Below, piece after piece: positions 1 through 51,610 of a stretch of DNA of 51,610 nt. The DNA comes from a virus. The stretch is taken from positions 1-51,610 of the IMG/VR virus record IMGVR_UViG_3300008107_000554, one strand, 5' to 3'. Numbering within the stretch: the first letter of the stretch is position 1; each line of letters begins with the position of its first letter. The notes under the pieces are model-generated. The model was not told the origin of the DNA. It searched no databases and saw nothing but the letters and a program-made list of their open reading frames with translations. Made by a program: the position numbers and the translations under genes.

Positions 1-1
1 C

Positions 2-331
2 GGCGATACGGTGGAGATTGCGGTGGATTTTCTCCCGTCGCCCCTCCCGCCCAAGCTCTCGATCCGCGTGATGGGCATCGACACGCCGGAGAAGGCACCG
101 CGCGCCCAGTGTGATGCCGAGGCTGCACTTGCAAAGAAGGCCAGCGCCTTCACTAAGAACGCCGTGGCCAACGCCCTTGAGGTCGACATCAAAATCCTCA
201 AGTGGGACAAGTACGGTGGCCGTGTGCTGGGCGACGTCTATCTGGATCACCAGAGTCTCGCCGAAAGTCTCGTCTCCGCTGGGCTGGCCCGGCACTACAA
301 AGGTGATGCCAAGCAATCTTGGTGCGAATAG
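2..331 (+). CDS. Staphylococcal-nuclease-like (SNase/TNase) endonuclease, 5'-truncated by window edge
   Basis: A Ca-dependent SNase-fold nuclease that would cleave DNA or RNA. The frame is open from base 2 and reads GDTV before the first possible start (GTG at 11), matching the family's DGDT motif, so the true start lies left of the window. Visible family residues are R, D and E in IRVMGIDTPEK, and the Arg of the GGRVLG segment that corresponds to Arg87 of the staphylococcal enzyme. It ends 10 bases before the endolysin, whose GGAG ribosome site follows the stop. Roles in phages are uncertain (host DNA breakdown or recombination); a role here is inference. The family call is strong and the start is missing. 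Confidence 0.85.
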   Translation, partial: GDTVEIAVDFLPSPLPPKLSIRVMGIDTPEKAPRAQCDAEAALAKKASAFTKNAVANALEVDIKILKWDKYGGRVLGDVYLDHQSLAESLVSAGLARHYKGDAKQSWCE

Positions 332-341
332 GAGAACATAG

Positions 342-1199
342 ATGAGCCTGATTACCGTAGACCAGCTGCGTGCCATGATCCCAAACAACAAAGAGGTCGA
401 GGCTTGGTGCGAGGAGCTGAACAAGGCACTGCCGAAGTACGACATCACCACTGACCAGCGCATCGCTGGCTTCATCTCGCAGTGCGCCCATGAGTCGGCG
501 GACTTCACTGCCATGAGCGAGAACCTCAACTACCGCGAGGAGACGCTGAACAAAGTCTTCCCGCGCTACTTCGGCCCCGGCAAGCGCAACGCTGCAGAGT
601 ATGCCAAGAACCCCGAGAAGATCGCCAATTACGTCTACATGGACGAGTTCCGCACATCCAAGCTGGGCAACACCCAGCCGGGCGACGGCTGGCGCTTCCG
701 CGGCCGCGGACTCAAGCAGCTCACTGGCCGTGACAACTACACTCGCTTCGCCAAGGACTACGACATGACGGCAGAAGAAGCCGCTGTGTGGGTGGAGACT
801 AAAGAGGGCGCACTTGCCTCGGCTCTGTGGTTCTGGAACACCAACAAGCTGAACGCCATCGCGGACACCGGCAGCGTTCCGGCGCTCACGAAAAAGATCA
901 ACGGCGGTGACATCGGCCTCGCCGATCGTCAGGCCCGCTACACCCGCGCCATGGCTGCACTTGGTGGTAAGATCACAGCGCCCGCACCAGCTGCCGCAGC
1001 CGCTGCCGCCTCGGGTGGCACGCTACGCAAAGGATCGAAAGGCGACGACGTCAAGCAAATGCAGGCCAAGTTGGGTCTCGCAGCTGATGGCGACTTCGGC
1101 CCCGGCACTGAGGCCGCACTCAAGAAGTGGCAGGCCGCAAACGGACTTACCGCCGACGGCGTAGCTGGCCCTAAAACATTGGCTAAACTGCTCGGGTGA
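342..1199 (+). CDS. Endolysin: glycoside hydrolase 19 domain plus C-terminal peptidoglycan-binding domain
   Basis: 285 aa. Residues about 1-210 form a GH19 chitinase/lysozyme-like domain, with the catalytic Glu expected in AHESADF (E51) and a second acid in the SENLNY segment (E60). An Ala-rich linker at about 212-222 leads to a PG_binding_1 repeat (about 224-285: LRKGSKGDDVKQMQ, DGDFGPGTEAAL, DGVAGPKT). It would cut the glycan of host peptidoglycan at lysis. There is no signal peptide or SAR segment, so a separate holin is needed; none lies next to it. The start is chosen by GGAGA seven bases upstream. The stop TGA overlaps the ATG of the following broken mini-gene. Confidence 0.93.
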   Translation: MSLITVDQLRAMIPNNKEVEAWCEELNKALPKYDITTDQRIAGFISQCAHESADFTAMSENLNYREETLNKVFPRYFGPGKRNAAEYAKNPEKIANYVYMDEFRTSKLGNTQPGDGWRFRGRGLKQLTGRDNYTRFAKDYDMTAEEAAVWVETKEGALASALWFWNTNKLNAIADTGSVPALTKKINGGDIGLADRQARYTRAMAALGGKITAPAPAAAAAAASGGTLRKGSKGDDVKQMQAKLGLAADGDFGPGTEAALKKWQAANGLTADGVAGPKTLAKLLG

Positions 1200-1282
1200 T
1201 GTAAGGTAACTGCCCGGGCTGCCCCAACCCGAAGAAGTGCACCGCCATGGGCAAGTGCATGAAGAAGGCTGCCAAAAAGTGA
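1199..1282 (+). pseudogene. Small Cys-rich peptide gene with a stop codon directly after its start
   Basis: An ATG at 1199-1201 overlaps the endolysin stop (TGATG), as is usual in this operon. The next codon is TAA (1202-1204). The same frame then stays open to TGA at 1280-1282 and reads GNCPGCPNPKKCTAMGKC followed by a Lys/Ala-rich tail: a compact, four-Cys, basic peptide that looks like real coding sequence. Its stop also overlaps the GTG start of the next gene. With one base change (TAA to AAA) the gene would encode 27 aa. It may be a nonsense mutant, a sequencing error, or a gene started elsewhere; the only later in-frame ATG (1246) would leave 12 residues. Function unknown. Confidence 0.5.
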
Positions 1283-3717
1283 CAACGAGTAAGATCGCCG
1301 AGTTCAAAGGGACGTTGCCGCGCATCTCCCCGGAGCTTCTTCCGGGGACAGCGGCGCAGATTGCGACCGACGCAAAGCTCTACTCCGGCGATCTTATTCC
1401 CATCCCCACCCCCGTGGTGGCTGCGGCCGCTGGCCGTACCGGCACGATCAAGACGCTCTACGCATTGCGCGATCCATCGACGAGCGTACTCAAGTGGCTG
1501 ACTTGGGCGGGCGAGATTGACATCGCTACCCCTGCGGCAGACGAGCTGAACGAGCAGCGGTTCTACTACACCGGCGACGGCGTGCCTAAGGTCAGCACCT
1601 ACGCGCTGGCCACTGCTGGCCTTGCTCCCTATCCGGCCACGGGTGGGTACTACGAACTCGGGCTGCCGCTGCCTACGGCAACCCCCACGGCTACGCCGAC
1701 CTCGTTCACCACGGTCAGCTCTGCGAGCTTCGCCCGCGACGGCGGCGGTAACGTGACGCTTGTCACCGGCACCGCGCACAACGTCAAAGACGGCGCTCTG
1801 GTGACTGTGTCCGGGTTTTCGTACCGGACCGGGACTTACTCGCGCACCGGCACCACGATCACGGTAACGATTAGCGACCACGGGTTGGTGACTGGCGGTC
1901 GTATTTACATCGAGTTTACCTCGGGCACCGCAACCACCAACGCCTACACCGTGACCGTCACTGGCACCAACACCTTCACTGTGGTCGACACCGTGTCAGG
2001 CTCCACCTCTGGTGACTGCCGCTGGGACATCCGCGACCTCAACGTCACCACGACAGCGACGGTCATTAACTCCACAACGCTGACCTACTTCTCGCCCGGG
2101 GCACAGATTGGTGCTACCACGAGCACAGCAGGGCGACTCGATCTCGGCGGATCGGTCCAATCACGCAACTACCTCTACACGTGGTACACGCCGTGGGATG
2201 AGGAGTCGATCGGCTCAGAGCCGTCGACTGCTATCTTCATTAAGGAAGGTCAGATCGTCACGGTGTCCGGCCTGCCGACTGCACCACCTGCTGGCGACAA
2301 CTTCATCCGTGGCATCCGCCTCTACCGAACTTTGGCTACGACCGCGCAGACAGCCGAGGCGGACTACTTTCGCTTGGCCACCTTGTGGTTCCCGCAGGCC
2401 ATCGCTTCCGTGGCGCGAACGTCTAACACTGTCACGCTCAAGTTCGCAGAGCCACACAAGTTCATCGTGGACGACAGGTTCAAACTGTCCGGCTGCAGCG
2501 AGGCTGGGTTTGACATCACCGGGGGAGTTGTCCTCAGCACCCCCGATCGGTTCACGATCACATACACCCTAGCTGGCTCCAACCTAGCGACCACGACTGC
2601 GACCGGTACGGTCTACTACGACGTTTCCGAGAACCCCCCAGTGGATGCGGCTCGATACTGGGGCGATGCGTCGTACAACTTTACCGATGACTTCAACTAC
2701 CGCAGCTTGCTCGACACACTGGCGTCCACTGAGTACGATCCGCCGCCCGCCGATCTGCAGGGCATCACGGTTATCCAGAACAATATCATGGTCGGGTTCG
2801 CAGGCAACGACGTCTACTTCTCTGAGCCGGGCGAGTTCCATGCGTGGCCGGTCAAGTACAAAATCTCGCTGGAATATAACATCGTCGGCATGGTCGCCCT
2901 TGGTAGCGACCTACTCGTGATGACTGAGGGCTTCCCCTATGTGATCTCCGGGTCCGACCCGGCAGTTCTGTCAACCACGCGGTACTCGACCAACTACCCC
3001 TGCCTCAGCAAGCGCAGCATCGTGCAGACCGATGTCGGTGTCATGTACGCTACCCACGAAGGGCTGGCGCTGGCATCGTTTGTAGGTGGTGTCCAGATCG
3101 CTACAGCCCCAGCGCACAGTCCAGACACGTGGAACGCAGCACTGAACCCCAGCACGGTGGTGGGCGCGTTCTATGACAGCATGTACTTCGGCTCCCACAG
3201 CACGGGCGCGTTCTTCTATCGCCGCTCGCAGGACGGGCAGTCCCCGGGCGACTTTGTCAACTTTGACCTGACGTTCACTGCCACGTGGTTTGATCCCGTT
3301 ATGGGGGCGCTTTACTATGTCACCGGAACCAGTGGTGACATCGTGCGCTGGGATGATCCGACTCAGCCGAACGCGGACTACGCGTGGAAGTCCAAAGTGT
3401 TCGTGTCGCAGGTGCCGTTCAACCTCGGCGCCGCGCGTGTAATCGGTGACTACACCGGCGTTACACCGTCCCCGATCTGGGGGCAGTACGACGAGGAGTG
3501 GCAGGATGCTGACGTACTTTGGGCCGTAACAGAGCCGGTCACCTTCACGCTGTACGCGAACAAGACCGCAGTGTTAACAACAACGCTGGCGTCAAGTGAT
3601 GTGTTCCGACTGCCTGCAGGCTATAAGACAGACACCTACGAGTTCCAAGTTGCGGGCACTGTCCGAGTGCGTGCAGTCCACCTTGGTGAAACACCGGCTT
3701 CACTGGCGAGATCGTAA
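1279..3717 (+). CDS. Large beta-rich virion protein, tail-nozzle-like candidate
   Basis: 812 aa from GTG 1279, which overlaps the stop of the preceding mini-gene (GTGA). An upstream ATG at 1237 in the same frame would run through that mini-gene and has a poor leader. The N-terminus (TTSKIAEFKGTLPRISPELL) and the middle (NNIMVGFAGNDVYFSEPGEF) are of a kind seen in short-tailed phage virion proteins. The chain is Thr/Ser/Gly-rich with strand-like repeats and no membrane segment. Size and position next to adaptor and ejection-type genes resemble T7 gp12-type tail nozzle proteins, but that link is inference. It ends TAATG, coupled to the next gene. Confidence 0.7.
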   Translation: MTTSKIAEFKGTLPRISPELLPGTAAQIATDAKLYSGDLIPIPTPVVAAAAGRTGTIKTLYALRDPSTSVLKWLTWAGEIDIATPAADELNEQRFYYTGDGVPKVSTYALATAGLAPYPATGGYYELGLPLPTATPTATPTSFTTVSSASFARDGGGNVTLVTGTAHNVKDGALVTVSGFSYRTGTYSRTGTTITVTISDHGLVTGGRIYIEFTSGTATTNAYTVTVTGTNTFTVVDTVSGSTSGDCRWDIRDLNVTTTATVINSTTLTYFSPGAQIGATTSTAGRLDLGGSVQSRNYLYTWYTPWDEESIGSEPSTAIFIKEGQIVTVSGLPTAPPAGDNFIRGIRLYRTLATTAQTAEADYFRLATLWFPQAIASVARTSNTVTLKFAEPHKFIVDDRFKLSGCSEAGFDITGGVVLSTPDRFTITYTLAGSNLATTTATGTVYYDVSENPPVDAARYWGDASYNFTDDFNYRSLLDTLASTEYDPPPADLQGITVIQNNIMVGFAGNDVYFSEPGEFHAWPVKYKISLEYNIVGMVALGSDLLVMTEGFPYVISGSDPAVLSTTRYSTNYPCLSKRSIVQTDVGVMYATHEGLALASFVGGVQIATAPAHSPDTWNAALNPSTVVGAFYDSMYFGSHSTGAFFYRRSQDGQSPGDFVNFDLTFTATWFDPVMGALYYVTGTSGDIVRWDDPTQPNADYAWKSKVFVSQVPFNLGAARVIGDYTGVTPSPIWGQYDEEWQDADVLWAVTEPVTFTLYANKTAVLTTTLASSDVFRLPAGYKTDTYEFQVAGTVRVRAVHLGETPASLARS

Positions 3718-5399
3718 TGGCACGGTTCACAGGTATCCCCTCACTGCCACAGATCGGCGTAGAAGAATGGCAGTTCCGTACCCTCGGCGCCATGAAACAA
3801 AACATCGAGCTTCTGATCGGCACTCGTGGCGAACAAGACTTGTCCAGTCGGGCATTGCTAAAATCGTCAGTCACTATTACCGGTACACCAGAACCTTCCA
3901 TTCGTGCAGTATCTGCTGTAGGATCGGGGTTTACAATCAGTGGTGCACAGGTACCGTCCTTGTCCGACTATCAGTTGCTGGTTCGTGACGTGCAATCTCT
4001 GACAAAGATACCCGGCATGGCAAAGGCCCCTTCTAAAGGCGGATACACCGGCTTCAAGGACATGTTTGACGGCGGCGGTCCGGGCAAGTCTGGTCCTACG
4101 TTCTCGGGTGGCGGTGCGATCTCGGCGGGTGGTAATGCTTTGGGTATTGCTCCGGCCGGGCAGGGTGGCGGCGGCAGCTATAACCCCGGCGGTGTAAACA
4201 CCAACAAACCGGGCAACAAGGTGAACCAAGCGGTTGCAATGCTAGGCGGCACTCAGGGTGCGCCCACGGCGGCGGACCGCCCTGCCCCTAATCCAACGTA
4301 TGCAACTGCGGCCCCCGCAGCTATGCCAGCGCCAGCCGGTGGTAACTTTGGCGGTGGCGGTGGCGGTGGCGGTGGCGGTGGCGGTGGCGGTGGCGGTGTT
4401 ACGATTACCCCCACGACGCCAATCATGCCAGTGGTCCTTCCGGTAACTCCCCCGGTGACGCCGCCAAGTGGTGGCTCGGACTCCATTGACTCCGGTTACA
4501 TAGACCCTGCCATCTCTGGTTACATAGACCCTGCTATTGGTGAGGAAGTGAGCCGTCGCAACGCCGAGCGTTCGCGCGTCCCCTCTTACGCAGCTGGTGG
4601 CTACGTGGGCAAAGACGGTATGCCGATCCGCCCAACGACAGCGTCGCTTGATCTGCCTCCGGCGCTCGCTCGCATGCTTGACATGCCGATGCAGTCTTAC
4701 GCTGAGGGCGGGATGGTCGGTCCCGGCGGCATGCCGCAGCGCCCGATGACTTCTCCCATGGCTATGAACGTGGCCCAGCAGGGCGGTGCTCCTGTGGTTG
4801 GTCTCGCCCCGCAGGGCGGTCAGGGCCGTCCGCTTAACTTCGCTGCCATCGACCAGCAGGCGCAGCAGTTCATGCAGCAGAACCCGCAACAGGTCGAACA
4901 GATCAAGGCCACTGTCCAGCAAGCCATGGATGCCGGCGAGATCGACGCCCAGAGCCTCAACATGTTCGTGCAGGTTGCCACGACCGCGCTGCAGAACCCG
5001 GAGATGTGGCCGCAGCTGCGCCAAGTTCTGATCCAGCAGGGCATGCTGGACGCTGAGGACGTCGCTGCTGAGTACGACCAAGGGTTCCTCATCATCCTCT
5101 ACATCATCGGCAAGACCATGGGTGGTGGGCAAATGACCACGCCTGCGCAAGGCAACATGCCGATGTCCGCAGGACAGGCGCCTCAGATGTCGATGGCTAA
5201 AGGTGGCCCGCTGCCCGCCAAGAGCAAGAACCCGGACGGGTCGATCCCGATCAACGCTCACGAGGGCGAGTACGTCATCCCTGCTGACGTGGTTCGGAGG
5301 CTGGGCACTGACCATCTCGACAAGATGATTGCCAAGACGCGCGGCGCGGACGGCAAGGGGAAGATGAACGACGACGATTACGAAGAAGGAGAGATGTAA
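3717..5399 (+). CDS. Virion-associated protein with poly-Gly tract and repeated Tyr-Ala-Gly-Gly motifs
   Basis: 560 aa, function unknown. The N-terminus (about 1-100) is a small compact region. Residues 212-227 are 16 consecutive glycines followed by a Pro/Thr-rich linker. A GYIDPAI repeat occurs twice in tandem (about 261-275). Two related segments, YAAGGYVGKDGMPIRP and YAEGGMVGPGGMPQRP, follow. The central part is Gln-rich and helical (QQAQQFMQQNPQQVEQ). The C-terminus has INAHEGEYVIPADVVRRLG, a motif seen near the ends of phage tail and tape-measure-type proteins. It is probably a tail or ejection component, flanked by TAATG overlaps on both sides. Confidence 0.65.
   Translation: MARFTGIPSLPQIGVEEWQFRTLGAMKQNIELLIGTRGEQDLSSRALLKSSVTITGTPEPSIRAVSAVGSGFTISGAQVPSLSDYQLLVRDVQSLTKIPGMAKAPSKGGYTGFKDMFDGGGPGKSGPTFSGGGAISAGGNALGIAPAGQGGGGSYNPGGVNTNKPGNKVNQAVAMLGGTQGAPTAADRPAPNPTYATAAPAAMPAPAGGNFGGGGGGGGGGGGGGGGVTITPTTPIMPVVLPVTPPVTPPSGGSDSIDSGYIDPAISGYIDPAIGEEVSRRNAERSRVPSYAAGGYVGKDGMPIRPTTASLDLPPALARMLDMPMQSYAEGGMVGPGGMPQRPMTSPMAMNVAQQGGAPVVGLAPQGGQGRPLNFAAIDQQAQQFMQQNPQQVEQIKATVQQAMDAGEIDAQSLNMFVQVATTALQNPEMWPQLRQVLIQQGMLDAEDVAAEYDQGFLIILYIIGKTMGGGQMTTPAQGNMPMSAGQAPQMSMAKGGPLPAKSKNPDGSIPINAHEGEYVIPADVVRRLGTDHLDKMIAKTRGADGKGKMNDDDYEEGEM
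4350..4397 (+). repeat. Hexanucleotide repeat (GGCGGT)x8 encoding Gly16
   Basis: Eight perfect tandem copies of GGCGGT lie in frame inside the 3717-5399 gene. Because the unit is two codons, slippage would change linker length without breaking the frame. Confidence 0.95.
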
Positions 5400-6352
5400 T
5401 GGGCTTCCTGTCAAAACTATGGAAGGGCATTAAGAAAGTGGCCGGGGCTGTGGCCATGATCGCCGCTCCCTTTATCGCTGCCCCAATCGCTGGCGCCATC
5501 GGTATTTCCGGGGCCATTGGTACCGCCCTGACAGGTGCTGCCATTGGTGGTCTCGGTGCGTCTGCAGCGGGTGTTAACCCCATGGTCGGTGCCGCCATTG
5601 GTGGTCTCGGTAGTTTCCTCGCCGCTCCTGCAGCCGGCGGGACAAGCGGTGGTCTGTTCGGCAAAGGTGGTCTGTTCGGTGGTCCAGCTCCGGGCTCGAC
5701 TGCGTCTATGCTTGGCACCACTGGCGCTGCCGGAACTGCCGGAACTGCTGCTACCGCTGCTGGAACTGCCGCCGCGCCCGCTGCCGCCGCCGGACTTACT
5801 GCCGCGGCTCCCGCTGCTCGTGGGTTCTTCTCCGGCCTCAACATTGGAAACCTCGCTCCGGTCGCCATGGCTCTGTTTGGCAAAGCGCCGCAGGACCTGA
5901 CCCCGGTCGAACGGGAAGCCGTGGAGCGCAACATGGAGACTGCCGCCGTTGAGCGCGGCGTGTTTAACGAGCGCCTTGGCGCTGCGCGTTCTCTGCTCCA
6001 AGCCGGTGAGGCCAACCCCGAGCGTGCGTTTGCTGAGGCTCAGATGGGTACTCAGCGTGGCCTGCGTGATGTCGAGCGGACTGCTGCCATCTCTGGTCGT
6101 CCGGGTCTCCAGACTGCGGAGCGTCGTCGTGCTGCCATCGAGGGCACCCGTGTGGGCACTGCCGCTGTCACTGGTGAGCAGGCTCGTGCCGCACAGACCA
6201 AAGCCGCGGGGCTTGCGCAGTTGCCCACCGACGTACCTACGACCGGCGCAGAGCTGAACATGGCGATCTACGAAGACCTGTACAAACGCCGGTCCAATTT
6301 TGCTAAAGACTTGGCTGGCGGTTTCGGGCAGATGTACGGTAATATCGCCTAA
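5399..6352 (+). CDS. Gly/Ala-rich virion protein with N-terminal membrane-active region
   Basis: 317 aa. Residues 1-25 are a basic amphipathic helix (GFLSKLWKGIKKVAGAVAMI). A long hydrophobic glycine-zipper region to about residue 150 follows (repeats of AAIGGLG, then Ala/Thr/Gly runs). The C-terminal half is charged and helical (PVEREAVERNMETAAVERG). The layout suits a protein that inserts into or crosses a membrane, such as an ejection protein, but no named family is recognised. It overlaps the preceding stop (TAATG) and is followed by AGGAGG and the next internal protein gene. Confidence 0.65.
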   Translation: MGFLSKLWKGIKKVAGAVAMIAAPFIAAPIAGAIGISGAIGTALTGAAIGGLGASAAGVNPMVGAAIGGLGSFLAAPAAGGTSGGLFGKGGLFGGPAPGSTASMLGTTGAAGTAGTAATAAGTAAAPAAAAGLTAAAPAARGFFSGLNIGNLAPVAMALFGKAPQDLTPVEREAVERNMETAAVERGVFNERLGAARSLLQAGEANPERAFAEAQMGTQRGLRDVERTAAISGRPGLQTAERRRAAIEGTRVGTAAVTGEQARAAQTKAAGLAQLPTDVPTTGAELNMAIYEDLYKRRSNFAKDLAGGFGQMYGNIA

Positions 6353-6364
6353 TAGGAGGCACTC

Positions 6365-8329
6365 ATGGTCCAGACGTTCGGTAAGCGCATCATCGGTGGC
6401 ATCGGTGCCCCGGGCGGTGGCATGTCGGAAACCTTCGGCGCGGGTGTCAACACCGCACTTGGCCAGCGCGAGTCGCGCCAAGCCATGCGGCTTAACGACA
6501 TCGACCTGCAGTGGAAAACTGAGGACCGTGAGGAAGCCAAGCGTCGTCGCGCTGCGGCAGACGCTGCTGCGGCTGCAGCTCGTGCAAAAACCGCAGCGCT
6601 CAATGAGCAGTACATAAAAATCTTTGGCGACGGAGCAGGCGCGAGTCGCGCGCCCGGGCTCAACCTCAACACACCGGCCGGGCCGGGCCGGGATCGGCAA
6701 GGGACTGCGGCGCCAGCACCAGTAGCTACTCGCCCTGCAGCGGCGGGCGTGCGGATCGAGGCTGGTCCGCGTCCGCGACTGTCCTACGGAGCCACTGGCG
6801 GCGGCGTGGTAGCCACTGGTGCTGGCTCGGGTTCGACCAGTGGAGACGCTATTAGCGGGGGCGCGGGTACTGACCAGCTCGGCGGCGGCACTGGCACCGA
6901 CCAACTTGTCGTGCCCTCGTGGGCCAATAGGCCTATCTACACCACCGAGGTTGACCCGAACGCCCCACAGTTTAGCCAAACTATGGGCGGCATCTACCGC
7001 AGCGGGGACATCTCGCGGGAGGTAGAGCGCATCACACGTGGGCTGCTGAACGGAGACTACGGTTTGTCCGCAGGCACTGTCGGCGGCATGATTGGATATT
7101 TTACCGACTCGCCAGCGGATGTCGAACGTCGGCAGGCGCTGACTGATGCACTGGACTGGTTCCAGAGCAGCGAAGCGGACGCAATCTTCCAAAAGACTCC
7201 AGAGCTGCTGTACGACGCGAGGCAAGACCCCGTTGGGTTTGCGGCTCGTTTTAAAGGCGGCGCCGCTCCGGCGACAGCCGGAGTTTCCGTCGGTGCGGCA
7301 GATACCATACGCGCAACGGAGTTCTTCACGCCGACGCCGACAGTGACCATCCAAGGTCCTAATGGCCCCATGACTGTTCCGGCCAGTGAAGTGGTGGACG
7401 AAAACGACGCCACGTTCCCCACGGGCACCGTGGACCCCAACGCTGTCTCCACAGACATGGCACGGGTTCGGTTCGGACCGCAACTTGGTGCCACTCCGCG
7501 CTCATCTGAGCAGATTGCGATGGATGAGTTTGTACTTGCCACAGGGTTCGACCGTAATCCCCCGCCAAAAATGGGCGAACCCGGGCTGCCGGGGAAAGCC
7601 ATCACTGACCTGCTTGCGCAACGTGACAAGCAAGTCCAGTGGGCGCAAGCGCTTATTGCCGCCGGACAGTACTCTGATGCGCAGGCTGTGCAGGAGCAGA
7701 TCGCCTCCATCGACAGCAGATTGGAAGCATCCGTGGCTCGGCAGGCTGTTGAGGAAGCCCGCGATTTCAACGCGCCGCAACGTCTGAACGCGATCTGGTC
7801 GGAGAACACGGCCCGTAACTACGAGTTCGTACCCACCGCAGCTGGTGTGTTTGACGTCTACGTCGACGGACGACTGCAGATCACCGGTGCGCAGATGAGC
7901 GACATCGCCGAGCAGACCCTTATGATGTCTGACCAAGTTTACGCGCAGCGTCAGGCAGACTTGGCGGCTAAATTCGCTGAGGCTGAGGCTACAGCTGGCG
8001 GTACGGCTTCGGGCGAAGCTCCGTTCGCGGAGCAACAGGCGCTGCTAGAGGCTGACATCGCGGTCACGCAAGCCGGTCTCATGGCTCAGATCGACGTCGA
8101 CAAGGACATGAACATCAAGGTCAACGACCTCACCAAGCAACGCCTAGAGGCGGCGTTGCGCGCAAATGGTGTTCTCCCACAAGAGGCACGCGAGTTTACG
8201 TACAAAGACACCGCAGCTGGTGGTATCGTCGTACTAGACGGCGGTACAGTCGTCGTGGAATACATACCGAGGGTAAACAAGAGCGAAGACGGCACTGAGT
8301 TCGTCACTCTTGTACCCGTGAACCAGTAA
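6365..8329 (+). CDS. Internal virion or ejection protein candidate, family unknown
   Basis: 654 aa. An Ala/Arg-rich coiled stretch (about 50-80) is followed by a low-complexity Gly/Pro/Arg/Thr linker (about 95-185), a compact region with many aromatic residues (about 195-300), and a long helical C-terminal half rich in Ala, Gln and Glu (about 370-570). There is no enzyme motif that I can identify. It starts 7 bases after AGGAGG. It lies between a membrane-active protein and the giant 2486-residue protein, an order typical of short-tailed phage ejection proteins; that role is inferred from position. Confidence 0.6.
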   Translation: MVQTFGKRIIGGIGAPGGGMSETFGAGVNTALGQRESRQAMRLNDIDLQWKTEDREEAKRRRAAADAAAAAARAKTAALNEQYIKIFGDGAGASRAPGLNLNTPAGPGRDRQGTAAPAPVATRPAAAGVRIEAGPRPRLSYGATGGGVVATGAGSGSTSGDAISGGAGTDQLGGGTGTDQLVVPSWANRPIYTTEVDPNAPQFSQTMGGIYRSGDISREVERITRGLLNGDYGLSAGTVGGMIGYFTDSPADVERRQALTDALDWFQSSEADAIFQKTPELLYDARQDPVGFAARFKGGAAPATAGVSVGAADTIRATEFFTPTPTVTIQGPNGPMTVPASEVVDENDATFPTGTVDPNAVSTDMARVRFGPQLGATPRSSEQIAMDEFVLATGFDRNPPPKMGEPGLPGKAITDLLAQRDKQVQWAQALIAAGQYSDAQAVQEQIASIDSRLEASVARQAVEEARDFNAPQRLNAIWSENTARNYEFVPTAAGVFDVYVDGRLQITGAQMSDIAEQTLMMSDQVYAQRQADLAAKFAEAEATAGGTASGEAPFAEQQALLEADIAVTQAGLMAQIDVDKDMNIKVNDLTKQRLEAALRANGVLPQEAREFTYKDTAAGGIVVLDGGTVVVEYIPRVNKSEDGTEFVTLVPVNQ

Positions 8330-8340
8330 GGGAGCCAACC

Positions 8341-15797
<7,457 letters not shown>

Positions 15798-15801
<4 letters not shown>

Positions 15802-18677
15802 GGCACTGCCCGCAGCTGACCCAGCGTCATGCTCTCCGGCCGGTTATCCTCATTCTCCAAGAGAGTGTGGAGCCGGTCGTGCGCAAGGTTGATGCCAACC
15901 ACGTAGGTCTGGGGGAGCCGCAGTTCTGGGATGCCCCGGCCAAGGATGGCCTTCTTGGATGTAGGGGTGGCGTCGATGCTTTCCGACACGAGCACGTCGC
16001 TAAACTTCTTCCAGTCCCCACCACGGCTGGCCATCCACTGACGGAAGTGAGTGCGGTCCACGAGCAGGATGCCCCGATCGTTCTTGGCATTGGTGGCCTT
16101 GCGGTGCAGGTCGAACCGCACCCGGACCTCTGCGCGTGGCAGCCTGCTGGGATCGTAGATCGGCAGATCGTGGCCGTCGATGTGGGAGACGAGAACAGTG
16201 GCAGCACGCATCTCGTTGAGGTACTCACCCAGCAGATCGAACTCATCCAGCTTGGCGGCGCTGATGCTGCGGCGGATCATGCCAGCCTGCTCCAGTGCGA
16301 ACTCAGTGGCCTTGGTGTAGTCGTAGTCCACCCAGCCATTCTGCACGGCGATCATGTTCATCAGATCGGATAGCACGATCATGACTTCCCAGTACCGCTC
16401 CTCGCCGCTGAACCGAACCTTGTACTTCTGCTCGAAGGCGACCATGTGGTCGGCGATCATCTTGGTAACCGCAGCCTCGCCCATAGCCACCAGCCACATG
16501 AGGATCAGCAGGCCGACGTGCCCGTAGTTGCGGGTGATGGTGTTGTAGAACTTGCGCCCCACATCCGTGCTCTTGGTGAAGATGTCCGAACTCTCCAACG
16601 AAAGCTCCAGCATCCGGGCCATCTGCGCGTCAGTCTCGAAGTTACCAGCCAGCAGCTTGCCGCCCATGGGGCGGTTGGTTGACAGGGTCACAGGCGTAGC
16701 CCATGTCTTTGGGTCACGCTCCTCCACCCGGGCATTGAGGCGGCTCTTGTCCCGGCCCTGCGTCACACCGTAGATGAAGTCACCGACCTCTTTATCGGGC
16801 ATCATGGTGGTTTCGTCGATCGTCATGGGCAGGTTGTTCAGGAACGACAGGCGGGTGAACAGCGCGTTCTGTGTGTACTTAGACTGGAAGTGCAACTCGA
16901 CAGGGTCGCCCCAGATGGACTGCATCGCCAGCTGTGCCAGCGACTTGCCGCTGCCCGTCGGCCCGTAGAGCGAGAGCACTGCACCCTTGAGCCCGGTGAA
17001 CTGGTAGAGCGGGGCGGACATGGACACACCCATAGCGAAGATGTGGGCCTTGAGCCCGGCAGCTTCCATGAGCTTGGTGATCTTGATCCACTTCTCGTGG
17101 TCACCCTTGGAGCCATACATCCCAGTGCCGATGCGCTGCACCGCAGAGGATAGCACGACATCCTCGACCACGGTCTGGCCTTGCTCGTCCTTACGGACTT
17201 GCTTGTCGCCGAGCACGAACAGGGAGTTCTCCTCCTTCCACCCCAGCGTGGTGTAGAGGTTGGTGGTTGTTTTGAGCCTGCGCAGTTCGTCCATGTAGGA
17301 GCGGAGCATGAATTGAAACCTCTCGGTTATACCCTTGAAGGGCAGCACGATACCTTGGTCAGCGATGGCTGTGGGGAACTCGCGGTTCCCGTCGGCGAGG
17401 TAGGCTTGTCTGAACTTGAGTTCCTGCCAGCCTTTGTGCGGGCGCTTCCAGTGGTAGCGGACCACCTCGTAGCCAAGGGCTTCATCCTTGCCGTAGCTTA
17501 CAGGGTACAGGTCGAACGGCACGACCATGATGTCAGTGTCGTCGATGGTCTGGGCGATGCCGCCCTTGGCCACACGCTTGAAGCCCGGAGGCATGGGCAC
17601 TTCGTGTGCCACTTCGTCAAGCGCATCCTCGGCTGGGCCTTCGGCCTCAGTCAGCTTGCGTCCGATCTGACAGGGCGACGTGATCTTGCCAGCGAAGGGG
17701 CACTTGTTGCAGCCAGCCGAACGCAGGTCCTTGAACTTAGCACAGGTGGTTGGCCCCGTGGCCTTGCCTCTCCACTGCTCCACCTTGAGGACAGTACGAC
17801 TATAGTCGTAGTCCGGGTGCTGGTCTGACCACGCAACAGCCGTCCCTTCCGGATCGTCGCAGAAGGCAGCGATGCCAAGCAGCGCGTACCAGAACGGCTC
17901 CTCCACATCCTTTTGGTTATTGGCAGCCCAGCGCACCTGTGCGCAGCCCTCGATGATGTTGCCCGCAACGGCAGGCTCGTACTCCTGCCCGGACGCAAGC
18001 GCTCCCGTGATGCTCGACACAGGCTTGACCTGCGCAGCGAAGCCGCGGGGAGTGCCGCCTAGCAGGCGCTGCTTTGTGATGTAGGGGAGCAAGACTTGAC
18101 GCAAATCGTCGGGGTCGTTGTCGGGTGCGTCCTTGATGAGCGTCACTTCCGCCCCGTTCTTAGGGTTGTGAGTACCCACGGGGCGCAGCACTCGGGCGCT
18201 GTCGGCGGTCACCGCCGGGTCGATCTCGAAGCCATGCTGCTTTGCGCACTCCTTGAGTGCATCAGCCAGAGGCTGCCAGTCTGCGGGCGCAAGCGCCTCG
18301 GTCAACGGCCAGTACACGTGGAGACCACGGCCTGAGTTGACCACCATGGGTGGCGGCAAGCCACTGGCTTTGAGGAATGTCTTGAGGGCCTTGGCGCCCT
18401 CGCGCTGGTCGGCGAAGGGCTTGTCCTCGCCACAGTCGATGTCAATGAACAGAGCTTTGGTCTGCTTGACGTTCACCTGCTTGCGATTGCCCGCCTCGAT
18501 GAACGAGGACATTGCGTAGTACACGTTACCACCAGCAATGTCGATCCGGATGACCGCGCCGGACAGCGCGTCTATGGTCTCGTAAGACTTCTGCGCGCGT
18601 TTGTCCGGGTTGATAACTGTCGCTACGTAATACCCTTCGTCGGGCAGCACCCTGCCCAAGAACTCTGCTGTGTCCAT
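15798..18677 (-). CDS. PrimPol (archaeo-eukaryotic primase) fused to replicative helicase-type ATPase
   Basis: 959 aa from ATG 18677; a GTG at 18713 would add 12 residues but sits inside a GC hairpin, so I prefer the ATG. The N-terminal AEP-type primase has a catalytic DxD in LFIDIDCG (D79, D81), SGRGLHVYW near 120 and the SARVLRPVGTHNPK segment. A Cys cluster (CAKFKDLRSAGCNKC, then PC) at about 317-340 could bind metal. The C-terminal ATPase has Walker A GPTGSGKS (about 571) and an acidic Walker B MTIDETTM (about 615), of the DUF927/VapE-like kind. It would prime and unwind at the phage replication fork. It is the last gene of the minus operon. Confidence 0.88.
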
Positions 18678-18697
18678 GTCCCTACCCTGCTCGGTGT

Positions 18698-18730
18698 GTG
18701 GGGGGCTCGACACCCCCCACCTTTATTTTA
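18698..18730 (+). terminator. Hairpin with T-rich tail, oriented against the minus operon
   Basis: An 8-bp perfect stem (GTGGGGGG / CCCCCCAC) with a 7-nt loop at 18698-18720 is followed on the plus strand by CTTTATTTTA. On the minus strand the downstream side is not T-rich, and the stem sits between the HTH gene and the primase start, where it could act as a leader structure instead. Confidence 0.5.
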
Positions 18731-19010
18731 CGAGAAGCAACTTCTGCAATGCAATCAGTCTGTCGTCCTGATCCATCGCCACGATGGCCGGTGCCGGCCA
18801 CTCGTGTTCTGTCATAACACGGAGCATGTCCTTTAGGATAGCCCGCGTTTTCGTGGCGTTGCGCTCGGCAGGGTGGCCCTCTTTCTTCCAGTTGTAGTAG
18901 GTTACCCGGGATACCCCGAGTAACCTTGCCATCTGGGTGTGCGTGAGCAGCATGTGCCTACGGAGCGCGTCGATCTTCTCGAACGTGATCCGCTTCTGCT
19001 CAGTCGTCAT
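18723..19010 (-). CDS. Small helix-turn-helix DNA-binding protein
   Basis: 95 aa. Residues about 18-45 (LTHTQMARLLGVSRVTYYNW) form a clear Cro/CI-like or XRE-type helix-turn-helix. The rest is helical and ends in LQKLLLVK. It could regulate phage transcription or mark DNA near the replication genes. The start overlaps the 3' end of the SSB-like gene by 11 bases, so the two are co-translated. The stop is TAA, followed closely by the hairpin before the primase. Target sites are unknown. Confidence 0.8.
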   Translation of the reverse strand: MTTEQKRITFEKIDALRRHMLLTHTQMARLLGVSRVTYYNWKKEGHPAERNATKTRAILKDMLRVMTEHEWPAPAIVAMDQDDRLIALQKLLLVK

Positions 19011-19986
19011 CGTCCATGTCCGACATCAGGTTGGCGATCTCGTCGGCGAGGGAGCCAGTGCCAGCCTTCTCCACCTTGGGAGCAGCGGCCTTGGGAGCAG
19101 CAGCCTTCGGCTTGGGGGCCGGAGCTTCCTCCTCCTCCTCGACGGGTGCAGCCTTCGCACCGAACCCACGCTTGGGTGCCGGGGCTTCTTCTTCCTCGAC
19201 CGGAGCGGGCTTCGGCTTGGCAGCGACAGCGGCGGGCTTGGCGGCAGCCTTCGGCTTGGCTTCGGCCTTGGGCTCAGCGGCGCTTTCTTTCTCGCCAGTA
19301 ATCTCCATCACCTTGTCTGAACCGAACAGCCCTTCGACCGCAGCGTACTCACCCTCGTCGAGGAAGCCGCCGTATTTGAACACCAGCTTGGGGTAGCTGG
19401 CGTCAGTGTCGAACGTGACCACGGTCTTGACTGCCTCGACCGGGATGCCCCGCATCTGCAGTTCCTTCTGGTAGGCACCCAGACCCTTGAGCGCAGAAGC
19501 CGGGACTTGCAGCAGGTAGATCGGACCTTCGGGGTCGTTGGACGCCACGACAGCCAGACGCTTGTGGTCAGCGCAGGCTTTGACCTGCGTGCCCATCGGG
19601 GTGATCTTGGAACCCCATGCGTTCATCGGGCAGCCAGCGCAGGTGTCATTCTGCGGGTCGGTGCTCTCACCATGCGGGCGGATGCCGTCCAGCGAGTAGC
19701 AGTCAGGCGACACAGGCTCACTGTCCGGGGTCCACTGCTTGGCGTAGTAGGTTTTCGACTTGCCGGGGTTAGCACCCACGATTATGACCGACAGCTTGGT
19801 GTCCTCAAGCACAGTCTCGGCACCGCCCTCGATGATGCGGAAGCGGCTGCCCTTGATGGAGATGCGCGGGAACTCCGCGCCACCTGCCAGACCACCGGCC
19901 AGAGCGGCCGACAGAGCAGAGGGTTGACCCACCACACGTGCGAGGTGTGCCGGGATTTGGATGTTGGAAGGTACGATGTTGCTCAT
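19000..19986 (-). CDS. Single-stranded-DNA-binding-like protein with acidic C-terminal tip
   Basis: 328 aa. The core (about 35-210) is a beta-rich fold with a Cys/His set (DTCAGCPMNAWG, then CADH) that may bind zinc. Then comes a long low-complexity linker of Ala, Lys, Pro and Glu repeats (about 228-305). The extreme C-terminus is MSDMDDDD, the acidic tail that SSB proteins and T7 gp2.5 use to contact replication partners. Position among primase, helicase, nucleases and polymerase fits an SSB. No sequence-level match to a named family is claimed. A GAGAGGA ribosome site precedes ATG 19986. Confidence 0.7.
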   Translation of the reverse strand: MSNIVPSNIQIPAHLARVVGQPSALSAALAGGLAGGAEFPRISIKGSRFRIIEGGAETVLEDTKLSVIIVGANPGKSKTYYAKQWTPDSEPVSPDCYSLDGIRPHGESTDPQNDTCAGCPMNAWGSKITPMGTQVKACADHKRLAVVASNDPEGPIYLLQVPASALKGLGAYQKELQMRGIPVEAVKTVVTFDTDASYPKLVFKYGGFLDEGEYAAVEGLFGSDKVMEITGEKESAAEPKAEAKPKAAAKPAAVAAKPKPAPVEEEEAPAPKRGFGAKAAPVEEEEEAPAPKPKAAAPKAAAPKVEKAGTGSLADEIANLMSDMDDDD

Positions 19987-20003
19987 GTTGTCCTCTCTGA
20001 GCG

Positions 20004-20285
20004 TTACTTGGTGAGACGCCGCGCCGCCATTTCGGCGACGAGCAGGGGCCCGAGTTCGTCTGCGCTTGCTGCGTAGACTGCGTCGACTTTGTCCGGACCA
20101 TTGGGGTTGTAGCTGCGGGTGCTGACGAGGAAGCCATTGCGGATCGGCGTCACGACGTGCGTCGCCGGGTTCTCCGCAGAGCTAAGCATGTGGAGGCACA
20201 TGTGCTCCGCGCCACCACGCCCAATGGTTACTTCTGGCATGGGCCCTTCCAGCCAGCGGCGCACCATTCTGCGAAGCCACCTCAT
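20004..20285 (-). CDS. Unknown small protein in the replication operon
   Basis: 93 aa. A very basic N-terminus (MRWLRRMVRRWLEG) leads to a mixed alpha/beta body. A later Met at residue 16 (MPEVTIGRGG) is an alternative start that would drop the basic segment. ATG 20285 is favoured because it overlaps the preceding stop as ATGA. Function not recognised; it lies between the SSB-like gene and a coiled-coil protein. Confidence 0.65.
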   Translation of the reverse strand: MRWLRRMVRRWLEGPMPEVTIGRGGAEHMCLHMLSSAENPATHVVTPIRNGFLVSTRSYNPNGPDKVDAVYAASADELGPLLVAEMAARRLTK

Positions 20286-20683
20286 TCGTCACCCCCTGAC
20301 GCCTTGCGGATGTTGACGCCCAGCTTGGTGCCATAGGTAATACCGGGTGGCACTTCGCCAGTCTCATCCATGTGAGACCGGACCGCGGTTTTGGACACAC
20401 GCTTCTCCAGCATGTCGAACGCGTCATGGTTCTTGATGAAGGTCAGCACAGCATCCCAGTCCGCCACGTTGGCGAAGTCAGTGCTGGTCACGAAGGCCGT
20501 GCCAGCCGAAGTCTTGAACGAGGTAACACCCTCGTCGTCAGCCTTCTGCATCAGCCACGCTTCCAGCTTGGACATCTTGGCCTTGAGTTCAGCGACCTTC
20601 TCCTTGGTCTCGTTCTCAACTGCCTCCTTCTTCCTCCGCAGTTTGAGATAGGTCTCCACCACCTGCTCGACCGTAAAGCTCAT
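20282..20683 (-). CDS. Unknown replication-region protein with N-terminal coiled coil
   Basis: 133 aa. Residues about 5-45 (VETYLKLRRKKEAVENETKE) form a charged coiled coil. The C-terminal part has TSAGTAFVTSTDFANVADWD and a basic tail. The start is the ATG at 20683, with GGAGG upstream and an ATGA overlap with the preceding gene; the frame stays open further upstream but without a ribosome site. The layout vaguely recalls phage proteins that bind DNA or modulate nucleases, but there is no solid family match. Confidence 0.75.
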   Translation of the reverse strand: MSFTVEQVVETYLKLRRKKEAVENETKEKVAELKAKMSKLEAWLMQKADDEGVTSFKTSAGTAFVTSTDFANVADWDAVLTFIKNHDAFDMLEKRVSKTAVRSHMDETGEVPPGITYGTKLGVNIRKASGGDE

Positions 20684-20907
20684 TCCATCCTCCACACCCG
20701 GACGCCCTGCGCCCCATCCTTGTCCACCTTGGCAGTGACGAACCGTGCTTCGAGCCGCTTGCCTGCCCGCTTGCACAGCGCAGACATCTGCGTGGTGTCC
20801 TTGTTCACGACGAAGAAGCTGTCACCAACTTCCATCTGGTCGAACGGGTACTTCCAGCGCACGTTCTTCTCCGGCAGCGGAACGTCCTTCTCGATGCTAA
20901 ACGACAT
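20680..20907 (-). CDS. Small conserved phage protein, function unknown
   Basis: 75 aa. It has a FDQMEVGDSFFV segment followed by a basic RAGKRLEARFVTAKV strand pair and a final WRME. This form is common among short phage proteins of unknown role that sit beside recombination or replication genes. AAAGGA precedes the ATG; the end overlaps the next gene as ATGA. Confidence 0.75.
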   Translation of the reverse strand: MSFSIEKDVPLPEKNVRWKYPFDQMEVGDSFFVVNKDTTQMSALCKRAGKRLEARFVTAKVDKDGAQGVRVWRME

Positions 20908-20908
20908 G

Positions 20909-22456
20909 TTATTCCTTTCCCATCTGGGCTATCAGGTCTAGCAACACACCCTGTAACTTCTGCTTATTCTGCAGACGTTCATAGATGCGATGCTCCACCT
21001 CAGTTGCTTCAATGTGTACGACGTTCGACACGTGCTTCTTGCCGATACGTTCGACACGACCGTTGGCCTGAACATACTGTTCATTACTAGTGATCGGACC
21101 ATACCATACAACGGTTGACGCCGCTGTCAAGGTCAATCCATGCGCCATTGTCGCAGGATGTGCAATTAGTACGCGAGGGTCGCGGGCGTTCTGGAAGTTG
21201 TGGAAGATGTCATTGCGCTTGGCAGACGACACCTCACCGTTGACCACGCCCACCGTCCAGTCCTTGGACAGTTCGCGCTCCAGCATCCGCAGAGTGCCTG
21301 TCAAGGGGACGAAAAGAATAACCTTCTCGCCTGCTTCCTCGATGACTTCCTTCACGGCGCTGATCCGTGGACCACAGTCCAGTTCGAGCAGCTCTCCATT
21401 CTCCCCGTAAGCTACACCCAGTGCGATCTGGATCAGCTTCTGCGCCTTTACTGCTTCGTTAACAGCAGTGATCGTGCCGCCTGCCACCTCGGTGACCAGC
21501 TGCTTGACCATCTGCTTGAAGTGCTTGGCCTGCTCGGGTGTCAGTGGCACCTTGCGGGTCTGGGTCACAGTGTCTGGCAGGTCAAGACACTCCTCCCGGG
21601 TGAAGCGGATGGATGGCTGGAGCACGTGCTTCACAACGTCCACGCTCTCAGGGCGGGGGACAAACTTCCACTGGCCCATCTTCATCATGACCTGCTCACG
21701 GAAGCCGGTGTAGCTCTTGCTCATGTGCGGGCTGTTCACCAGCTTAGCCAGTGCCCACGCATCGGTGGGTTCGTTCGGGGTGGGTGTGCCCGTCATCAGC
21801 CACAGGTTCATGTGCGGCTGCACCTGCAGCCAGCGATAGAACTGCTTGAAGCGCCGGGTCGATGGGTTCCGGTAGACCGCTGCCTCGTCGATGATGACAA
21901 GGTCGAACATGTCCAGTGCTTCCTTGGCGATGATGGGGAAGCCATCGTGGTTGATGATGTAGAAGTCCGCCTCGGTGTTGAGCAGCTTAAGCCTACGCTT
22001 GGCGTCACCATAGAGGGTCACCGACTTGCGGTGGTACAGCTCCTTGAACACAGCGTCACCCCACACCCGCTCAAGGGTGGACAGGGGCGACAGGATCAGC
22101 ACCTTCTTGATGAGACCCATGTTCATCAGGTAGTCGGCAGCCCACAGGGCGCTGACAGTCTTGCCTGTCCCGATCGAGTTCAACACTAGGCAACGCTTGT
22201 TCAGTGTAAGGAACTCAGCCGTGGACTTCTGGTGTTCGTATGGCGTGAAGCGCCCGGGCCAATCGTACTGGTAGGCAATGGGCGACGGCGGGTTGAACCC
22301 CAGTTCCTTGAGGCGCTGCATCTCCTTCACCCGGTGGGGTATCACGACGATGCGTGGGTCAGACGGCAGCTGCCTCGCCTTGGGTATGCACTCTAAGACC
22401 CGGTGTGGGTCACTCAGTTTGAGGGCCACGGCCCTCGCGGACTCGACGACAAGCAT
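20909..22456 (-). CDS. SNF2/DEAD-like superfamily 2 helicase
   Basis: 515 aa, the usual length for compact phage SF2 ATPases. Visible motifs: Q-like YEHQ (about 73-76), Walker A SIGTGKT (94-100), LSPLSTLERVW (Ia region), DEAA box (about 191) in VIIDEAA, motif III TGTPTPN (about 221), and motif VI QANGRVERIGKK (about 470). It should couple ATP hydrolysis to DNA translocation or remodelling in replication or recombination. It overlaps the VRR-NUC gene by 47 bases, so nuclease and helicase are coupled, an arrangement familiar in phages. Confidence 0.92.
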   Translation of the reverse strand: MLVVESARAVALKLSDPHRVLECIPKARQLPSDPRIVVIPHRVKEMQRLKELGFNPPSPIAYQYDWPGRFTPYEHQKSTAEFLTLNKRCLVLNSIGTGKTVSALWAADYLMNMGLIKKVLILSPLSTLERVWGDAVFKELYHRKSVTLYGDAKRRLKLLNTEADFYIINHDGFPIIAKEALDMFDLVIIDEAAVYRNPSTRRFKQFYRWLQVQPHMNLWLMTGTPTPNEPTDAWALAKLVNSPHMSKSYTGFREQVMMKMGQWKFVPRPESVDVVKHVLQPSIRFTREECLDLPDTVTQTRKVPLTPEQAKHFKQMVKQLVTEVAGGTITAVNEAVKAQKLIQIALGVAYGENGELLELDCGPRISAVKEVIEEAGEKVILFVPLTGTLRMLERELSKDWTVGVVNGEVSSAKRNDIFHNFQNARDPRVLIAHPATMAHGLTLTAASTVVWYGPITSNEQYVQANGRVERIGKKHVSNVVHIEATEVEHRIYERLQNKQKLQGVLLDLIAQMGKE

Positions 22457-22739
22457 GTATCCACTCCCTTACCTGCTCGATTGTGGCCTTGTCATAGACC
22501 ACGAAACACTTGCCACCCGCAGCTTCGATGTCCGCCATGCACTTTATCTGCAAGGCGGTGGGCTTTTTGGTGGCGTCAGCTTTACACTCGATACCCAAGA
22601 ACAAACCTTCCACGACCGCAACTCGGTCGGGGATGCCTGCACTACCAAATGGTCCGGCCTGCGGGGGGTAAAACCACACCCGCTCAGCCTTCAACATCCG
22701 GTCTAACGCTGTCTTGATCTTGCCCTCTGGAGTGGCCAT
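22410..22739 (-). CDS. VRR-NUC domain nuclease
   Basis: 109 aa from ATG 22739; two codons further up is only a TTG. The single VRR-NUC domain of the PD-(D/E)XK superfamily shows catalytic residues in GIPDRVAVVEG and FLGIECKAD (Asp, Glu, Lys), then KKPTALQ. It is expected to act as a structure-specific or Holliday-junction-type nuclease. It overlaps the helicase gene downstream and nearly abuts the Cas4-like nuclease upstream, suggesting a recombination or replication-fork processing set. Confidence 0.9.
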   Translation of the reverse strand: MATPEGKIKTALDRMLKAERVWFYPPQAGPFGSAGIPDRVAVVEGLFLGIECKADATKKPTALQIKCMADIEAAGGKCFVVYDKATIEQVREWIHACRRVREGRGPQTE

Positions 22740-22741
22740 CG

Positions 22742-23423
22742 TCAACTCGCAAATTCACAGAAGCCCTTGCACGGGCAGAATTTGCACAGCCCACTGGGCT
22801 TGGCCGGCCAGTTGTCAGTCTCCAAAGACTTCTCCACCCGATTGATGCGCGTCATCAGTCGCGTCCACATCTCGTCCTTGTGCTCGACCCGGTACATCTC
22901 CTTGTCGATGGCGTTCTCCTTGGTCCACACAAACATGGAGGAGACCTTGGTGATCGACGGCCAGAAGCTGAACACAGCGAGGGCGAACATCTCCAGCTGG
23001 TCGAAGTCAGGGCGGCGCTTGCCTGTCTTCCAGTCCACCACCACAGCCGTGGAGTTGCCGCGGATCACGAGAACGTCGAGCTTGAAGCGCAGCCATGCGT
23101 CCTTGGCAAACCAGCTGGTGGGTTGCAGGTCACTGGTCAGGGTGTACTCCTGCTCGACGAGCAGCATCCCGCCGCCGTCGGCACCTGCCTTAACCTGATC
23201 GCACAGTGGCTTGAGCGCAGCCGTCTCCTCGGGCAGGCCAACAGCCGGAGCCTTGAGGTATTCCTCCAGCTGCTTGTGCACCCGCTCACCGTACACTGTC
23301 GCCGTGCCCGGCTGGTCCACCACTTCCTTGGTGATGCGCTGGTGGTAGTACCTCTTGGGGCAGTTCTCATACATCTTGAGGGCACATCTTGAGGGCAGTG
23401 TACGAGTGAGCGAGTTTAGTCAT
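22742..23423 (-). pseudogene. Cas4-like PD-(D/E)XK nuclease, N-terminus frameshifted by a 13-bp duplication
   Basis: The open part, 22742-23374 (210 aa), has a RecB/Cas4-type nuclease core (LDVLVI, VVVDWKTGK, then DQLEMFAL) and an iron-sulfur-like Cys set: one Cys in YENCP at the N-terminus and a C-terminal CKFCPCKGFC. The natural start is ATG 23423, which has GGAG upstream and overlaps the previous stop. From there the frame reads MTKLAHSYTALKM, then is shifted by a tandem 13-bp repeat and stops after five more codons. Removing one repeat copy gives a continuous 226-residue protein beginning MTKLAHSYTALKMYENCP, the normal family start. The gene may be expressed from the internal ATG at 23374, be inactive, or reflect an assembly error. 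Confidence 0.8.
23371..23396. repeat. 13-bp perfect tandem duplication inside the nuclease gene
   Basis: ACATCTTGAGGGC occurs twice head to tail (23371-23383 and 23384-23396). Thirteen is not a multiple of three, so it shifts the reading frame of the Cas4-like nuclease near codon 14. Confidence 0.97.
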
Positions 23424-23643
23424 TACGTGTCTCCATGGGCATCCACCCGAGGGGTTTCTCAAGAACAAAGTTCAGTACATCTGGGTCATCCGCGCGCCAT
23501 TGTCTGGCGCGATAGCCCCAGCCTTTGCCACTACGCTCCGCGAACGGTACGACTCCGGCATGCTGGTAGTAGAGGACCACTGGGTTCTCCCGAGTGGCCT
23601 CGGGTGCAGTGTCCATTGGTTGGAAGGTGGGTAAGGTAGTCAT
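23416..23643 (-). CDS. Small phage protein of unknown function
   Basis: 75 aa from ATG 23643. GGAG lies upstream and the ATG overlaps the polymerase fragment's stop as GTGATG. It contains MDTAPEATRENPVVLYYQ and WGYRARQWRADDP, a Trp-rich small domain, and ends LGWMPMETRND. The last codons form the translation start region of the nuclease gene. It is wedged between polymerase and nuclease; role unknown. Confidence 0.75.
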   Translation of the reverse strand: MTTLPTFQPMDTAPEATRENPVVLYYQHAGVVPFAERSGKGWGYRARQWRADDPDVLNFVLEKPLGWMPMETRND

Positions 23644-23873
23644 CACGTGTCTCCATAGTTGTCAGCCGTGCCTGCCTCGCAGGCCACGGGCAAGTCGGGT
23701 GCCCAAGTCGGGGCGGTGGACATGATCTCGACGATGTCCTTCTCTGCCTGCTCAGCCTTATCCTCAGGCACTACGCAGACGTTCTCGTCATGCACTTGGA
23801 AGGCGACGTGGTAGCCAGCGTCTCGGATCGCCAGCATCTGCTCTGCCACAACGATGCGTGCCAGTGCTATCAA
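23643..23873 (-). pseudogene. DNA polymerase C-terminal fragment carrying motif C, out of frame with the main ORF
   Basis: About 76 aa starting at a TTG, with no ribosome site of its own. It reads ALARIVVAEQML, then FQVHDENVCVV, where HDE is the family A motif C (metal-binding Asp). It is the natural continuation of the polymerase ORF at 23788-25401 but lies in the +1 frame, overlapping it by 86 bases. The segment that usually precedes ALAR in this family (a YGG..LTEN-type stretch) is not found in either frame, so a small deletion is more likely than a single-base slip. Confidence 0.75.
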
Positions 23874-25401
23874 ACATGCGGCGGTCTTGGATGTAGGTGA
23901 ACTGCCGATCGGTGGCCGACAGGCCGTGGTAGCGCAGCTTCATCCCGTTGGGCAGGAGGACACCATCAGCATCGTAAGTCAGGATGTTACCGATCCGCCC
24001 CTTGCGCCCAGCCACCATGCTGGACAGGGCGTAGCCACACTCACCCCAGAGCTTGACGATCTGATGGTAACCCGTGCGGTAGGTGCGAACCAGACGCTCG
24101 ATGTCCTCCTCCGGCAGGTTGACGGGTGGCTTGCCACGCTTGAGCGTCAGCCCAAACTTATCAGCCGACATGCCGTAGCCCAGCCCAAGGATGGCTGCCT
24201 TGCCCACGTGACGCTCCAGCATGTCGGCCTTGGTGATCTTGCGACCGTAGAACGTCGTGGCAAACTCTGAGTAAACGTCCCGGCCCTCACGGAACCACTG
24301 CACAAGGTCAGCCTGCCCGGCAAGGTAGGCCACCATGCGGGCTTCGATCTGGCTGCTGTCACAGCTGATGATCTTGTATCCCTCGGGTGCCCGGAGGGCA
24401 TGGCGCAGCACACCACCACGAGGCAGGTTCTGTAGGTTGAGCTTGTCCCCACCAGAGAAGCGGCCAGTGTGGGCACCATAGTAGTTGAGCATGATGGGCA
24501 GCCGACCACGTGACTGCACCCCCAGCAGAGATGCTGTGCGCGTCTCCTCCAGAGTGGACTTGAGCCCCAGCCGTGCGGCCACCAGCGTCTGGACGATGGG
24601 GTCGTGGTGATCTTGCAGTGCAGTGAAGGCGAGGTCGGTCTTGGCGAAGGCGTAAGTCTCCTTGCCCGTGGTCCCGCTGATCTTGGTCGGTGGCTCCACC
24701 CCACGCTTGCGCAGCAGCTTGGCGAACTTGTCGTTCGACATGATGTACTCTTTGCCCTTGCCACCGAGGGTGTCGAGCAGTGCCTGCTTCTCTGCCTGCA
24801 CCACGACGAGGTGCGCAGCCAGCTTGTCCTCGTCCAACTCCACTGTCGGCTCGGTGTACATCCGGATGGCGGTGTCGATGACGCGCATCTCTGAGACAGG
24901 GAACCCCTTACGCAGCTTCTTGAACAGCTGGTAGGTCAGCTCGATGTCGTTGGCACAGTACTTCATGTACGCAGCCAGCTCTGCTGGGGAGAAGTGCCTG
25001 CGGCGTTTGCCCAGTGCTTGGATAACTTCCTCGCCCTTGGCCCCCAGCCCGTAGTGCTGAGCCAGTGCCTTGAGGCTGCCGCCCACCGTCGCCTGATGCA
25101 GAGGACGCGCCATAGATAGCGTGTCCAACCACAGCTTGGGCTTGATGCCGTAGTGCCACGAGAGGATAGCCCCGTCGAACATGGTGTTGTGGCAGAGGAT
25201 GGCCTTGTCGCTGTAGTCCAGTGACTTGAGGAACCTGCCCACGTTGTCACCACTGTAGGTATCTACGGGCCCGTCGTTGACCTTGACACCCACCCCGATC
25301 ACCTCGAACAGGTCAGACCTGACGTAGGCTTCCGTTGTGATCTTGGACAGCGAGTATTCCCTGTCGTAGAAAGTCTCGAAGTCGATGGTTACAATGTCCA
25401 T
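23788..25401 (-). CDS. Family A DNA polymerase with 3'-5' exonuclease domain, frame-disrupted before motif C
   Basis: 537 aa from ATG 25401 (TGATG overlap with the preceding gene). Exonuclease motifs: DFE in VTIDFETF (residues 7-9), NTMFD in the second motif (about 75-80) and YCAND (YxxxD, about 145). Polymerase motif A is CDSSQIEAR (about 345) and motif B is RHVGKAAILGLGYG (about 395). After FTYIQDRR the ORF runs into unrelated sequence and stops about 30 codons later, while motif C lies in another frame (23643-23873). Unless frameshifting or protein complementation occurs, the product lacks motif C and would be inactive as a polymerase. It is expected to be the phage replicase. Confidence 0.88.
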   Translation of the reverse strand: MDIVTIDFETFYDREYSLSKITTEAYVRSDLFEVIGVGVKVNDGPVDTYSGDNVGRFLKSLDYSDKAILCHNTMFDGAILSWHYGIKPKLWLDTLSMARPLHQATVGGSLKALAQHYGLGAKGEEVIQALGKRRRHFSPAELAAYMKYCANDIELTYQLFKKLRKGFPVSEMRVIDTAIRMYTEPTVELDEDKLAAHLVVVQAEKQALLDTLGGKGKEYIMSNDKFAKLLRKRGVEPPTKISGTTGKETYAFAKTDLAFTALQDHHDPIVQTLVAARLGLKSTLEETRTASLLGVQSRGRLPIMLNYYGAHTGRFSGGDKLNLQNLPRGGVLRHALRAPEGYKIISCDSSQIEARMVAYLAGQADLVQWFREGRDVYSEFATTFYGRKITKADMLERHVGKAAILGLGYGMSADKFGLTLKRGKPPVNLPEEDIERLVRTYRTGYHQIVKLWGECGYALSSMVAGRKGRIGNILTYDADGVLLPNGMKLRYHGLSATDRQFTYIQDRRMFDSTGTHRCGRADAGDPRRWLPRRLPSA

Positions 25402-25691
25402 CACACCACATCCCCCCTAAGGCGCCGCGCTGTACGCCACGCTGTGTATCTCATCTGCGTCTCATGATCTTCTGATAGGAACTGCAACATCTGCACCAGC
25501 CCATTGGCGGACATGTTGCTCTTAGCTGCCAGCTCGTCGAGCGCATACTTCGCTACTTGCGACGCGATCCTACTGTCCAGCTCTGCTGATACAATATGGC
25601 TCATACTAGCTGTGTCTTCGCGTATGCGTACATCCGCATATGGTATGCTCATATACGACCGTACCGCGTCCTTCATGTCATCTGGATTCAT
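25401..25691 (-). CDS. Unknown small helical protein upstream of the polymerase
   Basis: 96 aa, predicted mostly helical and charged (MNPDDMKDAVRSYMSI; LDSRIASQVAKYALDELAAK). No motif recognised. The stop overlaps the polymerase ATG, so the two are translated together. The ribosome site is weak. Confidence 0.65.
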   Translation of the reverse strand: MNPDDMKDAVRSYMSIPYADVRIREDTASMSHIVSAELDSRIASQVAKYALDELAAKSNMSANGLVQMLQFLSEDHETQMRYTAWRTARRLRGDVV

Positions 25692-25697
25692 CCTGTC

Positions 25698-26024
25698 TCA
25701 CCCTGTCTTATGCCTGTCGTCTGTCCCTATTGCACGGCGCTCGTATGAAATAAGAAACGCAATGCAACATGCTGCGTGTGCGAGGTGTGAATACCCCGTC
25801 TCCGGATCGTTATCTTGACCACGCCACCACGCCCACATATGTCGCATGAGTGCACCGAATGGACGGTGCCACGCCATACCCTTCTCCCAGTTACGTTCAC
25901 TATACTTAACAGCACCGTAAGTCAACACTCGTGCTGTTTCTTCTAGCAGTTCAGGTGGGATCAGGTCGAAGCGCAGCTTGTCGCCGTCGAACTTGACGCC
26001 TTCTTCGAGTGGGGGCTTGGTCAT
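25698..26024 (-). CDS. dATP/dGTP diphosphohydrolase N-terminal-like protein (DUF5664 type)
   Basis: 108 aa from ATG 26024, chosen for the perfect GGAGG nearby; the frame is open further back but crosses an inverted-repeat element. It carries the family signature FDGDKLRFDLIPPE, then TYGAVKYSERNWEKGM, RHMWAWWRGQDNDPETG and SHLAHAA, an all-helical domain annotated as the N-terminal domain of phage dATP/dGTP diphosphohydrolases. It probably adjusts the nucleotide pool for replication. Whether this short form alone is active is unknown. Confidence 0.82.
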   Translation of the reverse strand: MTKPPLEEGVKFDGDKLRFDLIPPELLEETARVLTYGAVKYSERNWEKGMAWHRPFGALMRHMWAWWRGQDNDPETGYSHLAHAACCIAFLISYERRAIGTDDRHKTG

Positions 26025-26042
26025 TCGATCCTCCAGTGGGGA

Positions 26043-26130
26043 TCGTGAGGGGCGCTGGTGGATGATAAGCCGTAGCGCAGTCTGATCTTCGACCAACACA
26101 AAACCGCAGGTTTCGCTGCGCCCCTCACGA
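26043..26130 (-). other. 88-nt structured element bounded by a 13-bp perfect inverted repeat
   Basis: TCGTGAGGGGCGC (26043-26055) and its exact complement GCGCCCCTCACGA (26118-26130) enclose 62 nt, which contain a second short hairpin (AAACC GCA GGTTT, 26101-26113). It fills the only sizeable gap in this part of the minus operon, just upstream of the GGAGG of the DUF5664-type gene. It could be a leader RNA, RNase site, small RNA or protein-binding site. Confidence 0.6.
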
Positions 26131-26143
26131 CATTGGTAGCGGG

Positions 26144-26455
26144 TCAGGTGGTGGCCTGCAACCGCGATTTCTTTTCTGCGGCCAGCTTGGCCAGTGCTCT
26201 TTCGACAGCGGCCGTCCCGGCTGACAGCTTGACCTTGGGCTTGTCCTCGATCTCGTCAGTCCACACCACGATGGGCTTCGGCTTGGGCGGCGGTGCCCAT
26301 GTCATACCCAGAGGTAGGGCAATCCCGAAGCGTTCGGCTGCGGCGTCGATGGACTTGCGGTGCATGCCATAGTGCCGGGAGGTTTGGGTTGCGTTCCACC
26401 CCTTGTCCCGTGCTGCTTCGATCATGTCACGGGTAATCTTTTTGCGGCCATTCAT
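26144..26455 (-). CDS. Small helix-turn-helix protein with Pro/Lys-rich tail
   Basis: 103 aa. The N-terminal 45 residues (KKITRDMIEAARDKGWNATQ, then SRHYGMHRKSIDAAAERFG) look like a helix-turn-helix of the kind found in short phage DNA-binding proteins. The tail is rich in Pro, Lys and Ala. It overlaps the preceding 64-aa gene by 29 bases. Target unknown; a role in phage regulation is inference. Confidence 0.7.
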   Translation of the reverse strand: MNGRKKITRDMIEAARDKGWNATQTSRHYGMHRKSIDAAAERFGIALPLGMTWAPPPKPKPIVVWTDEIEDKPKVKLSAGTAAVERALAKLAAEKKSRLQATT

Positions 26456-26621
26456 AGGCTCTCTCCTTGATCTTGTTTATTTCCGGTAGGTTCTGCCTCA
26501 GCATATACATGATGAGGTCGAGTTGTTCTTGGGTGGCCCACATGCCACCCGGCACCCGGACATAGCCCGCCGCACGCAGTGCACTGGCACCGGGGCTAGT
26601 GTCGCTAGGTGCTCTGCTCAT
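26427..26621 (-). CDS. Small conserved phage protein, function unknown
   Basis: 64 aa. It contains GYVRVPGGMWATQEQLDLIM, a Trp/Gln motif that looks conserved, then a helical MLRQNLPEINKIKERAYEW. The start overlaps the previous stop by one base. No enzymatic motif. Confidence 0.65.
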   Translation of the reverse strand: MSRAPSDTSPGASALRAAGYVRVPGGMWATQEQLDLIMYMLRQNLPEINKIKERAYEWPQKDYP

Positions 26622-26794
26622 CAGTCGCTGTCCCTTGTGATCTCGTAAGCCACAAGATGCAGGACACCAACGGCAGCGGCGAGGGGCATTCGTCCGCTAT
26701 ATTCATAGATCAGGGCTTTGATGCGGTCGCCCAGTTCCCCCGTCACGTCCTCGGCCCTCTTGCCGTCGCCCTTGAAGATGCGGATGTCAGTCAC
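26621..26794 (-). CDS. Small unknown phage protein (GTG start)
   Basis: 57 aa. GTG 26794 is favoured over the ATG at 26884 because GGAGAG lies directly upstream of it and the region before it is used by another gene in a different frame. It reads TDIRIFKGDGKRAEDV, then a helical YSGRMPLAAAVGVLHLVAYE. Function unknown. Confidence 0.6.
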   Translation of the reverse strand: MTDIRIFKGDGKRAEDVTGELGDRIKALIYEYSGRMPLAAAVGVLHLVAYEITRDSD

Positions 26795-26957
26795 GGCTCT
26801 CTCCCTTGTTCTTCCCGAAGGCGAAGTCGATCCACTCCTCGCAGGCATCGAAGGCGTGTTGGATGCCCTCGATATTCCCTTCACGAACAGCTTCTCGCAA
26901 GCGGTTCCACTCAGTCAGCATTTTAGAGACACGTCTGTTCCCGTAACGGTCACTCAT
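26787..26957 (-). CDS. Small unknown protein of 56 aa
   Basis: ATG 26957 is preceded by AAAGGAG and overlaps the previous stop; the gene ends TGA at 26787-26789, overlapping the next gene's GTG. The product starts MSDRYGNRRVSKMLTEWNRL and continues with a helical, Glu-rich region and a WIDFAFGKN end. It fills a gap that would otherwise be unexplained. The coupling on both sides supports it; function unknown. Confidence 0.65.
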   Translation of the reverse strand: MSDRYGNRRVSKMLTEWNRLREAVREGNIEGIQHAFDACEEWIDFAFGKNKGESRD

Positions 26958-27138
26958 GGCTCGCTCCTTTCAGCGCCTCTCGGCCTTTGCCTGTGATCTG
27001 GGGGCGCGACCCTCTGGTGACGTAGCCTTGGCCCTGCAACCACTCAAGGGTTTCCCCCATCGCAGCGCCCCAGCGCAAGTCCTTACCAGAACCCGGCTCG
27101 GCAATCTCTCTCAGCACGTTTCGTTCATAGGGGGTCAT
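26950..27138 (-). CDS. Small winged-helix-like protein
   Basis: 62 aa from ATG 27138, with AAAGGAG upstream; the longer frame to 27240 lies inside the preceding gene. TPYERNVLREIAEPGSGKDL followed by LEWLQGQGYVTRGSRPQITG has the helix-helix-wing look of a winged helix-turn-helix and could bind DNA. Assigned from sequence shape only. Confidence 0.65.
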   Translation of the reverse strand: MTPYERNVLREIAEPGSGKDLRWGAAMGETLEWLQGQGYVTRGSRPQITGKGREALKGASHE

Positions 27139-27497
27139 GGCTCTCTCCTTTTGATTGTCGCAAGCGCAGCAATGGCGTCGAGGTAGTAGGTGTGGGCCAT
27201 GTAGTCGCCCTTGGCCCGGTCGCGGATGGTCTCGAACCAATCCACTGCCTGCGCCAGCTTGGCTTCGAGGGCGTCCCGCTCTTTCTCAAGTTTGAGGTAG
27301 TCGTTCTCCATCATGCAGGCTTCTTGCTCCTGCATTTCCAACTCATCCTCCGCAAACTTGGCGTCCTGACGTGCGGCGGCGAGTTGTTCGGTCAGGGCTT
27401 CGATGCGGTCCAGCATGTTCTTTTCCACGCAGTCACATACGTCTAGCGTGGCAAACTTGAAGGGACAGTCATCTCTGTGGTCGTGATACTCAGTCAT
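27135..27497 (-). CDS. Coiled-coil protein with N-terminal His/Cys cluster
   Basis: 120 aa from ATG 27497 (ATGA overlap with the preceding stop). The N-terminus has HDHRDDCPFKFATLDVCDC, a likely metal site. Residues about 28-88 form a long acidic coiled coil (RIEALTEQLAAARQDAKFAE and on). The C-terminus is compact (YMAHTYYLDAIAALATI). Coiled-coil proteins of this type are common and unexplained in phage early regions. Confidence 0.7.
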   Translation of the reverse strand: MTEYHDHRDDCPFKFATLDVCDCVEKNMLDRIEALTEQLAAARQDAKFAEDELEMQEQEACMMENDYLKLEKERDALEAKLAQAVDWFETIRDRAKGDYMAHTYYLDAIAALATIKRREP

Positions 27498-27715
27498 GCT
27501 CGTGCCCTCTCCCATGCAAGCCGCCCGATGCGGTTGGCCAATACCTCAAGGTCCTCGGCACTCAGGTCATCCTTGTCAGCCAGTGCTGTGTAGACAGAGT
27601 TGCACGCCGGCCTCGATGGCAGCGCCCGGATACCATCCATCACCATGACGGCACTGGCAGCGGTGGACTTCATGTCCCGCAGAAACGGAACGTCAGATTG
27701 TTTGGTTCTAAACAT
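27494..27715 (-). CDS. Small unknown phage protein
   Basis: 73 aa, MFRTKQSDVPFLRDMKSTAA followed by a helical C-terminus ending RLAWERARA. The start overlaps the upstream stop (TGATG) with GGAGG before it. No motif recognised. Confidence 0.65.
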   Translation of the reverse strand: MFRTKQSDVPFLRDMKSTAASAVMVMDGIRALPSRPACNSVYTALADKDDLSAEDLEVLANRIGRLAWERARA

Positions 27716-27927
27716 CAGTTATCCTCCAAGAATGTGTCGTAGTCTGCGTCTTGCATGGTGACCCCCCGGCATGTGGCCTTGCTCCTGACATGCGCTGAGA
27801 ACAGGGGGTCGTCGGGGTGGAACTGCCCACCCCAACTGCTTACTGCGTCTGCCACGTAGTTGGCCATTGCGTCAGGCTCGATGTGGTCCAGCGTGCGGAC
27901 CGAGACAGTCAGTCGATAGACAGGCAT
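27715..27927 (-). CDS. Small unknown phage protein
   Basis: 70 aa from ATG 27927 (GGAGGGG upstream, TGATG overlap). It begins MPVYRLTVSVRTLDHIEPDA and ends DYDTFLEDN: an alternating strand/helix pattern, acidic overall. No known domain. Confidence 0.65.
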   Translation of the reverse strand: MPVYRLTVSVRTLDHIEPDAMANYVADAVSSWGGQFHPDDPLFSAHVRSKATCRGVTMQDADYDTFLEDN

Positions 27928-28523
27928 CACTGCCCCTCCCACTCATCAACGTCAGCCCGGTCAGGGTGACAGGTGAACCACTCCCGGCTCGGCTTGCTCT
28001 GGTCAGAGGTCCGCCACAGTTGGAACTTGGCACACTCACCCTTGGCATACATCGCCCGGACAGCAGCCGAGATGGAACTGTATTCTGTCAGGCCCTCGGT
28101 CCGGACCTTACCGGGCACAAGCTCTGAGTAGAGGGACGACACTGTCCATACCCCACCCTTACGCATGGTGCTCCGCACCCGGTCCGCCATCGTCGGCTCC
28201 GCCGGAACCGAGGGCTCGATGTCGAACTGGTCGAAGGGCATGGCATACTGCACAGGCACTGATGTCTTAACAGGGGTGGGGTTGCGAGACAGGAACACAG
28301 TCAGCCAAGGCGTGCGTTCTGCCTTGTCAGGGAAGCGGTTGGGCACCAGCTTGGCGGTGACCTCCATGCCGACTGACACCTGCGTTGTCGTGGCGACGTT
28401 GACCGGGATGTAGCAGTTCTCTCCGTTGTCCATGCGGACACCGAACGCTGACCCTGAGGGCAGCACATTGGCGATGACCAAAGCGGTCTCGACCGGGACG
28501 AGGTGGGGGTATGCGTGTTCCAT
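27927..28523 (-). CDS. Unknown protein: OB-fold-like N-terminus and winged-helix-like C-terminus
   Basis: 198 aa. Residues about 12-62 (ALVIANVLPSGSAFGVRMDN, then ENCYIPVNVATT and GMEVTAKLVPN) have the strand spacing of a small nucleic-acid-binding OB or cold-shock-type barrel. The C-terminal half (RVRSTMRKGGVWTVSSLYSE, then YSSISAAVRAMYAKGECAKF) resembles a winged helix. It may bind nucleic acid; this is shape-based inference. AAGGAG precedes the start, and 20 non-coding bases separate it from the gene upstream. Confidence 0.65.
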   Translation of the reverse strand: MEHAYPHLVPVETALVIANVLPSGSAFGVRMDNGENCYIPVNVATTTQVSVGMEVTAKLVPNRFPDKAERTPWLTVFLSRNPTPVKTSVPVQYAMPFDQFDIEPSVPAEPTMADRVRSTMRKGGVWTVSSLYSELVPGKVRTEGLTEYSSISAAVRAMYAKGECAKFQLWRTSDQSKPSREWFTCHPDRADVDEWEGQ

Positions 28524-28543
28524 TGTGTATCTCCTTGATGTGA

Positions 28544-29005
28544 TTAGTTGTCGAACCAGAACACCACGCGATAGTCCGCAGTGTCAGCATCGCCGTCGTA
28601 GACGTTGATCGAAGCCTTATACAGAAGGCGGAAGTAGCTTGTGTCCTCACCTTCCAGACGTTCTCTTGTCATGGTAGCAATGAACTCCGAGTTGTCAGCG
28701 CACCAGCACATGGCGAACTCCTCAAGTGGCAGCCACGAGTGGCTGTGTGCATCAACACCCCAGCCTTCGGACAGCGCAACGCTCAGGTCAGAGGCGTCAT
28801 CAGGTAGGCCCACAGGTTCAGGGCCATCACCCCGCACCCCAGCCAGTCTGGCAAAGAAGGCATAGTCACGATCGCCCACCGCCGGAGCGTGGTAGTCCCA
28901 GCCCGGCTCGTTGTAAGAGAGCTTCGGGATGCCGCCATCAGTGCGGACACCGATCCACTTGTCCCCATACTTGCGCTCGACCACGATGTGTATGTCAGCA
29001 CCCAT
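28544..29005 (-). CDS. Conserved phage hypothetical protein
   Basis: 153 aa beginning MGADIHIVVERKYGDKW. It is rich in Asp, Trp and Tyr, with YAFFARLAGVRGDGPE and an HSHSWLPLEEF segment that could bind metal. This type of N-terminus is familiar from small phage proteins of unknown function. TAATG overlap with the gene upstream. Confidence 0.7.
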   Translation of the reverse strand: MGADIHIVVERKYGDKWIGVRTDGGIPKLSYNEPGWDYHAPAVGDRDYAFFARLAGVRGDGPEPVGLPDDASDLSVALSEGWGVDAHSHSWLPLEEFAMCWCADNSEFIATMTRERLEGEDTSYFRLLYKASINVYDGDADTADYRVVFWFDN

Positions 29006-29595
29006 TACGCATCCTCCTCCTCTACTTCTTCAATAAGATCGTTTGCTACCAGCGTATCCCACACACCATCGTCGCTGGTGAGGTAGTCGTGCTCCTCCTC
29101 CAGCTTGGTGTAGAGATCGTTCATGTAAGTGCGCCACTGCTCAGCCAGTGCTGCCTCGAAGTCCACGATCTCCTTGTCCACCATGTCATCCCAGCGTTGG
29201 ATGACAGCCTCTTGCAACTCAGACTTGGGGTTCGCACACTGCCAGAACGCTTCGCACTCAGCGTTGATGCTGACGCTGCTGGAGTGGTAGTAACGACCGC
29301 GATGGTCACTGGTGGCCCAGACAGCGCCGCCCATCTCGATCAGCTTGCGAAGCATGGGGAACTGATCCACGTGGTGGTGGTTGAGGTAGGTCAGGGCGTT
29401 GTCCAAGGAGCCGACGAAGCAGGCGCCGTCACCCTGTGACCAGAAGCCGGAGAAGTATGTCTTGTCCACTTGGATGCCGACCTGCTTCATGTCCTCGATG
29501 AAGTCAGACTCAACACAGTCCCACCAATCGTTATACTCGACGTTAATGAAGCGATACTTTTCCAGCAGAGCAGTGCGTTGCGATGATGCGACCAT
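29005..29595 (-). CDS. Conserved phage hypothetical protein (FWSQGDGACF type)
   Basis: 196 aa. KYRFINVEYNDWWD and YFSGFWSQGDGACFVGSL are a recognisable conserved pattern of a phage family with no known function. The C-terminus is acidic (LIEEVEEEDA). The start is preceded by TGGAGG. The first 53 coding bases overlap the end of the upstream membrane-protein gene. Confidence 0.75.
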   Translation of the reverse strand: MVASSQRTALLEKYRFINVEYNDWWDCVESDFIEDMKQVGIQVDKTYFSGFWSQGDGACFVGSLDNALTYLNHHHVDQFPMLRKLIEMGGAVWATSDHRGRYYHSSSVSINAECEAFWQCANPKSELQEAVIQRWDDMVDKEIVDFEAALAEQWRTYMNDLYTKLEEEHDYLTSDDGVWDTLVANDLIEEVEEEDA

Positions 29596-29803
29596 CGTTG
29601 GTTACCTCCAGAGTTGCATGTCCAATAGCTACATCCCGTAGGATGTTCTGATACAGTTCGAGTGTCTTGTCCGCTGCCTCCAGTGCAGTCTCTGTTTGCT
29701 CAAGGATGTCGTCACGATCCCTGAGTTCCTGCCACTGGTGGATGATCCATGCGGCGGCGATGACCAGCGCCACCCACGATACAAAGAGTTCAGTTGGTAT
29801 CAC
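29543..29803 (-). CDS. Small single-pass membrane protein
   Basis: 86 aa from GTG 29803 (GTGA overlap with the upstream stop). One strong transmembrane helix at about residues 4-24 (LFVSWVALVIAAAWIIHQW) is followed by a coiled-coil region (DDILEQTETALEAADKTLEL). An N-terminal anchor plus coiled coil resembles an i-spanin, but it is far from the endolysin and inside the early operon, so a lysis role is only a possibility. Confidence 0.6.
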   Translation of the reverse strand: MIPTELFVSWVALVIAAAWIIHQWQELRDRDDILEQTETALEAADKTLELYQNILRDVAIGHATLEVTNDGRIIATHCSAGKVSLH

Positions 29804-30120
29804 TTCATGTGTCCTCTCATACGGTGGAGCGTGCACAATGCAGTCACCACCTGTTGCAGTGTTCCTTCAATAGGTGGTGGTGCGTCGCTGGGACGGCCCC
29901 CGGGCAGGTCCCCGAACAGTATACCACGAATTGGTGTGTCGTTGTTCTCCTTTCTGATGAAACCAATAGCGGCGAAACGGTAGGGTGAGCGACGGCGCGA
30001 CTTGACATCCCACTCGTTGACCTTCCGAACGAACACCCCGATGTCCACCGCGAAGCTCTCCTGCATCAGCTTGGCCTTGCCACCCGGCTCGAACCCATAG
30101 CCTTCGGGAAAGTCCACCAT
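29800..30120 (-). CDS. Unknown small protein next to the VWA gene
   Basis: 106 aa from ATG 30120, overlapping the VWA gene's stop (TGATG). It begins MVDFPEGYGFEPGGKAKLMQ and includes RSPYRFAAIGFIRKENNDTP and a Pro-rich GRPSDAPPPIEGT. No known domain. Direct coupling to the VWA gene suggests a shared role with it. Confidence 0.65.
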   Translation of the reverse strand: MVDFPEGYGFEPGGKAKLMQESFAVDIGVFVRKVNEWDVKSRRRSPYRFAAIGFIRKENNDTPIRGILFGDLPGGRPSDAPPPIEGTLQQVVTALCTLHRMRGHMK

Positions 30121-31247
30121 CACACACGCACCCGGCAGTGCTCACCGAAGGGAGCCGTCATGTCAGTGGTCATGGCCCAGATAACCGGGGTGGTGCAGTC
30201 GTCAGGGTAGGGGGTGTAGCCATCAGTCAGCACGATGGTGCAGGCGAGGTTGTCAGCATGACCCTCTGCATCGAGGAAGTCGAAGGCAGCACGCACATCA
30301 GTGCCGCCACCACCGTGGAAGCTGATGGACACAGTGTCATCAGGCAGGAAGCAGTCGTAGTGGGTGACCACGGCATCGAAGTAGACCACATGCAGCTTCT
30401 CAGGACGCAAGTCCTCATGGACAGTGCGAACCTCGGCAGCCATCTGTGCAAGGATGTCATCACCAATGGAGCCGGAGCAGTCCACGAGGAAAGCGATCGG
30501 ACCCATGCGCTCACCCGTCCGGCTCGGCATGTAGAAACCCTGAGACAGGAACCTACGGTTGGGCCGGGCGAAGCTGCGCTCGTCAGTCTTGTGCTTGACC
30601 ACGAACTTCTGGAGCACCTCGCGCCAGTCAACCGTTGGATTGAGGATTCTGTCCACAAGCCGGGCCATGCCAGCCGACAGTTTGCCCATCATCTTGGCAG
30701 CCTGTGCAGCCTGTGCCACCTTGACCTTCCACTCGGCAGCCTCTTGGGCTTGGTCAGAGGCAGTGCCCTCACCATCCTCAAGGTCTTGGCCAGTGCCACC
30801 CATGTCACCGCCGCCACCCTCGCCATCACTCTCGGGCAGCAAGGTGTAGATGTGCTCACTGACACCCTGACCTGCGTCATAGAGCGCCTTGTTGAGGCAG
30901 CCACCCTCGATGAACTTACCAATGCCCTCGTCGGTCAGCAGTTGGTTGATGACGTAGTCAGCGGCCTTGTTCCAACGCTTAGGGTCACGGGACTGACGGC
31001 GGAAGTTGTGCTCCAGCATGGGGTGCATGCACTCATGAGCCACGAGGAACTTAAGCTCCTCATCAGACAGGCCGGAGACAAACTCCGGGTTGTATAGCAC
31101 ACGCTTGCCATTGGTGGCAGCGGTAGGGATGATGTCAGAGTAGGTGTGCGGCATACCCAGTGCGATAGCACCGACAAAGGGATGCTCAAGGATGAGGCTG
31201 GTCTTGGCCTTGGCCAAGCGGGTCTTGAGTGTGTCGAGAGACTGCAT
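30120..31247 (-). CDS. VWA-domain protein with zinc-metallopeptidase-like N-terminus (DUF2201 type)
   Basis: 375 aa. The N-terminal domain has HECMH (71-75) with a further His at 80, the zinc-peptidase pattern of this family. A Gly/Glu-rich linker lies near 155-170. The C-terminal von Willebrand A-like domain has a complete MIDAS set: DCSGS (D256, S258, S260), T316 in GGGTD and D342 in LTDG. Such proteins pair with MoxR-type AAA ATPases, and one lies four genes upstream in the operon. It may act as a metal-dependent adaptor or protease in remodelling; substrate unknown. AGGAG precedes the ATG. Confidence 0.88.
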   Translation of the reverse strand: MQSLDTLKTRLAKAKTSLILEHPFVGAIALGMPHTYSDIIPTAATNGKRVLYNPEFVSGLSDEELKFLVAHECMHPMLEHNFRRQSRDPKRWNKAADYVINQLLTDEGIGKFIEGGCLNKALYDAGQGVSEHIYTLLPESDGEGGGGDMGGTGQDLEDGEGTASDQAQEAAEWKVKVAQAAQAAKMMGKLSAGMARLVDRILNPTVDWREVLQKFVVKHKTDERSFARPNRRFLSQGFYMPSRTGERMGPIAFLVDCSGSIGDDILAQMAAEVRTVHEDLRPEKLHVVYFDAVVTHYDCFLPDDTVSISFHGGGGTDVRAAFDFLDAEGHADNLACTIVLTDGYTPYPDDCTTPVIWAMTTDMTAPFGEHCRVRV

Positions 31248-31252
31248 GTGTG

Positions 31253-31672
31253 TTACTCCTGTGTGTTGTTAAGAAAGTCTTTGATCGAGGTGCCGTGGTC
31301 TACCGCTCTGAGCCTGCGGTCCACACCATACAAGTCCCAGAGATCGTGCTGGTCGCTGGCCCCGCCGTCAATCTCCACCGTGATGTCATTGTATTCCTCA
31401 CCGATACGGACGAAGGCAGTGCCAGCACCTCGATCAGCCGCAGCACCAAGCAAGGCATGGTGACACTTCACATCATCGTAGTTGTCATACCACTTGACAT
31501 TCTCGAAACTTGCGTGGAGCAGGGTCATCACATCGACGATCTCAGTGATGCTGTAGTGCGCCAAGTCCTCAGGCGAGATCGTATTGTTGAGCCTGACCTC
31601 AGCAAGGAAGGCGATGACCGCCTCCCGATTGGCAAAGGCCATGCCTATAGCCACGTCACTGTAGTATCCCAT
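31253..31672 (-). CDS. Unknown protein of the MoxR/VWA cluster
   Basis: 139 aa from ATG 31672, with GGGAGTG nearby; a GTG three codons up is possible. It begins MGYYSDVAIGMAFANREAV and includes ISPEDLAHYSITEIVDVM and FVRIGEEYNDITVEIDGG, an alpha/beta mix. No named domain recognised. Close spacing to the VWA gene implies co-expression. Confidence 0.65.
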   Translation of the reverse strand: MGYYSDVAIGMAFANREAVIAFLAEVRLNNTISPEDLAHYSITEIVDVMTLLHASFENVKWYDNYDDVKCHHALLGAAADRGAGTAFVRIGEEYNDITVEIDGGASDQHDLWDLYGVDRRLRAVDHGTSIKDFLNNTQE

Positions 31673-31677
31673 GTGTG

Positions 31678-32538
31678 TCACACTCCCATAAAAGCGCCCA
31701 TCCGGGCCATGATGTCAGAGGCTTCGTCGATCTTGGACTGACGCAGCACCGGGTCGTTGACCACGGCATCCTTGCTCAGACCAGCCAGCTTAGCCTCCAC
31801 CTCGTAACGCATAGCTTCGAGGTTCGGGTCGTCCATAATATTCAACCGAGGCAACAGCTTACACAGTTCTGTGATGTGCTCAAGCGTGCTCTCATGGAAC
31901 CGAGACTTGGGGTCGTCGATCTTGGAGAGACGCTCAACCATATGCTTAACACGATCGTAAAGGCGTTGCCAAGCATCACGCATGGCGATGCCAGAGTTTT
32001 CTTCCACCCTGCGCTGGAGGTCAGCCTTGATACTGTCAAGCTCATCGTCTGCCAGTTGGACACGGAAGTCAGCAGTCGGCACAGGCAGGACCACCAAGTC
32101 CATGCTGAACTTAGACCGCAGGTCGCGGACATCGGGGTAGTCCTCGATGTTGTAGAGGGTGCCGAGGAACCGCTGAGCCGTGGTCTGGAGGGACGGGTAG
32201 TCCGCCAAGAACTTACTCACCACCTGCTCCCACTCAGACTTGCGCTTGCGGAAGGTGGTCATGAAGCTGAGGTAGTTGGAAGTGGGCAGCATGTGTGTGT
32301 TGTTCAGCCCCCACGGCAGGGTGTTGGTCAGGAAGTCCTTGCGGATGTCACCTGTCATGGTGTGGATGTTGGCGAGGCTGTCACTCATGGGCAGCAGCTT
32401 CTTGTGGTAGTTACCCACGTCATAGCCAGCGCCGTTGATGTCGGATACTGCCTTGGTGGCCTTCTTGTCCAGCTTGCGTGCTGTCCACTGGGAGATGTTA
32501 AGCTGCACCAGCAGTGCACGATCAGAGAGATGTGTCAT
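31678..32538 (-). CDS. Helical protein of the MoxR/VWA cluster, DUF3150-like
   Basis: 286 aa, almost entirely helical with many charged residues (ISQWTARKLDKKATKAVSDI; FRKRKSEWEQVVSKFLADYP). It resembles the helical DUF3150-type proteins found next to MoxR/VWA genes in phages and plasmids; the match is by overall pattern only. An AAGGA leader precedes it. It may be a structural partner of the ATPase/VWA pair. Confidence 0.65.
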   Translation of the reverse strand: MTHLSDRALLVQLNISQWTARKLDKKATKAVSDINGAGYDVGNYHKKLLPMSDSLANIHTMTGDIRKDFLTNTLPWGLNNTHMLPTSNYLSFMTTFRKRKSEWEQVVSKFLADYPSLQTTAQRFLGTLYNIEDYPDVRDLRSKFSMDLVVLPVPTADFRVQLADDELDSIKADLQRRVEENSGIAMRDAWQRLYDRVKHMVERLSKIDDPKSRFHESTLEHITELCKLLPRLNIMDDPNLEAMRYEVEAKLAGLSKDAVVNDPVLRQSKIDEASDIMARMGAFMGV

Positions 32539-32553
32539 GGTCTGTGTCCTTGT

Positions 32554-32859
32554 TTAAGAGATACGGTGAGCAGTGAGATCAGCCAGCACTTCGTCTGCTG
32601 ACCGGGCGGTCCAGCCATCGGGGATACTGATCGGGATTTCCCCGGTCAGGTAGTTGTCACTCGCGTCATCGGTGGCGATGATCCGGGCGTTGAACGAGGT
32701 GGAGTAGTCCATCTCATCAACTAAGTCCCATATGGACTTGCCACCATGATCGAGGTCAGCGCGGACTTTCTCCACGGCGGCAGCGAGGTTGTCTGCTTCC
32801 ACCTCAACGTGGCCATAGACACTGACGTCATGGGCTAGGGTGAAGTTGAATGTGGGCAT
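32554..32859 (-). CDS. Unknown small protein of the MoxR/VWA cluster
   Basis: 101 aa. FNFTLAHDVSVYGHVEVEAD leads into a helix (LAAAVEKVRADLDH) and an acidic C-terminal region: a small beta-alpha-beta fold. AAGGAG lies upstream of the ATG. No motif. Confidence 0.65.
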   Translation of the reverse strand: MPTFNFTLAHDVSVYGHVEVEADNLAAAVEKVRADLDHGGKSIWDLVDEMDYSTSFNARIIATDDASDNYLTGEIPISIPDGWTARSADEVLADLTAHRIS

Positions 32860-32862
32860 GTG

Positions 32863-33072
32863 TTACTCCTTGTTGATGAGACGGAGATAGGCTTGGTAAG
32901 CGGTCCACTGGTCAGGGAACTGTTGCTTGAGGTAGTCGGTGAGGGAGAGCATACGATCGGACCAGTCACGACTGTCCCGATACTCGATATACTCACCAGT
33001 CATGCGGCCAAGGCCACCGAACCCGTCGATGGCCTTGATGTAGACGAGATACCCTGCAAAGGTGCCTGTCAT
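32863..33072 (-). CDS. Small unknown protein after the MoxR gene
   Basis: 69 aa from ATG 33072, which lies 1 base after the MoxR stop. MTGTFAGYLVYIKAIDGFGG is followed by a helical YLKQQFPDQWTAYQAYLRLI. The frame is open much further upstream only as a shadow of the MoxR gene. Ribosome site weak; translation is likely coupled to MoxR. Confidence 0.6.
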   Translation of the reverse strand: MTGTFAGYLVYIKAIDGFGGLGRMTGEYIEYRDSRDWSDRMLSLTDYLKQQFPDQWTAYQAYLRLINKE

Positions 33073-33073
33073 A

Positions 33074-34066
33074 TCAGAACAGCACCGACTGATGCTTGAT
33101 GGACCAGTCAATGAAGCCCTTGGTCGAGGTGACGGCGGGATCACGACGGACAGCCATCGACATAGCCAGCACTGAGAACTCAGCCGGGCAGCGGGACAGG
33201 TAAGTGACAGCCCGGTCGATGTTGGCCTGAGAGATGCGTGATGCGATGGCACCAGACAGAGCGTAGAGAGTGGCCGGATCGGACGGCACATCGGCACCAT
33301 CGGGGTTGAGTAGGATGGCATCAGGGTTAGGCAGCTTGCGGTAAATCTTGAGGAACCCCACGAACTCAGCCGCAGCCCCCTCACCAACGGCACCCTTGAA
33401 GCAGTCGAACTCAGCCTCAGCAGGGACAGCACCGAGCACAGCACTGACACCCTCAGCCCACGAACGAGGCGTTGGGTTCTGGTCCTTGTTGGCATCGAAG
33501 TCATGGAGCAGACCGGGACGGAAGCGGATGAAGGCCACGACCTCAGACTTGACACCATGTGTCAGTGCCCACGACGACCAGTCATCGAGGTTGGTGTCGA
33601 ACTCTAGGACAGTCTCACGATTGCGGAGGTGGGACAGCACCCGGTTAGCCCCGGCACGATCCGACTGCCTGTTACCAGTGGAGACGACAGTCCAGCCCTT
33701 GGCAAGGGGTGTGCCGTGGAGATTGCGTGCTTGGCAGATGTTAGCCAGCACTTTCTGGATGTCGGCCGGGGCTTGGTTACGATCATCGAAGCAGAGCACA
33801 CCACCACGACCGTCGTCGTAACGAGAGCCAACGGCAGGGAACCAGTCGGGGATCATGTAACGCAGGGTCTCGCCCCCAATGACAGGGATGCCGAAGTCCT
33901 CGACCAGCATGGTCGGCAGGTGACGCTCGACGTAGTGCAGACCGAGAGCCTCAGTCACAGACTGAACGAGGGTGGTCTTGCCACCACCCGGCGCCCCCTC
34001 GATAGCCACGGTGCGGTTGATCGAGATGAGGTCTTTAAGTGTGTCAGACAGAAGGGATGGACGCAT
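33074..34066 (-). CDS. MoxR-like AAA+ ATPase
   Basis: 330 aa, normal length for a MoxR family ATPase. Walker A GAPGGGKT (24-31); Walker B VLCFDDRNQAP, in which the usual DE is DD (94-95); sensor 1 in VVSTGNRQ; an Arg-finger-like LSHLRNR. The C-terminal lid is helical. MoxR ATPases work with VWA-domain partners as chaperone-like complexes that remodel target proteins; the VWA/metallopeptidase is encoded four genes downstream. Gene order suggests these and the intervening genes form one functional unit. The leader contains TGGAGTAA. Confidence 0.9.
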   Translation of the reverse strand: MRPSLLSDTLKDLISINRTVAIEGAPGGGKTTLVQSVTEALGLHYVERHLPTMLVEDFGIPVIGGETLRYMIPDWFPAVGSRYDDGRGGVLCFDDRNQAPADIQKVLANICQARNLHGTPLAKGWTVVSTGNRQSDRAGANRVLSHLRNRETVLEFDTNLDDWSSWALTHGVKSEVVAFIRFRPGLLHDFDANKDQNPTPRSWAEGVSAVLGAVPAEAEFDCFKGAVGEGAAAEFVGFLKIYRKLPNPDAILLNPDGADVPSDPATLYALSGAIASRISQANIDRAVTYLSRCPAEFSVLAMSMAVRRDPAVTSTKGFIDWSIKHQSVLF

Positions 34067-34103
34067 TGTGTATTACTCCATGTGTTGTGGCTTGTCTCAT
34101 CAG

Positions 34104-34145
34104 TGCCACGGTAGCCATCCGTGGCAGACTGGGGTTGCCCCCAGT
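34104..34145. other. Pair of hairpins in the MoxR leader
   Basis: Two adjacent perfect stems occupy the roughly 100-nt gap before the MoxR gene: TGCCACGG/CCGTGGCA with a 7-nt loop (34104-34126) and ACTGGGG/CCCCAGT with a 4-nt loop (34128-34145). There is no T-tract on the minus strand, so mRNA processing or attenuation is more likely than simple termination. Confidence 0.55.
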
Positions 34146-34167
34146 TTCGACTCATAGGGAATTTGCC

Positions 34168-34950
34168 TCACCCCCACCGCTTCTTGCTGGACTGGATGGC
34201 AGTAAGCTGCTTGTAGGCAGTGACATAGGCCACCTCGGTCTCCTCGATGCAGTCGTGATAGGTCAGCACTTGGCGCCGGATGGCGTCGAGGTGAGAGTCA
34301 ACAGTGACATAAGTGGACATGCCACGGGCAATGTCAGCGTAGCGATCCGGCTCATCGAGGCAAGCCAAGGCGATGTTAGACAGGCTGACAGTGCCCCAAC
34401 GCTCACCTTGTCTAGGGTCAATGCCCAGTCTGACTTGGGTCTGGACCCACAACTTGAACTGGTCGAAGCCCTTGGCACAGGCAGCATTAGCCTTCTTGCG
34501 GTTGACACTGTAACGGGTGAAGGGCTTGGTCCCAGCGATGATGTTAAGGTTCTTGTCCAGTGTGGCACAGCCATCGACCAGATACCCCATGCTGGTGTTG
34601 TTGATAGCACTGTTGCGTATCCACAGGACAGGACCAACAGGGTTGGTGTAGCTGGCCCAGACAGCACCGCGGAGCACTTGGTTGACCGCCTCGTCTGTCA
34701 GCTTGGAAGCATAGGGTTCGAGGTCAATGGTGCCATCGTCATGGTAAGTGATGATGTCAGTCTGGTAGAGCCGGATGGCGACAGAGCCATTGTCAAGTTT
34801 GCGGATGGTGAGGTTGTCATTGCGCCGCTGACCAAGGGGTCTCGTGTCAGTGGACCGCCCCCTGATGGGGACGATGCTGTCATACTTAGCCAGAGCTTGC
34901 TCATAGGAAGTGATGCCGCCACGGGGCAGGACGATGTTAGAGCCGAACAT
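34168..34950 (-). CDS. Conserved phage protein of unknown function
   Basis: 260 aa, an alpha/beta protein. It begins MFGSNIVLPRGGITSYEQAL, has NGSVAIRLYQTDIITYHDDG with strand character, and a helical C-terminus ending QLTAIQSSKKRWG. No enzyme motif recognised. AAGGAG upstream and TAATG overlap with the previous gene. It sits ahead of the MoxR gene across a hairpin-rich gap. Confidence 0.7.
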   Translation of the reverse strand: MFGSNIVLPRGGITSYEQALAKYDSIVPIRGRSTDTRPLGQRRNDNLTIRKLDNGSVAIRLYQTDIITYHDDGTIDLEPYASKLTDEAVNQVLRGAVWASYTNPVGPVLWIRNSAINNTSMGYLVDGCATLDKNLNIIAGTKPFTRYSVNRKKANAACAKGFDQFKLWVQTQVRLGIDPRQGERWGTVSLSNIALACLDEPDRYADIARGMSTYVTVDSHLDAIRRQVLTYHDCIEETEVAYVTAYKQLTAIQSSKKRWG

Positions 34951-35177
34951 TACAGGGTCTCCTTGATAGCGTTGATGCTGTTGTTGGTGGCGTTGACCAC
35001 GGACCAGAGGGCAGTCTCGTAGGGGATGGTCGGGTCAGACTGGATGACCTTGTCCACCTTGCGGTAGAACTCATTGACGCCGAGGTAGCCAATGACTGAC
35101 ATGGTGACACGTATCGTCTTGGGGTCGAGGACGGCGGTGGAGACGAAGGTGGTCGTAACGGTGACGGTGGTAGGCAT
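34950..35177 (-). CDS. Small unknown early protein
   Basis: 75 aa, Thr/Val-rich strands at the N-terminus (MPTTVTVTTTFVSTAVL) and a helical second half (VNEFYRKVDKVIQ). AAAGGA lies upstream of the ATG. It has a second reading in another frame that I do not support. Confidence 0.6.
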   Translation of the reverse strand: MPTTVTVTTTFVSTAVLDPKTIRVTMSVIGYLGVNEFYRKVDKVIQSDPTIPYETALWSVVNATNNSINAIKETL

Positions 35178-35178
35178 G

Positions 35179-35385
35179 TCAAAGTCCTTTCAAATGTGAG
35201 AGCCACTTGTAGACAGTGGACTGGCCGACGTTGAACTGAGCGGCAGCCTCCTTGACAGAGACACCCTCCACTCTGACGAGGCGCAGCACTTCGGCTCTCG
35301 TGGTGTCGTCGAGACCATAGGCTGGGTGGTAATCAGGGACGACTATGAGATAGTCGGGGCTGGATGGTGTAAAGGCCAGCCGCAT
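35179..35385 (-). CDS. Small helix-turn-helix protein, transposase-like fold
   Basis: 68 aa from ATG 35385 (TGATG overlap). The C-terminal half, TRAEVLRLVRVEGVSVKEAA then FNVGQSTVYKWLSHL, is a clear helix-turn-helix of the homeodomain/HTH_23 type. It is the second gene of the operon, next to the control region, so it is a good candidate for the factor that binds the repeats at 35.8-36.4 kb; that link is inference. Confidence 0.78.
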   Translation of the reverse strand: MRLAFTPSSPDYLIVVPDYHPAYGLDDTTRAEVLRLVRVEGVSVKEAAAQFNVGQSTVYKWLSHLKGL

Positions 35386-35696
35386 CACAGTGCCACCTCT
35401 ACCGGAGCAAGGCCGGGGTTGAACTGGATGTTAAGATGAGTGACGCCATAGTGCTGCTTGAGGTCGTGACGGTCACAGACAGTGATCCGGCAGTTGTTAA
35501 GCGGGGAAGACTGGTCGACCACTACGAGTTCATGACCAACGGTGTAGTCATAGACGGCATCAGCCTGACTGATGTAAGGGCGGCGAAGTGGCTTGACAGT
35601 GAGGGACTTGGTGTAAACCTGAGCAGCGAGGTCAGCGAGTTTGGTCCAGTTGGCCATGATAAGGGTCCATAGTTGTGTGTTAAGATTGATAAGCAT
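35385..35696 (-). CDS. First gene of the minus-strand early operon, unknown
   Basis: 103 aa from ATG 35696; an internal ATG at 35657 (MANWTKLADLAAQV) is equally natural, and neither has a good Shine-Dalgarno site. The product has a basic, beta-rich middle (TVKPLRRPYISQADAVYDYT) and NNCRITVCDRHDLKQHYGV. Function not recognised. A promoter-like sequence lies about 45 bases upstream. Confidence 0.65.
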   Translation of the reverse strand: MLINLNTQLWTLIMANWTKLADLAAQVYTKSLTVKPLRRPYISQADAVYDYTVGHELVVVDQSSPLNNCRITVCDRHDLKQHYGVTHLNIQFNPGLAPVEVAL

Positions 35697-35741
35697 TGTC
35701 AGGACCAGACTGTTTACAAGGTAGAGTCGGCCTGAGCCATG

Positions 35742-35770
35742 ACCTTAGCCGATTCCGCTGGCCGTGTCAA
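35742..35770 (-). promoter_or_regulatory. Sigma70-type promoter for the minus-strand operon
   Basis: On the minus strand TTGACA (35765-35770) is followed after 17 bases by TAAGGT (35742-35747). The -35 is consensus and the -10 weak. It lies about 45 bases before the first gene and shares the string TTGACACGGCC with the promoter near 37.2 kb. Confidence 0.55.
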
Positions 35771-35795
35771 GTTTCGGAGGGTAGGGAGGTTTAAT

Positions 35796-35824
35796 CCGCG
35801 CGGATAATGGGTTAGTCCGCGCGG
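35796..35824. repeat. Two CCGCGCGG sites in a 21-bp direct repeat
   Basis: TTARTCCGCGCGG occurs at 35791-35803 (TTAATCCGCGCGG, within palindromic ATCCGCGCGGAT) and again at 35812-35824 (TTAGTCCGCGCGG). These GC palindromes stand out in AT-rich DNA just upstream of the early promoter and could be operator sites. Confidence 0.6.
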
Positions 35825-36260
35825 GAACTGTGTAAAGTATCTACGAATTGGGCGCGCGATAGGCGAAGTATCTTTACAGTATGGATAGTGCAAGTGTTTG
35901 ATTTTGTTAGCGTTTTTTGGGGTGTATCTAAACTATCTACGATTTTTCAGAAGATAGACCCACTAAAAGAGCGCAACTGGAGCGGTTGTATTGTAAAGGT
36001 TTACACTCAACCGAGTTGATTGACGATTTCCGTCACGTATCTTCAAAAAAAACGTGTATATTATAGATAGTTTAGATACTTTACTACTACTACACACTGG
36101 TTTGATATGCTTTACACAAGCTAACCCCTTGGTTTCATTGGCTTTTCCATTTTGGTGTAAACATGTAAACTATCTAAATTTTACACATTCCGTGTAAAGG
36201 TAGTGTAAAGGTAAAATAGATAGTTGTTTAATATCAATGACTTACTGGGTGTAAAGACAT

Positions 36261-36340
36261 AGGCCCCCGACAAATGGCACTCGATACGAGACGCTTTACA
36301 CTAGAGCTACAGGCCCCCGACGTATGGCGAGTGTAACGAG
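36261..36340. repeat. 30-bp imperfect direct repeat, 50-bp period
   Basis: 36261-36290 and 36311-36340 both begin AGGCCCCCGA, then share ATGGC at the same offset and end ACGAG. They interleave with CTTTACAC sites. Likely protein-binding or origin repeats. Confidence 0.7.
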
Positions 36341-36405
36341 CAAACTTAACACGCAACCGCTACCTATGCGGGCGGTGTAAAGGTGTAAAGGTGTAGAGCA
36401 GACAA

Positions 36406-36438
36406 CAAAAAACCCGCCCGGTGGTTAGCCGGGCGGGT
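36406..36438 (-). terminator. Rho-independent terminator after the small membrane-protein gene
   Basis: On the minus strand a 9-bp perfect stem CCCGCCCGG/CCGGGCGGG with a 7-nt loop (36413-36437) is followed by TTTTTT. It lies directly after the stop at 36444 and should end transcripts of the 37050-36444 genes. Confidence 0.92.
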
Positions 36439-36443
36439 CAGGG

Positions 36444-36635
36444 TTAGGTCAGGGCGAAGAAGAGGAACAGCAAGGTGGCGATCACGCCCATCAGCGCTTG
36501 GCCTATCATTTGCCAGTCCACCTTGCGGTGGTGAGCGGCGAGGTAACGCTGCGCGTTGTCCTGTCCGCGCTTGGAAATGTGCGTGTCGATCTTGAGCTGG
36601 CGATCGCGCAACGCGGCTTTGGTGTCGTGCTTCAT
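36444..36635 (-). CDS. Small C-terminal-anchored membrane protein
   Basis: 63 aa. The N-terminal 40 residues are basic and hydrophilic (KAALRDRQLKIDTHISKRGQ). The last 20 (IGQALMGVIATLLFLFFALT) form one hydrophobic helix. AAGGA precedes the ATG and a strong terminator follows. A tail-anchored peptide of this size could be a holin, an antiholin or a superinfection-exclusion peptide; nothing decides between them. Confidence 0.75.
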   Translation of the reverse strand: MKHDTKAALRDRQLKIDTHISKRGQDNAQRYLAAHHRKVDWQMIGQALMGVIATLLFLFFALT

Positions 36636-36661
36636 TCTGTCAATCCTTGTGTGAGAGGTGA

Positions 36662-36692
36662 GGCGGGCCCTTGTGGGGCCCGCCCTGTTTTT
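36662..36692 (+). terminator. GC hairpin followed by GTTTTT on the plus strand
   Basis: Stem GGCGGGCCC/GGGCCCGCC, loop TTGTG (36662-36684), then CTGTTTTT. It sits between two minus-strand genes, so as a terminator it faces the opposite way to the local genes. On the minus strand it may be a processing or attenuation structure. Confidence 0.55.
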
Positions 36693-37050
36693 AGAACTCT
36701 ACCTTGGGCGCGGCGGCCTTGGCGGGCCGCGATCCGGTGCCTTTGGTGAACTTGAGTTTCGGCTGCGGGAACTTGCCGCGGACCAGAACCAGCTCGATCA
36801 TGTCGGCCTCTTTGGCCAGCTTGGCGAACACTGCCGGAGTTACGTCGGCACCAGCCGCAAGGGGCTTTTCAAAGCCGTCGGCCCAGATGGACCAGCCGGA
36901 CATGGTCAGCTTGTTGCCCTTGATCGCGTCGACCAAAGTTTTGGGGTTGCCGGCATTGTGCTTGCCGTCGGCTTTCCCCGTGATCCGGAATATATCCGAA
37001 CCAGCTTTGACCGGAACGATTGCGACTTGACCTTCGAAAAGTTTAGCCAT
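36691..37050 (-). CDS. Unknown protein with basic C-terminus
   Basis: 119 aa from ATG 37050 (AAAGGA upstream); an upstream in-frame ATG at 37092 lacks a ribosome site. It begins MAKLFEGQVAIVPVKAGSDI; the middle is compact (GWSIWADGFEKPLAAGADVT) and the C-terminus basic (KLKFTKGTGSRPAKAAAPKV), which may bind nucleic acid. It is the first gene behind the promoter at 37.2 kb. Function not recognised. Confidence 0.72.
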   Translation of the reverse strand: MAKLFEGQVAIVPVKAGSDIFRITGKADGKHNAGNPKTLVDAIKGNKLTMSGWSIWADGFEKPLAAGADVTPAVFAKLAKEADMIELVLVRGKFPQPKLKFTKGTGSRPAKAAAPKVEF

Positions 37051-37192
37051 TGTGTGTCCTTTCATATGGCATAAGGTTGATACTTCTGCCACCCATCATC
37101 GGCACTACGTGCCTAGGGTCAGGTTAACGATGTCAAAGAGCGCCGGGGCTTCCCCCGTCCCGTCCAGCGATCGTTTGCTGTTCGGTGAGATC

Positions 37193-37221
37193 TTTATCCG
37201 CTTTCCTGTCGGCCGTGTCAA
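37193..37221 (-). promoter_or_regulatory. Sigma70-type promoter for the 37050-36444 gene pair
   Basis: Minus strand TTGACA (37216-37221), 17-base spacer, GATAAA (37193-37198). It shares TTGACACGGCC with the early operon promoter at 35.76 kb. The 5' leader would be about 135 bases. Confidence 0.6.
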
Positions 37222-37491
37222 CTGCTAATTTATAAAAATCTGCGACAATTTATAACAAAAAACGCGCGCCGCGCGGTCGCAGGCAGGCATGGGGGGTGGG
37301 GGGTTGGACAGCGGTCGCGCGGCCCCCCGCTATTGTAGTAAACCTCTTACAACACAACCCAAAAATACCAATCTTTACACCTGTACATCACCCGAACATT
37401 TTATAACACCCCTGCCAAAAATTTTCCCGGCCCAAAAAACCAAATCTTTACACTATTGACCGCCCCCGCCTCCAAGAGTTACCATCCCCCC
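37222..37491. other. Non-coding region before terS
   Basis: No gene supported. It holds ATTTATAA repeats, a GC palindrome-rich stretch (37262-37280), a G-run GGGGGGTGGGGGG (37291-37303), and two CTTTACAC sites (37373, 37446) matching the control-region motif. The last lies 39 bases before the terS ATG and may drive or regulate it; a packaging start site could also lie here. Confidence 0.5.
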
Positions 37492-37968
37492 ATGTACATG
37501 AGCCCTGTTCACACCAAATGGACCGATCGGTTCGCCTTTGAACTCGCCCTTCTCATGGAAGGCAGCGGGGAAAAGCTCGACGAACTGCTGGATCGGCACG
37601 AGTTCGAGGCATCAGACCTCCTCACCTTCAAGAACGACGCCACTTTTCTCAAGAAAGTGGAGGCTTACAGGGAGGAAGTACGCACCAAGGGCCTCACATT
37701 CAGGGTCAAGGCGCGTGCACAGGCCGAAGAACTGCTCAAGACCAGCTGGATTCTCATCCACGACCCCATTGTGAGCCCCGCGGTGAAGGCCGACCTCATC
37801 AAAAGCACGGTCAAGTGGGCCGGACTGGACACAACCCCCGCCGGAGAGGGTCAGAACAACGCCGGTGGCGTCACGATCAGCATCAATTTGGGTGGACAGA
37901 CGCTGGATGTGACCGCCAAACCCGCCCCGACCGAGGTCGAGGACGCCGATGTCGTCGAAGAAGATTGA
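37492..37968 (+). CDS. Terminase small subunit-like protein
   Basis: 158 aa from ATG 37492; 37498 is possible and a TTG at 37456 unlikely. Helical N-terminus (MSPVHTKWTDRFAFELALLM), then KARAQAEELLKTSWILIHDP and VKADLIKSTVKWAGL, the helix-rich layout of small phage terminase subunits that recognise packaging DNA. The C-terminal tail is acidic. It lies directly before the large subunit gene, which supports the call; no strict motif exists for this family. Shine-Dalgarno weak. Confidence 0.72.
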   Translation: MYMSPVHTKWTDRFAFELALLMEGSGEKLDELLDRHEFEASDLLTFKNDATFLKKVEAYREEVRTKGLTFRVKARAQAEELLKTSWILIHDPIVSPAVKADLIKSTVKWAGLDTTPAGEGQNNAGGVTISINLGGQTLDVTAKPAPTEVEDADVVEED

Positions 37969-38122
37969 TCCGATCGAGGTCTGCAAGCTGGACAGCACAT
38001 TTGCAGTGCAAGCGCTCGTCGCCACCCTACGGGACACCAATAAGTCCTACAGAATCATGAAAATTCCACGGCCGAAGCCTAGGTCTCCCCTCTATACGGT
38101 GATTATCTACAATGCCGCTTGA
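37949..38122 (+). CDS. Small ORF bridging the terminase subunit genes
   Basis: 57 aa, MSSKKIDPIEVCKLDSTFAV, then a basic RIMKIPRPKPRSPLYTVI end. It overlaps the last 20 bases of terS and the first 11 of terL in another frame, filling the gap between them. No clear ribosome site of its own; it may be made by translational coupling. Unrecognised; moderate support from position only. Confidence 0.5.
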   Translation: MSSKKIDPIEVCKLDSTFAVQALVATLRDTNKSYRIMKIPRPKPRSPLYTVIIYNAA

Positions 38123-39509
38123 TATTTCCTACACACCCACCCCTACGGTCACCCGGTTCATGCAATCGGACAAGAAGATGCGGGTCATCATGGGTCCTGT
38201 CGGCTCCGGCAAGTCCGTGGCCTGCTGCTTTGAGATTATCCGGCGTGCCAGCCAGCAAAAGCCCAATGCCAATGGCATCCGCAAGACCCGCTGCGCTGTG
38301 GTCCGCGAAACTGTCCGCCAACTCTCCGATACCACGATCAAAACCTTCCTCGACTGGTTCCCTCCGGGGGTCTGTGGTCACTTCATGCGCACCACCAAGA
38401 CCTACTTCTTCAAGGTGGGCGATGTGGAGTGCGAGATCATGTTCCGCGCGCTGGACGACGCGGATGACGTGGCCAACCTCAACTCTCTCGAACTGACCTT
38501 CGCGTGGTTCAACGAGTGCAGGGACATCCACCCGGATATTGTGGACGCGATGTCCAAACGTGTGGGTCGTTTCCCCTCAGCCAAGGATGGCGGGGCAACG
38601 TGGCACGGGATGTGGGCGGATACCAACCCGCCGACCATGGACACGTGGTGGTTCTACCAGATGGAGAAGATCGACCCGAAGGATGGGGTCAGCCCCAACA
38701 ACAACGGGTGGGATGTGTTCAAGCAGCCGTCGGGGCGCAGCCCCTACGCGGAGAACATCGAGAACCTGCCGGAAGGGTACTACGACACCCAAGGCCGATC
38801 GGAGGAGTACGTCAGGGTCTTCATCGACGGGGAGTACGGGCTTAGCCTTGCCGGCACGCCGGTGTTCAAATACTTCCGGCCGGACTACCACATGGCCAAG
38901 ATGCCGCTCAAAGCCATCACCAATGGCACGAGACCGATTATCGTGGGGATGGACCTCGGGCTCACGCCCGCGGCCGTCATCGGACAGCAGGACCCACGAG
39001 GCCGGGCGCTGGTGCTCGCAGAGGCGGTCAGTTACGACATGGGCATCCAGAGGTTCATGCGCACGGTGCTCAAGCCCCTGCTCTACGAGAAGTTCGCCGG
39101 GGCGCCAATCATCATCGTGGTTGACCCAGCCGGTACACAGCGAGCCCAGACCGACGAGCGCTCCGCGGTCGACATCATCAAGGCCGAAGGGTTCAGGGTC
39201 ATGCCCGCCCGGACCAACAACATCACACCGCGCATCGCCGCGGTCGACGACTACCTCATGCGACAGGTCGACGGTGATCCGGGGTTCCTCATGGACCCCA
39301 GCTGCATCCGGCTTAAGGCAGCTCTGATGGGCGGCTACCGGTTCAAGAAGAACGGCGACGGGTTGGAGAAGTCGGGCGATGCCGGCAAGCACAGCCACAT
39401 CGGTGACGCGATTAGCTATCTGATGATGCACATCGGCAGTCTCGACAGTGGCGCGATGATGCACACGCGGCGAGAGGTGAAGCGAGTTGACGCCAAAGGG
39501 TGGGCATGA
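38112..39509 (+). CDS. terL: Terminase large subunit (packaging ATPase and nuclease)
   Basis: 465 aa. Walker A is GPVGSGKS (28-35). The Walker B-like ELTFAWFNECRDI has NE in place of the usual DE. The C-terminal RNase H-like nuclease domain has acids in IIVGMDLGLTP, VVDPAG and HSHIGDAISYLM. It translocates DNA into the prohead and cuts it to unit length. It is somewhat short but all landmarks are present. The start lies within the bridging small ORF. A terminator follows at 39563. Confidence 0.95.
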   Translation: MPLDISYTPTPTVTRFMQSDKKMRVIMGPVGSGKSVACCFEIIRRASQQKPNANGIRKTRCAVVRETVRQLSDTTIKTFLDWFPPGVCGHFMRTTKTYFFKVGDVECEIMFRALDDADDVANLNSLELTFAWFNECRDIHPDIVDAMSKRVGRFPSAKDGGATWHGMWADTNPPTMDTWWFYQMEKIDPKDGVSPNNNGWDVFKQPSGRSPYAENIENLPEGYYDTQGRSEEYVRVFIDGEYGLSLAGTPVFKYFRPDYHMAKMPLKAITNGTRPIIVGMDLGLTPAAVIGQQDPRGRALVLAEAVSYDMGIQRFMRTVLKPLLYEKFAGAPIIIVVDPAGTQRAQTDERSAVDIIKAEGFRVMPARTNNITPRIAAVDDYLMRQVDGDPGFLMDPSCIRLKAALMGGYRFKKNGDGLEKSGDAGKHSHIGDAISYLMMHIGSLDSGAMMHTRREVKRVDAKGWA

Positions 39510-39562
39510 TACATAAAGTGTACCGGCGGATTCCCCTCCCTCGTCCGCTGCCTGCTCGACCT

Positions 39563-39597
39563 AACCCCTCCGGCCCACCCCCGGAGGGGTTTCTCTT
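39563..39597 (+). terminator. Rho-independent terminator after terL
   Basis: An 11-bp stem, AACCCCTCCGG / CCGGAGGGGTT, with a 7-nt loop (39563-39591), then TCTCTT. It separates terminase genes from the portal and capsid operon. Confidence 0.8.
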
Positions 39598-39624
39598 GCT
39601 AGATGCGCGCAGCCGGGTTATATT
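39596..39624 (+). promoter_or_regulatory. Promoter for the structural operon
   Basis: TTGCTA (39596-39601), a 17-base spacer, then TATATT (39619-39624), 27 bases before the first structural-operon ATG at 39651. Its position just after the terL terminator strengthens the call. Confidence 0.65.
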
Positions 39625-39650
39625 CTGTCAACTTGCAAGGGAGGTCCGTC

Positions 39651-39869
39651 ATGGACAAGAAGAAATCACTGGCGCCGAAGAAGTCCCCGCGCCCTATGGA
39701 CGCAGAGACGGGACGCGCAAATGCGACCCTGACTCGCGCCATGGGCGGTGCTGCGGCACGTGAGCGGCAGGATGCCGAGGCCGGGCGCATGGACGCTAAG
39801 CCTAAGGCCAAAGCCACCAAGGCTGGCATGAAGTCCAGCCCGCGCCCCAAGAAAAACCCGATGTACTGA
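39651..39869 (+). CDS. Small basic Lys/Ala-rich protein
   Basis: 72 aa from ATG 39651 with GGGAGG upstream. Lys/Pro/Ala-rich throughout (MDKKKSLAPKKSPRPMDAET; MDAKPKAKATKAGMKSS), low complexity and strongly basic. Together with the similar 71-aa gene after it, it may bind DNA or assist head assembly; unknown. Confidence 0.7.
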   Translation: MDKKKSLAPKKSPRPMDAETGRANATLTRAMGGAAARERQDAEAGRMDAKPKAKATKAGMKSSPRPKKNPMY

Positions 39870-39879
39870 GGAGTTCACC

Positions 39880-40095
39880 ATGGCACCGAAGACCCCAATC
39901 AAGACCGGTCGCAAGCCGACCACCGTCAACAAAGATAACTTCGGCACCGGCTACGCGAAGATGGTGACCGCAAACAAGCTGGACAAAGCTGGTTTGCCGG
40001 GTGCCGCGAAGAAGATGTCGCGGGAGGCGCTGGACATGATGGACAAGGGATCGCACCGCCTGCAGAAAGACTTTGGCAAGCGCAAGAAGCCGTAA
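39880..40095 (+). CDS. Small basic protein before the portal
   Basis: 71 aa (MAPKTPIKTGRKPTTVNKDN; GAAKKMSREALDMMDKGSHR), basic with one helical segment. GAGGAG lies 7 bases before the ATG. Unknown; probably a virion-associated or assembly protein. Confidence 0.7.
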   Translation: MAPKTPIKTGRKPTTVNKDNFGTGYAKMVTANKLDKAGLPGAAKKMSREALDMMDKGSHRLQKDFGKRKKP

Positions 40096-40108
40096 ATAGG
40101 AACTCACT

Positions 40109-42136
40109 ATGGCAGGTCTGACAATTCTCCGCGTCGTTGGTAACGATGAGCTTGTGCGCCAAGAGCGCGAACAGGCAGAGCGTGAACTCGCAGCGCGGCA
40201 GAGCAGCCCCGTCATGGTGGGTCTGACAGCGCACCTCAAGGAGTGCTGGGACGCAGCGCGCATCTCGCGTGACCCCATCACCGACATCATGCTCAAGGCC
40301 ATGCGCCAGCGCAATGGTGAGTACGAGGCCGACAAGCTCCAGCGCATCCAAGAGCAGGGTGGCTCGGAAGTCTTCATGATGATTACCGAGGTCAAGTGCC
40401 GCGCTGCGGAGAGCTGGCTGCGGGACATCCTGCTCGACAACGGCACGCCACCGTGGGACATCGTGCCCACACCCATCCCAGACCTGTCGCCCAAAGAGGC
40501 GGAGGAGCTGCAGATGGCCTTCGCCGAGCGCGTGATGGAGATCGTCCAGTCGTCAGGGCAGGCTCCGAGCAAGAGCCAGATCGGCGAGCTTAAGGAGATG
40601 GTCGGGCAGGAGTTCCGGTTCAAAATCCTGCAGGCGGCGCAGAATCGCGTCGACAAGATGCGGATCAAGATCGAGGACCAGTTCGCTCAGGGCGGCTGGT
40701 CGGACTCGTTTAACGAGTTCATTACCGACCTCGTGACTTTCCCGGCAGCCTTCATCAAGGGGCCGATCGTTCGGCGCCAGCGGTACCTCAAGTGGGAGGG
40801 CAGCAAGCTCGTCCCCGGCGAGCGCATTGCGCCTGAGTATGAGCGGGTCAGCCCGTTCAACATCTACCCCGAGCCGGGCATCACCCGGATCAACGATGGC
40901 TACATCTTCGAGTACCACGAACTGACCCGCACCCAGCTGGCCGATCTCATCGGTGTGCCGGGCTACGACGACGCTGCCGTCCGCAAGGTGCTCGAAGTGG
41001 GCAACACCCAGTCATGGGTGCAGGAGTGGCAGAAGGACTCACGCGAGGAGGAGGAGCGCAAGTTCCACACCGAGCTGCGCCCGACCGAGGTCTACGACAC
41101 GCTGGAGTTCTGGGGCAAGATCAGCGGCCGGATGCTGCGCGAGTGGGGCATGACCGAGGAGGAAGTGCCTGACGTCGACCGCGAGTACGACGCCAACGTC
41201 TGGACCGTGGGGAACTATATCATCAAGGCGGTGCTCAACTACGACCCGCTCGGCGAGAAGCCCTACGCCAAGACCAGCTTCATTAAGCAGCCCGGCGCCT
41301 TCTGGGGCAAGGCCATTCCCGAGATCATCGAGGACATCCAGAACGTCTGCAACGCAGCAGCCCGGGCTCTGGTCAACAACATGGCGATCGCCTCCGGGCC
41401 GCAGGTCGAGGTTAACCTCGAACGTCTGCCTCCCAACGAGGACATCACCCAGCTGCAGCCGTGGAAAATCTGGCAGGTTATGAACGACCCGCTGGGTTCG
41501 TCGGCTCCGGCAGTGCGGTTCAACCAGCCCAACGACAACGCCAACACGCTGGTGGGGGTCTACGACCGCTTCTCACGCATGGCGGACGACCACAGCGGCA
41601 TCCCGGCCTATATCTACGGCGACACCAACGTGCAGGGGGCAGGACGCACCGCGTCGGGCCTCTCCATGCTGATGGGCTCCGCGGGCAAGGGCATCCGGCA
41701 GGTGGTGATGCACATCGACAGCGACGTGCTCAAGACCATCGTGCAGCGCCAGTTCGTCTACAACATGCGCTACGATCCGGATGAGTCGATCAAGGGCGAT
41801 GCACAGGTCGTTGCCAAGGGCGCGGTTAACCTCGCTGTCAAGGAGACGGTCAACGTCCGCCGCGTGGAGTTCCTCAACGCCACGGCCAACGAGTTCGACA
41901 TCAGCATCATCGGGCCGCAGGGTCGCGCCGCGCTGCTGCGTGAGGTCGCTAAGGGGCTGCAGATGTCGGTCGACGACATCGTCCCGTCGCGTGAGAAGCT
42001 GGCGATGAACGAGCGGCTCGCTGCTGCGTCGCAGCAGATGCCGGCACCCGGGGGCGGGCAGCCCGCGGCACAGAACACGGACCTCGCCGGTGCGCCGGCC
42101 GGTGGTACCAATCTCATAAACGGGGGGCCGCAGTGA
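40109..42136 (+). CDS. Portal (head-tail connector) protein
   Basis: 675 aa, in the size range of portals of short-tailed phages. Its wing and stem features are visible as long helical stretches (AEELQMAFAERVMEIVQSSG; EMVGQEFRFKILQAAQNRVD), a conserved-looking ERVSPFNIYPEPG segment and a PGAFWGKAIPEIIEDIQNVC helix, with a Pro/Gly/Gln C-terminus. It would form the 12-subunit ring at the capsid vertex through which DNA enters and leaves. Position after terL and before scaffold and capsid supports it. AGGAAC lies upstream of the ATG. Confidence 0.9.
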   Translation: MAGLTILRVVGNDELVRQEREQAERELAARQSSPVMVGLTAHLKECWDAARISRDPITDIMLKAMRQRNGEYEADKLQRIQEQGGSEVFMMITEVKCRAAESWLRDILLDNGTPPWDIVPTPIPDLSPKEAEELQMAFAERVMEIVQSSGQAPSKSQIGELKEMVGQEFRFKILQAAQNRVDKMRIKIEDQFAQGGWSDSFNEFITDLVTFPAAFIKGPIVRRQRYLKWEGSKLVPGERIAPEYERVSPFNIYPEPGITRINDGYIFEYHELTRTQLADLIGVPGYDDAAVRKVLEVGNTQSWVQEWQKDSREEEERKFHTELRPTEVYDTLEFWGKISGRMLREWGMTEEEVPDVDREYDANVWTVGNYIIKAVLNYDPLGEKPYAKTSFIKQPGAFWGKAIPEIIEDIQNVCNAAARALVNNMAIASGPQVEVNLERLPPNEDITQLQPWKIWQVMNDPLGSSAPAVRFNQPNDNANTLVGVYDRFSRMADDHSGIPAYIYGDTNVQGAGRTASGLSMLMGSAGKGIRQVVMHIDSDVLKTIVQRQFVYNMRYDPDESIKGDAQVVAKGAVNLAVKETVNVRRVEFLNATANEFDISIIGPQGRAALLREVAKGLQMSVDDIVPSREKLAMNERLAAASQQMPAPGGGQPAAQNTDLAGAPAGGTNLINGGPQ

Positions 42137-42243
42137 AGCAGGCCACCCCCGAAGTAATCCTCGCGCTGGCGGTTTTAGGCGAGCTTTACAAGCTCGTCAG
42201 TGAGTCCCCTGACTTAGCAGCACAGCCCCGTAGGGGCAGCTGA
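42133..42243 (+). CDS. Tiny 36-aa ORF after the portal
   Basis: GTG 42133 overlaps the portal stop (GTGA). The product begins MKQATPEVILALAVLGELYK and ends QPRRGS, one short amphipathic helix. The overlap with the portal stop argues for expression, but length and lack of homology keep this tentative. Confidence 0.45.
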   Translation: MKQATPEVILALAVLGELYKLVSESPDLAAQPRRGS

Positions 42244-42275
42244 TCCAATCACGCACACCGAGAGGAGCGTAAAAA

Positions 42276-43265
42276 ATGGCTATTCCCGCACAAATTCGCA
42301 AGCAGTCCGAGGCTATCTCGAAGCTGTACGAAGACTTGAACCCGACCGAAGGAGAACAATCTCCGGCGGAGGGTGAGGTCCAGCAGCCGACCGAAGCCGA
42401 CGGTGGGGGCGATGCTGCGGCTGCACCGGTGCCTACAGGGCAAGGGCAATCCGGTAACACAGACGAAGACCTGACCTACGAACAGCGTTGGCGATCCCTG
42501 CAAGGAATGTACAACGCTGAAACGGCTCGCCTCAAGGCGGAGAACAATCAGATGGGCCAACGCGTCAGTCAGCTCGAACGGCTGATCGCGACGCTTTCCG
42601 CGCCCCAGCAGGCACCTGCACAGGTGGCCGCGGCAAAGCTCATCACCGACAAGGACGTTGAGGATTACGGCGACTCGATCGAGGTCATGCGCCGTGCCGC
42701 CCGCGAAGAAGTTGCTGCATCGCAGCAGGAAGTCGCGGAACTCAAGCGCTTGGTCATGCAGTTGCAGACCAACGTCGTCCCCAAGGTGGAGAGCGTCGTG
42801 CAGCGACAGGCCCTCAACGCTGAGCAAATGTTCTGGTCAGAACTGTCGGCGGAAGTCCCAGACTGGCGTGAAATCAACGCCGAGCAAGGCTTCCACAGCT
42901 GGCTGCTTGAGATCGACCCGCTGTCCGGCGTATCCCGGCAGTCGTACCTCGATAACGCGCAGAATCAGCTGGATGCACGGCGGGTCGCAGGGTTCTTCAA
43001 GACGTGGCAGTCAATGAATGGCGGTTCTGTTGCTCAATCACCTCGGAACGTTGCCAGTTCTCAACTTGAAAAACAGATCGCACCGGGTCGCGGTCGTACA
43101 GCGGCGAGCACTCCTGCCGCCAATGACGGCAAGACCTACGCCCGGGCGGACGTCGCCAAGTTCTTTGACGACGTGCGCAAAGGTCTGTATAAGGGTCGTG
43201 AGCAGGAGCGTGACCGGATCGAACGCGACATCTTCGCTGCACAGCGAGATGGCCGCATTACATAA
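42276..43265 (+). CDS. Scaffolding protein candidate
   Basis: 329 aa. The acidic, Gln/Glu-rich N-terminal region (about 18-70) and long coiled coils (ETARLKAENNQMGQRVSQLE; REEVAASQQEVAELKRLVMQ) with a basic helical C-terminus (DDVRKGLYKGREQERDRIER) are the standard shape of phage scaffolds that guide capsid shell assembly. It lies between portal and major capsid gene, as expected. GAGGAG upstream. Confidence 0.85.
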   Translation: MAIPAQIRKQSEAISKLYEDLNPTEGEQSPAEGEVQQPTEADGGGDAAAAPVPTGQGQSGNTDEDLTYEQRWRSLQGMYNAETARLKAENNQMGQRVSQLERLIATLSAPQQAPAQVAAAKLITDKDVEDYGDSIEVMRRAAREEVAASQQEVAELKRLVMQLQTNVVPKVESVVQRQALNAEQMFWSELSAEVPDWREINAEQGFHSWLLEIDPLSGVSRQSYLDNAQNQLDARRVAGFFKTWQSMNGGSVAQSPRNVASSQLEKQIAPGRGRTAASTPAANDGKTYARADVAKFFDDVRKGLYKGREQERDRIERDIFAAQRDGRIT

Positions 43266-43289
43266 ACTGGCTAAGTGAAAGGACACCAC

Positions 43290-44216
43290 ATGGCCTATCC
43301 CGTTGCTCCCGGCCGCCCCAACTACTCGGGTAACTTCATCCCCGAGATTTGGTCCGGCAAACTGATCGAGAACTTCTACGACGCCACCGTGCTGTCGGCG
43401 ATCTCGAACACCGACTACGAAGGCGAAATCCGCCGCATGGGCGATACGGTTAACATCCGTACCCAGCCCAACATCACCATCCGCGAGTACGTCAAGGGTC
43501 AAAACCTCGTCGTCGAAAACCCGGACTCGCCCAAGCTGCAGCTCCTGATCGACAAAGGCGAGTACTTCTCCTGCGTCGAAGACGACATTGACCGCGTTCA
43601 GTCGGACATCAAACTGATGGACATGTGGTCGAAGGATGCTTCGGAGCAGATGAAGGTCAAGATCGACCAGCGCGTTCTGACCGACATGCTGCCGGACATC
43701 GACGCTGCCAACAAAGGCGCGACCGCTGGCGCACAGTCGGCTGCGTTCAACCTCGGCACCACCGGTTCGCCGCTGACCGTGACCAAGGATGGCGCTTCGA
43801 GCACCACCCCGGTCATCGACCTGATCGTTGACATGGGCACCGTGCTCGACGAGGCCAACGTGCCGGAGTCGGACCGCTTCCTCGTGATCCCGGCCCGCAT
43901 GGCTGGTCTCATCAAGAAGTCGGAACTCAAGGACGCTTCGCTCTCGGGCGACAGCGCGAGCCCGATCCGTAACGGCCGTCTCGGCATGATCGACCGCTTC
44001 ACGCTCTACGTGTCGCACAACCTGAACGTCTCGTCCGGCAAGACCTCGATCATCGCCGGTCACAAGATGGGCTTCACCTTCGCGTCGCAGATGACTGAGA
44101 TGGAAACTATCCGCGCTCAGTCCACCTTCGGCAACATCGTGCGCGGCCTGCAGGTGTACGGCTACAAGGTCACTAAGGGCGAGGCGCTGGCACAAGCCGT
44201 CGTCCAGTTCGCATAA
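43290..44216 (+). CDS. Major capsid protein
   Basis: 308 aa from ATG 43290 (AAAGGA upstream). The N-terminal arm YPVAPGRPNYSGNFIPEIWS, then VKGQNLVVENPDSPKLQLLI and VSHNLNVSSGKTSIIAGHKM, have the look of HK97-fold capsid subunits; the C-terminus is a strand-rich FGNIVRGLQVYGYKVTKGEA. It should be the main shell protein. Position after the scaffold is decisive. Two further upstream codons belong to the leader. Confidence 0.9.
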   Translation: MAYPVAPGRPNYSGNFIPEIWSGKLIENFYDATVLSAISNTDYEGEIRRMGDTVNIRTQPNITIREYVKGQNLVVENPDSPKLQLLIDKGEYFSCVEDDIDRVQSDIKLMDMWSKDASEQMKVKIDQRVLTDMLPDIDAANKGATAGAQSAAFNLGTTGSPLTVTKDGASSTTPVIDLIVDMGTVLDEANVPESDRFLVIPARMAGLIKKSELKDASLSGDSASPIRNGRLGMIDRFTLYVSHNLNVSSGKTSIIAGHKMGFTFASQMTEMETIRAQSTFGNIVRGLQVYGYKVTKGEALAQAVVQFA

Positions 44217-44228
44217 GGAGAACAGATC

Positions 44229-44705
44229 ATGGTTGCCTACACTGACTCCCTTGGGTTCTACAAGAACTCGGCTGGTTTCTCGGCCAACTACACCGACCGC
44301 GTCAGCGTGATCGAGATCGACCTCGACTTCGCAAAAATCGCGGCAGCCCGCACCGCCGCCAGCGCAGCCGCGCTGGGCTCCGGCGACACGCTGGTCATCG
44401 GCACCCTGCCCAAAGGCTCGTTCGTTCTGTCCGGCGTTGCTACGCTGGTCCGTGCGGAAGGCGCTGCGGCCAACATCGACGTCGGCATCAGCGGCGGCAC
44501 TGTCGACTTCTGGGTCGACGGTTTCGACCTGAACGGCACGGTTGGTTCCACCGGTGGCTACGCTGATGCAACGGCCTACTATGTAACCGCTGACACCGGC
44601 ATCCTGTTGACCCTCAACTCTGCCAGCGTTGACGCAGCTCGCGTCAAAATCTCGCTGGCAGTGGTCAACATGGGCGCCGAACTCGGCACCATTCCGTCGG
44701 CCTAA
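44229..44705 (+). CDS. Capsid decoration-like protein
   Basis: 158 aa, Ala/Gly/Thr-rich, beta-sandwich-like (LVIGTLPKGSFVLSGVATLV; ATAYYVTADTGILLTLNSAS). It follows the capsid gene with its own AAGGAG site and is similar in length and make-up to the next-but-one gene, suggesting a virion surface or cement role. Ends before a UUCG hairpin. Confidence 0.7.
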   Translation: MVAYTDSLGFYKNSAGFSANYTDRVSVIEIDLDFAKIAAARTAASAAALGSGDTLVIGTLPKGSFVLSGVATLVRAEGAAANIDVGISGGTVDFWVDGFDLNGTVGSTGGYADATAYYVTADTGILLTLNSASVDAARVKISLAVVNMGAELGTIPSA

Positions 44706-44708
44706 TGG

Positions 44709-44726
44709 TGGGGGCTTCGGCCCCCA
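44709..44726 (+). terminator. UUCG-tetraloop hairpin
   Basis: Stem TGGGGGC/GCCCCCA with loop TTCG. There is no strong T-tract after it, so it may stabilise or process mRNA or cause partial termination. Confidence 0.5.
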
Positions 44727-44750
44727 TCTCCCAACAAAAGGAGACTGAAA

Positions 44751-45227
44751 ATGGGTGTCTATAGCGGTATCTCGCAGGACAACGTCCGGATCAACAGCGG
44801 CAATGCAACCCTGCAGACGCTGGCTGTCACCGGGTCGGTCGTTGCGGCCGGTGTGGTTATGAATGTGCGTCAGCGGTTTACGATCGCTGAGGTGAACGCC
44901 GGCGCGACGCTTGTCGCCGCCGTCGCTGGCAAGTCCATCCGCATGGTGTCGTGCAAAGCTATCGCCGTTGGCGGTGCTGCTGGCGCCGTGACCACGGTGG
45001 ATGTGCTGGGAACTCTGAGCACTGGGCGCAAGCTCGTTGCCTTTGCGCAGGCTAACCTGACGCAGAGCGCTGTGCTCACCGATGGCGGCACTGGTGCGGC
45101 TGTCCTCGCAGATGGTGCGTCCTACACCGCAAACGACGCGGGTACGGCCGTCACTGTCGGCAAGACCGGCAGCAGCGTGACGACTGCAACGCACATCGAC
45201 GTGATCTTTGATTACGTCCTTGTCTAA
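44751..45227 (+). CDS. Second decoration-like virion protein
   Basis: 158 aa, Val/Ala/Thr-rich with beta strands (VAAGVVMNVRQRFTIAEVNA; THIDVIFDYVLV). Same length as the 44229 gene and a similar strand-rich make-up. AAGGAG upstream. Flanked on both sides by UUCG hairpins. Confidence 0.68.
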   Translation: MGVYSGISQDNVRINSGNATLQTLAVTGSVVAAGVVMNVRQRFTIAEVNAGATLVAAVAGKSIRMVSCKAIAVGGAAGAVTTVDVLGTLSTGRKLVAFAQANLTQSAVLTDGGTGAAVLADGASYTANDAGTAVTVGKTGSSVTTATHIDVIFDYVLV

Positions 45228-45232
45228 AATCT

Positions 45233-45259
45233 GCGAGGCCCTTCGGGGCCTCGCTTCTT
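45233..45259 (+). terminator. UUCG-tetraloop hairpin with short T-rich tail
   Basis: A 9-bp stem GCGAGGCCC/GGGCCTCGC with loop TTCG (45233-45254), followed by TTCTT. Weak intrinsic terminator or mRNA stabiliser. Confidence 0.55.
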
Positions 45260-45272
45260 CAAGGAGCGCACC

Positions 45273-46235
45273 ATGGCCACCAACCTGACAGCAGAAAAAG
45301 TTAAAGACAGCTTCTCGCAACTGCTGCATATCGACGGCGGGCCTGAGGCTACGCCCAAGACGGTGTACAGCGGCACGGGCACGGCGACTGCGCTCAAGGT
45401 CGGCACAACCAACGTCGAGGTCGACAACATCCGGGTCGATGGCAACACCATCAGCACGACGGACACCAACGGTAACTTGACTCTGTCTCCGAACGGCACC
45501 GGCGCCGTCGTGATGGGCAACGTGAATATCACCGGTGGCACGATCACCGGAACGAGTTTTCCCGGCAGCTTCACGGGTATCACACTTATCGAGTCCACAA
45601 CGCTGGCCACCAGCGATGCGGAGACTGGTCTCACGATCACCGAGAACACGATCTCGGCAGACGGCACCGACACCAACATCGACATCAACATCACGCCCAA
45701 AGGTACGGGCGAGGTGAACGTCACGAACATCGACGTCCTGAGTGGCAAGGTGCCGTTCAGCACGATCACTGGCCGGGCCTTTGCCTGTTTCTCTGACATC
45801 ACAGACCAGACCGGCAGTGTGTCTGCAGGTACGGCGGTCAAGTTCGGGACCACTGAGGTCGCAGGTTCTGGCATCACGATGGTTACGGACGGTACCAACC
45901 TCACGCGCCTCACCTTCGCTGCGGCCGGTACGTACATGGTCGCTCCGAACCTGCAGCTTGCGAACTCCGATACGGCCGACCATGACACCACTGTTTGGCT
46001 GGCGTTGAATGGCACCAACATCGCTCGGTCGGCGACTAAGGTCACGGTGCCCAAGGCCACCGACGGCGGCAATACCTTCTTCCAGATCATTTTCTACGTC
46101 ACTGTGACAGCCGGGCAGTACGTCCAAGTCCTGTGGCTCCCCGAGAGCGTCGCAGTAACTATCGACCACACCGCTGCGGGGGCCATCGCTCCTGCCATCC
46201 CGTCGTCCATCATCGTAGCCGAGAGGATCGCGTAA
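45273..46235 (+). CDS. Virion surface or fibre-like protein with beta-rich C-terminal domain
   Basis: 320 aa. The N-terminal half has collagen-free beta repeats (NGNLTLSPNGTGAVVMGNVN). The C-terminal half (FACFSDITDQTGSVSAGTAV; AAGTYMVAPNLQLANSDTAD) looks like a C1q/TNF-type jelly roll as found in phage fibres and decorations. It may bind host surfaces or trim the head. AAGGAG upstream; the TAATG end couples it to the next gene. Confidence 0.7.
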   Translation: MATNLTAEKVKDSFSQLLHIDGGPEATPKTVYSGTGTATALKVGTTNVEVDNIRVDGNTISTTDTNGNLTLSPNGTGAVVMGNVNITGGTITGTSFPGSFTGITLIESTTLATSDAETGLTITENTISADGTDTNIDINITPKGTGEVNVTNIDVLSGKVPFSTITGRAFACFSDITDQTGSVSAGTAVKFGTTEVAGSGITMVTDGTNLTRLTFAAAGTYMVAPNLQLANSDTADHDTTVWLALNGTNIARSATKVTVPKATDGGNTFFQIIFYVTVTAGQYVQVLWLPESVAVTIDHTAAGAIAPAIPSSIIVAERIA

Positions 46236-46489
46236 TGGCTAAGACACCCGCATGGCAACGCAAAGAGGGTAAGGCCGAGAGCGGCGGGCTCAACGCCAAA
46301 GGGCGTGCGTCTTACAACAAGGCGAACCCCGGCAAGCCGGGGCTCAAGGCACCGCAGCCTGAGGGTGGCCCGCGACGCGACAGCTTCTGTGCCCGGATGG
46401 AGGGCATGAAGAAGAAGCTGACGTCGAAGAAGACGGCCAACGACCCGAACAGCCGGATCAACAAATCTTTGCGCGCGTGGAACTGCTGA
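46235..46489 (+). CDS. Small basic phage protein (DUF6321-like)
   Basis: 84 aa. SGGLNAKGRASYNKANPGKP and SKKTANDPNSRINKSLRAW match a conserved phage pattern; a Cys pair (SFCARM, NC) is present. Very basic. It is usually found among virion genes; role unknown. ATG overlaps the previous stop. Confidence 0.75.
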   Translation: MAKTPAWQRKEGKAESGGLNAKGRASYNKANPGKPGLKAPQPEGGPRRDSFCARMEGMKKKLTSKKTANDPNSRINKSLRAWNC

Positions 46490-46490
46490 C

Positions 46491-46661
46491 ATGGCCAGCC
46501 CCAAGCCAACCAACCCATCGCTCTGGAGCAAGGTCAAGTCGGAGGCTAAGGCCAAGTTTGACGTGTACCCCTCTGCCTACGCCAACGCGTGGGCGTCCAA
46601 GGAGTACAAGAAGCGCGGTGGCGGCTGGAGCGGCCCCGACAACCGGGTGAAGAAAAAATGA
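46491..46661 (+). CDS. Small basic phage protein
   Basis: 56 aa (MASPKPTNPSLWSKVKSEAK; FDVYPSAYANAWASKEYKKR; ends NRVKKK). This WSKVK..A..KF.VYPSAYANAWA pattern is widely seen as a small phage structural protein. It ends overlapping the next ATG (AATGA). Confidence 0.75.
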   Translation: MASPKPTNPSLWSKVKSEAKAKFDVYPSAYANAWASKEYKKRGGGWSGPDNRVKKK

Positions 46662-46888
46662 GCGGCGGGCTGGGCAAATGGTTTGGGGAGAAGTGGGTCG
46701 ACGTCAAGACCGGTAAGCCTTGCGGCCGCTCCGGGCCTGAGAAGTCCTCACGCTCTTACCCTGCTTGCCGCCCGGCCGCAGCTGCAGCCAAGATGACCGC
46801 CGGTGAGAAGCGCACCATGGCAGCCAAGAAGACCAGCTCTGAGCGCAAGTCGTGGCCGGTGACACCCTCGGGCAAAAGGAAAAAGTGA
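46658..46888 (+). CDS. Small basic Cys-containing phage protein
   Basis: 76 aa from ATG 46658 (LGKWFGEKWVDVKTGKPCGR, then YPACRP, basic tail). Two Cys may bind metal. It belongs with the neighbouring small basic genes, a recurring phage set without known role. Confidence 0.75.
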   Translation: MSGGLGKWFGEKWVDVKTGKPCGRSGPEKSSRSYPACRPAAAAAKMTAGEKRTMAAKKTSSERKSWPVTPSGKRKK

Positions 46889-46889
46889 T

Positions 46890-47030
46890 ATGCCGCTGAA
46901 CGCCAAGGGCAAGAAGATCAAGGCTGCCATGCAGAAGCAGTATGGGAAAGAGCAAGGTGAGCGGGTGTTCTACGCATCCGAGAACAAGGGCACCGTCAAG
47001 GGTGTCACCAAGAAGGGAAAGAAGAAATGA
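46890..47030 (+). CDS. Small basic 46-aa protein
   Basis: MPLNAKGKKIKAAMQKQYGK, then RVFYASENKGTVKGVTKKGK. Tightly packed between two supported genes (one base after a stop and overlapping the next ATG). Lys-rich, possibly DNA-binding; it completes the small-gene cluster. Confidence 0.65.
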   Translation: MPLNAKGKKIKAAMQKQYGKEQGERVFYASENKGTVKGVTKKGKKK

Positions 47031-47272
47031 GATACCTGCGGAACAAAGTCGACGGCTTCATCTACGAGTGGAACGAAACACTCGCTCGGCACCCGAAGTG
47101 CGAGGAGGTGACCGAGGAGGAAGCGTACCCGGAGCGCTTCGCCACGGCAGTGGTAGAGAAGGCCAAGCGGCGGGTGAAGAAACTCGATCTCGCCACGGAT
47201 GACATCCCTGAGCAACCCGTGTATACTTCGCCGGAACTGTCGGCCGACGCCTCAAGGGACTTGCCTGAATGA
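47027..47272 (+). CDS. Small unknown virion-region protein
   Basis: 81 aa, MRYLRNKVDGFIYEWNETLA with a short acidic tail (TDDIPEQPVYTSPELSADAS). ATG overlaps the preceding stop and its end overlaps the adaptor start (ATGA). No motif. Confidence 0.65.
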   Translation: MRYLRNKVDGFIYEWNETLARHPKCEEVTEEEAYPERFATAVVEKAKRRVKKLDLATDDIPEQPVYTSPELSADASRDLPE

Positions 47273-47910
47273 CACCAGCGGACATCATCGACGAAGCGCG
47301 GAAGTTGCTGCAGGACACGCGGGCCCCCCTGCGTTACAGCGACACCGATCTGCTGGGCTACGTGAACCAGACCGTCAAGCGCATGCTGAGCATGCGCCCT
47401 GATCTGTTCAACAAGATGACCACGGTCGCGCTGACGGCGAATGATGTCATGCAGGAACTCCCGGCTGACGCTCACCGACTGGTGGACATCTACTACGTCG
47501 TGGGGCGCAACTCCGTCACGGAGGTCGAGCGGCCGATGTTCCAGCGTGCGTATCCGCAGTGGGTCTCTGATCCGGCGGGCACGCCCCTCAACTTCATGCG
47601 CCATGAGCGCAACCCGACCAAGTTCTTCGTGTACCCCAAGCCGCTGCCCAACACGACGGTCATGCTGGAGTACGTCGCAGTGCCGGGGGACTACACCCTT
47701 AACGAGGCGATGGACGCCCCGTCCGATGGCTACCTGCCACAACTGGTGGATGGTGTGGTGTTCCTCGCCTCGTCGATCGACGACGAGAACGTCGACTCCG
47801 GCCGCGCTAAGCTGTTCATGGACTCGTTCAGCCAGTCACTCGGTGTTGACCTGCAGGCGCGCGTCGTCACCGACAAAGAAACGATGCCCATGCAAAGTAG
47901 AGGTGCCTGA
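47269..47910 (+). CDS. Head-tail adaptor (DUF6682-like)
   Basis: 213 aa. The N-terminal helices (MTPADIIDEARKLLQDTRAP; DLLGYVNQTVKRMLSMRP) and the segment LPADAHRLVDIYYVVGRN are characteristic of adaptor or connector proteins that sit under the portal. The order portal, capsid, adaptor fits. Coupled to its neighbours by overlaps. Confidence 0.8.
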   Translation: MTPADIIDEARKLLQDTRAPLRYSDTDLLGYVNQTVKRMLSMRPDLFNKMTTVALTANDVMQELPADAHRLVDIYYVVGRNSVTEVERPMFQRAYPQWVSDPAGTPLNFMRHERNPTKFFVYPKPLPNTTVMLEYVAVPGDYTLNEAMDAPSDGYLPQLVDGVVFLASSIDDENVDSGRAKLFMDSFSQSLGVDLQARVVTDKETMPMQSRGA

Positions 47911-48581
47911 TGGAAACGCGTGCCTTCTCCACGCTCAGCGCCAAAGTCTCGGCCAGCGCCCCTTCTTGCGCCTATCCGATGCTCGTGGACTATATCCGCG
48001 ACTCGGCCATCCGGGTCTGCGAGCGCACCTTGGCGTGGCGACACACTGCCACACCTATCGCTCTAACGCCCGGGCGAGCCGAGTATGATTTTGCGCCACC
48101 GCCCGATACGACGGTGCAGGCTGTGGTGCGGGCTGACATCAACGGAACCCCCGTACAGGTCTTGTCCTACGACGCCGCGGCCGCGATGATTACGGAGTGG
48201 CCGGCCACCACCACAGTGGCAGCGGAGATCGCCGAGCTTGGCTCTGAGCCACGCATGATCGCACAAGTGGGCGCCAACCGGTACCGTGTCTTCCCGATGC
48301 CCGACGCAGAGCGGACCTACACGCTGTCAATGACGTTCGCACTCAAGCCGACTCGCAGCTCGGCCGACATGGATCAAGATGTCTTCGACGAGTTCGAGGA
48401 TGCCATCCTGCACGGCACACTGCAGCATCTGCTGGTGCTGCCGAACGTGGACTGGACCGATCGGGAACTTGCTGCCTACCACGCAAAGCAGTTTCTGTTC
48501 GCGGTCACGTCGGCACGGGCCAAGACCAACCTCGGTGCGTTCCGCTCTGCGCTTGTCGTCCGCGGCCCCAAGTTCGCGTAG
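47910..48581 (+). CDS. Tail or connector completion protein
   Basis: 223 aa. It resembles the gp11-type tubular adaptor in size and composition: LVDYIRDSAIRVCERTLAWR helices followed by beta strands (VVRADINGTPVQVLSYDAAA) and an EDAILHGTLQHLL helix. Overlaps the adaptor stop by one base. A role at the head-tail joint is inferred from context. Confidence 0.72.
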   Translation: METRAFSTLSAKVSASAPSCAYPMLVDYIRDSAIRVCERTLAWRHTATPIALTPGRAEYDFAPPPDTTVQAVVRADINGTPVQVLSYDAAAAMITEWPATTTVAAEIAELGSEPRMIAQVGANRYRVFPMPDAERTYTLSMTFALKPTRSSADMDQDVFDEFEDAILHGTLQHLLVLPNVDWTDRELAAYHAKQFLFAVTSARAKTNLGAFRSALVVRGPKFA

Positions 48582-48590
48582 GAGGAAACA

Positions 48591-48938
48591 TTGGACCCAC
48601 GCATCTCTGATACTCGGATCAAGTTGGTCCGTAACGACACCGGCCCGCAGGTCAGCCTCACGCTGACAGACGAATCCACGGGTGCCGCGATCAACTTGTC
48701 CGGCGCCACAGCAACGCTGCACTTCCGCGAGGTCGGGGGTGACACGCTGTTCTCTCGTGCGCTGACGATCCCGTCGGCAACGGCGACGCAAGGCGTGGCC
48801 GTCATCGTGTGGCAGGCAGGCGACCTCAATCACCCTGCGGGGTACTACGAGGGCGAGGTTGAGGTCCTGTTGCAGACCGGCGTGCGCCAGACTGTGTACG
48901 ACCCGCTGCAGTTCCGGATCAGGGACGACTTCGAGTGA
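48591..48938 (+). CDS. Small Ig-like tail/baseplate protein (BppU-N-like)
   Basis: 115 aa starting at TTG 48591, supported by a strong GGAGGA 6 bases before. One Ig-like beta domain: PQVSLTLTDESTGAAINLSG, then TATLHFREVGG and HPAGYYEGEVEVLLQTG, as in the N-terminal domain of baseplate upper proteins. Its end overlaps the next start. Confidence 0.75.
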   Translation: MDPRISDTRIKLVRNDTGPQVSLTLTDESTGAAINLSGATATLHFREVGGDTLFSRALTIPSATATQGVAVIVWQAGDLNHPAGYYEGEVEVLLQTGVRQTVYDPLQFRIRDDFE

Positions 48939-49573
48939 AGATAAACGAGACCATACCGCGCATCCGCGCGGCGATCTCAGCGGTACAGGTTCGAGCTGCG
49001 GCCGCGGTACCCGTCATGTCTGCTGCGGTGCAGGTCCCGTACATCGTCTACAACTATGTGCTTGGCGTCTTTGTTAAATTTTTGACGCGCGCCGACGTGG
49101 TCAGGCTGTTTTCAGACACTGACATGTCGCTGTCGAAGCCGTTTGCTGACCAGTACACAGTGGCGGACTTTCCAGATGTGGTGCCCAACAAGCGGCTCCC
49201 GGATGGCGTAGAGGCGGCTGACGCGCTATCACCGTTTCAGATCGGCAAGGGGCTGTTTGAGAACCCCAAGATTGAGGAAGGCGCGTACTTCGCAGAGGAC
49301 TACACCGATGTGGGGTACACGATTGTATCGTTCCAGCTGTCGTTCACCAAGGCGCAAGCGGAGACCGTCACTGCTACCGACGCGGGCGTCGTGCTGGGCA
49401 CGACACTCGGTCCCACAGACACCGCCACCATGGCTGACACTGTTGTATTCGCCGCAAATCTTGGTATTGTGGACGCAGCGTCTATCGCGGATAGCGGCTC
49501 TATTCGGATGCAAGACTACTGCGATTTTACATACTTCGCAGAGGACTACGTCGGTGAAGCCCGAACCTTCTAA
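48935..49573 (+). CDS. Repetitive tail protein with YFAEDY motifs
   Basis: 212 aa. The N-terminus has an amphipathic helix and an Ala/Val stretch. Two identical YFAEDY blocks are encoded by the same 18 bases (49286-49303 and 49532-49549), with Asp/Thr/Ala motifs such as ETVTATDAG, DTATMADTV and DAASIADSG between. Such repeats are common in virion structural proteins of unknown function. Confidence 0.65.
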   Translation: MKINETIPRIRAAISAVQVRAAAAVPVMSAAVQVPYIVYNYVLGVFVKFLTRADVVRLFSDTDMSLSKPFADQYTVADFPDVVPNKRLPDGVEAADALSPFQIGKGLFENPKIEEGAYFAEDYTDVGYTIVSFQLSFTKAQAETVTATDAGVVLGTTLGPTDTATMADTVVFAANLGIVDAASIADSGSIRMQDYCDFTYFAEDYVGEARTF

Positions 49574-49584
49574 GGAGATACTAG

Positions 49585-50046
49585 ATGAACTCGAAAGAAA
49601 GACTCGGCCTCTCCGGACGCCTGACCATCGTCCTCACCGGACCGGACGGCGCGGTCAAGGACCAGCGCGAGATCAAGAACTTGGTCGTGGCCACCGGACT
49701 GGCATATATCACGACCCGCATGCTGGGCACGGGACTCGGCGTTATGAGCCACATGGGGCTCGGCGCCGGTACGACCGCGGCGTCTTCGGGCGACACTAAC
49801 CTAGGCTCACTGCTCGGGTCGCGCAAGGCGCTAGGTAGCGCCACGCAGAGTGGCGGTAGTAACGAGAGCATCATCTACGTTACGACGTTCAACCCCGGTG
49901 AGGCCACCGGTGCGGTCACGGAGGCCGGCATCTTCAACGCATCTTCAAGCGGAACGATGCTCTGCCGCACTGTGTTCCCGGTCGTCAACAAGCAGTCGGG
50001 CGACACCCTGCAGATCACGTGGACCGTGACCCTGTCGGCAGCATGA
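49585..50046 (+). CDS. Tail-fibre-associated beta protein
   Basis: 153 aa. It begins NSKERLGLSGRLTIVLTGPD and ends DTLQITWTVTLSAA; Gly/Ser/Thr-rich strands throughout, with no receptor motif. AGGAGA upstream. A small tail tip or fibre base protein is likely. Confidence 0.65.
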   Translation: MNSKERLGLSGRLTIVLTGPDGAVKDQREIKNLVVATGLAYITTRMLGTGLGVMSHMGLGAGTTAASSGDTNLGSLLGSRKALGSATQSGGSNESIIYVTTFNPGEATGAVTEAGIFNASSSGTMLCRTVFPVVNKQSGDTLQITWTVTLSAA

Positions 50047-50054
50047 GGTGAACC

Positions 50055-50546
50055 GTGGCAACCATCGTAACACGCTCAGGTAAAGGCTCCCCGCTGACCA
50101 ATGCGGAAGTCGACGCCAACTTTACCAACCTAAACAGCGACAAGGTCGAGACCTCGACCATCTCTGTGTTTGGGGCGTCTCTCATCGACGACGCGGATGC
50201 GTCGGCTGCGCGTACTACTTTGGGGCTTGGCACAGCAGCTACGACAGATAGCACGGCCTACGCGACCGCGGCGCAAGGCAGCACAGCTGACAGCGCTCTC
50301 CAGCCGGGGGACGCAGTTCCCCAAACCTCGGCTACAGGTTCCGCTGACATCCCGACGGGCACGACTGCTGAGCGCGACGGCTCACCCTCGGCTGGTTACT
50401 TCCGCTTCAACTCTGATGTCACCAAGTTTGAGGGCTACAACGGCACAAGCTGGGGCAGCGTAGGCGGCGGTGCGACGGGCGGCGGTTCTGACGAAATCTT
50501 CATTGAGAACGGTCAGCACAACTGGCATCGTTGCACCTGCATTTGA
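50055..50546 (+). CDS. Tail fibre N-terminal part, truncated by a frame break
   Basis: 163 aa. It begins ATIVTRSGKGSPLTNAEVDA and continues with NFTNLNSDKVETSTISVFGA, a phage fibre start motif. After FIENGQ it should continue into more fibre but reaches a stop within seven codons; matching fibre sequence resumes in the +1 frame (STTGIVAPAF). The product lacks a receptor-binding end unless frameshifting occurs. GAGGTG upstream. Confidence 0.75.
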   Translation: MATIVTRSGKGSPLTNAEVDANFTNLNSDKVETSTISVFGASLIDDADASAARTTLGLGTAATTDSTAYATAAQGSTADSALQPGDAVPQTSATGSADIPTGTTAERDGSPSAGYFRFNSDVTKFEGYNGTSWGSVGGGATGGGSDEIFIENGQHNWHRCTCI

Positions 50547-51594
50547 TGGGGCTGTCGATGCGGCTGATCTAACTGGCACTGTGCCGAGCAGCGCCGTTCC
50601 TTACGTATCGGGACGCAACCGCATCATCAACGGCAACATGGTCATCGACCAGAGGAATAACGGGGCGAGTGTAACTGGAAGTTATGCCGTAGACAGGTTT
50701 GAGTTTCAGGAAAATAGTGGGTCTGGATACACTGTTCAAAGAAGCAGTGTTGCCCCTTCCGGTTTTTCAAACTCGCTCTTGATTACTGTTACAACGGCGG
50801 CATCCGCAAGCGCCGGGCAAACTAACAGATTAATTCAACGAGTAGAGGGTCACAACATTGCAGATTTAAATTTTGGCTCTGCAAACGCCTCTACAGTTAC
50901 GCTTTCTTTTTGGGTGCGGTCATCCTTAGTGGGAACTTACTGTGCGGCTCTTGTAAATAATGCGGCCAACCGCGCTTATGTTGCGGAGTATTCCATCAGT
51001 GCAGCCAACACTTGGGAATACAAAACAATTACTGTGGCTGGAGATACGACAGGCACTTGGGAAACAGGCACAGCTTCTGGGGTTCAGGTGACTTTTGACT
51101 TTGGCTCTGGCTCTGATTTTAACGCTACGGCGGGAAGTTGGGTTGCTGCTAATGATTGGCGCACCACCAACCAAGTAAATTTTGCAAACACCTCTGGCGC
51201 AACCTTCTACATCACAGGCGTCCAACTCGAAGCTGGCTCCATCGCCACGCCTTTCGAGCGCCGTTTGTATGGGCAGGAGTTGGCACTGTGCCAGCGGTAT
51301 TACTACATTCGCCCGCGTAATGATTTTGAAAGTGCAAGACATCATGGTTTTGATGTCGGCACAAACAGAGACAAGAAGCAACGTTTTCATCCAGTAACTA
51401 TGAGAGCAGCTCCATCCGTTACCTTTACCTCATCAACAGCTATACGAGATGACGGACTAGGCATAACCGCGACTTTTGTGGCATCTGCCGACGCATCGAA
51501 CATCGGCGTTCACATTAACACATCCCCAACGCAATATGGTGCTGGAACTGTTCATAGCATTGGTTATGGCTACACAGCAGATGCGGAGTTGTAA
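50470..51594 (+). CDS. Tail fibre C-terminal receptor-binding module, out of frame with its N-terminus
   Basis: About 374 codons in the +1 frame; sequence before about 50515 is only the alternative frame of the N-terminal ORF. Recognisable parts: GRNRIINGNMVIDQRNNGAS, a beta-sandwich (VTLSFWVRSSLVGTYCAALV), and FYITGVQLEAGSIATPFERR plus LYGQELALCQRYYY, a common phage fibre motif set. From about 50640 the DNA is distinctly more AT-rich, suggesting recent exchange. No ribosome site close to any start. Confidence 0.78.
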   Translation: MRRAAVLTKSSLRTVSTTGIVAPAFDGAVDAADLTGTVPSSAVPYVSGRNRIINGNMVIDQRNNGASVTGSYAVDRFEFQENSGSGYTVQRSSVAPSGFSNSLLITVTTAASASAGQTNRLIQRVEGHNIADLNFGSANASTVTLSFWVRSSLVGTYCAALVNNAANRAYVAEYSISAANTWEYKTITVAGDTTGTWETGTASGVQVTFDFGSGSDFNATAGSWVAANDWRTTNQVNFANTSGATFYITGVQLEAGSIATPFERRLYGQELALCQRYYYIRPRNDFESARHHGFDVGTNRDKKQRFHPVTMRAAPSVTFTSSTAIRDDGLGITATFVASADASNIGVHINTSPTQYGAGTVHSIGYGYTADAEL

Positions 51595-51597
51595 GAG

Positions 51598-51610
51598 ATG
51601 AACACCATGA
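51598..51610 (+). CDS. Start of the next gene, cut by window edge
   Basis: ATG at 51598, five bases after the fibre stop, reading MNTM before the window ends. Too short to identify; in similar phages a fibre chaperone or a second fibre gene may follow. Confidence 0.35.

Follow-up and report, generated by a model that had tools for sequence, protein, structure and literature searches.

Replication origins composed of iterons and recognized by helicases related to Cch and SaPI Rep are already known. Sections of the source PMC7581432 describe recognition of iterons by the C-terminal domain of SaPI Rep and Cch2, the presence of a DUF927 domain in Cch, and a gene ahead of cch for LP1413, a small wHTH protein, while part of PMC5862659 describes DUF927 domains fused to primases in mobile elements. 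Phage P4, plasmid pRN1, and Pseudomonas phage Rollin provide further systems for comparison.

In the present study the whole of an IMG/VR virus record, 51,610 bases in length (hereafter the window), was analysed, and its largest gap without an open reading frame (ORF) of at least 60 aa was found to hold an array of two interleaved families of short sites, designated words A and B (Table 1). The array is probably the replication origin of the phage (at a rough probability of 0.78), where word B would be read by a DUF927 helicase and word A by a 95-aa helix-turn-helix (HTH) protein, designated HTH95, with word A being reused at the late promoter. The SaPI Rep and SCCmec Cch-Cch2 origins, as outlined in sections of PMC7581432, resemble this arrangement in a DUF927 helicase as initiator (Cch, SaPIbov1 Rep) and in short iterons; in the phage, however, the primase is fused to the helicase, the array contains two word families instead of one, and it lies (35.7–36.4 kb) 17 kb from the helicase gene (15.8–18.7 kb), whereas the SaPI and SCCmec arrays are directly downstream of theirs. 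LP1413 of SCCmec, described as a ssDNA-binding protein, can be likened to HTH95 by gene position.

The alpha protein of phage P4 is also a primase-helicase, and its C-terminal winged helix binds the ori repeats according to parts of PMC4234260. The P4 primase is of Toprim type, whereas the primase of the present phage is archaeo-eukaryotic and LigD-Pol-like. A further group of sites in P4, crr, lies outside ori. In plasmid pRN1, described in the same parts of PMC4234260, a small DNA-binding protein (orf56) is followed in one operon by a primase-polymerase-helicase (orf904), as in the phage, but the origin of pRN1 consists of a stem-loop and lacks iterons, and the helicase belongs to SF3. Rollin (OR577172, L167/L164) has the same HTH-primase-helicase order, with a 104-aa HTH-like gene ahead of a primase-helicase that is 28.6% identical, and carries at positions 1–1149 an AT-rich array of three words (AAAAGGTAG, TATGCAA, TAGCTAA) unrelated to those of the phage. 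The non-coding gap 19113–19807 of Rhizobium phage TM3_14A was rejected as a comparable array, since it contains weak repeats only. No report of the present array was found in the literature searched, and no similar DNA was found in the phage collection; two interleaved word families with separate putative readers, the pairing of a residue with a base, and a site shared with the late promoter look new.

Table 1. Positions of the features of the putative origin, its proposed readers, and the terS upstream region in the window.
Feature	Position (strand)	Remark
Primase-polymerase/DUF927 helicase, 971 aa, Cch/SaPI-Rep-like	15798..18713 (-)	Proposed initiator and reader of word B
Putative winged-helix region at the helicase C-terminus, residues 802-971	15801..16310 (-)	Predicted model
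Codon of helicase residue 923, Ile in the window	15945..15947 (-)	Associated with base 3 of word B
HTH95, 95-aa HTH protein	18723..19010 (-)	First gene ahead of the primase-helicase; putative word A reader
Non-coding gap with the array	35697..36443 (.)	747 bp, AT-rich; proposed replication origin
A boxes GTGTAAAG/CTTTACAC, exact, n=8	35830(+), 36110(-), 36192(+), 36203(+), 36249(+), 36294(-), 36375(+), 36383(+)	One-base variants besides
Remaining 4 copies of GTGTAAAG in the record	35367, 37373(-), 37446(-), 22580(-)	
B boxes [CG]TATCTA, n=7	35837(+), 35924(+), 35933(+), 36064(-), 36073(-), 36170(+), 36217(-)	Span 35837..36223
Composite TGTAAAGTATCTA/TGTAAASTATCTA	35831..35843 (+)	A box and B box with 2 bases in common; second exact copy 36164-36176
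Terminator-like hairpin, 11 pairs, T tail	36411..36439 (-)	Opposes leftward transcription entering the array
A box upstream of terS	37373..37380 (-)	Counterparts in relatives
A box upstream of terS	37446..37453 (-)	3 bases upstream of the candidate terS -35
Candidate sigma-70-type terS promoter TTGACC-18-TACCAT	37456..37485 (+)	9/12 consensus letters, close to shuffle background; ATG at 37492

Word A, GTGTAAAG, is matched 12 times in the whole 51.6-kb record against 0.77 matches expected, and none of 100 shuffles reached 12. Eight of these copies lie within 35830–36390, in agreement with the preliminary description of the sequence, which had reported at least eight copies of the 8-mer or its complement in about 560 bases and two more ahead of terS, both of which are present on the minus strand. 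In 1000 local dinucleotide shuffles of the gap the mean was 0.04 copies (maximum 2) for the eight A boxes and 0.16 (maximum 2) for the seven [CG]TATCTA boxes, and only four GTGTAAAG and three [CG]TATCTA are found in the 50,873 bases outside it; equal density of the 8-mer elsewhere, which had been named as a point against a dedicated code, is thus not observed. The joined 13-mer was also recovered at both positions previously given for it, together with the reverse one-mismatch copy (36073–36085) and two further one-mismatch copies at 35927 and 36064. Of the 19 arrays compared, 6 show the two-base overlap of A and B boxes, 8 times in total; the offset thus recurs without being universal.

The gap has a GC content of 45% versus 60% for the record, and the arrays of relatives range from 32 to 54%. 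An iteron origin would be expected to show a short site repeated many times within a small region, with an AT-rich segment next to the iterons, and both features are found here. The leftward genes to the left of the array encode the primase-polymerase/DUF927 helicase, HTH95, a SNF2 helicase, an exonuclease, and a family A DNA polymerase, while the late genes run rightward, with terS at 37492 and terL at 38112, and the hairpin at the right end of the array has an aligned counterpart in most relatives. The GC-skew check proposed earlier turned out to be only loosely compatible with an origin, as the cumulative minimum lies 1–9 kb left of the array and not at it in all 10 genomes and the maxima are scattered.

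Relatives were obtained from a TerL scan, as the best 80 of 524 confirmed loci. Conservation of the array, the absence of which had likewise been named as a contrary result, is seen in its position: in close relatives it occupies the corresponding position and is rich in A boxes, and 21 such arrays contain CTTTACAC 131 times and ACTATCTA 64 times, where the remainder of these loci would predict 2 and 0.7, respectively. In distant relatives GTGTAAAG is scarce, and an AT-rich gap at the same position carries two overrepresented, differently spelled words, the letters of the words drifting between lineages; a de novo word search in 28 arrays recovered an A-like word and, in most of them, a B-like word too. 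Among the 41 contigs with both flanking genes of the array, the largest internal gap (no ORF of 60 aa) sits between these genes in 38, where its length is 248 to 1380 bases; the exceptions are G043, G054, and G058, with arrays still present in the last two. Dense CGGCTAC/CGTAGCC repeats occur at about 7600–8900 in L098 and L099, with up to 27 copies per 800 bases.

Within the 260 bases that precede terS, 33 of 39 genomes (all except G004, G005, G029, G031, G038, and G054) contain word A, as CTTTACA or the variant of the given genome, while word B shows no excess around terS, any XATCTA occurring there 9 times in total in the 39 genomes. The promoter candidates of terS in relatives are closer to consensus (TTGACA/TATATT) than that of the window. 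Several roles of the A boxes in transcription were considered and rejected. As -35 elements they fail, since the scan gave 3 promoter-like sites versus 2.1 expected and an A box takes part in just one of these; the combination TTTACA-TAGATA with spacing 19, present in 7 of 19 loci, fits sigma-70 spacing poorly; and a fixed-distance activator site is contradicted by the distance from the terS A site to the -35, which ranges from 3 to more than 80 bases. It can also be observed that the terS promoter candidate abuts the start codon, as does TTGACA-N17/18-TATATT of distant relatives, as in a leaderless message, and that left of the terS A box (window 37290–37370) there are a conserved G-run/C-run hairpin and a GTAGTAAACC..GACCCAAAAA element, at near-constant spacing to this A box in many relatives.

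Two HTH proteins had been suggested as candidate binders of the array. The protein encoded at 35179–35388 was found in just 4 of 13 compared genomes and therefore cannot be a general binder; nor does it provide the conserved repressor gene adjoining the operators that a repressor/operator switch would have. The other candidate, HTH95, stands as the likely reader of word A. In most lineages word A stays near ACTTTACA and the HTH helix SR[MV]TY[YH] is likewise kept. In genome G051 the A word is CGGTTACA (six exact copies in the array, one just upstream of terS, and two elsewhere in 54.7 kb) and the HTH contains TRMTYYRW in place of SRMTYYGW with a changed loop after it, while residue 923 of its helicase (Tyr) and word B (AATCTA) are the same as in its relatives. 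G012 has ACTATACA (CTATACA) in both the array and the terS region together with TRATYYGW in the HTH, and L074 has AGTTTACA in both regions, on a contig without the HTH gene; G013 may be regarded as a weak, suggestive case. Versus a strict rule, the arrays of G015 and L047 favour ACTTGACA and that of G009 has mixed spellings, the terS site of all three being CTTTACA. The putative link between word A and HTH95 leans mainly on G051 and G012. The fold predicted for HTH95 (pLDDT 91) is similar to those of antitoxins and repressors of Xre type, with no match at E 0.001; its sequence is weakly similar to lambda-type small terminases (PDB 1j9i, E 0.043; 7lw0, E 0.034), and no match to it was obtained at E 0.01 in the phage collection.

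The proposed reader of word B matches Pfam DUF927 with 96 bits (cut-off 22.6), and its nearest solved structures are Cch of SCCmec (PDB 5dgk, E 7.7e-10) and a SaPI protein (8tch, E 2.8e-8). Its similarity to NCBIfam Cch1 (E 3.5e-13, 49 bits) is under the curated cut-off of 700, and by these sequence matches the helicase is a relative of Cch and not Cch1 itself. The primase part is a LigD_Prim-Pol domain of archaeo-eukaryotic and not of Toprim type. For the C-terminal 170 residues a model of moderate quality (pLDDT 79, pTM 0.73) shows a wHTH-like order of elements, and its top PDB fold match is again Cch 5dgk, with a weak E of 0.062 and a probability of 0.97.

The spelling of word B is associated with one residue of this C-terminal region: base 3 of the word (ACxATCTA) is T when residue 923 is Ile, Met, or Ser and A or G when it is Tyr or Phe, in 38 of 38 scorable genomes; the residue is Ile in the window, Ser in G044 and G029, and Tyr in G011, for example. 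The word is A[CG]TATCTA in the window, and its natural versions are ACTATCTA and ACAATCTA. Arrays were assigned to class T when TATCTA occurred at least 3 times and at least twice as often as AATCTA and GATCTA together, and to class R in the reverse case; the first 28 arrays comprised 8 T, 18 R, and 2 unscored ones (G012 with 1 and 2 sites, G002 with 2 and 1). The pattern was spotted in alignments of this first set, which it fits in 26 of 26 genomes, and the rule was fixed in writing before 12 and later 3 more contigs were fetched. Among the 12, all 10 scorable genomes fit (3 Ser/T; 7 Tyr or Phe/R), G055 being unscored as a contig without the helicase gene and G054 because its array, which when viewed afterwards showed AATCTA with Tyr at residue 923, lies outside its largest gap; among the last 3, both scorable contigs fit (Ser/T) and the third has no array. 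The lineages L055-57, L074, L239, and L232, whose contigs are without array or helicase gene, were excluded from the residue test; L232 has Asn at residue 923.

In 36 genomes, which include near-copies (at 95% identity the 36 helicases reduce to 30 distinct ones), residue 923 is the sole class-separating column among 779 variable helicase columns. The scan of 4071 columns of 17 proteins in the same genomes gave only one other, residue 253 of the 31678–32538 product, which separates on fewer rows (9 T, 23 R), while no column of HTH95, TerS (99 variable columns), or TerL (215 variable columns) separates the B classes. Residue 934 and other C-terminal-domain columns of the first set were lost as genomes were added, and an early Fisher test (5/144 C-terminal-domain columns versus 32/3889 others, p 0.009) was superseded by the 36-genome scan.

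The association of residue and base might reflect shared ancestry or exchange of linked pieces and not contact, which is considered unlikely, although near-identical genomes inflate the counts and the class label and residue 923 each switch just three times on the tree, together, so that a sign test on these independent switches (p 0.25) is unable to reach significance. With three pairs only, the strength of the association rests on the column scan and the forward test and not on independent events. A purely ancestral origin is opposed by the AU test, which in the first set rejected a single clade for the T genomes (p 0.00016), by the 17 kb between the array and the helicase gene, by the persistence of residue 923 when columns such as 934 fell away with more genomes, and by the fit of 12 of 12 later genomes.

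It is improbable that the array serves regulation only, as a set of operators or activator sites through which an HTH protein controls the late operon and the leftward early genes while replication begins at another site. Such a function would agree with the presence of A boxes ahead of terS in 33 of 39 genomes, with the early-gene start that adjoins the array on its left in L017 and L031, and with the resemblance of the HTH95 model to Xre/repressor folds; however, word B tracks the replicative helicase and not an HTH, it is not enriched at terS, the number of sites and the several words exceed the needs of two promoters, and 38 of 41 contigs are left without another large non-coding region for an origin. 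Of the earlier proposal of a protein-binding code serving as either an iteron origin or a switch of early and late genes, the code and the origin are supported by the helicase-linked word B, the position, the sole large non-coding gap, and the Cch/SaPI-Rep-like putative initiator, and a possible switch for word A only, by its sites upstream of terS. That the small terminase reads the array as a packaging site (pac/cos) is a far-fetched explanation: the array lies 1.1–1.7 kb from terS and HTH95 has its weak likeness to lambda-type small terminases, but no TerS or TerL column follows the B classes and HTH95 belongs to the replication operon, TerS being another protein.

According to the preferred reading of the array as an origin, the two site families are interleaved within an AT-rich, transcription-poor gap, where the putative winged helix at the C-terminus of the helicase would bind word B, and the helicase would assemble there, melt the AT-rich DNA, and prime synthesis. 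Word A (CTTTACAC) would be bound by HTH95, probably a loader or regulator, which may also occupy the A boxes upstream of terS and in this way link the origin to the late promoter. Judged from the sequences, the chances are about even that the two iteron families represent two keys with separate readers drifting independently, one wing residue setting one base, and the HTH key being reused at the late promoter, which would give replication and late expression a specificity in common. If true, this would identify, for a broad group of phages that are uncultured and represented only by contigs, an origin, an initiator, and a rule of specificity that can be read off; it would also open a sequence-only route to origins and their readers in metagenomic phages and supply natural protein/DNA pairs with which helicase/iteron recognition in the DUF927 family is directly testable. 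A drift of words together with their readers could, in addition, prevent related phages from using one another's origins.

Several other features of the leftward region of the window were observed. A type II hammerhead ribozyme is located in the early region at 34085–34152 (-) (RF02276, 40 bits, gathering 37), and genes for an AAA ATPase, a DUF3150-like protein, and a DUF2201 protein (metallopeptidase/VWA) are clustered and conserved at 30120–34066 (-). A dATP/dGTP diphosphohydrolase-like gene lies at 25698–26099 (-) (Pfam PF18909), and the family A DNA polymerase at 23643–25404 (-) is encoded in two overlapping frames, both of which have counterparts in the long relatives compared.
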